Positions 1-58,551 of a DNA stretch of 58,551 nucleotides are shown here, one piece after another (the first letter of the stretch is position 1; each line of letters starts with the position of its first letter). The translations under genes were made by a program, and so were the position numbers. The stretch spans positions 1 to 58,551 of the forward strand of contig CALUUP010000010.1 in NCBI GenBank assembly GCA_944323985.1, read 5' to 3'. A model generated the notes under the pieces. It saw only the letters and a list, made by a program, of their open reading frames with translations. It did no database searches and was not told where the DNA came from. The DNA comes from Candidatus Gastranaerophilales bacterium (lineage in GTDB: Bacteria > Cyanobacteriota > Vampirovibrionia > Gastranaerophilales > Gastranaerophilaceae).

Positions 1-36
1 TAAGATTTTCCTTTTTAATCCCTTTTCCCTTTTTCC

Positions 37-66
37 GCTTGAGTATAATCCCAACTCAAGCTTTTT
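37..66 (+). terminator. Terminator of a gene upstream of the window
   Basis: An 8-bp stem (GCTTGAGT at 37-44, ACTCAAGC at 54-61) is followed directly by five T. This is a typical intrinsic terminator for plus-strand transcription entering from the left edge. The gene it serves is outside the window. Confidence 0.6.
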
Positions 67-143
67 CTTGTGCTACGTGGTTGACATATATAAAAATCCT
101 AGTAAAATAAAATTTCAAGGCACCCCCCTTTATAGAAAATAAA

Positions 144-175
144 AAATAGTCCTATCTTTATAGATAGGACTATTT
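144..175 (-). terminator. Bidirectional terminator downstream of HU
   Basis: A 14-bp perfect stem (144-157 with 162-175) has a 4-nt loop. Its arms begin and end in A/T runs, so it can work on both strands. It lies 16 nt past the HU stop codon and probably ends the HU transcript. Confidence 0.75.
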
Positions 176-190
176 AAACTCTTTATAAAC

Positions 191-463
191 TTATTTTACA
201 AGTTCTTTGAAGTTTTTACCAGCTGAAAAAGCAGGAACTGTTTTAGCAGCAATTTTAAGTTCTTTACCAGTTTGAGGGTTTCTACCGATTCTAGCTGCTC
301 TTTTACGAGCTTCCCAAGTACCAAAGCCAACTAAAGTAACTTTTTTACCTTTAGCAACTGTTTTTTGGATAATTTCTAATGTTGCTGATAAAACATCTGA
401 TGATACTTTTTGAGAAAGTTTTGTTTTTTTAGCAATCTCTTTTACTAATTCTTCTTTGTTCAT
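191..463 (-). CDS. hup: HU family DNA-binding protein
   Basis: Small basic nucleoid protein that binds and bends DNA as a dimer. The 90-residue product starts MNKEELVKEIA and has the family signature GFGTWEARKRAARIGRNP around residues 46-63, followed by the usual tail ending in GKNFKELVK. Length matches the family (about 90). I chose the ATG at 463-461 because an AGGAG-type ribosome site lies 7 nt before it (471-474). The open frame extends 6 codons further up, but those codons cover the ribosome site. The gene is monocistronic, with its own promoter (534-561) and terminator (144-175). Confidence 0.97.
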   Translation of the reverse strand: MNKEELVKEIAKKTKLSQKVSSDVLSATLEIIQKTVAKGKKVTLVGFGTWEARKRAARIGRNPQTGKELKIAAKTVPAFSAGKNFKELVK

Positions 464-533
464 AATAAATCTCCTATACACTATTACTCTCTCATGTGCT
501 TAAAATCTTTGTTACACACATGTTATAAATCTC

Positions 534-561
534 ATTATACACATTGTTTCAAATTTTGCAA
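534..561 (-). promoter_or_regulatory. Predicted sigma-70 promoter of HU
   Basis: On the minus strand the sequence reads TTGCAA (561-556), a 16-nt spacer, then TATAAT (539-534). It points at the HU gene and gives a leader of about 65 nt. The -35 box lies inside the inverted repeat at 551-570. Confidence 0.65.
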
Positions 562-570
562 GCAAAATTT
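551..570. repeat. 9-bp perfect inverted repeat over the HU -35 region
   Basis: AAATTTTGC (551-559), 2-nt spacer, GCAAAATTT (562-570). The repeat covers the -35 box of the predicted HU promoter and lies between the divergent HU and alcohol dehydrogenase genes. It could be an operator or a small hairpin; the sequence alone does not decide. Confidence 0.5.
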
Positions 571-639
571 GGTTTTTTAAAGCTAAAGTTTACAATATTA
601 TTAATTTTTAACCCTTTTTGAAATAAATATTAATAAATC

Positions 640-667
640 TTTACATTTGAATATAATAAGATATAAT
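640..667 (+). promoter_or_regulatory. Predicted promoter of the alcohol dehydrogenase gene
   Basis: TTTACA (640-645), 16-nt spacer, TATAAT (662-667), then a strong ribosome site AAAGGAGA (687-694) ahead of the ATG at 700. A canonical sigma-70 layout with a leader of about 25 nt. Confidence 0.65.
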
Positions 668-699
668 GATGGAGTAGTGTTTAAGAAAGGAGAGAACCT

Positions 700-1887
700 A
701 TGTGGGAACAAGATTTAAACATTAATGATGTAAGAGAAATTAGAACTAGAACTTCTGTATTTTTTGGATGTGGTGCAATAAATAAAATTTACGACATCGC
801 TAAAGATTTTAAAGCAAAAAACTTAGATAAAGTAATAGTTATGAGTGGAAAAAATGCTTATAAAGCAACTGGAGCTTGGGATGTTGTTGAAAAAGCTTTA
901 AAAGAGAACGGAATAGCTTATGTTAATTATGATGGAGTAACTCCTAATCCAACAACAATATCAGTTAATGAAGCTGCTAAAATAGCTAAAGATTTTGGTG
1001 CAAAAGCTGTAATTGCTATTGGTGGAGGCTCTCCTACAGATGCAGGTAAGTCAGTTGCAATTTTATTAAAATACCCTGATAAAAACGCAAATGACATTTA
1101 TGAGTTCAAATTTGAACCAACAGAAGCTGCACCAATCGTTGCAATAAATTTAACTCATGGTACTGGTACTGAAACAAATAGATTTGCAGTAGTTACAATC
1201 CCAGAAAAAGATTATAAACCTGCAATTGCATACGATTGTATCTATCCTACATATGCAATTGACGATCCAGCTTTGATGGTTAAATTATCTCCAAAACAAA
1301 CTCGTTATGTATCAATAGATGCAGTAAACCACGTTGTAGAAGCTGCTACATCAAAAGTTGCATCTCCTTATGCTGTAACTCTTGCTAGAGAAGTTATTAC
1401 TTTAGTTGGTAAATATCTTCCTAAAGCAATTGAGAATGCTGAAGATTTAGAAGCAAGATATTATTTAGCTTATGCTGCTATGTTAGGCGGTGTTTGTTTT
1501 GATAATGGTCTATTACATTATACTCATGCTTTAGAGCATCCATTAAGTGCTGTAAAACACGAATTATCACATGGTTTAGGACTAGCAATGCTATTGCCAG
1601 CAGTTGTAAAAAATATTTATGCAGCAAAAGCTGAAACTTTAAATTACATTTTAGAGCCTATAGCAGGGAAAATAACTTCTGCAGAAGAAGCTTCTGCGAA
1701 AGTTTATGAATGGTTAAAATCTGTAGGTGTTCCTGCAAAACTTAAAGATGAAGGATTTACTGATGCTGACATTCCTAAACTAGTAAATTTAGCATTTACA
1801 ACACCTTCTCTAGACGGTTTATTATCTATAGCTCCAACAGAAGCAACAAAAGAGGCTGTTGAAGAAATTTATAGAGATTCATTATAA
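700..1887 (+). CDS. Iron-containing alcohol dehydrogenase (group III, butanol dehydrogenase-like)
   Basis: Predicted NAD(P)H-dependent reduction of aldehydes to alcohols in fermentation, in the cytoplasm. The 395-residue length is usual for the family. Visible signatures are GGGSPTDAGK near residue 109 (nucleotide binding), HGTGTETNRF near 153, and the metal-binding Asp/His set in DAVNHVVEA (about 208), HALEHPLSA (about 277) and HELSHGLGLAM (about 288). The gene stands alone with its own promoter and terminator. The true substrate (ethanol, butanol, propanediol or other) cannot be told from sequence. Confidence 0.93.
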   Translation: MWEQDLNINDVREIRTRTSVFFGCGAINKIYDIAKDFKAKNLDKVIVMSGKNAYKATGAWDVVEKALKENGIAYVNYDGVTPNPTTISVNEAAKIAKDFGAKAVIAIGGGSPTDAGKSVAILLKYPDKNANDIYEFKFEPTEAAPIVAINLTHGTGTETNRFAVVTIPEKDYKPAIAYDCIYPTYAIDDPALMVKLSPKQTRYVSIDAVNHVVEAATSKVASPYAVTLAREVITLVGKYLPKAIENAEDLEARYYLAYAAMLGGVCFDNGLLHYTHALEHPLSAVKHELSHGLGLAMLLPAVVKNIYAAKAETLNYILEPIAGKITSAEEASAKVYEWLKSVGVPAKLKDEGFTDADIPKLVNLAFTTPSLDGLLSIAPTEATKEAVEEIYRDSL

Positions 1888-1901
1888 TAAAAATTTATTA
1901 G

Positions 1902-1940
1902 AAAAAAGCTCATATCCTTTATAAGATATGAGCTTTTTTA
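1902..1940 (+). terminator. Terminator of the alcohol dehydrogenase gene
   Basis: A 15-bp perfect stem (1902-1916 with 1925-1939) has an 8-nt loop, an A-run on the left and a T-run on the right. It lies 15 nt after the stop codon and looks bidirectional. Confidence 0.85.
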
Positions 1941-1987
1941 TTTACAAAAAATTTAGATTATGTGATAATAAAAAGAAAGTTGAATAT

Positions 1988-2036
1988 GGTCGTTTGGCGG
2001 GGGTAAATGAAAACCGCAAAGCGAAAATTTTCACTA
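1988..2036 (+). repeat. Broken tRNA 5'-end fragment A with palindromic tail
   Basis: GGTCGTTTGGCG (1988-1999) matches the first 12 nt of the tRNA at 2137 with one change. It is followed by a short nested inverted repeat: TGAAAA (2009-2014) with TTTTCA (2028-2033), enclosing CGC-AAA-GCG. It is the weakest of the three fragments. Confidence 0.45.
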
Positions 2037-2038
2037 AT

Positions 2039-2113
2039 GGGCGTTTGGCGCAGTTGACTCTGCCGACGAGAATGTGACTAAATGTCACATTCGAGGAGAG
2101 GTAGCATCTGAAC
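2039..2113 (+). repeat. Interrupted partial copy of the tRNA 5' half with a palindromic insert (fragment B)
   Basis: GGGCGTTTGGCGCAGTTG (2039-2056) is identical to the first 18 nt of the tRNA at 2137. About 43 nt of unrelated sequence then intervene, and GTAGCATCTGAAC (2101-2113) resumes the tRNA with 2 nt missing from the D stem. The insert has a perfect 9-bp inverted repeat, GAATGTGAC (2070-2078) and GTCACATTC (2084-2092). The copy stops exactly where the anticodon would begin. It cannot make a tRNA. Confidence 0.7.
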
Positions 2114-2136
2114 CAACAACAATGACAAAAAAATAA

Positions 2137-2212
2137 GGGCGTTTGGCGCAGTTGGTAGCGCATCTGAACGACATTCAGAGGGTCACAAGTTCGAGTCTTG
2201 TAACGCCCACCA
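2137..2212 (+). tRNA. tRNA-Val (anticodon GAC), CCA encoded
   Basis: A complete cloverleaf can be drawn. Acceptor GGGCGTT/AACGCCC (2137-2143 with 2202-2208), D stem GCGC/GCGC, anticodon stem TCTGA/TCAGA (2163-2167 with 2175-2179), T stem ACAAG/CTTGT with loop TTCGAGT, discriminator A2209, and CCA at 2210-2212. The anticodon loop is ACGACAT, giving GAC (2170-2172). The base at position 33 is C rather than the nearly universal U. No GG-rich intron or other anomaly is seen. A terminator follows directly. Confidence 0.9.
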
Positions 2213-2213
2213 T

Positions 2214-2250
2214 AAAAGTCCAGATAACTAATGTCATCTGGACTTTTATT
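2214..2250 (+). terminator. Terminator after tRNA-Val
   Basis: A 12-bp perfect stem (AAAAGTCCAGAT at 2214-2225 with its complement at 2236-2247) followed by a T-rich stretch. It starts 1 nt after the CCA end. Confidence 0.75.
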
Positions 2251-2283
2251 TTGTTATGTTTTCATTACGAGAAGTTTCTTTTT

Positions 2284-2400
2284 AAGTTCGAGCGACCTGT
2301 GAGCTGAGGCTGGAGTATTTTGTAAGATATGAAATATCGCACAAAATACGGAATTGCCGTTAAATGCGAACAGGTCAAGACAGTCTTGTAACGCTCACCA
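2284..2400 (+). repeat. Interrupted partial copy of the tRNA 3' half with a nested palindromic insert
   Basis: AAGTTCGAG (2284-2292) matches the T-arm of tRNA-Val. AGTCTTGTAACGCTCACCA (2382-2400) matches its 3' end with one change. Between them are about 89 nt with nested inverted repeats: GACCTGT/ACAGGTC (2294-2300, 2370-2376), GTATTTTGT/ACAAAATAC (2315-2323, 2341-2349) and an inner GATAT/ATATC. The insert therefore splits the T loop of a decayed tRNA copy and can fold as one long hairpin. Confidence 0.7.
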
Positions 2401-2403
2401 TAA

Positions 2404-2436
2404 AAAAGAACAAGGATTTCTATCCTTGTTCTTTTA
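2404..2436. terminator. Terminator between the tRNA region and leuS
   Basis: A 13-bp perfect stem (2404-2416 with 2423-2435), 6-nt loop, A-run to the left and T-run to the right. It can stop leuS transcription on the minus strand and anything from the tRNA side. Confidence 0.75.
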
Positions 2437-2452
2437 TTATCTTATTTTATTT

Positions 2453-4936
2453 TTAACCCTTAACGACTATATTTACAAGTTTTTTCGGAACAACAATTGT
2501 TTTTACAATTTCTTTTCCTGCCGTAAGTTCTTTTATTTTTTCGCTAGAAAGAGCTATTGATTTTAATTCTTCGTCATTTACCCCCTCATCAGCTTCAATT
2601 TTATCTTTTACCTTACCGTTTACTTGTACAACTAGAGTTATTTTACTAGCTTTTGCTAAGCTTTCATCCCATTCACACCATTTTGAATCATGGATTGAGC
2701 CTTCAAATCCTAAATCTGACCAAATTTCTTCTGACATATGAACAGTAACAGGTGCCATTAATTTGATTAGAGAGATTATAGCAAAGCTTAAGACATTCTT
2801 GTCTTCTTCAGATAATTCCCCCTTACATTTACCTCTCCAATCATAGATTGCATTAGTAAGTTCTCTATACTTAGAGATTACAGTATTGAATTGGAAATCA
2901 TTAGAAATATCGTTAGTAATACCTTTCATAGCCATATTTACTACACGTACCAAGTCATCATTTTCTCTTTTTAGAGGGAATGACAATTTATAGTCTTTAG
3001 TCAAATATTGCTGATTATCACTTACTAGTCTCCAGACTCTATTTAAGAATTTATAACAGCCTTCAACACCTGCATCAGACCAGTCAAAGTCTCTTGCCGG
3101 AGGTGAGTCAGAAAGGATAAATAATCTTGCTGTATCAGCTCCATAGTTTTCAAATATTTCATCCGGATCTACTGTATTGCCTTTAGATTTAGACATTTTA
3201 GATCCATCTTTTAATACCATACCTTGAGTCAATAGATTCTTGAATGGCTCATCAAAACTTAATAGACCTAAATCTTTTAGAGCTTTTGTAAAGAATCTTG
3301 AATACAATAAGTGTAAGATTGCGTGTTCAATTCCACCAACATATTGATCTACTGGTAACCATTTATCAACTAGTTCTTTTGAAAATGGCATATTAGAATT
3401 TTTTGCATCTGAATATCTTAAATAGTACCAGCTAGAGCATACAAAAGTATCCATCGTATCCATTTCTCGTCTTGCTTTTCCACCACAGACTGGACAAGTT
3501 GTTTCTGCAAAAGTCTTTGATGTAGTAATTGGAGACTTGCCTACAACTGAAAAGTCTACATCTGTAGGAAGCATTACCGGTAAGTTTTCTTCTTTTTCAG
3601 GAACAATTCCGCATTTATCACAATAAACCATTGGAATTGGAGCTCCCCAATATCTTTGACGAGAAATCAACCAGTCTCTTAGGCGATATTGTGTTTTGAA
3701 TTCCCCAAAGCCACCATCTACAGCTTTTTGTGTAATAGCTTTTTTAGCTTCAGTATTTTTCATTCCATTAAATTCATTTGAATTAACTAAAACACCTTCT
3801 TCTGTATAAGCTGTATCTTTGCAATCTGAAGGATTTTCAGGATTTTGGATAACAACTTTCATTGGAAGATTGTATTTTTTAGCAAAATCAAAATCTCTTG
3901 TATCGTGAGTTGGAACTGCCATTACAGCACCTGTTCCGTATTCTACTAAGGCGTAATCAGCTGTCCATAGAGGGAATTCTTCTCCTGTGAATGGATTTAT
4001 ACAATGTGTACCTAAAGGCACTCCTGTTTTCACTCTATCAGTTGATAGTCTTTCGATTTCTGTCATTTTACGAGCATTTGCTCTATATTCTTCAACAGCT
4101 TGTTTATTTTCTTCTGTTGTTAATTTTTCGATATCTTTATATTCAGGAGCTACTACTAAATAAGTAATACCATGCACTGTATCAGGTCTTGTAGTATAAA
4201 CAGGAACTTCAAGTCCTTCTATTTCTCTCACTTTGAATCTAAAAATTGCACCTTGAGATTTTCCAATCCAGTTAGCTTGCATAGTTTTAACATTATCGCC
4301 CCAGCCTTCAAGCTTATCTAAATCTTCTAGTAATCTTTCTGCGTAATCTGTGATTTTGAAGAACCATTGAGAAAGATATTTTTTCTCAACAACGCTATCA
4401 CATCTCCAGCATTTTCCATCAATTACTTGTTCGTTTGCGAGTACTGTTCCACAGGTTTCACACCAATTTACAGCAGCTTCTTTTTTATATGCCAAACCTT
4501 TTTTATATAATTGAATAAATAGCCATTGAGTCCATTTATAATAATCAGGCTTACAGGTTGTAACCTCTCTTTGCCAATCATATGAAAGTCCTAACATTTT
4601 AAGTTGTTTTGTCATATAGGCAATATTTTCATCAGTCCATTTAGCAGGATCTGCACCGTGTTTCATTGCTGCATTTTCTGCAGGAAGTCCGAAACTATCC
4701 CAACCCATTGGATGTAATACATTATATCCTTGCATTTTTTTGAAACGAGCAATTACATCCGTAATTGTATAATTTCTAACGTGTCCCATATGTAATTTAC
4801 CTGATGGGTATGGAAACATTGATAAAGCATAATACTTAGGTTTATCACTATTATCAGGCGTATGGAAAACATTATTTTCTTCCCAAATTTGCTGCCATTT
4901 CTTTTCTATTTCTTGTGGAAAATATGATTCTTTCAT
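2453..4936 (-). CDS. leuS: Leucyl-tRNA synthetase
   Basis: Charges tRNA-Leu with leucine in the cytoplasm. The 827-residue length is normal for bacterial LeuS. The class I signatures are visible: PYPSGKLHMGHVRNY (HIGH-type motif, about residues 42-56) and GSKMSKSKGN (KMSKS, about 577-586). The connective editing insertion includes TTRPDTVHGITY (about 248). Zinc-ligand cysteines occur in WCETCGTVL and CWRCDSVV. It lies downstream of the flagellar block on the same strand, with a 50-nt gap after the preceding gene. Confidence 0.97.
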   Translation of the reverse strand: MKESYFPQEIEKKWQQIWEENNVFHTPDNSDKPKYYALSMFPYPSGKLHMGHVRNYTITDVIARFKKMQGYNVLHPMGWDSFGLPAENAAMKHGADPAKWTDENIAYMTKQLKMLGLSYDWQREVTTCKPDYYKWTQWLFIQLYKKGLAYKKEAAVNWCETCGTVLANEQVIDGKCWRCDSVVEKKYLSQWFFKITDYAERLLEDLDKLEGWGDNVKTMQANWIGKSQGAIFRFKVREIEGLEVPVYTTRPDTVHGITYLVVAPEYKDIEKLTTEENKQAVEEYRANARKMTEIERLSTDRVKTGVPLGTHCINPFTGEEFPLWTADYALVEYGTGAVMAVPTHDTRDFDFAKKYNLPMKVVIQNPENPSDCKDTAYTEEGVLVNSNEFNGMKNTEAKKAITQKAVDGGFGEFKTQYRLRDWLISRQRYWGAPIPMVYCDKCGIVPEKEENLPVMLPTDVDFSVVGKSPITTSKTFAETTCPVCGGKARREMDTMDTFVCSSWYYLRYSDAKNSNMPFSKELVDKWLPVDQYVGGIEHAILHLLYSRFFTKALKDLGLLSFDEPFKNLLTQGMVLKDGSKMSKSKGNTVDPDEIFENYGADTARLFILSDSPPARDFDWSDAGVEGCYKFLNRVWRLVSDNQQYLTKDYKLSFPLKRENDDLVRVVNMAMKGITNDISNDFQFNTVISKYRELTNAIYDWRGKCKGELSEEDKNVLSFAIISLIKLMAPVTVHMSEEIWSDLGFEGSIHDSKWCEWDESLAKASKITLVVQVNGKVKDKIEADEGVNDEELKSIALSSEKIKELTAGKEIVKTIVVPKKLVNIVVKG

Positions 4937-4988
4937 CTATTCCTTTACTCCTTTATCTGAATTGTTATAAATCTATTTTATCATAAAC

Positions 4989-5348
4989 TTATACGTCAAT
5001 ATCATCTTCATTTTCTTTTTCGTCTTCGTTATCAGGTAAATCAGGTTCTTTTACTTGTTTTGTTAATTTTTCATTTAATTCTTGTAATGTTATTGATTTA
5101 TCCATTTTCTTTAAAGCATTTAAAACAGAAATTTTATAATCAGCATCTGTTTTATTTTTAGGATTATCTACTATTTCTCCGATTCGTTGTCCTAAATATC
5201 CCATTACTATGATTGCAGGTACTAATATTGTTGCAGTTGTTATTATGGCGTGTAAATCAATTGTACCAACTCTTACAATACTTACTGTGCCTATAACTAT
5301 CATCGTAATTACAATAAACAATAAACGTATATTTTCTGTATATCCCAT
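4989..5348 (-). CDS. Small two-helix membrane protein, unrecognised
   Basis: 119 residues. Two hydrophobic helices fill residues 8-27 and 33-52, followed by a polar, Lys- and Asp/Glu-rich tail ending in an acidic run. I recognise no family. It starts 7 nt after the PilZ gene and is probably co-transcribed with it, flhA and the other flagellar genes, so a role near the flagellar base is possible. That is inference from position only. Confidence 0.6.
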   Translation of the reverse strand: MGYTENIRLLFIVITMIVIGTVSIVRVGTIDLHAIITTATILVPAIIVMGYLGQRIGEIVDNPKNKTDADYKISVLNALKKMDKSITLQELNEKLTKQVKEPDLPDNEDEKENEDDIDV

Positions 5349-5355
5349 AATTTAT

Positions 5356-5952
5356 TTAACCTTTTTTTGTTAAATTTTCCATATCTTTTTTCATACAAAA
5401 TTGAACTAATGTCATCTTATCAATATTGCTTAAGTTAACAAATCTACCTGAAATTGTATATTTATCACTATCATTTTTTTCAACTCTTATTAATTGATAT
5501 TTACATTTGATTTCTTGTTCTTCGCTTAATTTTATTGATACATCGTAAAGTTTTTCCATGTCTATATTATCAGTAGTAGTTAGTTTCATTCCTCCAGCTG
5601 ATAAATCTAAAGTTCTAACTTCATGGTGCTTTTCTCCACAACTTAGTATTAAATTTTCTAAATATTTAATACGTGTAAATTTACGTCTTTGTAAAAATCT
5701 GTGTTTAACCGGATTTGCAATTGTTATTACATTATTTTCTAATGTTTTTATATATGATTCAAAATACAAGTATCCATTATCTGTAAAAGAATAAAAATCA
5801 CAAATATGATTAACAATAAGCCCTTCTGGTTTATATTTTAGCTCCATTCTAAAACCATCATTTGAGACTTCTAAAACTCGACCTTTATTAGTTTTTTTGA
5901 AATCTTGAGGAACAATAGTTACAATTTGTTCATTTTTTATAAGTTCTCTCAT
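5356..5952 (-). CDS. PilZ-domain protein (YcgR-like), predicted c-di-GMP effector
   Basis: 198 residues. The N-terminal half (1-90) resembles the YcgR-type beta domain. The PilZ domain follows with the c-di-GMP binding signatures RRKFTRI (RxxxR class, about 89-95) and DLSAGGMKL (D/NxSxxG class, about 116-124). In the known family, c-di-GMP-bound YcgR slows the flagellar motor. Its place 11 nt after flhA fits that job. The ribosome site AAAGGA sits before the ATG. The motor contact itself is inferred. Confidence 0.85.
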   Translation of the reverse strand: MRELIKNEQIVTIVPQDFKKTNKGRVLEVSNDGFRMELKYKPEGLIVNHICDFYSFTDNGYLYFESYIKTLENNVITIANPVKHRFLQRRKFTRIKYLENLILSCGEKHHEVRTLDLSAGGMKLTTTDNIDMEKLYDVSIKLSEEQEIKCKYQLIRVEKNDSDKYTISGRFVNLSNIDKMTLVQFCMKKDMENLTKKG

Positions 5953-5963
5953 ATTTATCCTTT

Positions 5964-8072
5964 CTATCTTTTAGCCGTTTCAACTTTTACCATCCCAACG
6001 GATTTAACTTTTACATTAGGACTTATTTCATTATAAGACATAATTGCAATTTGCGGATATGTTCTTTCTACAAGTTTTCTAAATAATAATCTAATAGGAG
6101 AAGAACATAAAATAACCGGTTGATTACCTGTAGCTGTAATAGCTTTTTCTAATTCAACATTCATTTTATCAAACATATTTCTTGTGAAACTTGGGTCCAA
6201 TGTAACACTTTGTCCATCTGGGCTTGCTCCTTTTGCTATTGTATTTTCAACATCTGGAGCTAATGTTATTACATATAATTCGCCAGTATCTGCAAGATTT
6301 TGTTTACAAATGTTTCTAGAAAGTGCTTGGCGAACATGTTCTGTTAAGAAATTAGGATTTTTATTTATTTTAGCTTGCAAGCTTATTGTTTCTAAAATAG
6401 TTTTTAAATCTCTTACAGCAACGCCTTCTTTTAAAAGGTTTTGCATAACTATTTGAACATCTCCTATTGAAACATCTTTCATTATATCGTTTACATAATC
6501 TTCTGACACTTCTTTTTTCAAATTATCAATTAGTTGTTGAACATCAAATCTTGAAATTATTTCTGAAGCACATTTTTTAATAACTTCTGTAATATGAGTA
6601 GAAATAACCGCTGACGCTGATACAACAGTGTATCCAGACATTTCAGCCAAATCTTTGTCTTTTGCTTCAATCCATAAAGCTGGAAGTCCAAAAGCAGGTT
6701 CAATAGCATGAATTCCATTTATAGCAAGGTTCCCAACAGGATCTCCTGCACACATTGCTAAATATCTCTCAGGATAAACATCTCCGGATTCTAAAGCAAC
6801 ACCTTTAAGTTTTATTTGATATGAGTTTGGGGAAAGCTGTAAGTTGTCTCTAACTCTAATTGAAGGTAATACTATTCCTAAATCTAGAGCCGTTTGTCTT
6901 CTAATTTGAGCAATTCTTTCCAATAAATCACCTCCCATTTCTACATTTAAAAGTTGTACTAAACGATAACCAACTTCAATTTCAATTGTATCAATGTTAA
7001 GTAATTCCATTACGCTTTCACGGGTAGCTTTTGCTCTTTTCTCTTTTTTTCCTAATTTTTCTTGCTGTTCTTGGGCGATTTTTTCTGCTTCTTGTGTCTG
7101 CGCAACAACTTTTTTATTTTGAATTTTAAAATAAGCTAAGCCACCGGCAACAGCTGCTATTGTTAAGAAAGGTATCGTCGGCATGCCTGGAACTATACCC
7201 ATAAATGCTAATAACCCAGCTACAACACCAAGAACTCTCGGATCAGAAAACATTTCATTTTTTATATCTTCTGATAGTGATTCATCTTTACCTGTCGCTC
7301 TAGAAACAATTAAACCTGTTGCTGTCGAAATTAATAATGCAGGTACTTGAGAAACTAAACCATCACCAACTGTTAAAATTGTGTATGTTGAAAGCGCTGT
7401 TTGAATATTCATATGTAATTGTACAACGCCGATAATCAGACCTCCTACAATATTAATGATTGTTATTACAATACCTGCAGTTGCATCACCTTTTACGAAT
7501 TTCGAAGCACCATCCATAGTACCGTAAAAATCGGTTTCTCTTTCTAATTTACGTCGTCTTTCTTTTGCTTGATCTTCATTTATTAAACCTGAATTTAAAT
7601 CAGCGTCAATACTCAATTGTTTACCCGGCATTTTATCCAATGTAAATCTTGCAGAAACTTCAGCAACACGAGTAGCACCGCCTGTGATAACCATAAAATT
7701 AATTAATACCAAAATACAGAAGATAACAGCTCCGACAACATAATTCCCACCGACTACGAATTCTCCGAAGGAATTAATTACATTGCCTGCTTCACCATTC
7801 AGTAAAATTAAACGTGTTGAGCTAACATTCAAGCCTAATCTAAATAATGTAGCGATCAAAAGCACTGTTGGAAAAGATGAATAGTCTAGAGGTTCTTGAG
7901 TATATAAACATACAAGTAGTATAACAACCGCAAGTGAAATATTTACTGTTAGTAATAAGTCTAATAGAGCTGCAGGAAGTGGTATTACCATCATGCAGAC
8001 AATAACAACTAAGCCTATTGCTAGGACTATGTCATTATTACTCAGTAGTTTTGATAATTTTCCTAACTCCAT
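5964..8072 (-). CDS. flhA: Flagellar biosynthesis protein FlhA
   Basis: Export-gate membrane protein of the flagellar type III secretion system. It has 702 residues, a normal length. About eight hydrophobic helices occupy residues 15-330, with the conserved loop ARFTLDKMPGKQLSIDADLN (about 140-160), followed by the large cytoplasmic domain that docks chaperone-substrate complexes. The ribosome site AGGAG precedes the ATG. It has its own predicted promoter (8114-8142), because an unrelated gene separates it from flhB. Confidence 0.97.
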   Translation of the reverse strand: MELGKLSKLLSNNDIVLAIGLVVIVCMMVIPLPAALLDLLLTVNISLAVVILLVCLYTQEPLDYSSFPTVLLIATLFRLGLNVSSTRLILLNGEAGNVINSFGEFVVGGNYVVGAVIFCILVLINFMVITGGATRVAEVSARFTLDKMPGKQLSIDADLNSGLINEDQAKERRRKLERETDFYGTMDGASKFVKGDATAGIVITIINIVGGLIIGVVQLHMNIQTALSTYTILTVGDGLVSQVPALLISTATGLIVSRATGKDESLSEDIKNEMFSDPRVLGVVAGLLAFMGIVPGMPTIPFLTIAAVAGGLAYFKIQNKKVVAQTQEAEKIAQEQQEKLGKKEKRAKATRESVMELLNIDTIEIEVGYRLVQLLNVEMGGDLLERIAQIRRQTALDLGIVLPSIRVRDNLQLSPNSYQIKLKGVALESGDVYPERYLAMCAGDPVGNLAINGIHAIEPAFGLPALWIEAKDKDLAEMSGYTVVSASAVISTHITEVIKKCASEIISRFDVQQLIDNLKKEVSEDYVNDIMKDVSIGDVQIVMQNLLKEGVAVRDLKTILETISLQAKINKNPNFLTEHVRQALSRNICKQNLADTGELYVITLAPDVENTIAKGASPDGQSVTLDPSFTRNMFDKMNVELEKAITATGNQPVILCSSPIRLLFRKLVERTYPQIAIMSYNEISPNVKVKSVGMVKVETAKR

Positions 8073-8085
8073 TCTCCTGCTTGCC

Positions 8086-8099
8086 TAAATTGGCATTCT
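8086..8099 (-). other. Small hairpin in the flhA leader
   Basis: TGCC-6 nt-GGCA (8086-8089 with 8096-8099) lies in the 5' leader of flhA, between two purine-rich GGAG sequences. It might mask or present ribosome sites; it is too short to claim more. Confidence 0.3.
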
Positions 8100-8113
8100 C
8101 CTCCACCAAGAAT

Positions 8114-8142
8114 ATTTTATCATCAGAATGTATTGCTGACAA
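8114..8142 (-). promoter_or_regulatory. Predicted promoter of flhA
   Basis: The minus strand reads TTGTCA (8142-8137), 17-nt spacer, TAAAAT (8119-8114), ending about 40 nt before the flhA ATG. The spacing is ideal for sigma-70. It lies entirely in the 85-nt gap after the DUF3137-like gene and lets flhA be expressed independently of it. Confidence 0.6.
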
Positions 8143-8157
8143 TAATATTAAGTTATT

Positions 8158-9252
8158 TTATCTCATATTGTCATTTTCAGAGTTTAAACACTCAGCCATT
8201 TTTATTATACTTGTTAGCCTTTTAAAAAAAGTCTGTATACGTTGAGGATTCTTCAATGATGTAAAAAGATTCCCATATTCAAATATATTTTTCCCATTTG
8301 GAATTGCCAGCATCACTTTATCATCAAAAAAAGAACACTTTATGTTACTAGTTCCAAAAGCTAAACCCATATTATTAAGGCTTTTAATAAAATCATGTGT
8401 TACAAGACTAAGTCCTTGCACTTTATCTAATGAATACACTTTATACTTGTTTTCAAATCTTGCATCATCAATCTTTAGCCTATCCTTTTTTAAATCAAAA
8501 AATCGATTCTTCTTTGCATTCATATATTTACTAGCAAAAGCATATACACCATAAAATAAGATTAATAAAGCAAAAAAACTTATTATATACCTTTCTATAT
8601 AGCTCTCAACGACAAATAATAATAAACATATTATTGCTAGAATAATAGCAGGAATAAAAAATAAATATATTAATAAAACCCTCGATTGAAAAATAATACT
8701 GTTATCATTTTTTGTTGTTATCATCGTTAACGGAACTGCATTTTCTTTTATATTAAATATAATAATTACTCCTTTAAAGACCTGAAAAAAATTACTAGTA
8801 TTATATCGATTATTAAAAATATTAACTTTTTGGCTATATTCTAAAACCTTAGCACTTATTATATCTATTTTTACATTGTTGTATATTCCAGACAAGCAAG
8901 TCTCAGAGTCTAGAACATCTGCAACAGCAAACAAACAACTATTTCGTAATAATTTTAATGAAATCTCCTTATTACTCATATTGAAATGATCTACCAAACT
9001 CATAATACTAGGCAAAAAATCTTTTTTTAATTTTTTTCGATAATCTTCTCCATAATGTATTAAAGCTAAAACTATTCCACTCCCACACATTATTATAGAC
9101 CATATTAATAACTGCATATTAAACGAATATATCCATAAATACCCAATTACAACTATAACTGAGAAAATAATTATTGCTAAATTCCAGAGATACTTTTTAC
9201 GCAATAACTCTAATTTATCAATTATTTGTGAGTTTAATGTTTGATTATCCAT
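8158..9252 (-). CDS. DUF3137-like membrane protein inserted between flhB and flhA
   Basis: 364 residues with two hydrophobic hairpins, about 24-64 and 193-240. The C-terminal third has the pattern FENKYKVYSLDKVQ...LNNMGLAFG...IAIPNGKNIFEYGNL, which I relate to DUF3137, a family of unknown function; this is from memory of the pattern and is moderately secure. The start ATG lacks a clear ribosome site. It starts 15 nt after flhB. The gene is rich in ATA and AAA/TTA codons and more AT-biased by eye than its flagellar neighbours, which suggests a later insertion. Confidence 0.6.
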   Translation of the reverse strand: MDNQTLNSQIIDKLELLRKKYLWNLAIIIFSVIVVIGYLWIYSFNMQLLIWSIIMCGSGIVLALIHYGEDYRKKLKKDFLPSIMSLVDHFNMSNKEISLKLLRNSCLFAVADVLDSETCLSGIYNNVKIDIISAKVLEYSQKVNIFNNRYNTSNFFQVFKGVIIIFNIKENAVPLTMITTKNDNSIIFQSRVLLIYLFFIPAIILAIICLLLFVVESYIERYIISFFALLILFYGVYAFASKYMNAKKNRFFDLKKDRLKIDDARFENKYKVYSLDKVQGLSLVTHDFIKSLNNMGLAFGTSNIKCSFFDDKVMLAIPNGKNIFEYGNLFTSLKNPQRIQTFFKRLTSIIKMAECLNSENDNMR

Positions 9253-9267
9253 TTACTTTAACTTTTA

Positions 9268-10350
9268 CTAACTGTTCTCATTTTTTTGTTTATAAACAAA
9301 AGCTAAAATTTCTGCAACCGCAACATACATATCTGATGGTATTATACCGTCAATTGGTACAGAATTGTATAGTGCTCTTGCAACAGGTCTGTTTTCTACA
9401 ATAGGTACATTATTTTCTTTTGCGATTTCTCTTATTTGAAAAGCAAGATAATCTACCCCTTTTGCTACTACCATTGGGGCAGGAGCTTTTGTTTTGTCAT
9501 ATTTAATTGCAACTGCATAGTGAGTTGGGTTGGTTACTACTACATCCGCATTTGGTACTGATGACATCATTCTTTGACGGGCCATTTGCATTTGTATAGA
9601 TTTTATTTTTGCTTTTATTTTTGGATCCCCTTCGGTATCTTTATGCTCATCTTTTATCTCTTGTTTTGTCATTTTTATTGATTTTTCATATTCATAGTCT
9701 TGGTATTTTTTATCCAAAAAACCAAGTATTAACATTGCAAGGCACATGTTAATAATCATGTTTACTAAAATTGATACAATGATATTGATCGCTACAGGTA
9801 TTTCCAAGCCAACTAAACCTAATAAATCTCCTTTACGACTATTTACAGCAGAAAAACCACAAGCTCCTACTATTACTAATTTTAATATTGATTTAGCAAA
9901 TTCGACCATAGAACGTGGCTCAAAAGGATTAATCATTCTTTTCGCATTTTGTAACATTCTTTGTGGTGATAAATTTTCTAAATTAAATTTAACTTTTTCT
10001 AAAGCAAAAACTTGACCAACATCTAATCTGATTACTATAATTGAAAAAATTACAAGTAGTACCATAAATGGTAAAGTTATTATGGCTAAATATTTAAAGT
10101 ATGGGAAAAAGATACCCATAATATTATCTATAGTTATGGGATTTGAACTTAAATTTGAAAAACAATCTCTCATCATGCTTTGAATTTTTTCGATCATTCC
10201 TTTCGAAAATAAAGCTAACAAAGCTACCCCTGCTACCATAACAAGGGCTGAATCCATATCACGACTTTTGGAAACATTACCTCGTTCCCTCTCTTTCGTT
10301 CGCCGTCGACTGGTGGCTTCTTCAGTTTTTTCTGCTGCGTCATTTCCCAT
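9268..10350 (-). CDS. flhB: Flagellar biosynthesis protein FlhB
   Basis: Substrate-specificity switch of the flagellar export apparatus. 360 residues, with a basic N-terminus (EKTEEATSRRRTKERERGNV), four membrane helices between about 33 and 210, and a cytoplasmic domain holding the self-cleavage site NPTH at residues 274-277 followed by YAVAIKYD. All key residues are intact, so hook-to-filament switching should work. It lies 21 nt after fliR. Confidence 0.97.
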   Translation of the reverse strand: MGNDAAEKTEEATSRRRTKERERGNVSKSRDMDSALVMVAGVALLALFSKGMIEKIQSMMRDCFSNLSSNPITIDNIMGIFFPYFKYLAIITLPFMVLLVIFSIIVIRLDVGQVFALEKVKFNLENLSPQRMLQNAKRMINPFEPRSMVEFAKSILKLVIVGACGFSAVNSRKGDLLGLVGLEIPVAINIIVSILVNMIINMCLAMLILGFLDKKYQDYEYEKSIKMTKQEIKDEHKDTEGDPKIKAKIKSIQMQMARQRMMSSVPNADVVVTNPTHYAVAIKYDKTKAPAPMVVAKGVDYLAFQIREIAKENNVPIVENRPVARALYNSVPIDGIIPSDMYVAVAEILAFVYKQKNENS

Positions 10351-10371
10351 TTAATTAATTTTCCTAGTTTT

Positions 10372-11151
10372 TCAAAATAATATTGTAATTTTTTCTATAA
10401 ATTGTTCTGTTAAAACTGCTATATATTCTGCCATTGGGCGCATAAATATTAATGATAACAATAGACCTAAATATATTTTTAAAGGAAGTGAGACCATAAA
10501 AATATTCATCTGTGGCATCATTTTGGACGTAAAACCTAATAAAGCATCTGTTATAAACAGAACTCCAAAAATCGGTAATGCAATACTTAAACCTATATTA
10601 AAAACTTGACCTGTAATAATTATTATTTGTTGAACTAAATGAGGGGAAAAATTAAAAATATAACCGACAGGCATGAGTTTAAAACTGTTATAAATGGCAG
10701 AAAATAACCATTGATGAGCTCCTAATCCTAAAAATATCATAATGGCTAAAAAAGTAAAAGCTTGTGTGATGACTGGAGAATTTCCACCTGAAGCAGGGTT
10801 TAAAGCTTGATCTGCTGATAAGCCCATTTGTATTGCAAACATATTTACTCCTAATTCGATTCCTACAAACATAATATTTGCACAAAATCCTATTGCAAAA
10901 CCTATTAAAAATTCCTTGAATAGTATTAAGGTAAGCGCAGGAACTGAATTTGGCGTAATTAATTGTGTATTATATTGTACTATTGGAAATAATATAAAGG
11001 CTATTGTAGCTGCTAGCCAAACTTTTATCTGTACTGGTATTGGAAATGTCGAAAAGACAGGTGCTGATGCAAAAAGCCCTGATAGGCGAGTAAAAATAGC
11101 CATAAATAATATTATATTTCCAACTGAAAACAATACATCTAAATTAAACAT
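10372..11151 (-). CDS. fliR: Flagellar biosynthesis protein FliR
   Basis: Integral membrane export-gate component (259 residues, about six helices). The conserved region MGLSADQALNPASGGNSPVI (about 113-132) is typical of FliR. Its ATG shares a base with the fliQ stop codon (TAATG), so translation is probably coupled. Order P-Q-R-B is the classical one. Confidence 0.95.
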   Translation of the reverse strand: MFNLDVLFSVGNIILFMAIFTRLSGLFASAPVFSTFPIPVQIKVWLAATIAFILFPIVQYNTQLITPNSVPALTLILFKEFLIGFAIGFCANIMFVGIELGVNMFAIQMGLSADQALNPASGGNSPVITQAFTFLAIMIFLGLGAHQWLFSAIYNSFKLMPVGYIFNFSPHLVQQIIIITGQVFNIGLSIALPIFGVLFITDALLGFTSKMMPQMNIFMVSLPLKIYLGLLLSLIFMRPMAEYIAVLTEQFIEKITILF

Positions 11152-11426
11152 TAAATTCCACCAATTAATTGAGGTATCATATCCATAAATTCATTTACTG
11201 TTGTAATAAAAATACTTATCATCCAAGGCATTAAAAATATTAACAAAAGTACGCAGCCAACTATTTTTGGTACAAATGTTAAGGTAGATTCTTGTATTTG
11301 TGTAACTGTTTGGAAAATACTTACCAATAAACCTAAAACTACACCAACTAATAATATTGGAACTGAAATTTCTAATGTTAATATAAACATTTTTTGTAAA
11401 AGTGTTATTACTACATCTTGATTCAT
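11151..11426 (-). CDS. fliQ: Flagellar biosynthesis protein FliQ
   Basis: 91 residues, the family's usual length, forming two long hydrophobic helices. The middle contains the signature LGLLVSIFQTVTQIQESTL (about 32-50). It is the small export-gate subunit that packs around FliP and FliR in the membrane. It follows fliP by 10 nt. Confidence 0.95.
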   Translation of the reverse strand: MNQDVVITLLQKMFILTLEISVPILLVGVVLGLLVSIFQTVTQIQESTLTFVPKIVGCVLLLIFLMPWMISIFITTVNEFMDMIPQLIGGI

Positions 11427-11436
11427 TATCTAACCT

Positions 11437-12189
11437 CTATCTGACAAAACTTTCTACTAATGATTTTACGACCAAATACCAACCATCAACTAATACAAAC
11501 ATTATTAATTTAAAAGGTAAAGCAATCATTGTTGGAGGTAAAAACATCATACCCATTGATACTAATACAGATGAAACAACTATATCAATTACCAGAAATG
11601 GTAAATATACAACAAAACCTATTGTAAATGCTGTTTTTAATTCACTTAATATAAATGCTGGTAGTAGTACATATGTAGGCACATCCTCTTTATTTTTTGG
11701 TTTTTCTATCTTTGCCATCCTTACAAATAATGCCAGCTCTTTTTCATGAGTTTGCTTAAACATAAAGTTTCTAATAGGAACTATTCCTCTATCTAAAGCT
11801 GCTTGTTGAGTTATTTGATTATTCATATATGGTTGAAGAGCTTTTTCGTTAATTTCATTAAAAGTAGGTGCCATTATAAAAAATGTTAAAATTAAAGCTA
11901 AACTTGTTATTACTTGGTTAGGAGGCAATGTCCCAGCTCCTAATGCTTGTCTTGTTAATGATAAAACTACAACTAAACGTATAAATGACGTTGTCATAAT
12001 TAATATGCTTGGAGCTAAGGTTAATATTGTTAACCAAATTAAAATTTGTAATCCATTTGTAAAATCTTGTGGAGTATTAGCATTTCCAACGCCTATATTA
12101 ATGTTAGGAAATGTCATTGCACTATACGAAGGTATTATGGACACTAAGACTCCTAAAATAACACCCCAAAATTTTTTATAACTCTTCAT
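11437..12189 (-). CDS. fliP: Flagellar biosynthesis protein FliP
   Basis: 250 residues with an N-terminal signal-type helix (about 6-25), as usual for FliP, and then four membrane helices. Family signatures are TSFIRLVVVLSLTRQALG (about 66-83) and PPNQVITSLALILTFF (about 87-102). It forms the core ring of the export gate. It starts the P-Q-R-B run and is separated from the upstream phosphatase gene by about 370 nt holding only one small ORF. Confidence 0.96.
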   Translation of the reverse strand: MKSYKKFWGVILGVLVSIIPSYSAMTFPNINIGVGNANTPQDFTNGLQILIWLTILTLAPSILIMTTSFIRLVVVLSLTRQALGAGTLPPNQVITSLALILTFFIMAPTFNEINEKALQPYMNNQITQQAALDRGIVPIRNFMFKQTHEKELALFVRMAKIEKPKNKEDVPTYVLLPAFILSELKTAFTIGFVVYLPFLVIDIVVSSVLVSMGMMFLPPTMIALPFKLIMFVLVDGWYLVVKSLVESFVR

Positions 12190-12286
12190 AAATAACTACC
12201 CTTAATAATCGACTATACCTCTAGTATAGAATATCAAATTCTATATGAGCATGGCAAATCATTAAGTTTTATTGCATAAAATTATA

Positions 12287-12505
12287 TTAACTAACTATTG
12301 CTCTTGCTAATAATTCAGCTGGTTCTGCAATTGCTGTGGAATACTCTATAAATTGATTATCTGGCGCAAAATATCGACGCATAGCATTTCGGTTTGTTAC
12401 TTTTTCATAACAAACAAATGAATCAACATTGTCCTTTAAGTAGCCAGCAAAAATACGCTGCTTATGGGACAGATTATAGTCCTTTAAGTTCTTAACGATA
12501 TACAT
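12287..12505 (-). CDS. Small protein of unknown function (72 aa)
   Basis: 72 residues, mixed charged and hydrophobic, no membrane helix or signal, and no family I recognise. Its composition looks coding: balanced, with Trp-free but Tyr/Phe-rich content. A TATAAT (12520-12515, minus strand) lies 9 nt before the ATG, so the message would have almost no leader. It sits alone between fliP and the phosphatase gene. Confidence 0.5.
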   Translation of the reverse strand: MYIVKNLKDYNLSHKQRIFAGYLKDNVDSFVCYEKVTNRNAMRRYFAPDNQFIEYSTAIAEPAELLARAIVS

Positions 12506-12560
12506 ATCACTTATATTATATAATATTTAGCTCTTGTTTGCATAGTTTTGCAATAAATGT

Positions 12561-13046
12561 TTACATATTGTCGATAATTGTATCTACAATTTCTCTAAAA
12601 GCTCCATTTCCACCTTCGGATTTTGTTATTTGTATGTTTTTAATTTTTTTTACTTTATCAACAGCATTTGGAACTGTATAACAATATTTTGTATATTCAA
12701 GAGATTCTATATCGTTTATGTCATCACCAATGTAAATATATTCATTTTCTTTTAGAGAATATTTTTCTACAATATTTTTTAAAACATCAATTTTTTTTCT
12801 TATACCTTGATGTATTTCATCGAGCTCAAATTTTTCATTAAGAATTTCTATTGCAGAATTACTTTCTCCGGATATTATACCGATTTTATAATTATTTTTT
12901 TTTAAGATTGAAAATGCCATTATATCCTTAAAATTTAGTTTTCTTGACATATTTTTATTTGAATCAATATAAACACAATTATCAGTGATAATTCCATCAA
13001 AATCTGTAATGATAAATTTAACTGTATTAGGGATTTTTAAACTCAT
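12561..13046 (-). CDS. KdsC-like HAD phosphatase
   Basis: 161 residues, a capless HAD (C0) phosphatase like KdsC. It has the nucleophile motif DFDGIITD (D15, D17), SGESN (motif II region), the motif III lysine near QGIRKK, and GDDINDIE (motif IV). Relatives dephosphorylate 8- or 9-phosphates of nonulosonic sugars (KDO, KDN, N-acetylneuraminate). It follows the neuB-like gene by 1 nt, so it most likely removes the phosphate from that enzyme's product. The exact sugar is unknown. Confidence 0.85.
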   Translation of the reverse strand: MSLKIPNTVKFIITDFDGIITDNCVYIDSNKNMSRKLNFKDIMAFSILKKNNYKIGIISGESNSAIEILNEKFELDEIHQGIRKKIDVLKNIVEKYSLKENEYIYIGDDINDIESLEYTKYCYTVPNAVDKVKKIKNIQITKSEGGNGAFREIVDTIIDNM

Positions 13047-13047
13047 G

Positions 13048-13920
13048 CTATTTAACTCTTCTTAATTTTTCTATAATAGGAAATTCTCTAGGATAAACAA
13101 TTTTAATGCCATTTCCTAAAAGTTGTGGAACTTGTCTTATATCTCTTACCATATGGTATAGTCCTGCCATTTCAAGACTCGCAGCTTGGTCAGAGCCCCA
13201 ATTTGTCCTATCTACTGTAATATGTCTTTCCACAGAATTAGCACCAAGTGCAACAGCGAGAACAGAAGGTGTTACACCTCTTTCGTGTCCGGAATATCCT
13301 ATTGGACATGAAAATTCTTTTTTAAAAGTTTCTATAACCTTTAAATTTGTTTCTTCTGCATTTGATGGGTATGTAGAAGTACAATGATAAATTATTAAAT
13401 TATCTTCTCCTAAAATATTTACAGCATGTCTAATTTCTTCCATAGTACTCATGCCTGTTGATAATAAAATAGGTTTTCCTTTTGATTTTGTATATTTTAA
13501 TAAATTATCATCAGTTAATGATGCTGATGCAATTTTATAACAAGGAACATTAAATTTTTCCATAAAATCTACAGACGCTTCATCCCAACAGGAAGCAAAC
13601 CACAATATACCTTTTTCTTTACAATAATTATCTATTTGAGCGTATTCTTTTTCTCCAAATTCAAGCCCTCTTTTAAGATCTCCATTTGTATTCCCAAATA
13701 CACTTTTTCTCTCTTTTGCTAATTCTTCTTTTGTATAAACTATATCAACAGTTCTTTTTTGAAATTTTACAGCATCACAACCTGTTGTAATAGCTATATC
13801 AATCATTTTTTTTGCTAAATCAACTGAACCGTTATGATTTATCCCAATTTCAGCTATAATAAAACAAGGGAAACCGTCTCCAACGGTTTTGTTTGCGATT
13901 TTCACACACTTTCTGTTCAT
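13048..13920 (-). CDS. NeuB-family nonulosonic acid synthase without the SAF domain
   Basis: Predicted condensation of phosphoenolpyruvate with a hexosamine or hexose (phosphate) to a nine-carbon sugar acid. 290 residues. Visible signatures: IAEIGINHNGS near the start, DAVKFQKR, KIASASLTDDNLL, LLSTGMST, YHCTSTYPS, GYSGHERG and ERHIT. It stops after the barrel; the antifreeze-like SAF domain that usually extends NeuB to about 340-350 residues is absent. I chose the ATG at 13920-13918, which has GGGAG 6 nt ahead. An ATG 12 nt upstream overlaps the previous stop codon and contains that ribosome site. Confidence 0.87.
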   Translation of the reverse strand: MNRKCVKIANKTVGDGFPCFIIAEIGINHNGSVDLAKKMIDIAITTGCDAVKFQKRTVDIVYTKEELAKERKSVFGNTNGDLKRGLEFGEKEYAQIDNYCKEKGILWFASCWDEASVDFMEKFNVPCYKIASASLTDDNLLKYTKSKGKPILLSTGMSTMEEIRHAVNILGEDNLIIYHCTSTYPSNAEETNLKVIETFKKEFSCPIGYSGHERGVTPSVLAVALGANSVERHITVDRTNWGSDQAASLEMAGLYHMVRDIRQVPQLLGNGIKIVYPREFPIIEKLRRVK

Positions 13921-13931
13921 TTTAACTCCCA

Positions 13932-14732
13932 TTAACTTAAATATTTTTTATACAAAACAAATTCGTCCGGATCAACTTTATGAGAATTTTCTTCTTGACT
14001 TATTTTTTGTTCTTCGTTTTTTTCCTGTTTTGTATTGTCAGTTGTTGTTTTAAACAATTCATCTATAATTCCATCAGGATTTTCTTCTTTGTATATTTCT
14101 GTGAATTCAAATTTATCATTCTCTGTATTATTTTCTTTGATATTTTCAGATTCTTCCTGCTTTTTTGTAACTACTTTTGTAAAACCTGGAATTTCAATTT
14201 TGGGAATTTCAATTTTAGGAATCCTAATATTAGGTATTTCTATTTTTGAATATTCGCCTTCTTTTATTTCAATTGGCGGATAATTACCTAAATCTTTAAT
14301 AAGATGTATCGAATTTGTAGAAGCTCCTATAAGCATTCTTTTTCCATCCAATTCTACAACGTGCAAAGTTTTATTATTTCCTAACGGTGTTGTTGAAATA
14401 ACTGATACATGACTATTATTTTTATCTCCAATTTCACGTTTTAAAGCATTAATTCCAAATTTATTTAATTTTGTATATATTATACCTGTTGCATATATTA
14501 ATAAAATTACAAAAATAAGAGAAAAGAATATAGAAATAATATTAGGTTCATTTCCAACGGTTTGAGTTCCGATTGTATTAACAGTATCTGTTGTTGAAAC
14601 AGAAGATGCTTGTGCCGCACTTGCTAATGGTTCCGGTAAATCCGGCAGAACGTCAAATTTATCAACAGCATAAGCTGATAAAGCATAAAACCAAGCTATC
14701 CCTGTAAATAATATTCCCAAAATCTTATTCAT
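13932..14732 (-). CDS. fliO: FliO-like flagellar export protein with extended, repetitive C-terminus
   Basis: 266 residues. Signal-like helix at 1-22, a periplasmic linker, and a membrane helix at about 66-88. A FliO-type beta segment follows with LGNNKTLHVVELDGKRMLIGAS (about 125-146; positions approximate). The C-terminal 110 residues are low complexity: short repeats of the KIEIP type (IPNIRIPKIEIPKIEIP), then a Glu/Lys/Asn-rich tail. In the family, FliO helps assemble the FliP/R complex. Here it is split from fliP by sugar-synthesis genes. Family call is moderately secure from the N-terminal half and context. Confidence 0.72.
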   Translation of the reverse strand: MNKILGILFTGIAWFYALSAYAVDKFDVLPDLPEPLASAAQASSVSTTDTVNTIGTQTVGNEPNIISIFFSLIFVILLIYATGIIYTKLNKFGINALKREIGDKNNSHVSVISTTPLGNNKTLHVVELDGKRMLIGASTNSIHLIKDLGNYPPIEIKEGEYSKIEIPNIRIPKIEIPKIEIPGFTKVVTKKQEESENIKENNTENDKFEFTEIYKEENPDGIIDELFKTTTDNTKQEKNEEQKISQEENSHKVDPDEFVLYKKYLS

Positions 14733-14794
14733 TTAAACTTACCTTATTTTCTGATATAATTCTATCATAAAATTATTAAATAGGGCAAGATGTC

Positions 14795-16144
14795 ATGCTA
14801 ATGGAAGTGTTTAATTATGTTTTACAGAAAGATAGTAATTTATTTATTCATGTTTTAAATCTTTTTGTTCTGCTTATTTTATTGATACTTTTTGTTTTTG
14901 TAAGAAAAGTTAGAAAAAAATATTCAAAAGTTAATGATTATTTTGGAATTGTTACAAAAACTGTTAACTCTGTTCGTTATGGTGATTTATCAAAAAAAAT
15001 CGAAAATATGGATATTCCAAATTCGGCGCCGTTAACGGAGAGTATTAACCGTATGATTGAAACTTTGTACGATAGAGAGAAAATGATTGTTGAATATCAA
15101 AATGAGTTAAATCGGCAAAATAAACTTTTGGAAGAAGTTATAAATTCTCTTTCTGATGGGTTGATTATTATAGATAAAAAATATAAAATTCTTAGAGCAA
15201 CTTCTAGAGTCGCACAATGGTTTGGGGTTAGTGGCAAAGAATTATTTACACATGATATTTTTGACTATATTAAAATTCCAAAGAATAAACATATTGAAGA
15301 TTTGAAAGAAGATGATATTTTTATCTTTAATGAAAATGCTTCTAATTTTGTTGCAAGTACTGTTGAACTAAAATTAGAAGATAATAAAAAAAGATTTATT
15401 ATGATTATTAGAAATGTTACAGATCAAAAAGAACTAGAAATCTTAAAGGAAGATTTTGTAGCTACTTTAACTCATGATTTAAAAGTTCCAATTATTGCTG
15501 AAACAAATATGCTTGAGTTATTTTTAAATGAAAATTTTGGTCCTATTTCTGAAAAACAGTCGATAGCTTTAAAAAATATGCAAACTTCGAATAAAGAACT
15601 TTTAGATCTAGTTCAAATCGTATTAGAAACATATAAAGTTAAGGATGGGAAAGTTAGACTTTTTAAAGAAAATATTATGTTAAAAGCATTTATTGCTGAG
15701 ATTATTGAAGAAATGCAATCTATCGCTGAAAAAACTAATAATAATATTGAATTTATTCAATCTAGAGATATTCGAGTATTTGCTGATAAAATTCAATTAA
15801 AACGTGTTATAAAAAATTTAATTTCAAACGCAATTTCTTATGGAGAACCTAATTCGCCTATTGAAATAAAAATTGGTGAGATTCCTAAATATATTGTTAT
15901 TAATGTTAAGGATTACGGAAAGGGGATTTCGGAAACTGATATAAATAAGATTTTTAATAAATATTATTCAGCGGCTAAAAAATTTAGAAAGATTGGTACA
16001 GGATTAGGTTTGTATTTAGCATTACAAATTGTGAAAGCTCATGGAGGAGAATTGTCTGTTGTAAGTGAAGAGGGTAAATATACAGAATTTTCAATAAAGT
16101 TGCCTGTAGCTGAAAATATTAATAATTTGTTGTATGGAGAATAA
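14795..16144 (+). CDS. Membrane-anchored sensor histidine kinase (HAMP-PAS-HisKA-HATPase)
   Basis: 449 residues. One membrane helix (about 20-38), a HAMP-like linker and coiled coil to about 110, a PAS domain (about 110-205), HisKA with the phospho-acceptor His in ATLTHDLKVPI (about residue 228), and an ATPase domain with the N box (NLISNAISYG), G1 DYGKGIS and G2 GTGLGLYLALQIV. All catalytic boxes are present. It is divergent from the flagellar block and heads the cluster with a lone receiver four genes on, the likely partner. The signal sensed is unknown. Confidence 0.92.
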   Translation: MLMEVFNYVLQKDSNLFIHVLNLFVLLILLILFVFVRKVRKKYSKVNDYFGIVTKTVNSVRYGDLSKKIENMDIPNSAPLTESINRMIETLYDREKMIVEYQNELNRQNKLLEEVINSLSDGLIIIDKKYKILRATSRVAQWFGVSGKELFTHDIFDYIKIPKNKHIEDLKEDDIFIFNENASNFVASTVELKLEDNKKRFIMIIRNVTDQKELEILKEDFVATLTHDLKVPIIAETNMLELFLNENFGPISEKQSIALKNMQTSNKELLDLVQIVLETYKVKDGKVRLFKENIMLKAFIAEIIEEMQSIAEKTNNNIEFIQSRDIRVFADKIQLKRVIKNLISNAISYGEPNSPIEIKIGEIPKYIVINVKDYGKGISETDINKIFNKYYSAAKKFRKIGTGLGLYLALQIVKAHGGELSVVSEEGKYTEFSIKLPVAENINNLLYGE

Positions 16145-16146
16145 AA

Positions 16147-16692
16147 ATGAATAAAATTTTGTATGATACAAAATATTTACAATTAAAGAGCACTAAATCA
16201 AAATCAGGGCATGATTGGGTGTATGCTCATCGACCTAATGCTAAGGATGTTGTTGTAATATTGCCAATTATTAATGATGAAAAAGTTTTATTTTTAAAGG
16301 AAGAGCGTCCACCATTGCAAGCAGAAAATATTGCTAAATATTGTATAGGCTTACCTGCTGGTCTTGTTGGGGATGAAAGAATTGGAGAATCAATAGAAGA
16401 TGCAATAAAGGCTGAATTACTTGAAGAAGCTGGGTTGGTAGCAGATAAAATAGAAATTAAAACTCGCAAAATGGCAAGTTCTGCAGGTTGTGTTTCTGAA
16501 GTTATTACGATTGCTGTTGCTTATATAAATGAATACAATCTTGTTCAAAAACCCGTTAGTGATAATGGTATTATTGTTGATAGAATTTTAGTTGATAAAT
16601 CAAAAATTTATTCTTGGCTTCAAGAACAAGAAAAAATTGGTAATGCTTTAACGGCATCAACTTTAGCAGCTTTATTTTATTTAGAAAGGTAA
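16147..16692 (+). CDS. Nudix hydrolase (ADP-ribose pyrophosphatase-like)
   Basis: 181 residues; cleaves nucleoside diphosphates linked to another moiety, and by resemblance may act on ADP-ribose. The Nudix box is G-DERIG-E-SIEDAIK-A-ELLEEAGL (about 76-98): the two metal-binding glutamates are intact, but the usual Arg before Glu is Ala. It begins 2 nt after the kinase stop. Substrate is not determined by the sequence. Confidence 0.88.
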   Translation: MNKILYDTKYLQLKSTKSKSGHDWVYAHRPNAKDVVVILPIINDEKVLFLKEERPPLQAENIAKYCIGLPAGLVGDERIGESIEDAIKAELLEEAGLVADKIEIKTRKMASSAGCVSEVITIAVAYINEYNLVQKPVSDNGIIVDRILVDKSKIYSWLQEQEKIGNALTASTLAALFYLER

Positions 16693-16697
16693 TTAAT

Positions 16698-17048
16698 ATG
16701 ATAACAAAAGGAATTCGAGGGGCTATTTTAGTAAAAAATAATACTTCAAAAGCTATTGAAGATGCTACATTGAAACTTCTTAATGAAATGGTAGAAAAAA
16801 ATAATATTGAAACAAGTATGATATCGCATGTTATTTTTACATTAACATCTGATTTAAATGCCGAATTTCCTGCAAAATTTGCAAGAATTAATTTAGAATG
16901 GAAAGACGTTGCGATGATGTGTTTCACAGAATTAGATGTTCCTAATGCTTTGAAAAAATGTTTAAGAGTTTTGATTGTGGTGAATTGTGGTGAAAATTTT
17001 GTACCTGAATTTGTTTATTTAGACGGAGCTGAAGTTTTAAGAAAATGA
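16698..17048 (+). CDS. aroH: Chorismate mutase, AroH type
   Basis: Converts chorismate to prephenate for Phe/Tyr synthesis. 116 residues, typical for the monofunctional AroH fold. Signatures: RGAILVKNNT with active-site Arg near the start, FTLTSDLNAEFPAKFAR (about 47-63), MMCFTELDVP and CLRVLIV. It ends with an ATGA overlap into the receiver gene, indicating translational coupling with a signalling gene, an unusual neighbour for this enzyme. Confidence 0.93.
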   Translation: MITKGIRGAILVKNNTSKAIEDATLKLLNEMVEKNNIETSMISHVIFTLTSDLNAEFPAKFARINLEWKDVAMMCFTELDVPNALKKCLRVLIVVNCGENFVPEFVYLDGAEVLRK

Positions 17049-17422
17049 AAAGAGTTTTAATTGTTGATGATGTAAACGGATGGGTTAAATTTAATTCGGA
17101 TGTTATAAGAGAATTGTTTGGAGATGTTGAAATAGTAACTGCAAATAGTGCATCCGAAGCATACGATATATTATTACAAGGTTTAGATTTTGATATTATA
17201 ATAACAGACTTGCAAATGGAGGAAACTTTTTCCCCTAAATATGCTGGAGAATGGCTTGTTGAACAAATAAGAACATTTAATCGTTATAATAGTACAAAGG
17301 TTGTTATGATATCTGCTTCTTATAATATAAGGCAAATTGCAAATTCGCTTGGAGTAGAATGTATTCCAAAATCTACAGCTTTAAAGTGTATTTCAGCTTA
17401 TAAGGAAGTTTTTAATTTATGA
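17045..17422 (+). CDS. Stand-alone response-regulator receiver domain
   Basis: 125 residues, only a CheY-like receiver with no output domain. Acidic pocket D8/D9, phospho-acceptor D55 (ITDLQM), Ser near 90 (MISAS) and Lys109 (IPKS) are present. It overlaps aroH at its start and the TPR gene at its end by 4 nt each. It is probably phosphorylated by the kinase at 14795. Confidence 0.9.
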   Translation: MKRVLIVDDVNGWVKFNSDVIRELFGDVEIVTANSASEAYDILLQGLDFDIIITDLQMEETFSPKYAGEWLVEQIRTFNRYNSTKVVMISASYNIRQIANSLGVECIPKSTALKCISAYKEVFNL

Positions 17423-18657
17423 TAAAAAGAATATTAATTTTGTTTATTTTGTTTGTTAGTTGTTCTGTATTTGCAGTTGCGGAAGATATAGATACTAATT
17501 TTACAAAATATTATAAAATTAATGATAAATTTGAAATTACGTATATACCACTTACTAAAAACAACGAAAAATCTTTAAATAAAGAAGATAAAAAAACTTA
17601 TAAAATAATTCAAAAAAATGAGAAATATGTTTCAAAAAATCAATTAGAAAAAGCTGATAGGTTTTGTGAAAATTTTATTCCTAATAAAATAAGATTAATA
17701 AATTATTATCAAAGCAAACTTGACTATAAAAAAGCTTTGGATGAATGTCTATTATTAAAAGATTTGGATAAAAATAGTTTTATTCCTAAATATTTATTAG
17801 AACAAAAATTAGCTATTTTATATGCAAGATGTGGAGAATATTTAACTTCTAACAAAATATTATTACCTTATATAAATTCTAAAAATATAAAACAAGCTTC
17901 TTTTGCAAATTATCAAATTGGTGAAAATTATTTTTATATACAAGATTATAAAACAGCTATATCATACTTAAAAAAAGTTATAAGTTCAGATTTTAATTAT
18001 GTTCAAGCTCAAGAATTTTTGTATTCCTCATATTTACATATAAAAGATAATAAATCTGCCTATACTGTTGCAAAAAATTTAATCAATAAAGTGCCTAACA
18101 ATCCGGAAAATTACATGAAATTAGCTTTTGTTACAACAAATAAACTGGAAAAGTTAAATAATTATTATAAGGCTAAACAATTATATTATGCTCAAAATTA
18201 TTTGCCGGCTATAGTTGAAGTTAATAGATTAATAGTGCCAATTGAACAATCAAAGATAGATGAGGCTTTTAAAAAATTATCTTTATATTGCAAAAAGCCT
18301 GATTGGTTAAAAATAAAATCTAAAAATGCTAATTTACTTGCTGATGATATTCTTTATTGGGATAGGCGACAAGATGATTTTTTTGAAGCGACAAATAATT
18401 GTATTTCAAAATATTATGGTAAAAATTTAGTTGCTTGTTTTAATGACATTAATTCTAATCAGCAGGTTCTAGATAAAGAATTAGCAGAAGAATCTGCAAG
18501 AAGAATTGAAATTAAGCAAAGAGAAGAACAAAATCAATTATTACGACAACAGAATGCCTTAATCCAAGAGCAAAATCGTATTCAGTATATGCGTAATTAT
18601 AATTATTATCCACGATATTATGATTATTATTGGGGGAGATATCCTTGGTGGTTTTAA
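17419..18657 (+). CDS. Secreted TPR-repeat protein with aromatic C-terminal tail
   Basis: 412 residues. N-terminal signal peptide (about 1-21, ending VFAVAED). Tetratricopeptide-like helical pairs run from about 50 to 290 (for example YQIGENYFYIQDYKTAISYL). A Glu/Gln/Arg-rich helix (about 355-390) leads to a tail of alternating Tyr/Trp/Arg ending YPWWF. It is the last gene of the kinase cluster. Function unknown; TPRs suggest protein binding at the periplasm or surface. Confidence 0.8.
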   Translation: MIKRILILFILFVSCSVFAVAEDIDTNFTKYYKINDKFEITYIPLTKNNEKSLNKEDKKTYKIIQKNEKYVSKNQLEKADRFCENFIPNKIRLINYYQSKLDYKKALDECLLLKDLDKNSFIPKYLLEQKLAILYARCGEYLTSNKILLPYINSKNIKQASFANYQIGENYFYIQDYKTAISYLKKVISSDFNYVQAQEFLYSSYLHIKDNKSAYTVAKNLINKVPNNPENYMKLAFVTTNKLEKLNNYYKAKQLYYAQNYLPAIVEVNRLIVPIEQSKIDEAFKKLSLYCKKPDWLKIKSKNANLLADDILYWDRRQDDFFEATNNCISKYYGKNLVACFNDINSNQQVLDKELAEESARRIEIKQREEQNQLLRQQNALIQEQNRIQYMRNYNYYPRYYDYYWGRYPWWF

Positions 18658-18668
18658 AAAGCAAAAAA

Positions 18669-18691
18669 AAGTTTGCCTGAAAATGGCAAAC
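18669..18691. terminator. Hairpin after the TPR gene
   Basis: GTTTGCC (18671-18677) pairs with GGCAAAC (18685-18691) around a 7-nt loop. An A-run precedes it but no T-run follows, so it is a good terminator only for the minus strand. For the plus-strand cluster it is weak. Confidence 0.4.
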
Positions 18692-18951
18692 ATTAAATAA
18701 ACACGAGGATATTAAGAGAGAGAGTATAAAAAGAACTTTGGGTGTAAATAGAAACTCTTATTTGAATTTTTATTTACTTAACTAAACTTTTTTATTTGTT
18801 TAATTATCCCTTACATCTATATAAAGTTTTCGTTTATACGTAAATTGCTTATTTTTTTTAAATAATTTACAAAGCTTAAAGTATTATAAATAGAGGATTT
18901 AAGAAGTATATATTATCTAAATATTAAATATAGTTTACAATATTAAATAGC
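18692..18951. other. AT-rich intergenic stretch, nothing recognised
   Basis: Very AT-rich sequence between the TPR gene and gyrA. I see no open frame, strong hairpin or known RNA motif. Several TTTACA and TATAA-like sequences occur, as expected by chance at this composition. Confidence 0.5.
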
Positions 18952-18979
18952 TTTACACAAAGCTTTTTTATGTTAATAT
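18952..18979 (+). promoter_or_regulatory. Candidate gyrA promoter
   Basis: TTTACA (18952-18957), 16-nt spacer, TAATAT (18974-18979), about 30 nt before the gyrA ribosome site. Plausible but the -10 box is imperfect. Confidence 0.45.
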
Positions 18980-19010
18980 TAGAGGTATAGTGGGATAGAG
19001 GAGAAAGATT

Positions 19011-22629
<3,619 letters not shown>

Positions 22630-22741
22630 TCCAATTGTTTAGATATAAAATCTACACGTAGGTAATAGTAAAGAAATTATCTTTTTTTACAATAGAGTTG
22701 TATTAAAAATACAGTTTATAGTTGTAAAAAAGGAGTAAAAG

Positions 22742-23086
22742 ATGAAAAAAACATTATCTATGTTAGTAGCATTAGGAATCTTATCATTTGCAGGTATTCA
22801 AGGAGCTAATGCTTTTGATTGGTCAAATTTAAATCCGGCTTATTGGGGACATTGTCCTAAGTGCGAAAAGAAAAAAGCCGATTGTTCTTGTAAGAAGTCT
22901 AAAAAATGTGACCCTTGTAAAAAAGTAGAAAATCCATGCCCTTGTACTGGTGCAGCTGCTCCAGCTACTTGTGATCCTTGCCAAAAACAAGTTCAGCAAC
23001 CAGCACCTTGTAATCCTTGTCAAAAACAAATGCAACAACCTGCGAAATGTGATCCTTGTGATAAGTTACAAGAAATGACAAAGTAA
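22742..23086 (+). CDS. Secreted Cys-rich protein with CxPC repeats
   Basis: 114 residues. Signal peptide of about 24 residues (ends GANAF), then a short aromatic stretch and a tail with about 16 cysteines. The tail has repeated CDPC or CNPC units, each followed by QKQxQQPA-type linkers. CPKC and CSCKK-type pairs precede them. Such paired cysteines suggest metal binding or disulfide cross-linking outside the cytoplasm, but I recognise no named family. It has an AAAGGAG ribosome site, and a strong terminator follows, so it is transcribed alone or ends the ilvC message. Confidence 0.75.
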   Translation: MKKTLSMLVALGILSFAGIQGANAFDWSNLNPAYWGHCPKCEKKKADCSCKKSKKCDPCKKVENPCPCTGAAAPATCDPCQKQVQQPAPCNPCQKQMQQPAKCDPCDKLQEMTK

Positions 23087-23105
23087 TTGTTTATTAAATT
23101 TTTAT

Positions 23106-23136
23106 TTGACGGTAGAATTTTCTACCGTCAATTTCG
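23106..23136 (+). terminator. Terminator of the Cys-rich protein gene
   Basis: An 11-bp perfect stem (23106-23116 with 23121-23131), 4-nt loop, then TTTCGTATTT. A clear intrinsic terminator 20 nt after the stop codon. Confidence 0.8.
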
Positions 23137-23209
23137 TATTTATCCTCTATTTATGTGATTACATTTTTATAATAGTTTTATAAACTATAAATATTAAATG
23201 GGGAGAGAT

Positions 23210-24085
23210 ATGGTTAGATCAAATTTAAAAGAGAAAAAAGTCGTTAAAAGTAATAGTTTAAAAGTTGTTGATAGCAATGCTATTAAAACAACATCTTATA
23301 GTGATATAAATTTAAAAAAGTGGCGTGATTATGAACATATTAAAACAGATACATTATGGGAATTTCCAAGTCGTTTAAAAGATGGCGGACATTCTAATGA
23401 ATATCATGGTAATTATATCCCTCAAATAGCACAGCAAATTTATGAAAGATATACCAAAAAGAATGATATTGTTTTAGATTTGTTTTTTGGTTCAGGAACT
23501 TCCGGAATTGAAGCTATTAATATGAATAGAAGATGTATTGGTGTTGAATTAAAAGAAGATTTGGCAGAAAAAGTTTCTGAAAAATTTACTCCTAAGCAGT
23601 TAGTGACTGATGTAAATATAATTTGTGCAGATTCAGCAAGTGAAATTGCTAAGGAAAAAATTAAAGCCAGATTAGATATCATGGGTGAAAAGAAAGCTCA
23701 ACTATTAATGCTGCATCCACCTTATGATGATATTATCAAGTTTTCTGATAAAAAAGAAGATTTGTCGAATTGCTCGTCAACGGAAGAATTTTATGATTTA
23801 TTTGAAAAAGTTGCAAAGAATGGATATGATTTATTAGAAAAAGGTAGATTTGCTTGCCTTATTATTGGTGATAAATATGCTAATTCTCAACACATTCCGT
23901 TGGGATTTGAGTGTATGGCAAGAATGAATAAATTAGGTTTTATAACTAAGGCTATTATTATAAAAGATATGCAAGGTAATGAAAGGGCTAAAGGTAAAAC
24001 TGCTAATTTATGGAGATATCGAGCTTTGGCCGGTGGCTTTTATATTTTTAAACACGAATATGTTATGGTATTTCAAAAAGTATGA
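23210..24085 (+). CDS. Orphan DNA methyltransferase (amino-methylase, HPPY motif)
   Basis: 291 residues. Motif I, the S-adenosylmethionine pocket, reads DLFFGSGTSG (about 90-99) and is followed by GVELKED. Motif IV reads HPPY (about 169-172), a variant of the TSPPY/DPPY set used by N4-cytosine and N6-adenine methylases. The order (I then IV) is either permuted or beta-like and I cannot fix the class. No restriction gene or specificity subunit is nearby, so it is probably a housekeeping or regulatory methylase. I chose the ATG at 23210, preceded by GGGGAG; an in-frame ATG at 23198 has no ribosome site. Confidence 0.82.
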   Translation: MVRSNLKEKKVVKSNSLKVVDSNAIKTTSYSDINLKKWRDYEHIKTDTLWEFPSRLKDGGHSNEYHGNYIPQIAQQIYERYTKKNDIVLDLFFGSGTSGIEAINMNRRCIGVELKEDLAEKVSEKFTPKQLVTDVNIICADSASEIAKEKIKARLDIMGEKKAQLLMLHPPYDDIIKFSDKKEDLSNCSSTEEFYDLFEKVAKNGYDLLEKGRFACLIIGDKYANSQHIPLGFECMARMNKLGFITKAIIIKDMQGNERAKGKTANLWRYRALAGGFYIFKHEYVMVFQKV

Positions 24086-24369
24086 TAAAAGAAATTGATG
24101 CTGGATTAATTATTAAAGTTAGAATTGTACCTAATTCTTCAAAAAATGATTTAATATTAGAAGATGAATTTATAAAAATTAAGGTGACAGCTCAACCAAT
24201 TGAAAATAAGGCAAACAAAGCTTTAATAGAATTTTTATCTAAATTTTTAAAAATACCAAAAACAAATATTGAAATTATAAAGGGTGAAACTTCTAAAGAA
24301 AAAACTATATTAATAAAAATTCTAGATATAGAGAAAATAGCGTTAATAAAATCTCAATTGACAAAATAA
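24082..24369 (+). CDS. DUF167 (YggU-like) family protein
   Basis: 95 residues. The pattern VRIVPNSSKNDL...KVTAQPIENKANKALIEFLSKFL...IIKGETSKEKTILI is typical of the DUF167/YggU family, whose role is unknown. Its ATG overlaps the methylase stop codon by 4 nt (ATGA), implying coupled translation. Confidence 0.88.
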   Translation: MIKEIDAGLIIKVRIVPNSSKNDLILEDEFIKIKVTAQPIENKANKALIEFLSKFLKIPKTNIEIIKGETSKEKTILIKILDIEKIALIKSQLTK

Positions 24370-24415
24370 ATAAAAAACTATACTATAAAATAAGAATAAC
24401 AATAAAGGTGTTTTT

Positions 24416-24718
24416 ATGTACAAGCGTTGGTATGATATTGATCCTACAGTAAGTTTAGCAGTAAGTTTGATGAGAAATGCTAATATTATGTCTCAATATA
24501 AGTGTGCTGATTTGATTGTTAGCAAGTCAAAAGATAATGGTATTGATTTATCAGAAAATATATTGACCGATGCTTTTACATATGTTTTAAGACGCTGGTA
24601 TGATACGGATCAAAAGATTGCTGAAGCTTTTGAATATTTAAAATCTTTGCCTGCCGAATTACAAAAAGATGTTGCATTAGAAATAATAAATCTTCTTCAA
24701 GAGGAAGAAAAACATTAG
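24416..24718 (+). CDS. Small protein with two RWYD repeats, unrecognised
   Basis: 100 residues, soluble, largely helical. Two halves start with similar motifs: KRWYDIDPTVSLAVSLMRNA (3-22) and RRWYDTDQKIAEAFEYLKSL (59-78). This looks like an internal duplication of a Trp-Tyr-Asp helix unit. It has a ribosome site (AAAGGTG) and sits 4 nt before the antiporter, so the two are probably co-transcribed. I know no named family. Confidence 0.7.
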   Translation: MYKRWYDIDPTVSLAVSLMRNANIMSQYKCADLIVSKSKDNGIDLSENILTDAFTYVLRRWYDTDQKIAEAFEYLKSLPAELQKDVALEIINLLQEEEKH

Positions 24719-24722
24719 TATT

Positions 24723-26039
24723 ATGAATTTATTAAACAGTATTATTTTTAACCCTGCATTTATCTCTGTTATAGTGTTATGTATTCTTTGTTTAAAGAAA
24801 GTTAATGTGTTGCTATCTATAATAATTTCAACAATTATAGCTGGTATTTTTTCTGGTATGAATGTAAGTAACACAATGCAAACATTTATATCAGGAATGG
24901 GAGGAAATTCTGAAACGGCTCTTAGTTATATCTTGTTGGGAGCTTTCGCTGCTACAATGTCACATTCAGGTTTTACGGATGTAATTTCTAAAAAAATAGC
25001 AAATATTGTTTCAGATAATAAATATGTTTTACTTTTAATATTAACATTAATAGCTATGGCTTCTCAAAATATAATACCTATTCATATTGCTTTTATACCA
25101 ATAATAATACCTCCTTTATTAAAGGTAATGAATAAACTTAAAATAGATAGAAGAGCTGTAGCTTGTGTACTGGCTTTTGGTTTAAAAACACCTTATATCG
25201 TTATTCCTGCTGGTTTTGGTCTGATTTTTCAAAATTTAGTAGCTGATAATATGATTCAAAATGGTGTTATCGTTCTAAGAAGTGAAATATGGAAATATAT
25301 GACTATACTTGGTTTAGGAATGTTAGCGGGTTTATTTGTTGCAGTATTTATAACATATAGAAAGCCAAGAATTTATAAGGATTTTAATATTAATAGTAAT
25401 GATAATATTTCTACTAAATTTCAAAAAAAGTATTGGGTTGTAGTAATAGCTGCTATATCCACTTTTATCGTGCAAATATTGACGCAATCACTCCCATTGG
25501 GGGCTTTGGTTGGTTTGGGTATTATATTTTCATTTAAAGTTATTCCACAAGATAAAATGGATCACATGATGAATGAAGGTATATATTTAATGGGGTATGT
25601 TGCTTTTGTAATGCTTGTTGCGGCAGGATATGCAGCGGTATTAAAGGATTCGGGTTCTATAGAGCATTTGGCTAATGCTGTTTTAACTATTCTTCCTAAT
25701 AGTATAATGTTAGCTTCTTTTATAATATTAATGTTAGGGTTATTTATAACAATAGGTATCGGAACGTCATTTGGAACTATTCCAATTTTAGCAGTTTTAT
25801 TTATTCCAATATGTATAAAGCTAGGTTTTAATACTCCTCAGATGATAATTTTAATAGCCGCAGCAGCAGCATTAGGTGATGCGGGTTCTCCCGCTTCTGA
25901 TACAACATTGGGACCTACTTCAGGCTTGAATGCTGATGGACAGCATAATCATATTTTTGATACTTGTATTCCAACATTTATTCATTTTAATGTTGCTTTA
26001 ATTTTATTTGCTTTATTGGGAATATGGATTTTTAGTTAG
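24723..26039 (+). CDS. Na+/H+ antiporter family transporter (NhaC/YuiF-like)
   Basis: 438 residues, about 11-12 hydrophobic helices. The segment ALGDAGSPASDTTLGPTSGLNADGQHNH (about 380-407) is typical of the NhaC/ArsB-like ion transporter superfamily and its YuiF branch, predicted to exchange Na+ (or an amino-acid-linked ion) for H+ at the inner membrane. The repeat-type motif PAGFGLIFQN lies near 158. Substrate is uncertain. It converges with the next gene with a 5-nt gap and no terminator. Confidence 0.85.
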   Translation: MNLLNSIIFNPAFISVIVLCILCLKKVNVLLSIIISTIIAGIFSGMNVSNTMQTFISGMGGNSETALSYILLGAFAATMSHSGFTDVISKKIANIVSDNKYVLLLILTLIAMASQNIIPIHIAFIPIIIPPLLKVMNKLKIDRRAVACVLAFGLKTPYIVIPAGFGLIFQNLVADNMIQNGVIVLRSEIWKYMTILGLGMLAGLFVAVFITYRKPRIYKDFNINSNDNISTKFQKKYWVVVIAAISTFIVQILTQSLPLGALVGLGIIFSFKVIPQDKMDHMMNEGIYLMGYVAFVMLVAAGYAAVLKDSGSIEHLANAVLTILPNSIMLASFIILMLGLFITIGIGTSFGTIPILAVLFIPICIKLGFNTPQMIILIAAAAALGDAGSPASDTTLGPTSGLNADGQHNHIFDTCIPTFIHFNVALILFALLGIWIFS

Positions 26040-26044
26040 TTATA

Positions 26045-26491
26045 TTAACCATTTAATCCATAATTAAAATCTTCTTGAATGTTAGTAGATAACATAGATT
26101 TCAATGATTCCATATAAGCATTAACTTCTTCTAATTCTGCGCTAGCAGTTGTAATTTGTGCATCGATAGCTGTTTCCCAAGCGGTTAATTCATCCAATTG
26201 ATCTTGAAATTGAGCTGTGATTTTATCCATTTCTTCTTCAAAATCTGGAATTTCTGTATAGTCTGTATAGTTATCATATTGGTGTTCACCACCTCTTGCT
26301 TGGTCTGCTTCATATAAATTTTTATAATAATTTCTTGTTGCTCTGTCTTGAGCATTTTTTAAAGACTGTGAATCTGATTGAGAATATGTTGCAAGAGATT
26401 TTTGAGATTGAAATTCAGTTATTTGTAAATTTAACTCGTTTCTTCTCAATTTGTATGATAATAATGTCTCGTGTAAATTTGCTATTGCCAT
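26045..26491 (-). CDS. Coiled-coil protein of unknown function
   Basis: 148 residues. N-terminal helix (residues 1-50: Leu/Gln/Ser-rich), a Tyr/Asp-rich middle (RGGEHQYDNYTDYTEIPDF) and a C-terminal coiled coil (about 85-135). No signal peptide or membrane helix. The shape (small, helical, no Cys) resembles type III secretion or flagellar accessory proteins, but I do not recognise it. It stands alone in opposite orientation to both neighbours. Confidence 0.65.
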   Translation of the reverse strand: MAIANLHETLLSYKLRRNELNLQITEFQSQKSLATYSQSDSQSLKNAQDRATRNYYKNLYEADQARGGEHQYDNYTDYTEIPDFEEEMDKITAQFQDQLDELTAWETAIDAQITTASAELEEVNAYMESLKSMLSTNIQEDFNYGLNG

Positions 26492-26700
26492 TTTTGTTCA
26501 CCATCTTTTTATATCTTACATATATATAAAGTATTAATAATTTATCTGATTTCAGGCTTTATATTTTTTGTTACAAATCTTAATATTTTATAAATTAGTT
26601 TATTATTTTTTTTATTTAAATATTAGTCTGAATAAATTTCTGAGTTTAATTGTGAAAATTGTATTTTTGTAAGAGATTAAATTTGAAAGGATTGATGAAT

Positions 26701-27360
26701 ATGTATAAAAAATTTTTAATAATGCTGATAATATGTATGTCATCTATGCCAATACAGGCATTTAGTTATAAAAGTAATAATGCAGTGTCAATTTATGAAA
26801 GAATAAATCCTGCAATAGTATCAGTAGATTCTCAGCTTTCAGACGGTTTATCTTGTGGTACGGGTTGTATAATTGATAAATCTGGTATTATATTAACAAG
26901 TGCACATGTTATTGATATTGGGAAGACTGTTGTTGTTACGATGAGTAATGGTCAAAATTATAATGCAAAGGTAATTAAACATTTGGGTGATAATAAAGAT
27001 ATTGCTCTTTTAAAAATTGATACTGATTTAAATTTAAAAACTGTAAAGTTAGGAAATTCTGAAAAAATTAAGGTAGGCGAAAAGGTTTTGGCAATAGGAA
27101 ATCCTTTTGGATTTAATGGAACCCTTACACAGGGTATAATTTCAAGAATAGACTATGCAAAAAATAGAATACAAACAGATGCTGCTATAAATCCAGGTTC
27201 TTCTGGAGGGCCTTTGTTGAATACTAAGGGCGAAATTATAGGTATTAATCAAGCTATATATAATCCTGATAATAATATTTCTAATATTGGTATCGGGTTT
27301 GCTACACCTATTAATTTGGTGAAAGAGTATTTACAAGAAGAGAATTCTTTTGAAGGATAA
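26701..27360 (+). CDS. Secreted trypsin-like serine protease (HtrA-like, no PDZ)
   Basis: 219 residues. Signal peptide (1-20, ending PIQAFS). The catalytic triad of the HtrA/DegP type is visible: His in LTSAHVI, Asp in NKDIALLKI and Ser in NPGSSGGPLL. It ends soon after the protease domain, so the PDZ domains of HtrA are missing. I chose the ATG at 26701, which gives a classic signal peptide and lies 9 nt after GAAAGGA; an ATG at 26695 is also possible. It heads the envelope cluster. Confidence 0.88.
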   Translation: MYKKFLIMLIICMSSMPIQAFSYKSNNAVSIYERINPAIVSVDSQLSDGLSCGTGCIIDKSGIILTSAHVIDIGKTVVVTMSNGQNYNAKVIKHLGDNKDIALLKIDTDLNLKTVKLGNSEKIKVGEKVLAIGNPFGFNGTLTQGIISRIDYAKNRIQTDAAINPGSSGGPLLNTKGEIIGINQAIYNPDNNISNIGIGFATPINLVKEYLQEENSFEG

Positions 27361-27364
27361 ATTA

Positions 27365-27398
27365 TTTACAATTACGTTATAAATATTATAATATACGT
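27365..27398 (+). promoter_or_regulatory. Promoter giving a predicted leaderless mRNA
   Basis: TTTACA (27365-27370), 16-nt spacer, TATAAT (27387-27392), then 6 nt and the ATG at 27399. Transcription would start at or beside the A of the ATG. No ribosome site precedes the gene, which fits a leaderless message. Confidence 0.6.
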
Positions 27399-27980
27399 AT
27401 GAGAAAATTATTAGGAATATTACTATTTTTTTTAATGCAAATTTCAGTGGTTTTTTCAGCTGATATAAATCTACGTGATTATGATGAATTTGATGTTCCT
27501 GCTGGTACTCATATTCCTGTTATATCACTGCAAGAGTTTTCAACTGCTTATTGTGAAGAGGGTGATAGTGTAAGTTTTATTACAACTTCGGATATTTATT
27601 TATATGATAAAAATATTATTCCACAAGGAACAAGGTTGAATGGGTATATAGATAAAAAAAATGAACCAATAATAGGAACCAATGCCGCAATGAGAGTTTT
27701 TGTAAATAAAATGTATTTAAAAGATGGATTTGAGGTTCCTATAAAGTCTTATATTTATACCTCAAATAATAATATAATAGGAGGAGAATTAACGCCTCCG
27801 GAGGAATATATAAGAATTCCTCATTATCAAAGATGGGCAATGTTTAGAGCTATGGGAACATTACAATGTGTTCCCGGTGCGAAGAGAAAAATGGGGGAAC
27901 ATGTTACAATATCTTCAGGAGCGGATTTAATAATAGTATTAGTTGCGCCGATTCATATGACACATAGAGTAGTTAATTGA
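27399..27980 (+). CDS. Secreted protein, beta-rich domain related to the next gene
   Basis: 193 residues. Signal peptide about 1-20 (ends VFSAD). The body has FDVPAGTHIPVISLQEFS...EEGDSVSFITTSDIYLYDKNIIPQGTRLNGYI...GFEVPIKSYIYT. The same order (PAGT-IP, GxSV/DSV, xDxYxxxxxIxPxGSxxxGxV, V-P-I) occurs in the protein at 28031, so they share a domain. The pattern recalls the beta domain of TrbI/VirB10-like proteins (IPAGTxIxV), but that is a loose resemblance. Predicted to act in the periplasm. Confidence 0.7.
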   Translation: MRKLLGILLFFLMQISVVFSADINLRDYDEFDVPAGTHIPVISLQEFSTAYCEEGDSVSFITTSDIYLYDKNIIPQGTRLNGYIDKKNEPIIGTNAAMRVFVNKMYLKDGFEVPIKSYIYTSNNNIIGGELTPPEEYIRIPHYQRWAMFRAMGTLQCVPGAKRKMGEHVTISSGADLIIVLVAPIHMTHRVVN

Positions 27981-28030
27981 CAAAATTTTGATTGATTATA
28001 CAATATTATTATGGGAGAGGATGTTAATAG

Positions 28031-28783
28031 ATGAAAAATATAAATAAAATTGTAGCTACTGCGTTATTATTGTCAACTGTTTTATGTTCGGTGAATGCTG
28101 CTTCAAATTTTACCTATCAGCAACCACAGGTTCAACAAGTAAATAGTAGTAATTATGTACAAAAACCAATGCAATATAATTCGAATCAACCATTAAAAGG
28201 AAATGTTGTTATGGTTCCTGCAGGGACAAGTATTCCTGCGACTTTCATGTCTCCGATTTCTTCCGCAACAATGACAGTAGGGCAGTCTGTTTCTTTGTTA
28301 TTGGGTTCTGATTTTTATTATAATAATAAATTAATAGCACCTGCCGGCAGTTCTGTAAATGGCTCTGTTATTGATGTTTCAAAAGCTAAAAGGGGGAGTA
28401 TGAATGGTAGGTTATGCATAAGATTTACACAAATTATTACTCCTTATGGAGTTCAGGTTCCGATTTCTGCTGTAATTAAAACGGATGATTCTTCTGGGGT
28501 TTTAATTGGTGGAACAAAAATGGATGTAACGAAAGAATATGCCAAAGATTTAGCAGGTGGTAGTGCGGCAGGAGCTTTATCTGGTTTAGTTTTTGGAGCT
28601 TTGGCTGGAGGAGATGTTGGCAGAGGTGCTGCATTAGGTACCGCTGTTGGCGCAGGTGGAGGATTAATAAAATCTGTGTGGGATAAAGGTAATGATGTAG
28701 AAATTCCTGCGAATGCTACTGTGGAATTACTTTTAACTCAACCGATAACTGTTTCTACCTCAGGTTACGGATATGAAAATTAG
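28031..28783 (+). CDS. Secreted protein with the same beta-rich domain plus a glycine zipper
   Basis: 250 residues. Signal peptide about 1-24. A low-complexity Gln/Asn stretch (to about 55) leads into MVPAGTSIPATFMSPISS and LIAPAGSSVNGSVID, related to the previous protein. A Gly/Ala-rich hydrophobic segment (about 172-214, AGGSAAGALSGLVFGALAGG and beyond) has glycine-zipper spacing, suggesting membrane insertion or oligomerisation. Final strands end in VELLLTQPITV. Function unknown; sits between the protease and tonB. Confidence 0.7.
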   Translation: MKNINKIVATALLLSTVLCSVNAASNFTYQQPQVQQVNSSNYVQKPMQYNSNQPLKGNVVMVPAGTSIPATFMSPISSATMTVGQSVSLLLGSDFYYNNKLIAPAGSSVNGSVIDVSKAKRGSMNGRLCIRFTQIITPYGVQVPISAVIKTDDSSGVLIGGTKMDVTKEYAKDLAGGSAAGALSGLVFGALAGGDVGRGAALGTAVGAGGGLIKSVWDKGNDVEIPANATVELLLTQPITVSTSGYGYEN

Positions 28784-28852
28784 TAAGTAGGTTAATTTAA
28801 AATATTTGCTATTTTATTATTCTAAAATAGTAGTGAGTGAGAGAATATAAAA

Positions 28853-30028
28853 GTGACAATATTAAATAGTAAAAGTTTTATACTAGACGAGGATGATGAT
28901 AATAATCAAGAAGAGTACATTCTTCCTTCGATTGTGACAAGTAAACCTGAAGTAATTCCAATAAAAAAATCTTTGGCAATTTCAACAGCGTTACATCCTG
29001 CAGTTGTTTTATTGATATGGTTGATATCTTTGATGTTGGCTTTGATGGGTATAAATTTAACTTTATTTAAAAAACCGCCTGTCCAACAGAAAAAGGATAT
29101 AGAATTTGTTTTAGTGGATAAAGAGGGAACTCCAAGAGATCCTAATACAAAAAATAGAGCAGATATTAATTCTAGAAGTGGAGGAATTAATGATCCAAAG
29201 AGAAAGGTTTCAATGCCTTCTCCAGCGCCAAAGAAAGCTTCTACACCTTCTGCTCCTAAGTCTCAGACAAAATCAGTAAAAAAACAGTCTCAGCAAAGTC
29301 CTGTTAAGAAACAAGTTGTGCAATCTAATAAGCAAGCTCAGCCTGCCAAATCAAAACAACAACAGGCTGTTTCAAAACCTTCTGTTGCTAAACCAGCACC
29401 TCCAACTTCAAGACCGAGTGCAAGACCTGTTTCTTCACCAGCGCCTGTTGCAAAACCTTCATCAAAATTCACAGTTCCTGCTCCAAAAGGCGCTCCTGTT
29501 GGAAAATCTTTATCAACAGGACCAATAGGAGGTACATCTGCTCCAACAGGAGCTAAATCAGGAAGCAGTTCATCTTCTTCTTCTGGTGGTAGCGCTTATG
29601 CGCCAAGACCATCTTTATCCCCTTCATCTAGTGGTGGAGGTAGTGGACAATTAGCAAGAGGTTCTTCTGGATCAGGAAATCTTGGTAATCCTGGTGGTGG
29701 AGGAGGGGCTCCTGGTATAGATGCTCTTCGTGAACCTGATTTTGGACCATATATGAGAGAACTTCAAAGAAGGATTAAGCTAAATTGGGATCCTCCTAAG
29801 GGGAATGAAAGTAAAAGAGTTGTATTGTTATTTAAAATTGCTAAAGATGGTAGGTTATTGTCTTGTAGAGTGCATAAGTCTTCTGGACTTCCGTCTGCAG
29901 ATCAGGCAGCTTTGAAGGCTGTTGAACTAACAGCACCTTTTAGACCGCTACCTGCTGATTTTAAAGGACAAAGTATTGATATACAATTTACGTTTGATTA
30001 TAACGTGTTTGGTGGTTCAAGATATTAA
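28853..30028 (+). CDS. TonB family protein
   Basis: 391 residues. Links the inner-membrane proton channel to the outer membrane. A cytoplasmic N-terminus (to about 40) precedes one membrane helix (about 50-70). A long Pro/Ala/Lys/Ser/Gly-rich spacer (about 100-285) reaches the periplasm. The C-terminal domain contains YMRELQRRIKLNWDPP (about 297-312), VVLLFKIAKDGRLLSCRVHKSSG and the closing strands. Begins at GTG (28853). Followed by exbB and two exbD, as in energised uptake or TolA-like systems; TonB versus TolA use is not settled. Confidence 0.88.
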   Translation: MTILNSKSFILDEDDDNNQEEYILPSIVTSKPEVIPIKKSLAISTALHPAVVLLIWLISLMLALMGINLTLFKKPPVQQKKDIEFVLVDKEGTPRDPNTKNRADINSRSGGINDPKRKVSMPSPAPKKASTPSAPKSQTKSVKKQSQQSPVKKQVVQSNKQAQPAKSKQQQAVSKPSVAKPAPPTSRPSARPVSSPAPVAKPSSKFTVPAPKGAPVGKSLSTGPIGGTSAPTGAKSGSSSSSSSGGSAYAPRPSLSPSSSGGGSGQLARGSSGSGNLGNPGGGGGAPGIDALREPDFGPYMRELQRRIKLNWDPPKGNESKRVVLLFKIAKDGRLLSCRVHKSSGLPSADQAALKAVELTAPFRPLPADFKGQSIDIQFTFDYNVFGGSRY

Positions 30029-30067
30029 AAATGACGATATTATAATGAAAATAAGAGGTAGATTATT

Positions 30068-30718
30068 ATGGAATTATTATTACATTCAATTCAATTAGAT
30101 TGGCCGGTATTGTTACCAATATTAGTGTGCTCAATTTTAACTGTTATGGTAGCTATTGATCGTGCAGCGTTTTATAACGCTAATAAAAGAAATGTTATTG
30201 AGTTTATTCCTAGATTGCAAAAAGAACTTGCGAAGAATAATTTAATGGGTGCTCAAAATGTTGCTGTTCAGTGTGGTGGAATTATTGGTGAAGTTACAGA
30301 AGAAGGTGTGAGAATTTTATCTGAACAGAAGAAAGGTTTTTCTCGTTCTTTTGATATTGCATCTGCTTTAGCAACTAGAAAATTGGAGCATAGGTTAACT
30401 ATTTTAGGTACAATAGGTGGTGTTGCTCCATTTTTAGGTTTGTTTGGTACAGTTGTAAGAATTCTTTATACATTCCAAGATTTGGCGTCTCAAGGAAATC
30501 AATCTGCTGCTGTTGCAATGGGGATTGGGTCTGCTTTGATTGCTACAGCTTTTGGTCTTGGTGTCGCAATAGTTGCTGTTGTTTGTTACAACACTTTCCA
30601 ATCTACTGTTAGAAGATTTGAGGATGATTTTCAACTTATCAAATTGTTATTCTTGAGCTTTGTTGACTCAGAAGAAGAAGTAAATGTTCAATCTAAGTCA
30701 AGTGTTGCTTTAGGGTAG
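30068..30718 (+). CDS. exbB: MotA/TolQ/ExbB proton channel family protein
   Basis: 216 residues with three membrane helices (about 15-30, 120-145, 155-180). The conserved segment LEHRLTILGTIGGVAPFLGLFGTVVRIL (about 101-128) is the ExbB/TolQ signature. It forms the pentameric channel with ExbD and powers the TonB protein encoded before it. Confidence 0.92.
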   Translation: MELLLHSIQLDWPVLLPILVCSILTVMVAIDRAAFYNANKRNVIEFIPRLQKELAKNNLMGAQNVAVQCGGIIGEVTEEGVRILSEQKKGFSRSFDIASALATRKLEHRLTILGTIGGVAPFLGLFGTVVRILYTFQDLASQGNQSAAVAMGIGSALIATAFGLGVAIVAVVCYNTFQSTVRRFEDDFQLIKLLFLSFVDSEEEVNVQSKSSVALG

Positions 30719-30752
30719 ATTATTACAGAATAATTGATGAAAGAATATAATT

Positions 30753-31286
30753 ATGGGTATTAAAACAGGTAAAAAGGCTCTATTTACAGAAATTAATATA
30801 ACTCCGCTTACGGATATTTTCTTAGTTTTGTTAATTATAATGATGGTAGTTGCTCCAACTTTCCAGTCGGTTGATAATTCAATTACTGTTCCGGAAGTTA
30901 ATAGTGGTACTGCTATTGAACAAGGTAAGGTTACGGTTTCTGTAACTAGAGATGGTGCTGTTTATGTAGATTCTGTAAGATCTTCAGTAGAAAATTTGGC
31001 AAATGATTTGTTGAAGGTTAAACCTCAGGGGGATAATGCTGAAGTTGTTGTTAAAGCTGATGAAAAGGTTAAAAGTTCTATTATTATGGATATAATGGAT
31101 GCTGCTCAAGACGCAAATTATAAAAAACTTATTGTTGCAGGAGAACCTTTGAATAAAAAAGATCAAAGAAAATTAGAAGAAGCTCAACCGGCAGATGATA
31201 CGTCAAATTATACATCAAATAATGTCATTGAGGGAGCTACAACAAGTATTCCTCAAGAAAATCAATATGAGACTTGGAGTGAGTAG
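30753..31286 (+). CDS. exbD: ExbD/TolR family protein (first copy)
   Basis: 177 residues. N-terminal EINITPLTDIFLVLLIIMMV with the proton-carrying Asp21 inside the single membrane helix, then a periplasmic domain (about 45-130). The C-terminus is about 40 residues longer than usual and rich in Asn/Thr/Gln. Works with the exbB product. Confidence 0.92.
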   Translation: MGIKTGKKALFTEINITPLTDIFLVLLIIMMVVAPTFQSVDNSITVPEVNSGTAIEQGKVTVSVTRDGAVYVDSVRSSVENLANDLLKVKPQGDNAEVVVKADEKVKSSIIMDIMDAAQDANYKKLIVAGEPLNKKDQRKLEEAQPADDTSNYTSNNVIEGATTSIPQENQYETWSE

Positions 31287-31289
31287 ATT

Positions 31290-31667
31290 ATGCGCGATAG
31301 TTTTAATGAAATAAATATAACACCATTAACAGATATCTTTTTAGTTTTGTTAATAATTATGATGGTTATTGCTCCTTTGCTTGATCAACAAGGTTTAAAT
31401 TTAGCTGTTCCAGAAGTTGTTAATGCTGAGCAAATCTCACAAGATCCTAAAATCATGAATTTTAGTGTTTCTAATGATAATAAATATTTTTTTAACGATT
31501 TAGAAATTGCATCTAGTGATTTAGAAAAAGTTGTTGCAGATCATGCTAAAGAATATCCTGATGGTTTGTTGATTCAGGTTGGAGAAAATGCTGAACATGG
31601 TGCTGTTGTAAAACTTATGGATTCAGCTAGAAATGTTGGTGTGACAAGTATTTCTCTTGCAAGGTGA
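31290..31667 (+). CDS. exbD: ExbD/TolR family protein (second copy)
   Basis: 125 residues, starting 3 nt after the first copy and with the same EINITPLTDIFLVLLIIMMV core (channel Asp about residue 16). It is the compact, normal-length form. Two adjacent exbD genes may let the complex use a heteromeric pair. Confidence 0.92.
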   Translation: MRDSFNEINITPLTDIFLVLLIIMMVIAPLLDQQGLNLAVPEVVNAEQISQDPKIMNFSVSNDNKYFFNDLEIASSDLEKVVADHAKEYPDGLLIQVGENAEHGAVVKLMDSARNVGVTSISLAR

Positions 31668-31682
31668 TTTTAAGGAAAATTA

Positions 31683-32489
31683 ATGCTGGAACCTTTTATT
31701 TGGATGTTTAAAACTGTGGGTATAAGAAAGCACTTTATTTATTTGTGTAGTGTTTTTATTTTCTTCTTTGCAGTTTTTGGATTAATATTTTATTTATTAA
31801 ATTCTGTAGATAGTTTTATTTTTCTTAAACCTGTAATAAATTTGATATGGTTTATTTTTTTATTGTTGTTATTTTTATTTTTTCAAGGTTACTTTTTTGA
31901 GTTAGTTGGTAATATTATTTCTCGGGATTGGGATATAAAAGCTGATAATGTTTATAATAGTAAAGTTAAAACAATATTTAAAATTTCTTTGCCTGAACTA
32001 CATTTTTTTAAATTTTTATGGCGAGGAATTGCTTCTTTTTTTGCTGTGGTTTTAATGGTTTTGCCTTTTATATTATTAGTTACAACTTCAAGTGCTGTGA
32101 TTGTATTTTCGAATCTTTCCAGATTAGGAGTCGTTTTTATTTATGTGTTTTTCTTATTATTTTTCCCAGCTTTGTTGTGGAATTATTCTATAAGAAATTC
32201 TATTGTAGCTGTATTTAATTATAGAAAAGTCATTTATTTAATGGGTAATTATACAAAAAATTATTTTGTTAATATTTTGTTGTTTATATTATATGTTTTT
32301 GTAAATGGAGTTATTTTAGAGTTTATTGTAAATATTTTTGCAAAAAATCATACTTTTTTTGCGGGGCATCATTTTATTAATATTGTATATAGTTTAATAT
32401 TGTTGTTTGTGTTTTTTGTGAATTATATTTATAGTTTGTATGTTTTTGCGTATTTGTTGGGGACAATTGCTCCTAGCGAGGAAGTTTAA
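31683..32489 (+). CDS. Multi-helix membrane protein (DUF4013-like), unknown
   Basis: 268 residues, six or more hydrophobic helices, Phe-rich. GYFFELVGNIISRDW and the LPEL motif recall DUF4013-type proteins of unknown function; the match is from pattern memory and weak. Its stop overlaps that of the convergent holB gene. As the last gene of the tonB-exbBD cluster, it may be an accessory to it. Confidence 0.6.
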   Translation: MLEPFIWMFKTVGIRKHFIYLCSVFIFFFAVFGLIFYLLNSVDSFIFLKPVINLIWFIFLLLLFLFFQGYFFELVGNIISRDWDIKADNVYNSKVKTIFKISLPELHFFKFLWRGIASFFAVVLMVLPFILLVTTSSAVIVFSNLSRLGVVFIYVFFLLFFPALLWNYSIRNSIVAVFNYRKVIYLMGNYTKNYFVNILLFILYVFVNGVILEFIVNIFAKNHTFFAGHHFINIVYSLILLFVFFVNYIYSLYVFAYLLGTIAPSEEV

Positions 32490-33331
32490 TTAATTAGTTT
32501 TAAGCATATATCATCAAATATATTTATGCTTTTTAATCCAAGATTAGCTTGTTTTTTTGCAGTTTCTATGATTTTTATATGTTCTATAAAATTATTATTT
32601 TTAGGGTTTGATTTTAATAGAATTAAAATGTAATTTTGTATTGCATTTAGAATTTCGAGTATTGAATAATCTTTATTTAAATCTTGTAAAGCCTGAGATA
32701 TTTCAAATACATTTTTACGTTTATATTGGTAATAGTTAGTAAATATACCTTCTATAATAGAATAATCATAGGATATTTTTTCTTTTGAAGGAACAAAGAA
32801 ACATTGAGAACGTGATATTATAGTAGAAAGTACATCATCAATATATCTTGTTAAAAATATAAAAGTTACACCAGCTTGCGGTTCTTCTATAATTTTTAAT
32901 AGTGAATTTGCAGTTTCTGCTTGAAAATTTAAAGGATTTAATCCGGCAACATTACCATTTTCATCTTTATCACAAAAAATATATACTCTATGAAATTCGG
33001 AAGAGGATATTAAAGTTTCTTTTATCATTTGCGATTGTTTAATAGAAATAACGGTTTTAGAATCATCATCTTCTGGTTTATTATCAATTTTAGAAATTGT
33101 AAGAACTGCAGGATGAGAATTTTCTTTTATCCATTTACAATTTAAGCAGTTACAATCATCTGATTTATCTTTTTTACAATTAAGCAATCTAGCTATTTCA
33201 AGTGCCAAAATATATTGTGCTTCTAAATCATTTCCATAAAATAATAAGCTTTGAGGTAGAGCTCTTGTTTTTGTATTTATAGCTTGAGTGAAATAATTTG
33301 TTAAAAAAGGATATTTATCTGATAATAGCAC
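32486..33331 (-). CDS. holB: DNA polymerase III delta' subunit-like protein
   Basis: 281 residues, part of the clamp loader that places the beta clamp on DNA. It has the four-cysteine zinc module LNCKKDKSDDCNCLNCKW and the sensor-type ETANSLLKIIEEP and ISRSQC. The Walker A position is degraded (FYGNDLEAQ), as is normal for delta'. I start at GTG (33331), since GGAGG lies 6 nt ahead; a TTG two codons upstream touches the ribosome site. It overlaps the holA stop by about 17 nt. Confidence 0.87.
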   Translation of the reverse strand: MLLSDKYPFLTNYFTQAINTKTRALPQSLLFYGNDLEAQYILALEIARLLNCKKDKSDDCNCLNCKWIKENSHPAVLTISKIDNKPEDDDSKTVISIKQSQMIKETLISSSEFHRVYIFCDKDENGNVAGLNPLNFQAETANSLLKIIEEPQAGVTFIFLTRYIDDVLSTIISRSQCFFVPSKEKISYDYSIIEGIFTNYYQYKRKNVFEISQALQDLNKDYSILEILNAIQNYILILLKSNPKNNNFIEHIKIIETAKKQANLGLKSINIFDDICLKLIN

Positions 33332-34277
33332 ACTCAACCTCCGATATTATATCAATACTTTCCGCAGATTTTATTTTGTATTCTACATTAAAAAGGTTCT
33401 CTTTTAGTTTTATTAAATCTGAAGTTTTTGAATTTTTTAATTTTTCTAATGTTTGTTTTACGACAAATTCATGCATCCCAACTAATTTAGAAAGTTCTAA
33501 TGTTGATTTATTTGTAGATGTTTTTAGTATAATCCATTTTCTTAGCATTGTTTGTATAGCTGATAATAGTTCTAGGGGATGTTTTTTATCTAATAATTTT
33601 TTAAATTCTAAAAGAGCATAGTCTTTTTTGCCTTTCATTATTAGTTCTGTAAAATTAAATAAATCTTGGTTTGATATACAAATATCTTGAACCATTTGTT
33701 TTGTAATCGTTTTACTTGGGTGTGCAATTAATTTAAGTTTTTCAAGTTCTCCATCAAATTCTCTTAAATTATTTCCAATTTGTTCAATTAAAAGATTGAT
33801 AGCATCTTGGTTTAAAATAATGTCTTTAGATTTTGCATTATTTTTTATCCAATTAGTAATATCAGCCATTTTATAAGTCTTAAAAGTTGGAAATTCTTTC
33901 GAATTAAATTTTGATAAGATTTTATATAATTTTTTTCGTGAATCTATTTTTTTATTTTCATCTCTTGGTAATTTTACAACAAATACAATATCTAATGTTT
34001 CAGGGTTATTATTTAAAGCATCTTCTATGTCTGAAAGTTCGGAATCATCAAAATAATTTTTATTTGTAAGAAAATAATTTTCAGCATTAATAACTAATAA
34101 CATCTGACCGAACATCATTGGTGGGGTTCTTAAAGCATTTATTAATGTTGAATATTCCGGATTGTCTAATATTTGAAAATTCATTGAACTAAAATCCGGA
34201 TTTAGTTTAGAACTTAGTTTTTTTAGCTCAAGTTCTATGTTATAATCTTCATCCCCGTAAAAGAAATATATTGCCAT
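33315..34277 (-). CDS. holA: DNA polymerase III delta subunit
   Basis: 320 residues; opens the beta clamp. N-terminal FFYGDEDYNIELEL (clamp-binding region) and middle LLIEQIGNNLREFDGELEKL (about 165-184) are typical HolA segments. I start at the ATG at 34277. It has no ribosome site, but TATAAT ends 6 nt before it, so a leaderless start is likely. An in-frame ATG 12 codons upstream lies at the -35 box. Confidence 0.88.
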   Translation of the reverse strand: MAIYFFYGDEDYNIELELKKLSSKLNPDFSSMNFQILDNPEYSTLINALRTPPMMFGQMLLVINAENYFLTNKNYFDDSELSDIEDALNNNPETLDIVFVVKLPRDENKKIDSRKKLYKILSKFNSKEFPTFKTYKMADITNWIKNNAKSKDIILNQDAINLLIEQIGNNLREFDGELEKLKLIAHPSKTITKQMVQDICISNQDLFNFTELIMKGKKDYALLEFKKLLDKKHPLELLSAIQTMLRKWIILKTSTNKSTLELSKLVGMHEFVVKQTLEKLKNSKTSDLIKLKENLFNVEYKIKSAESIDIISEVECAIIR

Positions 34278-34313
34278 ATGGGAATTATACAACAAATCTT
34301 TTTTAGTATTCAA
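34278..34313 (-). promoter_or_regulatory. holA promoter giving a predicted leaderless mRNA
   Basis: The minus strand reads TTGAAT (34313-34308), 18-nt spacer, TATAAT (34289-34284), TCCCAT, then the ATG of holA. Predicted transcription start coincides with the A of the start codon. Confidence 0.6.
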
Positions 34314-34329
34314 GTTTGGTTTATATAAA

Positions 34330-34519
34330 ATGAATCAAACTTATATTAAGTGGGGTGATAGTTTCGACTTATTTATAAACATAAATATATAGTTCAAGCA
34401 TTGTTAAAATACCTTTCTTTGTCATTAAGCCAAGTGATAGAGAGAATGAATACTATGTTTATGAAGATAATGCAGTAGTTTTTATTGCAAATAATATGGC
34501 ATTATATCTTTCTTCTTAG
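34330..34519 (+). pseudogene. Frameshifted remnant of a small gene
   Basis: From ATG at 34330 one frame reads MNQTYIKWGDSFDLFIN and then stops at 34390. The next frame over is open from 34385 to the TAG at 34517 and reads SSIVKIPFFVIKPSDRENEY then YVYEDNAVVFIANNMALYLSS, which has normal protein character but no start codon. One +1 shift near 34375-34385 would join the two into about 63 residues. I infer a broken small gene of unknown function. Confidence 0.45.
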
Positions 34520-34523
34520 AGTG

Positions 34524-34551
34524 TTGCAAAAATATTAAAATTGTGTAATAA
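34524..34551 (+). promoter_or_regulatory. Candidate promoter of the SNF2 helicase gene
   Basis: TTGCAA (34524-34529), 16-nt spacer, TAATAA (34546-34551). It would give a leader of about 125 nt holding the structured segment 34557-34650. Confidence 0.45.
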
Positions 34552-34556
34552 TATAC

Positions 34557-34650
34557 CTTAGTTGGGAGCATATGGTTAGTGATAGCAATTGTATAAATGG
34601 TATTGCTTGCCTGTTTAGTTTTTATCTAGACGAATTTATTCCGAACTAAG
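34557..34650 (+). promoter_or_regulatory. Possible structured 5' leader of the SNF2 helicase gene
   Basis: An outer stem CTTAGTT (34557-34563) / AACTAAG (34644-34650) encloses two hairpins, AGCAAT/ATTGCT (about 34584-34607) and GTTTAG/CTAGAC (about 34613-34631). CCTTA at its start can alternatively pair with TAAGG near the ribosome site (34661-34665), so two exclusive folds are possible. It matches no RNA family I recognise. Confidence 0.4.
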
Positions 34651-34682
34651 ATACTGAAAATAAGGATGAGTACCTCGTTTGC

Positions 34683-37600
34683 ATGGCTGATTTTAAATTT
34701 AATTATGATTTTTTGAAAAAAAATGCGACTTCCGGTAGTTGGAGGCGTGGTTATGAATATTATCAAAAGGATATGATTTTAGAATCTTATTCTGAGAAAA
34801 ATTTTTTCAAGGGTAAAGTTAAAGGAAATTATCAAGATTTTTATGTTACTGATTTGATTTTTAAAAAGAATAAAATTGAAGCTAGATGTAATTGTCCTTT
34901 AAAAGATGAGTGGTGTAAACATTCTGTAGCCATTGCTCTTAAAGCTATTGAAGAAGGCGCTTATGAAAAATGGTTGCAAGAAAAGTATGCTATTGAACCG
35001 GATTTATCTGATGTAGATACTGCTTTAAAAGAAAATCCAAAAGGTAGTTACATTTTTCATTTTAATCCTAAAAGAAGACAAAATTTCTTCTCAATATTGG
35101 TTAGGGATAGATCTACAAATAAAGTTGTTAGATCTTTAGAAACAATTTTGCGAGCTTTAATTGATATTCAGCGTACAAATCCTGATTTTGAATTAAATGA
35201 TGCTCAAAAATGTGAATTGGCTTTATTCCAAACGCTTTTAAAAATTTCAAAACAAGATAAAAAAGCGGGTTGGTATGATATTCCAATTACGAAGTTTGCT
35301 CCAGTTTTCCCTTTGTTAGCAGAATTAGAAGAAGTTTTGGATGAAAAAACTAAAGAGAGAATTGAGTTTACTAATAATACTTGGGATTTAAATTTAGATG
35401 TATCGACAACTTCAATAAATGGGGCTACAAATATTGTTTTAGAATTGTTTTGGACCCGTCCGGATAAAGAAGGTTTTTATCCATTTGAAGAAGTTAAATA
35501 TTTTTCTCGTCAAATTAAATGGGGTAGATATAAAAATATTATTTTCCCTATAAATATTGCGATGAACGAACTCCCTCAAAGTATTATTAAGTCTACTTTT
35601 ACAGATTTGAAAGAAGCTGATGGTGGAAAGTTTGTTTATGAGGATTTGCCTCATTTAAAAGAAATTATGAACGTAACAATAGCGGATAATATTTCTAAAT
35701 TGTTACTTGAACATAAACCTCCTTTAAACGTTGTTACATTGGGTATTGATTATGATCAATCACTAAAGGCTTCTTTAGAATTTGATTATTCAGGAGTAAG
35801 AGTTCCTTATTCAAAAAGTAAAGATAAATCACCATATCTTTCTGTTAAGTCAACAGAGGCTGATGGACTTGTTTATTGGATTAAGAGAGATTATGAACAT
35901 GAACAATTAGCATACAATATGTTACTCGCTTGTAAATTTGTTCCAATGCAAACTAATAATTTAGCTTTAGAAAAAGAAAATGCTATAGATTTTTATAATT
36001 ATTATATTCAACAAGCAGGAGAAGGTTGGAAATTTGAAGAAAAAGATGATATGAATTTCTTTAAATTATTAAAAGAACCTTTTAGAATGTGTGCAAAAAT
36101 TGATTTTTCTGAAGAATCAATTGATAGTATGGAAATTCAGCTTTATGGGCAAGTTGGTGACGAAGTTATAAATTTTGATGATATTTATGAAACTATTCAA
36201 AGCGGTGAAAAATATGCAAGAGTTAGAAGTTTAGGGTTTGTAGAATATCCTGCTCAAAATATCTATCAAATAATGCGTTCGTTTAACTCTTTTGATGCTT
36301 ATAGAAATAATGAAAATAAATTTTTAGTAAAAACATATCGTGTTGGATTGATTACTGAACTTCAAAATCAAGGTTTTGAGCTTGTAATGAGTGAGAAATT
36401 TCAAAGATTTTGGGAACAAATTTCTACGTTTTCGACGACTTCTGACGGTGTTGACATTCCTAAAGGAGTTAATGCTGAATTTCGTGAATATCAAGTTAAA
36501 GGTTTCCATTGGTTATGGTTTTTGTATCAATATGGGCTTAATGGAATTTTAGCAGATGATATGGGGCTTGGTAAAACTTTACAGGCATTGAGTTTATTAC
36601 AAAAAGCAAAAGAAGTAGATGGTCCACAACCAACCTTAGTTATTGCGCCTACTACCGTTGTATTTAACTGGGAAGCTGAAATTCAAAAATTTACACCGGA
36701 TCTAACTTGTTTGAAGCTTTCTGGGGTTGATAGAAAAAATTTATTTAAGCATATTCCGGAATATGATATTGTTATTACAAGTTATGCTCTAGTAAGACGT
36801 GATATTGCAAAATTAAAGAAATATAATTTTAGATATATTATTTTAGACGAATCTCAAAATATTAAAAATGCTATTTCACAAACTGCTCAAGCAGTAAAAG
36901 AATTACAGTCTGATCACAAATTAGCATTATCAGGTACTCCTATTGAAAATAAACTTGAAGAATTGTGGTCTGTATTTGATTTCTTGATGCCAGGTTTCTT
37001 ATTTAATGTCGCGGAATTTAATTATCGCTATGTAACTCCAATTATGGAAAGACAAGATAAGACTGTAGAAAAACGCTTAAAATTACAAATATTCCCATTC
37101 ATATTACGTCGTATGAAAAGGGATGTTGCGAAAGATCTTCCTGATAAAGTTGAAAATATGGCATATTGTGAACTTACTGATGAACAAAGAGATTTTTATC
37201 TTGAAGTTCTGGACAGCACTAAGGAAGAGTTGTTCAAGAGTATTGAACTTAATGGGCTTGAAAAAAGCAGAATGTCTATTTTCTCAGCTCTGCTTCGTTT
37301 ACGTCAAATTTGTTGTCACCCTAAACTTTATGATAAAGAACATGTTAAGGGTGTTATTAAGTCAGGTAAATTTGAATATCTTAAAGGGATGTTGGAACAA
37401 ATTATTCAGGAAAAACATAGAGTTCTTTTATTCAGTCAATTTGTTGACATGCTTGACATTATAAAGGCTTGGCTTGAAAGAGAAGGTATTCCTTATGAAT
37501 ATTTAACAGGAAAGACTAAAGATAGACAAGCTGCTGTTGAAAACTTTAATAATAATCCGAATATTCCAATATTCTTGATTAGTTTGAAAGCTGGTGGAAC

Positions 37601-37874
37601 TGGTTTAAACTTAACGGGAGCAGATTATGTAATCCACTATGACCCTTGGTGGAATCCTGCGGTAGAAGATCAAGCTACTGATAGGGCTTATCGTATTGGG
37701 CAAACGAAGAAAGTGTTTGTTTATAGACTTATTACAAAAAATACGGTTGAAGAGAAAATTCAGAAAATTAAAGGTAGAAAAAGAGATCTCGTTGATAGCG
37801 TAGTATCTATTGATAGAAATATTACAAAATCTTTAACAATGGAAGATATAAAAGAGATCTTCTCTGTAGATTAA
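34683..37874 (+). CDS. SWIM zinc-finger SNF2-family helicase
   Basis: 1063 residues. Predicted ATP-driven DNA translocase. N-terminal SWIM zinc finger (CNCPLKDEWCKHS, about 69-81), a long middle domain, then the SNF2 core: Walker A DDMGLGKT (about 624-631), motif II DESQ (about 722), motif III LALSGTPIENKLEELW, and helicase C motifs GGTGLNLTGADYVIHYDPWW and DQATDRAYRIGQ. All ATPase motifs are intact. Family members are often linked to DNA repair or chromosome upkeep, but no role is proven. Its stop overlaps that of ruvC by 4 nt on the opposite strand. Confidence 0.92.
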   Translation: MADFKFNYDFLKKNATSGSWRRGYEYYQKDMILESYSEKNFFKGKVKGNYQDFYVTDLIFKKNKIEARCNCPLKDEWCKHSVAIALKAIEEGAYEKWLQEKYAIEPDLSDVDTALKENPKGSYIFHFNPKRRQNFFSILVRDRSTNKVVRSLETILRALIDIQRTNPDFELNDAQKCELALFQTLLKISKQDKKAGWYDIPITKFAPVFPLLAELEEVLDEKTKERIEFTNNTWDLNLDVSTTSINGATNIVLELFWTRPDKEGFYPFEEVKYFSRQIKWGRYKNIIFPINIAMNELPQSIIKSTFTDLKEADGGKFVYEDLPHLKEIMNVTIADNISKLLLEHKPPLNVVTLGIDYDQSLKASLEFDYSGVRVPYSKSKDKSPYLSVKSTEADGLVYWIKRDYEHEQLAYNMLLACKFVPMQTNNLALEKENAIDFYNYYIQQAGEGWKFEEKDDMNFFKLLKEPFRMCAKIDFSEESIDSMEIQLYGQVGDEVINFDDIYETIQSGEKYARVRSLGFVEYPAQNIYQIMRSFNSFDAYRNNENKFLVKTYRVGLITELQNQGFELVMSEKFQRFWEQISTFSTTSDGVDIPKGVNAEFREYQVKGFHWLWFLYQYGLNGILADDMGLGKTLQALSLLQKAKEVDGPQPTLVIAPTTVVFNWEAEIQKFTPDLTCLKLSGVDRKNLFKHIPEYDIVITSYALVRRDIAKLKKYNFRYIILDESQNIKNAISQTAQAVKELQSDHKLALSGTPIENKLEELWSVFDFLMPGFLFNVAEFNYRYVTPIMERQDKTVEKRLKLQIFPFILRRMKRDVAKDLPDKVENMAYCELTDEQRDFYLEVLDSTKEELFKSIELNGLEKSRMSIFSALLRLRQICCHPKLYDKEHVKGVIKSGKFEYLKGMLEQIIQEKHRVLLFSQFVDMLDIIKAWLEREGIPYEYLTGKTKDRQAAVENFNNNPNIPIFLISLKAGGTGLNLTGADYVIHYDPWWNPAVEDQATDRAYRIGQTKKVFVYRLITKNTVEEKIQKIKGRKRDLVDSVVSIDRNITKSLTMEDIKEIFSVD

Positions 37875-38341
37875 GATATGTTTCTTGAATGACAGATAGC
37901 TATTGCAATGGCGTCAATGGTGTCATCTAATTTTGGAAGTTTTTCTTGTTCTAAAGCTAATCGAACCATTTGTTCAACTTCTTTTTTATCAGCTCTTCCA
38001 TATCCTGTTAATACTTGTTTTACCTCCATTGGAGTATAACTAAAGATTGGTATATTGTATTTTTCTAGAACTGTTAAAATAACGCCCCTTGCTTCAGCTA
38101 CCGGTATTATTGTCTTTTGGTTTTTAAAAAAGAAAAGTTGTTCTACAGATGCACAATCTGGAGAATATTTATCAACAATTGTAGATAAATCATTATATAT
38201 CTCAAGTAATCTCTTTGAATCAGAGTTGTTTTTATCTGTTTGAATAGAACCTGATGTTATTAGATTAATATTATCGTTTTTAATTTCTATCAATCCATAG
38301 CCAACAATAGCCATTCCAGGATCTATTCCAAGTATTTTCAT
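37871..38341 (-). CDS. ruvC: Holliday junction endonuclease RuvC
   Basis: Resolves four-way DNA junctions. 156 residues. Catalytic acids: D7 (ILGIDPG), E67 (SVEQLFF) and the Asp pair in LDDTIDAIAIAICH (about 139-143). I start at the ATG at 38341, with AAGGTG 6 nt ahead; an ATG three codons upstream overlaps that site. Convergent with the SNF2 gene. Confidence 0.95.
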   Translation of the reverse strand: MKILGIDPGMAIVGYGLIEIKNDNINLITSGSIQTDKNNSDSKRLLEIYNDLSTIVDKYSPDCASVEQLFFFKNQKTIIPVAEARGVILTVLEKYNIPIFSYTPMEVKQVLTGYGRADKKEVEQMVRLALEQEKLPKLDDTIDAIAIAICHSRNIS

Positions 38342-38464
38342 GAAAACCACCTTATTTTATATTTGAGATTATAACAAGAACTTAACATATGGGCAATTTT
38401 TAGTGACAAAATGTTATATTCGTTGTACCATAAGTTTGTGCGTACGAAATATAAAGGTTTATCC

Positions 38465-39535
38465 ATGGAAAAAGAAATGATAATCGGGATTCCTAGAGGA
38501 ATGTCTTTTTATAGTAATTATCCCTTTTGGTATGGTTTTTTTACAGCTTTAGGGATAAAAATAGTTTTATCTGATATGACTACAAAACAAACTATGTCAG
38601 AAGGTTCAGCCCTTGTTGTTACTGAAACGTGTTTACCTATTAAAATTTATTTAGGACATATTTTAAATTTAATAGATAAAGGTGTTAAAAATATATTTGT
38701 ACCTTCTTTGCAATCAGTTGCGCCTAAAATTTATAATTGTTCAAAAATTAGAGGTTTACCGGATTTAGTAAGAAATGTTATAAAAGCGGATGTTAATATT
38801 ATTGAGCCAACTTTAGATAAATCTGCTAAAAATCAAGGTTTATATACATTTTTGACAGAAGCTGTAAAACCTTTTGGAATTACTAATTTTGATGAAATTA
38901 AAAAGGCGTCTAAGCAAGGTTGGAAAGTTTATAATAATTTTCTTGTTATGATGAGAGCAGGAATGAGTTATAAAAAAGCTATGAATTATGCTCTACAAGG
39001 AAAAGTTTTTATTGAGAGCTCTTCTAATTCAGCTCCTATAAATGTTGCATTAGTTTCTCATGGATATAATATTTATGATGATAGAGCTTGTATGAAAATT
39101 TTTGAGAAATTAGAAAAAATGGATGTGAAAGTTTATACATCACTTCAATTAACTGATGAACAAATGGAAGAAGGAATAGCTTCTCTTGGACAAAAACGTT
39201 ATTGGGCAAATGAGTATGAAATGACAGGTACTGCTGGTCATTATTTGAAAGATAATAAGATAGATGGTATTGTTACCCTTAATGCTTTTGGATGTGGGCC
39301 TGATTCTTTAATGATTGAAAGAATTACCAGAAAAGCTAAAGAAGCGAACAAACCTTTACTATCATTGACTATTGATGAACATACTGGTGAAGCTGGTTTT
39401 ATCACCCGTTTAGAAGCTTTTATTGATATGTTGTATCGTAAAAAACGTTCTAAAATTATCAATAAAATTTCAATTTCTGAATATGATTATGTACCACAAA
39501 CGAATATTTGTGATTCATTATTTGTGGAAAAATAA
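38465..39535 (+). CDS. DUF2229 / CoA-dehydratase-activase-related protein
   Basis: 356 residues. Resembles the DUF2229 and BcrC/HgdB-like part of the 2-hydroxyacyl-CoA dehydratase activase group: IGIPRGMSFYSNYPFW at the start, TETCLPIKIYLGH (about 61-73), a cysteine in YNCSK, FGCGPDSL (about 277-284) and EHTGEAGFITRLEAFID (about 307-323). The conserved cysteines probably bind an iron-sulfur cluster. The ATPase activase half usually fused or adjacent is absent. The ATG at 38465 has an AAAGG site; the frame is open 18 codons further. Confidence 0.8.
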   Translation: MEKEMIIGIPRGMSFYSNYPFWYGFFTALGIKIVLSDMTTKQTMSEGSALVVTETCLPIKIYLGHILNLIDKGVKNIFVPSLQSVAPKIYNCSKIRGLPDLVRNVIKADVNIIEPTLDKSAKNQGLYTFLTEAVKPFGITNFDEIKKASKQGWKVYNNFLVMMRAGMSYKKAMNYALQGKVFIESSSNSAPINVALVSHGYNIYDDRACMKIFEKLEKMDVKVYTSLQLTDEQMEEGIASLGQKRYWANEYEMTGTAGHYLKDNKIDGIVTLNAFGCGPDSLMIERITRKAKEANKPLLSLTIDEHTGEAGFITRLEAFIDMLYRKKRSKIINKISISEYDYVPQTNICDSLFVEK

Positions 39536-39550
39536 TAATAAAATAATAAT

Positions 39551-39584
39551 AAAAACTGGTTAAATATTTATTTAGCCAGTTTTT
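39551..39584. terminator. Bidirectional terminator between convergent genes
   Basis: A 14-bp stem (39551-39564 with 39571-39584) with one G-T pair. A-run left, T-run right. It serves the DUF2229 gene on the plus strand and the glycosyltransferase gene (whose last codons overlap its right arm) on the minus strand. Confidence 0.7.
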
Positions 39585-40593
39585 TTATAAATGTATAACC
39601 TAAAATAGTTATTTTCTTGAAATGAACATTCGGAGTTATTTCTGTTGTAACTGAAAATAGAGATTTTACAAAGTTTCTGTTTTCATTAATTATTTTTTGC
39701 TCTAATTTTAAATAATTAGTTTCATCCATAAAATCACTATAATCTTTTTTTAAAGCTGCTGAATTTATTTTATGATTTATATATAAGCGTTCTATTAAAA
39801 AGTTATTATATTCTTTCTCATAAAATTCAAATAAATTTAATTTTTCTAAAAGTCTTTTTATTTTTAAAATTTCATTTTTACAATATTGTATATCAATATT
39901 GATATTTTGTGCTTTCATACCACCATTTGAAAGTGAATTTTCTCGTTTTCGATAATGATGTAAATTTTTCCTTAAATATACGATTTTTTTTGCGGTTAAA
40001 AAAGCTTCTATTGTGAATAAGAAATCTTCATTAAATCTTCCTTCAAAGAATATTTTATTTTTTATTAATTCAGTTTTATATAATTTATTCCAACAATAAG
40101 CTCTCAAATCAAATATTTTATTTTTTATATCTTTCCAACTGTAAGGTTTTCCAATATATATTTTTAGATTTGTTAGAGGTTTATATTTTAGTTTTAAATT
40201 TCTATATTTAGGTTTTTTATTTATATTTTGGTGTTCTAAAATATCACATTCCACTATGTCGGCATTATCCTGTTTAATTTTATTAACCAAAAGTTCAAGA
40301 GTATTTGTTTCAATCCAGTCATCAGAATCAATAAAATAAATGTATTCTCCGGTTGCTACTGATATTCCATTGTTTCTAGCTTCGGATATCCCTTTATTTT
40401 CTTGTGAAATAATTTTTATTCGATTATCTTTCTTTGAAAACTCTTGTAGAATTTTTAGTGAATTATCCGTAGAACCATCATTTATACATATAATTTCTAT
40501 ATTTTCATAAGTTTGATTAATAACTGATTCCAAACATTCTGTTAAATACTTTTCAACATTATACACAGGTATAATAACAGAAATTTTTGACAT
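39568..40593 (-). CDS. Family 2 glycosyltransferase
   Basis: 341 residues. GT-A fold signatures: ISVIIPVYNVEKYLTECLESVINQTY at the N-terminus (split across 4-30), NDGSTDNS and IDSDDWIE with the metal-binding DxD-type SDD. Transfers a sugar from a nucleotide donor, probably to a surface polysaccharide or lipid. No membrane helix. The ATG at 40593 uses AAGGGG in the end of polA, 1 nt downstream of the polA stop; co-transcription with polA is an odd pairing. Confidence 0.88.
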   Translation of the reverse strand: MSKISVIIPVYNVEKYLTECLESVINQTYENIEIICINDGSTDNSLKILQEFSKKDNRIKIISQENKGISEARNNGISVATGEYIYFIDSDDWIETNTLELLVNKIKQDNADIVECDILEHQNINKKPKYRNLKLKYKPLTNLKIYIGKPYSWKDIKNKIFDLRAYCWNKLYKTELIKNKIFFEGRFNEDFLFTIEAFLTAKKIVYLRKNLHHYRKRENSLSNGGMKAQNINIDIQYCKNEILKIKRLLEKLNLFEFYEKEYNNFLIERLYINHKINSAALKKDYSDFMDETNYLKLEQKIINENRNFVKSLFSVTTEITPNVHFKKITILGYTFIKKLAK

Positions 40594-40594
40594 T

Positions 40595-43303
40595 TTATTC
40601 CCCTTCCTTCCAGCTAGTTCCATAATTTATATCAATTTCGAGAGGGACTTTTAATGGTTGATCCAATGCCATACATTTTAAAACTGTAGTTTTTACAATT
40701 TCTAATTCGTTCTTCGGTAATTCAAATACTAATTCATCATGAACTTGCATAATCATTTTAGTTTTTAGTTGTTTTTCTTCTAGTTCTTTTTCAACTCTTA
40801 TCATTGCCATTTTTATTAAATCAGCTGCAGTTCCTTGTAATGGCTGATTAATCGCTGCTCGCTGAGCAAATTCTCTTATTTGATAATTTGAACTCATTAA
40901 TTCTGATGCTAAATAACGTTTTCGTCCAAAGATAGTTTCAACATAACCGTGTTCAGAAACAAATTCTATTTTAGAATTCATATATTCTTTTACTTTTGGA
41001 TATGTTTCAAAATATTTATCAATAAATTCTTGAGCTTCATTGTTAGAAATTCCTAAGTTTTTAGCAAGTCCATATTTCGACTGTCCATAAACTATTCCAA
41101 AATTAACAGCTTTTGCTCTTCTTCTCATTTCTTTTGTTACATCTTTGGGTTCTACTCCAAAAACTTTTGATGCTGTCATTGTATGGATATCTTCTCCGCT
41201 ATTGAAAGCATTTATTAAGTGCTCGTCTTCTGAAACATGTGCAAGTAATCTCAATTCTATTTGAGAATAATCTGCAGAAAGTATTATAGAATTTTCTTTA
41301 TCCATCGCACAAAAGGCAGAGCGAATTTTATTCCCTTCCTCTGTTCTTATCGGAATATTTTGTAAATTAGGATTTGAGGAAGAGAGTCTTCCCGTAACTG
41401 TTAGTGCTTGATTGTATGTTGTATGAATTCTTCCGTCTTTTTTACTAATTAAAGTTGGTAAAACATCAGTGTATGTTGATTTTAGCTTAGAGAATTTTCT
41501 ATGTTGTAAAATATAATCACAAATTTCATATTCTTGAGCCAGTTCTTCAAGAACTTCGGCACTTGTAGAGCGTGATTTTTTCTTTCTTGTTTTTAATTCT
41601 AATTTGTCAAATAAAACTTCTGCAACTTGCTTAGGAGAATTTATATTAAAAGGTTCTCCTGCTAATTGATATATTAAATCCTCTAGTTCCGCAAGTTTTT
41701 CGGTCATATATTCGGATAAATTTTTTAAATAATCACAGTCAATTGCAACTCCTGTGTGCTCCATTTTAGCGAGAACTATTGTAAGAGGAAGTTCTATATC
41801 TAAAACAAGTTTTTGTTCTTTTTCATCTAAATTATTTTTCCAATAATCATATAGTTTTAGAATTGTGTAAGCTTCATCACAAGCTCTTTTTGCTGAGATA
41901 CTTTCAGTTTTTTCATCAGTTTCTGTCATAATATGATTTAAAAAATCCAGTGCTTGTGCTTCTAGGGTATGTTTGCGATTTGGATCCTTTACGTAACTTG
42001 CAAGCAATACATCATATTCAAGTCCTTTGGGGTTAAAACCGTTATTTAAAAGTAAATGATAATCTGATTTTGTATCATAACCTACTTTTTTGATATTTTT
42101 ATTCTCTATGATTTCTTTTAAATTTGAGATATATTCTTCTGAAAAATAAAAGTTTTCACCATTATAAATAGCACAACCTAATATTGATTCATTTTTAGAG
42201 TACCATTTTATACCAATTATTTCTGAAGTTTTGATATTATTAATTACTTCTTCTAAATTATCATTATTAACCGTTTTATAATCAATACTTTTGTCATCTA
42301 CTGTTTCTTTGATAGCTTGAGAGAAAAGACTTTGTTGTACTATGCTATCTTCATTAGAATTATTACTTGTAAATAGACTTAAATTCTGAGTCTTTGCTGA
42401 TACAATTTGTTCATTTGATGAAAAATATGAAAGGATTGTATCTATATTTTTTATGAATGTATAAAATTGCATTTTTCGTAAAAAAGTCGATATGTTTTCG
42501 ATTTTGGGAAGAGTTAGGCTGGCTTCGTTAATATCAAAATTTAAGTCAACATCTCTAATGATAGTAGCAAGTTCTTTTGATAAAATTGCAATATCTTTTT
42601 GTTCGCAAATTTTCTGTTTAACTGCTTTTTCAGGAATATTTTCACAATCAGCGAGTACATCTTCTAAGTGTTTATATCGATTTAGAAGTTTTTGAGCCGT
42701 TTTCTCTCCAATACCTTTAATGCCCGGAATATTATCGGAAGTATCTCCTCGAAGCCCTTTATAGTCAATAACTTGATTAGGAAATACTCCTAATTTTTCA
42801 TAAACTTTATTCCAATCATATTCAAGAAGTTCTCCTTTAGTTGGTATTAGAACTTTAACATTACCATCTTTATCGATAAGTTGAAAGCTATCTTGATCTC
42901 CTGTTAAAATTAGGGTTTTATGTCCGTTCTCTGTTGCAGTTTTTGAAATTGTTCCGATAACATCATCTGCTTCAAAACCTTCTTTTGTTATAATAGGAAT
43001 CTCAAAAGCATTTAATCCTTCACAGATTAAACCTAATTGACTTCTCATTGTATCAGGCATAGCTTCTCTATTTGCTTTATATTCTTCGAATTTTTCAGTT
43101 CTAAAAGTTCTTCTGCCTACATCAAAAGCTACTGCTATATAATCTGGATGAATTTTAGCTAATAAGTCAAAAATTGCTTTAAAGAAACCATATACAGCCC
43201 AAGTAGGTTCGTTTTCTGAGTTTTTCATACCGGTTCTTTCAAGTGCAAAGAATTGTCTGTATGCAAGTGCGTGGCCATCAATTAAAACTAAAGTTTTTGA
43301 CAT
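40595..43303 (-). CDS. polA: DNA polymerase I
   Basis: 902 residues. 5'-3' exonuclease domain (1-290, e.g. ILTGDQDSFQLI), a 3'-5' exonuclease-like domain (about 330-480) and the polymerase domain with motif A DYSQIELRLLAHVS, motif B RRRAKAVNFGIVYG and motif C MQVHDELVFE. The exonuclease domain looks dead: the DxE motif position reads GIKWY and motif III lacks the Tyr-Asp pair, as in Bacillus/Thermus enzymes. Own promoter with a GGGAG site before the ATG. Confidence 0.95.
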   Translation of the reverse strand: MSKTLVLIDGHALAYRQFFALERTGMKNSENEPTWAVYGFFKAIFDLLAKIHPDYIAVAFDVGRRTFRTEKFEEYKANREAMPDTMRSQLGLICEGLNAFEIPIITKEGFEADDVIGTISKTATENGHKTLILTGDQDSFQLIDKDGNVKVLIPTKGELLEYDWNKVYEKLGVFPNQVIDYKGLRGDTSDNIPGIKGIGEKTAQKLLNRYKHLEDVLADCENIPEKAVKQKICEQKDIAILSKELATIIRDVDLNFDINEASLTLPKIENISTFLRKMQFYTFIKNIDTILSYFSSNEQIVSAKTQNLSLFTSNNSNEDSIVQQSLFSQAIKETVDDKSIDYKTVNNDNLEEVINNIKTSEIIGIKWYSKNESILGCAIYNGENFYFSEEYISNLKEIIENKNIKKVGYDTKSDYHLLLNNGFNPKGLEYDVLLASYVKDPNRKHTLEAQALDFLNHIMTETDEKTESISAKRACDEAYTILKLYDYWKNNLDEKEQKLVLDIELPLTIVLAKMEHTGVAIDCDYLKNLSEYMTEKLAELEDLIYQLAGEPFNINSPKQVAEVLFDKLELKTRKKKSRSTSAEVLEELAQEYEICDYILQHRKFSKLKSTYTDVLPTLISKKDGRIHTTYNQALTVTGRLSSSNPNLQNIPIRTEEGNKIRSAFCAMDKENSIILSADYSQIELRLLAHVSEDEHLINAFNSGEDIHTMTASKVFGVEPKDVTKEMRRRAKAVNFGIVYGQSKYGLAKNLGISNNEAQEFIDKYFETYPKVKEYMNSKIEFVSEHGYVETIFGRKRYLASELMSSNYQIREFAQRAAINQPLQGTAADLIKMAMIRVEKELEEKQLKTKMIMQVHDELVFELPKNELEIVKTTVLKCMALDQPLKVPLEIDINYGTSWKEGE

Positions 43304-43414
43304 TTTATACTCCCATTTTTAAGTATTATATCATAATTTTAATAAATCATAAATTTTAAAAGTTACTTAATGCTTGATATATTTTTTTTAGGAGTTTAAA
43401 ATAAAAAAAATTTG

Positions 43415-43558
43415 ATATGAGGAAACATTGGTGAAATTCCAAGACTGTGCCGCAGCTGTGAAAGTCAGAATGCTCTTTAGATATACAAAATTGCGATTCA
43501 CGGTTTTGTAAAGACTTTCCAAGCTGCGGTGTGTTTAATAGCAAGGAAAGTTTTAATT
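43415..43558 (+). promoter_or_regulatory. Cobalamin riboswitch controlling the downstream two-gene unit
   Basis: The B12-box core is visible: GAGGAAACATTGGTGAAATT (43419-43438) followed by CC, then ACTGTGCCGCAGCTGTGA (43444-43461) and GTCAGA (43464-43469). The L5 loop CCGCAG (43450-43455) is exactly complementary to CTGCGG (43524-43529) in the loop of the last hairpin. That hairpin is a 10-bp stem (43511-43520 with 43545-43554) whose 3' arm contains the ribosome site AAGGAAAG (43543-43550). Ligand binding should lock the kissing loop and block translation from the TTG at 43559. Confidence 0.9.
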
Positions 43559-44251
43559 TTGGCAAATGCTGTACCACAAGTGAATAAAGCTACATCTGGA
43601 CTATGTCCTCACGGATTGCCGCCAAGTGCTTGTCCGATTTGTTCTAATATTGGTGGCGGTTCTATGAGAGTTGGCGAAAGACCTCAAAAAGCTGGGGAGA
43701 TGAGTTATCATCAGTGTGCGATGATTGGTGCAATGATGAAAGCTAGGGCTTTGAGATTAGAAAATCATGAAAAATATCTTCAACAAAGAGCGGAGTTTAT
43801 TTTACAATTTCAAAATAATCTTGAAAAAATGATATATAATTTGAATGAATTTGTTAATAAATTTTCAAATAACTTTTTTTTTAAACCTGTTAGTTATACA
43901 ATTGCTAATATCGTCGTACCAGTTTTGAATTTTATAAGAAATATCCCTAATATTATTTCTAATTTTCAAGAACGTTTATTTCAATTAAAACAAAAAATTA
44001 TTGATATTCAGGATAAATTAAATGCAATTTTTGGTGAAGTAAAGCTCTTTATACAAAAAAAAATCGGAGAAATAGTTGCGGGTATCAAAAATAAATTTGA
44101 GCGCCTTTTTAGGGTTTTTCAAAGGGATAATACAAGTGATCATGATACAAAGATTGATGAAGATAAGAAATTATTTAATTTAAGAACAATGATTGGAAAA
44201 TTTTTAAATCGAAAGAAAAAGGATGATTCAGAAAATAAATCAAGATTTTGA
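43559..44251 (+). CDS. Unknown protein under cobalamin riboswitch control, CPHG-CPIC motif
   Basis: 230 residues. Unknown function. The N-terminus has GLCPHGLPPSACPICS (about residues 14-29), spaced CPHG-x6-CPIC like a small metal site. Long amphipathic helices follow (about 60-190), with a hydrophobic stretch SYTIANIVVPVLNFIRNIPN near 115-134, and a charged tail. I start at TTG 43559, 8 nt after the AAGGAAAG site inside the riboswitch; an in-frame GTG at 43529 is inside the riboswitch. The next gene overlaps it by 29 nt. No resemblance to BtuB, BtuCDF, Cbi/Cob enzymes or MetE. Confidence 0.8.
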   Translation: MANAVPQVNKATSGLCPHGLPPSACPICSNIGGGSMRVGERPQKAGEMSYHQCAMIGAMMKARALRLENHEKYLQQRAEFILQFQNNLEKMIYNLNEFVNKFSNNFFFKPVSYTIANIVVPVLNFIRNIPNIISNFQERLFQLKQKIIDIQDKLNAIFGEVKLFIQKKIGEIVAGIKNKFERLFRVFQRDNTSDHDTKIDEDKKLFNLRTMIGKFLNRKKKDDSENKSRF

Positions 44252-45749
44252 TTCGAATATTCATAGAAAAAATATGACTAATACTCAAAAACGTAATGAT
44301 TCTAATCTAAAAGAAGGGGTCATAGTAAATTCTTTTGTGAAGGATCCTCTGATGGAAGGACTTAAAGCCGGAAGTTATGATAGTTTTACTAATACATTTA
44401 CACCTTTAAATGAAACGATTGATACTTTAATAATATCGAATTCTAAAATTGATCTGCCATCTAAACTTTTTGAGAATGATGAAAAAGTTTTAAATCCGGT
44501 GTTTCCATTATGTTTAGCAACTGTTGGTGTAATGGGAATATTTGGAGGTTTTACTGCGCTGATGAAAAAGTTTTCTAAGGGAAAGTTAGAATCAACAAAA
44601 GAATATTTATTGCCAGGTATTACAAGAAATCATTGTATAAATGATGAAATTCATCAAAGTATTTTTAGTGTGATTCAATCTCCTAATAGAAAAACTATAT
44701 TGGCGTCAATAGGTGTTATTACTCTTGGAGCAATGGCTTTCATGGGAAAAACTTTTATTGACGGTTTTAAAGAGGTATGGGTTAAAAAGCAAGAAGCAGA
44801 TATTCAAAAAAATCTTCAAGAAGATTTAATTGATGTTGAAACTCAATCTTTTTCAGGAAAAATTCAAATTATTAGAAGTATGTTAGCTTCTAAAGCTGAA
44901 ATTTTTTCAAATGAATTATCTTTTAAAGCATCAAATAATGATAATAGCGGTGAGAGAAAAGATAAATATAAAATGTTAGTTTTAGGCGTATTTTCTTTGT
45001 TGTCAATATTGGGCTTGGGGTATTATGCTATAAGAAATATAAGAAAAAGTGATGAATATATAAATAATGGTATAAAAAATACAAAATTAGGAATTGATAA
45101 AGTTATTGAAGATTTTAATAACGGAAAGAATTTAGATAATATTCAAGGGCATTCAGGAGAATTGTTATCTGGCAAAGATGCTTATAAATATTTAATAGAA
45201 AATATGCTGGAAAGTATTTATGCTTCTCCAGAAGAGGTTAAATTTTATGTTAGTAAAATGAATATTCAAGAAAATGAAAAGAAAGAATTTGTTAAATATT
45301 TAAATGAAAGTATGAATCAAGCTACTGAAAAAGTAAATGCTGCTATTGGAGGGTCTGGACGTAATAAGATTACGTATTTTTCACACGTTAATGATTATTT
45401 GTCGTTTTTTTATGATTGGTTAATGAATCCGAAGAATCCACAATTTAAAAATTTATTTATAGGAATAGCTGGCATTTCTGCGTTAGCCTATTCTGGTAAG
45501 GCGGTTGCTGAAGCTATAAAAGAAGTTCAAGTTAAGAAATATAATGCTGCAATAGAATTAGATTTGCAAAGAAGACTTGTGGCTACTGAATTAAGAAATT
45601 TTAAGGCTAAAAAAGAGTCTGCTATTGAACCTTTATGTGATGAATTTTTAAAACAGAAGAAAGAAGGAAAATCTAATAGCGAATTGAAGATTATGGCTGA
45701 TAATATACTTTTTGAAATAAAGAATGGTCCTCCGTTTGTATATTCTTAA
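44223..45749 (+). CDS. Unknown membrane protein with internal duplication, second gene of the riboswitch unit
   Basis: 508 residues. About four hydrophobic helices: residues 93-112, 158-174, 252-270 and 414-432. Two segments repeat a pattern: GKTFIDGFKEVWVKKQEADI (about 174-193) and GKAVAEAIKEVQVKKYNAAI (about 429-448), each after a hydrophobic helix and followed by a Leu/Glu-rich helix (LQEDLIDVE; LQRRLVATE). I recognise no family. Start is uncertain: ATG 44223 overlaps the previous gene by 29 nt; ATG 44274 lacks a ribosome site. Translation is probably coupled to the first gene and so also B12-responsive. Confidence 0.75.
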   Translation: MIQKINQDFDSNIHRKNMTNTQKRNDSNLKEGVIVNSFVKDPLMEGLKAGSYDSFTNTFTPLNETIDTLIISNSKIDLPSKLFENDEKVLNPVFPLCLATVGVMGIFGGFTALMKKFSKGKLESTKEYLLPGITRNHCINDEIHQSIFSVIQSPNRKTILASIGVITLGAMAFMGKTFIDGFKEVWVKKQEADIQKNLQEDLIDVETQSFSGKIQIIRSMLASKAEIFSNELSFKASNNDNSGERKDKYKMLVLGVFSLLSILGLGYYAIRNIRKSDEYINNGIKNTKLGIDKVIEDFNNGKNLDNIQGHSGELLSGKDAYKYLIENMLESIYASPEEVKFYVSKMNIQENEKKEFVKYLNESMNQATEKVNAAIGGSGRNKITYFSHVNDYLSFFYDWLMNPKNPQFKNLFIGIAGISALAYSGKAVAEAIKEVQVKKYNAAIELDLQRRLVATELRNFKAKKESAIEPLCDEFLKQKKEGKSNSELKIMADNILFEIKNGPPFVYS

Positions 45750-45752
45750 TAT

Positions 45753-45795
45753 AAAAAAGAGCTAAAATCTATTAAGATTTTAGCTCTTTTTTTTT
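45753..45795. terminator. Strong terminator after the riboswitch-controlled unit
   Basis: An 18-bp perfect stem (45753-45770 with 45775-45792), 4-nt loop, with A- and T-runs. Ends the two-gene unit on the plus strand and the rubredoxin unit on the minus strand. Confidence 0.9.
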
Positions 45796-45805
45796 AGTAG
45801 TCTAT

Positions 45806-45964
45806 TTAAATAGCTTCGAACATATCTTTGCCAACTGCACAAAGAGGGCAAACCCAATCTTCAGGTAGGTCTTCAAAAGATGTTCCTGCGGCTATATTAT
45901 TATCAGGATCTCCTAAGTCAGGTTCATAAATATAGTGGCAAACTGTACATTCATATCTTTGCAT
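45806..45964 (-). CDS. Rubredoxin
   Basis: Small iron protein passing electrons, 52 residues. Two CxxC knuckles hold the Fe: C6/C9 ([10 protein letters not shown]) and C39/C42 ([11 protein letters not shown]), with the usual [19 protein letters not shown] between. It lies 34 nt downstream of the flavodiiron gene, its usual electron acceptor. Ribosome site AAGGAG before the ATG at 45964. Confidence 0.95.
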
Positions 45965-45998
45965 AATTTTTCTCCTTATTCTCTACAATTTTATTAAA

Positions 45999-47204
45999 CT
46001 ATAAATTTAAAGATTTCGCAATTGTATTTACAACATTATCCATATCGGCTAATTGTTCTTCTTTTAGTGTAGATTTTATACAAAGTGAATCATCAATAAT
46101 TTCAGAACCTTTTAGTTTATTTAACATTTCTTTTATTTGATTACCACATGATGGAGCCCAGCTTCCATTTTGGATAATTACGTATTTTCTGTTTTGAAGA
46201 TTATGTGAAATTAGTGAATGAAGGAAAGTTTCCATTGATTCGAAGATTCCTGCATTATACGTAGTTGTTGCTAAAATTATATGAGAGTTTTTAAATGCTT
46301 CTGATAAAACAAAAGACGGATGAGTCATTGAAACATCAAACATTTTGATGTTTTTTATTCCTATATCAGCGAGTTTTGCAGCTAAAATATTTACAGCATT
46401 TTCTGTCCCTCCGTATACAGAAGAATATGCAATTATTATTCCATTTTCTTCCGGTGTATATGAAGACCACTTATCATATTTTTCAATAAATAAAGAAATG
46501 TTTTCTTTTATTAATAATCCATGTAATGGACAAAGCATTTTGATATCAAGTGTAGCAGCTTTTTTAAGAAGCATTTGTACTTGCATTCCGTATTTACCTA
46601 CAATATTTGTATAATATCTTCTAGCTTCATCTAAATAATCTCGGTTCCAGTTTATTTCATCATCAAATAAATTACCATTTATTGCCCCAAAAGAACCAAA
46701 GGCATCTGCTGTGAATAATATTTTATCTTTTTTGTCGTAAGTAACCATAACTTCTGGCCAATGAACCATTGGGGCCATTATAAATTGAAATTCATGTGTT
46801 CCAGTTGATAGTGTATCGCCTTCTTTTACTACTTGTACAATTGAATCGATATCAAAGTTGAAGAACTGTTTTATCATATTAACAGTTTTTGCAGTACAGA
46901 TTATTTTTATATTTTTATGAGTTTTTACAACTTCTTCTATTAATGCACAATGGTCAGGTTCCATATGCTGTACTACTAAATAATCTAAATTTCTTCCATC
47001 AAGTGCTTTGTTAAGATTTTCATAAAATTGATCTGCACAAATTTTGTCAACTGTATCGAATAATATTGTTTTTTCATCTTTTACTAAATATGAATTGTAT
47101 GCCATTCCATCCTTAACTGGGTAAGCACTTTCAAATAGATTAATTTTTCGATCTGAACAGCCTAAGTATATTAAATCTTCATTAATTTTTCTAATATTAT
47201 ACAT
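45999..47204 (-). CDS. fprA: Flavodiiron protein (FprA-like oxygen/nitric oxide reductase)
   Basis: Reduces O2 to water (or NO to N2O) in anaerobes using electrons from rubredoxin. 401 residues. Metallo-beta-lactamase-like domain with HMEPDH diiron ligands (about 80-85), VHWPEVM, TADAFG (metal-bridging Asp) and LCPLHG. A flavodoxin-like domain follows from about 252 (AYSSVYGGTENA, FMN loop). All diiron ligands appear present. Confidence 0.95.
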   Translation of the reverse strand: MYNIRKINEDLIYLGCSDRKINLFESAYPVKDGMAYNSYLVKDEKTILFDTVDKICADQFYENLNKALDGRNLDYLVVQHMEPDHCALIEEVVKTHKNIKIICTAKTVNMIKQFFNFDIDSIVQVVKEGDTLSTGTHEFQFIMAPMVHWPEVMVTYDKKDKILFTADAFGSFGAINGNLFDDEINWNRDYLDEARRYYTNIVGKYGMQVQMLLKKAATLDIKMLCPLHGLLIKENISLFIEKYDKWSSYTPEENGIIIAYSSVYGGTENAVNILAAKLADIGIKNIKMFDVSMTHPSFVLSEAFKNSHIILATTTYNAGIFESMETFLHSLISHNLQNRKYVIIQNGSWAPSCGNQIKEMLNKLKGSEIIDDSLCIKSTLKEEQLADMDNVVNTIAKSLNL

Positions 47205-47213
47205 TTCATACTC

Positions 47214-47738
47214 CTATACATAACCTATATATGGTAAATTTCTGTAATATCCTTCATAATCTAAACCGTATCCTACTAAAAACTTATCGTCAACTTCGAA
47301 AGCATAATAATCCGGATCGATGTTAACTTCTCGTTTTATTTTTTTATCTAAAAGTGAACAAAATTTCAAGGTTTTTGTTTTAAAATTATGTTTTAAAAAA
47401 TCAACTAAAAATTTTGCAGTATGTCCTGTATCTATTATATCTTCTATAATAAGGACATTTTTGTTATTTAAGTCTGGTAAAGAAATATCTACTGCATTTA
47501 CTTTTCCACTTGAGTTAAATCCTGTACCGTAACTTGATAGTCTAATAAATTCCATTTTTATTGGCATAGTTAAATGTTTTGATAAATCTACCATAAACAT
47601 AATAGATCCTTTTAGTACACATATAAGATATAATTCTTCATTTTTGTATTCTGAATTAATTTTATTACTTAGAGTTTTAATCGCATTTTGAATTTTTTCT
47701 TTTTCAAATAATATTTTTATGTCTTTTTCAGTAATCAT
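47214..47738 (-). CDS. hpt: Hypoxanthine-guanine phosphoribosyltransferase
   Basis: Purine salvage: attaches PRPP ribose-phosphate to hypoxanthine or guanine. 174 residues. The PRPP-binding loop VLIIEDIIDTGHTAKFL (about 95-111) and the base-binding end DDKFLVGYGLDYEGYYRNLPYIG are typical. Follows tilS by 11 nt, a common arrangement. Confidence 0.95.
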   Translation of the reverse strand: MITEKDIKILFEKEKIQNAIKTLSNKINSEYKNEELYLICVLKGSIMFMVDLSKHLTMPIKMEFIRLSSYGTGFNSSGKVNAVDISLPDLNNKNVLIIEDIIDTGHTAKFLVDFLKHNFKTKTLKFCSLLDKKIKREVNIDPDYYAFEVDDKFLVGYGLDYEGYYRNLPYIGYV

Positions 47739-47749
47739 AAATAGTACCT

Positions 47750-49111
47750 TTAAATAATTTCTAGAACATGTGTAGGTTTTGTTTTTACTTTTATTTTGTT
47801 ACTTAGTCCTACTCCAATAACCCATAAAATTTCATTTTCATTATTACATAATAGAAATAATTCATCTCTATTGTGTCTTGAAATCCCTTTGGCATTAAGA
47901 TATTTTTTTAATTTCATACTGCCTGTCATTCCAAAAGGTGTAATAGTATCTCCATCTTGACGATGTCTTATTGTTAGAGGAAAAGTTACGTGACTAAAAT
48001 CAACATATGCAAAATTGGAGGTTGCTTCCGGAAATATAAAGATATCATTATCAATATAAGGTTTTATTGTTAAAATTTTATTTCCAAAATGAAATTCACC
48101 TTCTTTTTGTGAAATTATAATATTTTCTTTTATAGTTTCTTTATTTATTGTAATTTTAGGAGGAATTGTTTCTATGAATTTATCATCTGCATATAACCAA
48201 AGGGCAGTTGCTAATGATAGAGTACTTCCATTGCGTTGAGTTATATTGTTTTCTATAAATTCATAGATTTCATTAATTTTTTTGTAATCATAATCTAAAT
48301 CAAGTTTTTGGATATATTCGTGTAATAATCTTTTTTTTATTGGTATTGATAATTTTTTATATTCATTTGAAATAATTTTATCATTTTGGTATATGTTCGG
48401 ACGAATAGTTTGTAGGTATTCTTCTATAATTTCATTGTCATTGCTTGCATTATATGAAAGGATATTAAGAGCTTCTTTTACATTTTCATTTATTTTTTCT
48501 ATACTCGGAATAACATTTAGGCGTAAATAATTCCTTCTATAATCTGTGTTGGAGTTTGAAGAATCATTGTTGGGGGTTAAATTATTAGTTTCACAATAAT
48601 TAACAATTTCTGCTCGGGTAGTTTTTAATAGAGGTCTATAATAACAATCTCTATGTTCTGCGATACCTTTTAAACCTACAATACCAGTTCCTTTTATAAT
48701 TCTGTATAAAACAGTTTCTGCATTATCATCTTTATTATGAGCGGTAAAAACTGCATCAGCATCAAATGCATCGAGAGTGTCTTCAAAAAAGTTGTATCTT
48801 GCTATTCTTGCATCATTTTCCGTTTTTTTTATATTTTTAGGAGCTTCCTTGCAAAAAAACTCTATGCCTTTACTTGTTGCAAAAATTTTACAAATTTCTT
48901 GTTCTCTGAGAGATTCTTCTCCACGCCAATTATGATTGAAGTGTGCTGCAATTATTGTCATATCGTATAAATTTTCTTTTTCACGTATTTTGGATAAAAT
49001 ATCTAAAAGGCACATAGAGTCATAGCCGCCAGAAAATCCTACTATAATAGTTTTATCTTCTAATTTATATTTTTTTAAAAATTCAACAACTTGTTTATAA
49101 ATATTATTCAT
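47750..49111 (-). CDS. tilS: tRNA(Ile)-lysidine synthase
   Basis: Converts C34 to lysidine in tRNA-Ile (CAU) so it reads AUA. 453 residues. The PP-loop SGGYDS is at about residues 27-32, with HFNHNWRGEES and the TilS C-terminal domain (MKLKKYLNAKGISRHNRDELFLL, about 396-418). The high ATA codon use in this genome makes the enzyme essential. Precedes hpt. Confidence 0.94.
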   Translation of the reverse strand: MNNIYKQVVEFLKKYKLEDKTIIVGFSGGYDSMCLLDILSKIREKENLYDMTIIAAHFNHNWRGEESLREQEICKIFATSKGIEFFCKEAPKNIKKTENDARIARYNFFEDTLDAFDADAVFTAHNKDDNAETVLYRIIKGTGIVGLKGIAEHRDCYYRPLLKTTRAEIVNYCETNNLTPNNDSSNSNTDYRRNYLRLNVIPSIEKINENVKEALNILSYNASNDNEIIEEYLQTIRPNIYQNDKIISNEYKKLSIPIKKRLLHEYIQKLDLDYDYKKINEIYEFIENNITQRNGSTLSLATALWLYADDKFIETIPPKITINKETIKENIIISQKEGEFHFGNKILTIKPYIDNDIFIFPEATSNFAYVDFSHVTFPLTIRHRQDGDTITPFGMTGSMKLKKYLNAKGISRHNRDELFLLCNNENEILWVIGVGLSNKIKVKTKPTHVLEII

Positions 49112-49126
49112 GTCTAACTCTAAGTT

Positions 49127-50470
49127 TTATTGATTTTGTAGTCCTTGAATTCCATGTTTAATTTCTACAGCATCTACTCCTAATTGATCTAAAGCTTTCA
49201 TTGCTAAAGAGTTTGGTTCATTGATTATTGCTAAAAGTAAATCTACTGCTTCAATTTTTTGTTTATTTGATTTTTTAGCTAATAACCAAGCTTTTTCTAA
49301 AATCTTTTTTGCTCTTGCTGTAAAAATTATTTCTTTATCGAAATATTCATTTCCATATCCTACAAGATTTTCTACTACTAATCTTGCATCTTTCATTGTA
49401 ATTTCAAGATTGTTTAAAACTTGATAAGCAATACTTGTTCCTTCTGCGATTATGCCTAAAAGAAACATTTCTGTTCCAACAATATTTCTGCCAATTCTTC
49501 TCGCCTCTTCTTTGGCTAGGCGCATTATAGTTAATGTCTCAGGCATTTGTTTTTCTATAGGTTTAAAAATGTCTTCTGCAAGTTCTTCTTTGTTTATATT
49601 TAATTCATTTATAATATTGTAAGCAATTCCTTTTTTAGATTGTAAGATACTCAAAACTACGTGTTCCGGCATAATTACAGAAGAACCGAATTCTTTTGCT
49701 GTTTGTAATGCGGAATTCATTACTAAAAAAGCATTTGGTGTAAATATTATTTTTTTATCTTCATATTCAGCTTGTCTGGATTTTTGTTCAGAAAGTTTTT
49801 CTTCAAAATTTGATGCATTAAGTCCGTGATTGTTAATTATTTTTACTAAATCGGAATTTGTATTTTCTAATATAGAAGCCATTATCTGCTCAGTTCCTAA
49901 AATTTCATAACCTGCTGTCGAAAGTTTAGATACTGCACTTTCTAATACGCCGGATAAAGCTTCTCCTTCATATAAAGATTCAAAACTATTTTTATTTAAA
50001 TCTTCTTCTTCTATTTCAGGGTGTTCTAATCTTTTTATTTTACGTTGAACGAGTTTTGTTAAAATATCCCTTGCATTATAAAAATCAAAATTAAATGAGG
50101 ATAGGATGGTTTGAATGTTTGAATTTTTATCTGTTATTATTGATAAGAATAAATGCTCAAATAGAATATTATTATTTCCGGATTTATTTGCTAAATCCAG
50201 AGTATGTTTCAGAATTTCTTTTACTAAATAACTAAATGGAATATTTTCAATTGTTTTATTAGTTTTTATTATGTATTTATTTACTTCTGAATACATTTTA
50301 TCAAAAGTTATTCCATACATTCTTAATAATTTTAAAGAAACTCCTTTTGCTTCATGGGTTAATGCTAAAAGTAAATGTTCAGGGGTTACTTCTGAACACT
50401 TCATTTCTTTTGCTAATCTTTGAGATTCGCATACAACATTTACTGCTCGTTCTGTAAATCTTTCAAACAA
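49127..50470 (-). CDS. Stand-alone tandem Clp-N domain protein, no AAA+ ATPase
   Basis: 447 residues made only of Clp N-terminal repeat units: six helical repeats (about 1-67, 78-141, 170-230, 240-305, 308-370, 380-445), i.e. three Clp-N domains. Signatures recur as TPEHLLLAL, FEHLFLSII, GTEQIMASI, MPEHVVLSI, GTEMFLLGI and AVDLLLAII. No Walker motif or ClpP loop exists. In ClpC-type proteins these domains receive substrates or adaptors; here it may act as an adaptor or binding sink. TTG start (50470) with GAGGA ahead. Adjacent to DUF1292/ruvX. Confidence 0.85.
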   Translation of the reverse strand: MFERFTERAVNVVCESQRLAKEMKCSEVTPEHLLLALTHEAKGVSLKLLRMYGITFDKMYSEVNKYIIKTNKTIENIPFSYLVKEILKHTLDLANKSGNNNILFEHLFLSIITDKNSNIQTILSSFNFDFYNARDILTKLVQRKIKRLEHPEIEEEDLNKNSFESLYEGEALSGVLESAVSKLSTAGYEILGTEQIMASILENTNSDLVKIINNHGLNASNFEEKLSEQKSRQAEYEDKKIIFTPNAFLVMNSALQTAKEFGSSVIMPEHVVLSILQSKKGIAYNIINELNINKEELAEDIFKPIEKQMPETLTIMRLAKEEARRIGRNIVGTEMFLLGIIAEGTSIAYQVLNNLEITMKDARLVVENLVGYGNEYFDKEIIFTARAKKILEKAWLLAKKSNKQKIEAVDLLLAIINEPNSLAMKALDQLGVDAVEIKHGIQGLQNQ

Positions 50471-50472
50471 AT

Positions 50473-50748
50473 TTATTCATCCTCTTCTTCATCTAATGAT
50501 TCAATATATTCACAAACTTTTTGAAATTCTGTTTCATTTTCGATATTTTTGAAATATCCGTCTTCTCCTTCTTCCACATATTCCATAACAATTACTTCAT
50601 TTTCTTCATTATTATCAGTTTCTTCTAATGGAAGTAATAGTGCATAGGTTTTTTCTTCAAAATCTACGATGTCATAAATTTCGCATTTTAAAATACTACC
50701 GTCATCACCTAAAATTTCTACATAATTTTGTTCTAATTCTTCACTCAT
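50473..50748 (-). CDS. DUF1292 family acidic protein
   Basis: 91 residues, strongly acidic, with the DUF1292 pattern VEILGDDGS...CEIYDIVDFEEKTYALLLPLEE. The function is unknown, but the pairing with ruvX (YqgF) directly upstream is a well-known conserved arrangement in Firmicutes. Starts 3 nt after ruvX and 2 nt before the Clp-N gene. Confidence 0.9.
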   Translation of the reverse strand: MSEELEQNYVEILGDDGSILKCEIYDIVDFEEKTYALLLPLEETDNNEENEVIVMEYVEEGEDGYFKNIENETEFQKVCEYIESLDEEEDE

Positions 50749-50751
50749 TTT

Positions 50752-51150
50752 CTATTTCCCTAAATATTGTTCTAGTATTATACAAGCACTTTCTATATCT
50801 ACAAGACCTTTATTTTTTCTAAAATCTATTTTTCTTGACTTTAACCTGTTTTCAGCTTCTTCAGATGTTAGTCGCTCGTCTTCTAATATTATATCAAAAC
50901 CAAGTAATTTTTGTGAAAAATTAATGCAATCTTCTCCTTGACTTCCCAATGAGTCATCCATATTGTATGGAACTCCAACCACAATTTTTTCTACACGGTT
51001 TTCTTTTGCAATTTTATAAATTTCTTCTAAAGCTTTTTCTTCAGGGTTTCTAAGGATATAAGAATGTGGAATTGCGATTACTTGAAGGTAATCACTTAAA
51101 GCAATTCCTATTCTTTTTGTGCCAACATCAAGTGCCATAATTTTATGCAT
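50752..51150 (-). CDS. ruvX: YqgF/RuvX-family putative RNase H-fold nuclease
   Basis: 132 residues. ALDVGTKRIGIALSD (first catalytic Asp), VVGVPYNMDDSLGSQ and DERLTSEEAE are typical. The family is implicated in 16S rRNA maturation and sometimes listed as a Holliday resolvase. Its start overlaps the helical-repeat gene by 8 nt. Confidence 0.93.
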   Translation of the reverse strand: MHKIMALDVGTKRIGIALSDYLQVIAIPHSYILRNPEEKALEEIYKIAKENRVEKIVVGVPYNMDDSLGSQGEDCINFSQKLLGFDIILEDERLTSEEAENRLKSRKIDFRKNKGLVDIESACIILEQYLGK

Positions 51151-52738
51151 TGTCTACCCACCGAGCTTCTATTCCTGAGATTATCATGTCTAATTGTAAT
51201 AATTTGAAATCATCGTTTTGAGGATGCATTTTTTTTTCAAAAATATTTGATGCTTTTCTTTGATTTTTTAGGATATATCTTTTACCAACATAGTATTCAT
51301 AGATACTTTTTCTTATTATATTTGTTAGGAAATTGTAATTAGAACCTAATGAATAAAGTATTTGTGCAAGTTCTTTATCTCCTTTTAAAAATCTTAAGTA
51401 TGCAGCAATATTGAATGTTACTATTTTATATGTTAATTCTTTTGCAGTGTAGATATTATCAAAATTGTCTGCAATAAATTTGTCTAAATCTATCTCGAAA
51501 TTATTAGATTTATATTCTTTAGAAAGTTTGTTTATAAAGGTATTAAACTCTTCAGAAGTGATTTCATCAAAAAACCAATTTTGAACATAGTTGTTTAAAC
51601 ATAATTTATCGATATCTTTTTGATTTAGCTCTTTTTTTTCAATGTTAATTTCTGGTTTTTCTTCTGCTATATCAAGTAAAATGCTTTGCCAGCAGACGTA
51701 TTCATATGGTATTGGTTCTTTATTAATATGAGAATTTTCTTCTGCTTGAGTTAATAAATATTTTGCAATTTCAGGTTTTATTTCATATTTTTCGTTGTAA
51801 TTGTAAAATTTATCAACAATTTTAATAAAATCTCTTTCATTCATAGAGTTGAATCCAAATGCATCTAATATTCCATATCTAGGATTTATTACGATTGCTA
51901 AAAATTGAAGACTTTTATTTTCTCTAATTCGTGAAAATATAATTGCCAAATTTCCGTGTCCATCAGGAAAAGAGATAAATGTTTTGTACGGTTTTGATTC
52001 TTTTAATATGTTTTTATAAAATTCATCTGTTTTATCAACTCTTATGCCTGCCATTTTAAGCTCTGATAGCGCTTTATTTATACGTATTTGCATAGTTTCA
52101 TCAGCATACGTTTTGGCATTATCTAGTGCATGATAAGCAAGTTGAGATTTTGATCTTCCTAAAATCTCTAGTGCTATATTGCCTACTTCTGAGTCAATGT
52201 AGTATAGAAATACTGGAATCAAAATATTTGCTAAAGCATCATGAGAATAGTCTTCTTCTAATGATTTTATTAGAACTATTTTATCATTGTCATTAATAGC
52301 ACTTAAAAAATCCATGAAATCTATTTGAGCTTCAGGATTCATTATCGCTGTATCCAATAACTCTTTAGTTTCTTTATTTATTAATTCATTAAATTGTTCA
52401 AAATATCCACTTATTACTTCATAATCAATTTGATTACCTAAGTCTTTTAGCATATTAAAAGCAATCATTTTTATATGATCGTTATATTCTGAAGCTTTGA
52501 TAATATTCCAAAGTTCATTGTTGAGAGTTTCTTTATCGATTAATTCGGTTAAAAGCCAGCATATTAACAGGGATTTTTGTTCATTTGCATTAACAAGTTC
52601 TTTTACCAAAATATCTAAAACTGTTTTTTTATCCGTAATAGATTTTAAATCGGTAATTAAAGTGGAATCTGGTTTAACTGCTGAAGAAAGAGCTGTTAAA
52701 GTTGCTAAAATCTCTGCTTTTATTTGAATTTTATTCAT
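51143..52738 (-). CDS. Helical-repeat (HEAT-like) protein of unknown function
   Basis: 531 residues, soluble, alpha-helical. The first 240 residues show HEAT/ARM-like paired helices with LxxLxxA-type spacing (e.g. LVNANEQKSLLICWLLTELI, NIALEILGRSKSQLAYHAL). The second half has no motif I know. Co-transcribed with ruvX (8-nt overlap), so a role in replication, repair or RNA maturation could be guessed, but nothing in the sequence shows it. Confidence 0.65.
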   Translation of the reverse strand: MNKIQIKAEILATLTALSSAVKPDSTLITDLKSITDKKTVLDILVKELVNANEQKSLLICWLLTELIDKETLNNELWNIIKASEYNDHIKMIAFNMLKDLGNQIDYEVISGYFEQFNELINKETKELLDTAIMNPEAQIDFMDFLSAINDNDKIVLIKSLEEDYSHDALANILIPVFLYYIDSEVGNIALEILGRSKSQLAYHALDNAKTYADETMQIRINKALSELKMAGIRVDKTDEFYKNILKESKPYKTFISFPDGHGNLAIIFSRIRENKSLQFLAIVINPRYGILDAFGFNSMNERDFIKIVDKFYNYNEKYEIKPEIAKYLLTQAEENSHINKEPIPYEYVCWQSILLDIAEEKPEINIEKKELNQKDIDKLCLNNYVQNWFFDEITSEEFNTFINKLSKEYKSNNFEIDLDKFIADNFDNIYTAKELTYKIVTFNIAAYLRFLKGDKELAQILYSLGSNYNFLTNIIRKSIYEYYVGKRYILKNQRKASNIFEKKMHPQNDDFKLLQLDMIISGIEARWVDNA

Positions 52739-52815
52739 AAATATCCTCGATTTTTACTCTTCTTATTGTTTGATTTTATATTAAAATTTCATGTTCCGCA
52801 ATAGACTAAAACCTT

Positions 52816-53655
52816 TTAAAGCGCTTCAAGGGCTGCGATTTTCATAAGATTTACATCGGGAGTTTTGTTTGTCCAAATTTCAATAGCTCTTTGAGCTTGA
52901 AAAATTAGCATATCTAAGCCAGTGATGGTTTTTAAACCTCTTTTTTCAGCTTCTTTTATTAAAACAGTTTTAACGGGGTTATAAACTATGTCGTAGATTA
53001 TAGTTTCATCTGTTAATTTGTCTAAATCGCTTGGCTCTAAAGGCATTTGGTCAGCCATAAATCCTTTCATTCCAATTGGAGTGGAATTTACTATTATAGA
53101 AGTTTGTTTTAAGTCCCTGATATTTTGAATTTGGTATACATTAAAAATAATTTCTGGAAATTTTGCTCTAACGTAATCTAAAGTTTGTTTAGAGTTAATA
53201 ATATTTCTGGAATAGAAATCAATTTCTTTTATTCCAAGTTCTGCTAATCCAACAACAGCAGCTCTTGCAGCGCCACCTGTGCCTAAAATACTCGCGTTTT
53301 TATTTTTTAAGTTGATTTCAGTCGGTATGGCTGTTTTAAATCCATAGATGTCAGTATTATATCCATAAAAGGTTTTATCTTCATTTACTTTTACTGTATT
53401 TACACATCCAGCAATATTTGCATAGTCATCTATATCATCTAAAAATAATGACATAGGAACTTTTAGTGGAATCGTAACGTTAAAACCTGTATAATTATTA
53501 GCTTTAATGTATTTGATTCTGTTTATAAGTTCTTCAGGAGGAGTTTCCATTACGTCGTAACTTCCTTCTAAACCAATACTTTTTAATCCGGCTTTTTGTA
53601 TTACTGCAGAAATAGAATGTCCCAGAGGATATCCTATAATACCAAGTTTTAACAT
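52816..53655 (-). CDS. aroE: Shikimate dehydrogenase
   Basis: Reduces 3-dehydroshikimate with NADPH in aromatic synthesis. 279 residues. Substrate site GYPLGHSIS and NVTIPLKVPM (catalytic Lys), cofactor motif LGTGGAARAAV (about 125-135), and the closing GLDMLIFQAQRAIEIW. AGAGGTGAGGAATG gives a strong start. Confidence 0.95.
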   Translation of the reverse strand: MLKLGIIGYPLGHSISAVIQKAGLKSIGLEGSYDVMETPPEELINRIKYIKANNYTGFNVTIPLKVPMSLFLDDIDDYANIAGCVNTVKVNEDKTFYGYNTDIYGFKTAIPTEINLKNKNASILGTGGAARAAVVGLAELGIKEIDFYSRNIINSKQTLDYVRAKFPEIIFNVYQIQNIRDLKQTSIIVNSTPIGMKGFMADQMPLEPSDLDKLTDETIIYDIVYNPVKTVLIKEAEKRGLKTITGLDMLIFQAQRAIEIWTNKTPDVNLMKIAALEAL

Positions 53656-53698
53656 TCCTCACCTCTCTTAATTATGTGAATTTATTATATCATAAATT

Positions 53699-56065
53699 TT
53701 AGTTTATATCTATAACACTAATTCCATCGCCACCTTCTGAGTCTTCTCCGGGACGATATTTTGCTACGTATGGTGATGTAGAAAGAAAATCTCTAACAGC
53801 TGCTTTTAAAGCTCCAGTACCGTGCCCGTGTATAATGTATACTGGGGACAGATTAGCTAAACTTGCTTTGTCTAAATATATCTCTAATTCATCAAGAGCT
53901 TCTTCAACCCTAGTTCCCCTTAAATCAAGTTTGTTTGATATGTTATGTTTTTTTATACTAAAAGAGGTATCTTTTTTTAATGCTGTTAAAGGTAGGTTTG
54001 TTTTCTTTGCTAATTGAGGATTGTATACTGCAAGTTTGTCTTTTTTTATTTTAGTTTTTATTAATCCCATTTGAATATAGAGTGTATTATTTTTATCTGG
54101 TAGAGATAAGATTGTGACTTGTTGGTTTAAATCTTTTAACATTACTTTGTCATTAATTTGAATTTCCGACCAATTGATTTCGGTATACTGTTCTGCATCT
54201 TCGACTTCGTGTATGTTAGCTCTAAAATCTTGTTCAAGTTGTGCAAGTCTTTGGTAAGAGCGTCGTGCAATTTTTTCGGATTTCTCTTTGCGTAATTCTG
54301 TTAAGATTTCTTTTATTTCGTCTTTAGCTTCCTCTAGTTGTCCTTCAAATTTATCTTTTATTATTTTTAATGATTTTTTCTTTTCTTTTTTATGTTGAGA
54401 AAGTTCTTGTTCGTATTTTTTCTTAAGTTCATCCGCTTCAGCTGAAAGTGTTTCAGCTTCTTTTAGGTTTGAATCTAAACGCTGTTGAGTGTCTTGCAGC
54501 CTTTCAACAACGATACTCGAAGTATCTCTTTGCGTTATCATAAGCTCTTTTGCTTGCCAAACAAGATTTTCTGCTAATCCGAGATTAGATGCTATAGAAA
54601 TTGCATTGCTTAATCCTGGTATTCCGATTATAAGTTTATATGTTGGAGATAATGATTCGGTATCAAATTCAACACAGGCATTTTTGAAATACGGATCAGT
54701 GTACTCAAGTGTTTTTAATTCTCCATAGTGAGTTGTTATAATAGAGAATGATTGTTTTTTGGCAAATTCTTTAAGAATTATTTCTGCTAATACAGCACCT
54801 TCCTGCGGGTCTGTTCCGGCACACATTTCGTCTATAAGTATGAATGTTTCAGAATTTGCATTTTCTAAAATATCAATAATGTTTTTCATATGGGATGAAA
54901 ATGTTGATAGATTTTGTAAAATGCTTTGTTCATCTCCAATATCTGCAAGTACTTTTTCGAATGGATATATATGAGCTTCTGCACAAGGTAGAAATAAACC
55001 TGATTTTGCCATTATAATGAATAACCCGACAGTTTTAAGTGTTACAGTTTTTCCACCGGTGTTAGAACCTGTAATGATAATTGATTTATAGCCTTCTCCA
55101 ATTTCAAAGTCGTTTTCAACAATTTTTTCGACTCTTCCTATTAAAAGAGGGTGACGCATTAAATCTATTTTTATAATTTTCTTGGTAGATAAGTTCGGAG
55201 CTATTGCTTGAATTTTTACTGCATATCTTGCTTTTGCAAAATGAAAGTCTATTTGTGCAAGTGTTTCCTCTGTTTTTAATAATGATTCGAATTCTGTTCG
55301 GACTTCGTTACTTAATGCTGTTAAAATTCGTATAATTTCTGCGTAAATTTTGGATTTAATTTCTCTAATTTTATTGTTTATTGGAACTATTTGAGATGGT
55401 TCTATGTAGAAAGTTTTGTTTGTAGCAGAAACATCATGTACAATTCCTCCGATTTTACTTTTTGAAGATGCTTTAACCTGAAAAACTATTCTGTCATCTC
55501 GAAGAGTGTATATGTTTTCTTGTAGGTGTTTTTGAAATTCATTTGAATTCATTAATTCTTGGACTTTTTTCTTTAAATTAATTTCAGTATCTTTTAAAGA
55601 TGAATAAAGCCCACTTAGTTCTTTGTTAGCATTTTGTTTAACTGTCATGTTGTCATCAAACGTATCAAGAATTTTATCTTCAAGAGCTTTGTTTGAATAT
55701 AGTTCATTAGTTAAGGTTTGCATTTTTGCATCAAAAGGAAGATTTTCTTTTAGGAAATTTCTAACAATTCTTGATGTTCTCATTGTTTTAGCAATTTCAA
55801 CAAGTTCTTCTTCTATAAAATATTCGTTTTTTTCTTTTAGTTTTTTAAAGTTTTCAATTTTATCAATTGGAATATCTCTTGCTAAATCTAAAACATCTTT
55901 AGCTTCGCTTGTTAAAGTAATTTGGTGTTGTATATCTTCAATTTTTACATATGGTGTTAATTCAAGACAAAGTTTTTTTGACTGTTCTGTTTTTGCAAAT
56001 TTTGCAAGCTCAGTCAAAATTTTGTCGTATTCAAGAGATTTTTGTGATTTTTGGAGAATACTCAT
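53699..56065 (-). CDS. mutS2: MutS2 endonuclease/ATPase
   Basis: 788 residues. MutS-like core with Walker A GSNTGGKTV, Walker B ILIDEMCAGTDP and the LSTFSSHM signature; a coiled coil near 510-600; and a C-terminal Smr nuclease domain (LDLRGTRVEEALDEL, HGHGTGALK, 700-788). No N-terminal mismatch-binding domain, as expected for MutS2 rather than MutS. Known roles: recombination control and ribosome rescue. I start at the ATG at 56065; the frame continues 13 codons up but through the promoter. Confidence 0.93.
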   Translation of the reverse strand: MSILQKSQKSLEYDKILTELAKFAKTEQSKKLCLELTPYVKIEDIQHQITLTSEAKDVLDLARDIPIDKIENFKKLKEKNEYFIEEELVEIAKTMRTSRIVRNFLKENLPFDAKMQTLTNELYSNKALEDKILDTFDDNMTVKQNANKELSGLYSSLKDTEINLKKKVQELMNSNEFQKHLQENIYTLRDDRIVFQVKASSKSKIGGIVHDVSATNKTFYIEPSQIVPINNKIREIKSKIYAEIIRILTALSNEVRTEFESLLKTEETLAQIDFHFAKARYAVKIQAIAPNLSTKKIIKIDLMRHPLLIGRVEKIVENDFEIGEGYKSIIITGSNTGGKTVTLKTVGLFIIMAKSGLFLPCAEAHIYPFEKVLADIGDEQSILQNLSTFSSHMKNIIDILENANSETFILIDEMCAGTDPQEGAVLAEIILKEFAKKQSFSIITTHYGELKTLEYTDPYFKNACVEFDTESLSPTYKLIIGIPGLSNAISIASNLGLAENLVWQAKELMITQRDTSSIVVERLQDTQQRLDSNLKEAETLSAEADELKKKYEQELSQHKKEKKKSLKIIKDKFEGQLEEAKDEIKEILTELRKEKSEKIARRSYQRLAQLEQDFRANIHEVEDAEQYTEINWSEIQINDKVMLKDLNQQVTILSLPDKNNTLYIQMGLIKTKIKKDKLAVYNPQLAKKTNLPLTALKKDTSFSIKKHNISNKLDLRGTRVEEALDELEIYLDKASLANLSPVYIIHGHGTGALKAAVRDFLSTSPYVAKYRPGEDSEGGDGISVIDIN

Positions 56066-56075
56066 ATCTAGTGTT

Positions 56076-56104
56076 ATTATAAAAAGAACAAAAACACAGT
56101 GCAA
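56076..56104 (-). promoter_or_regulatory. mutS2 promoter with near-leaderless start
   Basis: The minus strand reads TTGCAC (56104-56099), 17-nt spacer, TATAAT (56081-56076), then 10 nt and the ATG of mutS2 (56065). The predicted leader is only about 4 nt and no ribosome site is visible. Confidence 0.6.
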
Positions 56105-56112
56105 GTTTATAA

Positions 56113-57114
56113 TTATTTGATTTTAGAATGAGAAATTTCTTTAAGTTTTTTGTATAGATTAATTTCATCTTCAGAGAGTTTTTGAGGAATTTGAATTTCT
56201 ATTGTTATTATCATATCGCCCTTTTTGTTATTTTCGCTTATTCCACAATTAGAAAGTCGGATTTTTTGTCCATTTTTTGTGTTTGGTGAAATTTTAAGTT
56301 TAACATTACCTTGTGGGGTTGAAATTGGAATGTTTGCTCCAAGTACTGCTTCATAAGGTTCGATAGTTATTGTTTTTAATATATTAAGACCGTCTATTTT
56401 ATAATTGTTAAGCTTTTTTATGTGTATAGTAAGATATAAATCGCCATTTTTTCCTCCGTTAAATCCGGCTTCCCCTTCTTCTGAAAGTCTTATTTTAGAT
56501 TTATCCTTAATCCCGGCAGGGATTTTTATATTGAATCTTTTGTAGTTAGAAGTTTCTCCTTTTCCTTTACAGTATGAACAAGAACTACCATTTATGAATT
56601 TTTTGCCATTGCATTTCGGACAAATATTAGTTTGTAACATATTAATTATTTTAGTTGTACCAAAAGTTGCTTCTTCTATTGAAATTTCGATATCAGAAAA
56701 AATATCTTTGCCTTTTTGCTGGTAGTTTTGTGTTTCTTGATGTGAGAAATTAAAGATATTTTCCCAGTTGAAGTTGAAGTTTTTTTTGCTATGAAATGTT
56801 TTTTTTGTTTTATTATTTGGATTGGTAGTCGTTGTTTGGTGATTAGTGTTTTGTGTATTTTGTGTGGTTTGTTTTGTAGCTCCATTTTTAGCATATGAAT
56901 AAAATTTTCTTGCTGCATCGTAGTCAGCTTTTTTAGTTTGATTGGACAATATTTCATAGGCTTCGTGGATTTCTTTGAATTTAGAAATTATATCAGGAGT
57001 ATTTCCAGCAATGTCAGGATGAAATTTTCTTGCTAATTTTCTATATGCAAGTTTGATTTCTTCAATATTGCTAAACTCCGTAACTTCTAAAATTTTATAA
57101 TAATCTTTTGTCAT
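56113..57114 (-). CDS. dnaJ: Atypical DnaJ with a half-size zinc region
   Basis: Hsp70 co-chaperone, 333 residues. J domain 1-70 with HPD intact (KFHPDIAG, about 32-34). An Asn/Thr/Gln-rich linker (about 75-125) replaces the usual G/F region. Only two Cys motifs, CPKCNGKK and CSYCKGKG (about 163-186), where DnaJ has four CxxCxGxG repeats and CbpA has none. The substrate domain is normal (GIKDKSKIRLSEEGEAG; YEAVLGANIPISTPQG). It is thus intermediate between types. Starts at ATG 57114. Confidence 0.85.
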   Translation of the reverse strand: MTKDYYKILEVTEFSNIEEIKLAYRKLARKFHPDIAGNTPDIISKFKEIHEAYEILSNQTKKADYDAARKFYSYAKNGATKQTTQNTQNTNHQTTTTNPNNKTKKTFHSKKNFNFNWENIFNFSHQETQNYQQKGKDIFSDIEISIEEATFGTTKIINMLQTNICPKCNGKKFINGSSCSYCKGKGETSNYKRFNIKIPAGIKDKSKIRLSEEGEAGFNGGKNGDLYLTIHIKKLNNYKIDGLNILKTITIEPYEAVLGANIPISTPQGNVKLKISPNTKNGQKIRLSNCGISENNKKGDMIITIEIQIPQKLSEDEINLYKKLKEISHSKIK

Positions 57115-57203
57115 ACTTTAGGTTTAATTATTGAGATAAAAAAGTCAATGTATAATTGGATAAATATTTTTACCTATTGAAAAACTTGGTTATAGATGAT
57201 AGT

Positions 57204-57584
57204 ATGTTTTCTATGTTTAAGAAGTTTTTTTTGTTTTTTATATTGTACTTAGTGGGAGTTTGTTCGACAATTGCAGGAGAGTTTGAGGTTGCATTGCAGT
57301 CGAAACAAAAAATCTTTTTGTATTTGTATACTCCTGATTGTGGTTATTGTAAACGTTTTAACCCTGTGTATAATAAGTTGGTAGAGTCAGAAAAGGGTTA
57401 TAAGTTTATAAAAGTAGATGCATCTACTCCATATGGTTCAAATTTGTTGGCTAAATATGGGGGACGTTATGTCCCGTATGTATTGTTGTTGAATAGTAGT
57501 TCAAAAGGTACTATTCAGATTTCTCCTTCTTGTTTAGGGGATGTAGCGTGTGTAAAAAATGTATTGAATGATGTAAAGAAATAG
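57204..57584 (+). CDS. Secreted thioredoxin-like protein
   Basis: 126 residues. Signal peptide (about 1-24, ends STIAGE) then a thioredoxin fold with active site CGYC (about 46-49) in YLYTPDCGYCKRFNP and the cis-Pro VPYVLLL. Two further cysteines near the C-terminus (SPSCLGDVACV) may form a disulfide. Predicted periplasmic thiol exchange. I start at ATG 57204; the open frame begins at a TTG 16 codons upstream without a ribosome site. Confidence 0.82.
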   Translation: MFSMFKKFFLFFILYLVGVCSTIAGEFEVALQSKQKIFLYLYTPDCGYCKRFNPVYNKLVESEKGYKFIKVDASTPYGSNLLAKYGGRYVPYVLLLNSSSKGTIQISPSCLGDVACVKNVLNDVKK

Positions 57585-57593
57585 GGAGGTATT

Positions 57594-58487
57594 ATGAAGG
57601 GAATTGTATTAGCAGGAGGAGCGGGAACGAGGTTATATCCGGCATCACAACCTATTTCAAAGATTTTATTGCCAATATATGATAAACCAATGATATATTA
57701 TCCACTGTCTACTCTTATGTTGGCTGGAATAAAGGACATATTGATTATAACGAATGAACAAGATTATGACAATTTTATCAAACTATTGGGTGATGGTTCT
57801 CAATATGGTTTGAGATTGCAATATAAGATTCAGTACATACAAAGAGGTATTGCAGATGCTTTTTTAATAGCAGAAGATTTTATAGGCAATGATGATGTTG
57901 CTTTAATACTTGGTGATAATATTTTTCACGGTCACGGTTTTTCAACACTTATGAAGAACGCTTTGAAGAAAAATTCAGGAGCAACAGTTTTTGGATATAC
58001 TGTGAAGGATCCTGAAAGATTTGGAGTGGTAGAGTTTGATAAAAATAATAAAGCAATATCTTTGGAAGAAAAACCTGTATGTCCAAAATCTAATTATGCA
58101 GTGACGGGCTTGTATTTTTATGATAACAAAGTGTGTGAATATGCAAAAATGTTGAAACCTTCCCAAAGAGGAGAATTAGAAATAACAGATTTGAATAAAA
58201 TTTATTTGGAAAAGGGAGAATTAAATGTTGAAATTCTAGGCAGGGGCTTTGCTTGGCTTGATACAGGAACTCATGATTCTATGTTACAAGCGAGTGTTTT
58301 TGTTCAAACAATGGAGCTTAATAAAGGCGTTAAAATTTCTTGTTTAGAAGAAATAGCGTTTAATCAAGGGTTTATAACGAAAGAAGAGTTGCTAAAAAAA
58401 ATTGAAAAGTATGGTTTTAAAAATGATTATTATAATTATGTAAGAACGGTAATTGAACATCCTGATTTTGTAGCAACAACTGTTTAA
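57594..58487 (+). CDS. rfbA: Glucose-1-phosphate thymidylyltransferase
   Basis: Makes dTDP-glucose from dTTP and glucose-1-phosphate, first step to dTDP-rhamnose for surface polysaccharide. 297 residues. Nucleotide site GGAGTRLYPASQPISKILLP (7-26) and YDKPMIYYPLS, LGDNIFHGHG (about 107-116), YAVTGLYFYD and GFAWLDTGTHDS. Length matches RfbA/RmlA. Other rml genes may follow beyond the window. Confidence 0.95.
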   Translation: MKGIVLAGGAGTRLYPASQPISKILLPIYDKPMIYYPLSTLMLAGIKDILIITNEQDYDNFIKLLGDGSQYGLRLQYKIQYIQRGIADAFLIAEDFIGNDDVALILGDNIFHGHGFSTLMKNALKKNSGATVFGYTVKDPERFGVVEFDKNNKAISLEEKPVCPKSNYAVTGLYFYDNKVCEYAKMLKPSQRGELEITDLNKIYLEKGELNVEILGRGFAWLDTGTHDSMLQASVFVQTMELNKGVKISCLEEIAFNQGFITKEELLKKIEKYGFKNDYYNYVRTVIEHPDFVATTV

Positions 58488-58496
58488 AATACACTA

Positions 58497-58524
58497 TTGA
58501 AAAGAAATAAAGATGTGGTATAAT
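58497..58524 (+). promoter_or_regulatory. Strong extended -10 promoter at the right edge
   Basis: TTGAAA (58497-58502), 16-nt spacer, TATAAT (58519-58524) preceded by TGG, giving an extended -10 (TGnTATAAT). It points to a gene beyond the window. Confidence 0.65.
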
Positions 58525-58551
58525 AGATATATAAAGTAGCGATGTAGTTAA

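Follow-up and report, generated by a model that had tools for sequence, protein, structure and literature searches.

Introduction

In a 58,551-nucleotide stretch of DNA from a Gastranaerophilales bacterium (hereafter, the window), a candidate cobalamin riboswitch precedes two genes, p1 and p2, whose products resemble no recognised protein. The locus therefore raises the question of what a B12-responsive leader controls in this organism. Communities of the gut and the rumen are shaped by the exchange of B12. In most prokaryotes that depend on B12, the membrane proteins responsible for import are unidentified (PMC6072759). In the known corrinoid riboswitches, the ligand favours the kissing loop and the P13 hairpin, which conceals the ribosome site (PMC9600662, PMC10653944). 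Another case of a corrinoid riboswitch preceding a gene whose function is uncertain is the Mycobacterium tuberculosis ppe2 B12 riboswitch (PMC11260477); the protein and the organism are unrelated to P1-P2 and their host. Here, we evaluated the leader, the two proteins, and their distribution among 57 related genomes.

Materials and methods

Riboswitches were searched with the Rfam models at the gathering cut-offs, which are 36.5 bits for AdoCbl-II (RF01689) and 31.5 bits for the canonical Cobalamin family (RF00174). For covariation analysis, 33 leaders of the host genus were aligned by sequence only, and each pairing was compared with controls in which the pairing was slid by 1-3 columns. The targets of the AdoCbl-II elements of the order were named by reading the sequences.

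The phylogenetic profile covered the same 57 genomes and scored the BtuC-type FecCD permease (PF01032), NrdJ, the MetH cap domain, CbiC, and CbiQ/EcfT (PF02361). MetH was scored by its cap domain, and one copy was confirmed as MetH. Weak FecCD matches of 21-28 bits (G034, G045, G052, and a second match in G040) were left out of the count.

Results

The leader contains an AdoCbl-II aptamer and a concealed ribosome site

The Rfam gathering search returned an AdoCbl-II match at 43409-43483 on the forward strand (44.5 bits, E 1.7e-7), above the cut-off. It is the only riboswitch in the window and the only RF01689 match in the 1.86-Mb host genome. The canonical RF00174 model gave the window copy 25.5 bits, under its cut-off, which some order-level P1 leaders do pass. 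Judged from its sequence, the cobalamin riboswitch is genuine; the original prediction was right about the cobalamin type, and the class is AdoCbl-II, not the canonical family. The features of the locus are listed in Table 1.

Table 1. Features of the riboswitch-P1-P2 locus (window coordinates).
Feature	Position	Strand	Remarks
Promoter-like sequence TTGATA-17-TAAAAT, just 5' of the aptamer	43374..43402	+	10/12 matches; consensus match only
AdoCbl-II (B12) riboswitch aptamer	43409..43483	+	RF01689, 44.5 bits, E 1.7e-7
L5 side of kissing loop, GCCGCAGC	43449..43456	+	pairs kept across 33 leaders, with compensatory changes
Linker hairpin H1, AAAATTGCGATTCACGGTTTT type	43485..43509	+	85% paired vs 30-48% slid; extra, conserved
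P13 5' strand ACTTTCC, pairing with the Shine-Dalgarno	43514..43520	+	84% paired vs 53-70% slid
L13 side of kissing loop, GCTGCGGT	43523..43530	+	pairs kept across 33 leaders
Shine-Dalgarno AAGGAAAG (43543-43550), within P13 3' strand GGAAAGT (43545-43551)	43543..43551	+	from sequence; conserved in leaders
P1, 230 aa, TTG start; N-terminal CPHG-x5-CPxC, then Gly-rich motif, remainder helical	43559..44251	+	conserved start; no family
CPHG...CPIC motif coding region	43604..43642	+	one per genome, only in P1
P2, 508-aa membrane protein, C-terminus EIKNGPPFVYS, 29-nt overlap with P1	44223..45749	+	hydropathy; no family
P2 repeat R1, residues 161-223: membrane span and long amphipathic helix, VDGxKEIWVKKQEADIQ	44703..44891	+	hhalign
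P2 repeat R2, residues 411-474, pattern as R1 (EAIKEVQVKKYNA)	45453..45644	+	hhalign
Inverted repeat, perfect 18-nt, then T-run	45753..45792	+	likely terminator

A six-base L5/L13 complement had been proposed at 43450-43455 and 43524-43529. It is exact and in fact longer, with CCGCAGC (43450-43456) facing GCTGCGG (43523-43529) in seven Watson-Crick pairs plus one G-U. Among the 33 genus leaders, 90% of the cells at the kissing pairs are kept, compared with 19-57% in the slid controls. At 43455/43524, 14 leaders have G-C and 8 have A-T, a compensatory change, and two pairs of the interaction carry double changes. The retention over the slid controls and the compensatory changes show that the pairing is not due to chance. 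The last hairpin, P13, pairs 43514-43520 with 43545-43551 and takes in the Shine-Dalgarno AAGGAAAG; the pairing is kept in 84% of cells, compared with 53-70% in the slid controls, in agreement with the earlier placement of the ribosome site within this hairpin. The conserved kissing loop and the hairpin concealing the Shine-Dalgarno both support the anatomy of translational repression that had been proposed, and, by analogy with the known corrinoid riboswitches, the leader would be of a translational, repressing design.

The linker hairpin H1, which lies between the aptamer and P13, shows compensatory changes at 9/9 pairs tested in the 33 leaders. Its loop is of the CG-A(G/T)TCA type in the genus leaders. 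H1 resembles the shorter TACCTCGAGACAGGAG platform hairpin of the nrdD and metE riboswitches of the order, from which it may have descended. In the window copy alone, the P13 5' strand together with L13 could pair with the aptamer core over almost its full length, as it does in the minimum-energy fold. Across the genus, this pairing is kept in 46% of cells, no better than the 23-48% of the slid controls; an anti-aptamer switch was therefore rejected as the general mechanism.

P1 and P2 belong to no known family

The TTG start of P1 at 43559 is common to 17/19 relatives, in some of which upstream stops fix its position. In the N-terminal motif, C16, H18, G19, C25, P26, and C28 are invariant across the order. 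The motif occurs once per genome and in P1 only, and its reading as a domain common to other proteins was rejected on this basis. Long helices are predicted for the rest of P1, and hydropathy gave no membrane span.

The P2 reading frame begins 29 nt before the end of P1, so the genes overlap, and the inverted repeat with its T-tail at 45753-45792 is likely the terminator closing the two-gene unit. By a simple hydropathy threshold, P2 has three to four hydrophobic spans, with four in the window copy, and its homologs have two to four by the same threshold. Comparison of R1 with R2 (hhalign probability 98%, E 3e-13) reveals an internal duplication, each unit of which consists of a span and an amphipathic helix with the pattern KExxVKKxxA. 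Column identity in P2 averages 77%, and the C-terminal EIKNGPPFVY is nearly invariant among the homologs. P2 has the appearance of an integral membrane protein. An obvious signal peptide is missing from both proteins, and the "storage" or "surface" role suggested at first is not favoured by these features.

Neither protein gave a significant match in Pfam, NCBIfam, or PDB sequences, as expected from the original description of two unrecognised proteins that are neither a known B12 transporter nor a known B12 enzyme. The weak matches in the family searches look like coiled-coil noise. The same searches returned no enzyme signature and no similarity to the B12-independent isozymes MetE and NrdD. 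AlphaFold models had mean pLDDT values of 62 (P1) and 54 (P2), and Foldseek on these low-confidence models gave no match at E<=0.001. Fold was left out as evidence for these two reasons. A phage or plasmid origin was rejected, since phage, plasmid, and viral-contig collections held no P2 relative.

The pair and its leader are conserved across the order

Related contigs are labelled Candidatus Gastranaerophilales or Melainabacteria, many from rumen and gut, and the host is a gut or rumen Gastranaerophilales bacterium. P1 and P2 were found in exactly the same 48 of the 57 relatives, including 33 of the 34 genomes of the host genus. The one genus genome lacking the pair (G024) also lacks the riboswitch. 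A cobalamin riboswitch lies directly 5' of P1 in 46/48 pair-bearing genomes (RF01689 or RF00174 match in 33/33 genus genomes with P1 and in 13/15 others), with leader matches counted at E <= 0.001 per genome and some of them below the Rfam gathering score. That relatives would carry the pair together with the riboswitch, which had been put forward as a check, is thereby borne out, and P1-P2 constitutes a new gene family, specific to the order and predicted to be controlled by B12. In G038, the P1 leader contains a divergent AdoCbl-II element (L130:4557-4664) that scores 20.9 bits, below the threshold, and seems to carry an insertion in its P4 loop. The P1 leader of G051 gave no riboswitch.

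In families f5-f7 (L130, L131, L132, L122, and L141), a third gene of about 170 aa (153-184 aa) lies 10-20 nt 3' of P2. Its product has a conserved EEIGGAILDYL-type end and no Pfam family. The host homolog is on contig C8, adjoining prepilin-peptidase-like and sigma-factor-like genes. An extended operon was rejected as not diagnostic because the third gene adjoins P2 in f5-f7 and is elsewhere in the host.

In genera of the order other than that of the host, AdoCbl-II elements lie in front of btuB-btuC-btuD-btuF, metE, nrdD-nrdG, cobT, and a porin-cbiM unit, and such targets mark this riboswitch class as one of genes for acquiring or sparing B12. No target other than P1-P2 was found in the host genus. 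Two other elements have unusual contexts. At L126 (G050:C221, riboswitch 8028-8107, minus strand), the ORF behind a metE-type riboswitch is MetE-like for its first ~25 residues and then continues as a radical-SAM-like protein; through an apparent deletion, the metE leader has come to lie on another gene. At L112 (G036:C126, riboswitch 1899-1993, minus strand), the sequence behind an AdoCbl-II/cobalamin riboswitch contains a ~60-aa ORF and the gene of a radical-SAM protein that resembles a peptide maturase, and a B12-regulated peptide product is possible.

The distribution of P1-P2 is largely complementary to that of BtuC and CbiC

Since draft genomes can miss genes, the following counts are subject to incomplete assemblies: BtuC or CbiC occurs in 7/9 genomes without P1-P2 and in 2/48 with it (Fisher p=5e-6 by genome). 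By genus, the figures are 6/6 and 1/11 (Fisher p=6e-4), the fairer value because relatives are not independent. The pair is absent from 3/3 CbiC genomes and from 4/6 BtuC genomes, and g7 is the only genus with both BtuC (as BtuBCDF) and P1-P2. P1-P2 and known B12 acquisition (BtuC or CbiC) are thus nearly mutually exclusive, which is a new observation. The pair is present in all genomes that combine NrdJ or MetH with the lack of both BtuC and CbiC (17/17), so that its distribution is complementary to BtuC/CbiC in B12-requiring genomes; nine of these 17 also lack CbiQ/EcfT. Outside the host genus, EcfT/CbiQ occurs in 8/15 P1-P2 genomes.

The 34 genomes of the host genus contain no FecCD permease, no EcfT/CbiQ, no NrdJ, and no CbiC. 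NrdJ is kept by nearly all other genera of the order. MetH is found in only 4/34 genus genomes and not in the host; both NrdJ and MetH are missing from 29/33 pair-bearing genus genomes. The host genome was read to 93%; within this portion, NrdD and NrdG are present, and BtuB, MetE, QueG, BtuR, and SbmA/BacA gave no match, so that B12 supply via SbmA/BacA was rejected for the host on that reading. Radical-SAM proteins with B12-binding-like domains occur in genus genomes and are possible remaining corrinoid users in the host. With no other recognisable B12-dependent enzyme and none of the above acquisition genes, the earlier view of the host as a "B12-scavenging bacterium" is unproven. The conservation of the aptamer and kissing loop implies that corrinoid must reach the cytoplasm by some route, and from the retention of a covarying riboswitch in 33 genomes it follows that P1-P2 must be responsive to corrinoid. 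Such a riboswitch in a genus without known routes gives the best grounds for suspecting an entry route so far unrecognised and, at the same time, the main grounds for caution over the purpose of P1-P2.

Discussion

We propose that P1 and P2 form a module of two genes for acquiring corrinoids (B12), repressed through an AdoCbl-II riboswitch, a reading that we hold with about even confidence and that draws on regulation and distribution. The co-occurrence of the two genes in 48/57 genomes, the riboswitch 5' of P1 in 46/48 of these, and the B12 need reported by the same riboswitch class in the order, through btuB-btuCDF, metE, nrdD-nrdG, cobT, and cbiM, support this reading. So do the anti-correlation with BtuC/CbiC, with the pair present in 17/17 B12-enzyme genomes lacking both, and the internal repeat of P2, as repeats of this kind are common in transporters. 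Several observations count against it: there is no transporter homology and no significant fold match (from low-confidence models); the P1-P2 unit contains no ATPase, outer-membrane receptor, or periplasmic binding protein; 29/33 pair-bearing genus genomes have neither NrdJ nor MetH; g7 has BtuBCDF alongside P1-P2; and the G051 leader lacks a riboswitch. The "new uptake system" of the original prediction thus gains independent support from the phylogenetic profile and none from similarity to any transporter. The locus behaves like a B12 uptake locus in its regulation and distribution, and the comparisons made with known transporters did not place the pair among them.

In such a module, the folded aptamer could let L5 kiss L13, supporting P13, whose 3' strand is the P1 Shine-Dalgarno. 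Judging from known riboswitches, corrinoid binding would stabilise the kissed state and block P1 translation, and P2 translation would be blocked alongside through the overlapping start; corrinoid scarcity would lift the block. The invariant Cys/His motif of P1 possibly binds a metal or the corrinoid cobalt. The phylogenetic profile suggests that P2 and P1 may bring corrinoids into the cell or pass them on, and that the module would act in lineages with neither B12 synthesis nor BtuCDF.

The leader shares with AdoCbl-II riboswitches an aptamer above the curated cut-off and an L5-L13 kissing loop, and with the translational corrinoid riboswitches a hairpin that conceals the Shine-Dalgarno. It differs in the extra conserved hairpin H1 between aptamer and P13 and in governing genes that, as far as searched, had no earlier B12 link. 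In this order, the BtuB-BtuCDF operon is likewise governed by AdoCbl-II elements, and its genome distribution is complementary to that of P1-P2; however, P1-P2 lacks a TonB-dependent receptor, FecCD permease, ATPase, and binding protein and has no sequence similarity to the operon products. ECF-type cobalamin transporters (EcfT/CbiQ module) are another vitamin-uptake route and co-occur with the pair in the 8/15 genomes mentioned above, but the whole genus lacks them, as do nine B12-requiring P1-P2 genomes. The argument for the solitary B12 transporter BtuM was of the same kind, in that a small membrane protein occurs where genomes lack an ECF module, and in BtuM a cysteine can serve as cobalt ligand (PMC6072759); cysteines are available in P1-P2 too. 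BtuM is, however, a single protein resembling ECF S-components; P1-P2 is a pair for which the Pfam, NCBIfam, and PDB sequence searches detected no similarity, and its Cys motif resides in P1, which has no membrane span. As to an S-component-like fold of the BtuM type, with the cobalt-ligating cysteine in the membrane protein, Foldseek and PDB sequence searches gave no significant match, although the models used were of low confidence. That P1-P2 is an undescribed class of corrinoid importer, one unrelated to BtuCDF, ECF, and BtuM and at work throughout an order of non-photosynthetic relatives of the cyanobacteria that live in the gut and lack the known routes, is a tentative proposal.

Acquisition is the most likely function, ahead of a response to B12 shortage and then of corrinoid handling. 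A pair that replaced or compensated for a B12-needing function, as metE and nrdDG do, for example in the envelope or in redox, would fit the control of those genes by the same riboswitch class in the order and the persistence of P1-P2 in a genus that lost NrdJ. Lineages without a B12 supply would also be expected to keep B12-independent substitutes, which would produce the same anti-correlation with BtuC/CbiC. Such a role is nevertheless unlikely, given the lack of an enzyme signature in P1 or P2 and the covarying riboswitch in 33/33 P1 leaders, which is not expected of a cell without a corrinoid route. More doubtful is a role in which the P1 Cys/His residues bind cobalt and P2 acts as a tether, for storage, decyanation, or delivery to a corrinoid protein. 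The invariance of C16, H18, C25, and C28 and the precedent of cysteine as a cobalt ligand in BtuM (PMC6072759) agree with it, as do the radical-SAM proteins with B12-binding-like domains in genus genomes without classic B12 enzymes, but zinc explains the CxH...CxxC plus Gly pattern at least as well, and it would be unusual for a storage protein to be repressed by what it stores.

Two further readings are less likely still. The riboswitch may have been co-opted to read corrinoid as a sign of the gut community while P1-P2 does an unrelated envelope job; most of the genus is without classic B12-dependent enzymes, and the long helices of P2 are typical of scaffolds (low-confidence model). We regard this as improbable because the pair goes with the lack of alternative acquisition routes in the 17 genomes that truly demand B12. 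Relic status in a lineage that lost B12 use would match the loss of NrdJ, BtuC, and CbiC genus-wide and of MetH in most of the genus, but is highly improbable: compensatory changes are kept in the aptamer, kissing loop, and Shine-Dalgarno hairpin; P2 retains its average identity and nearly invariant C-terminus; and the pair is present in 33/34 genus genomes.

Corrinoid acquisition remains the preferred reading, at the strength given above. In the order, the gap left by 17 genomes that have B12 enzymes without BtuC or CbiC coincides with a conserved orphan pair under the control of a B12 riboswitch.
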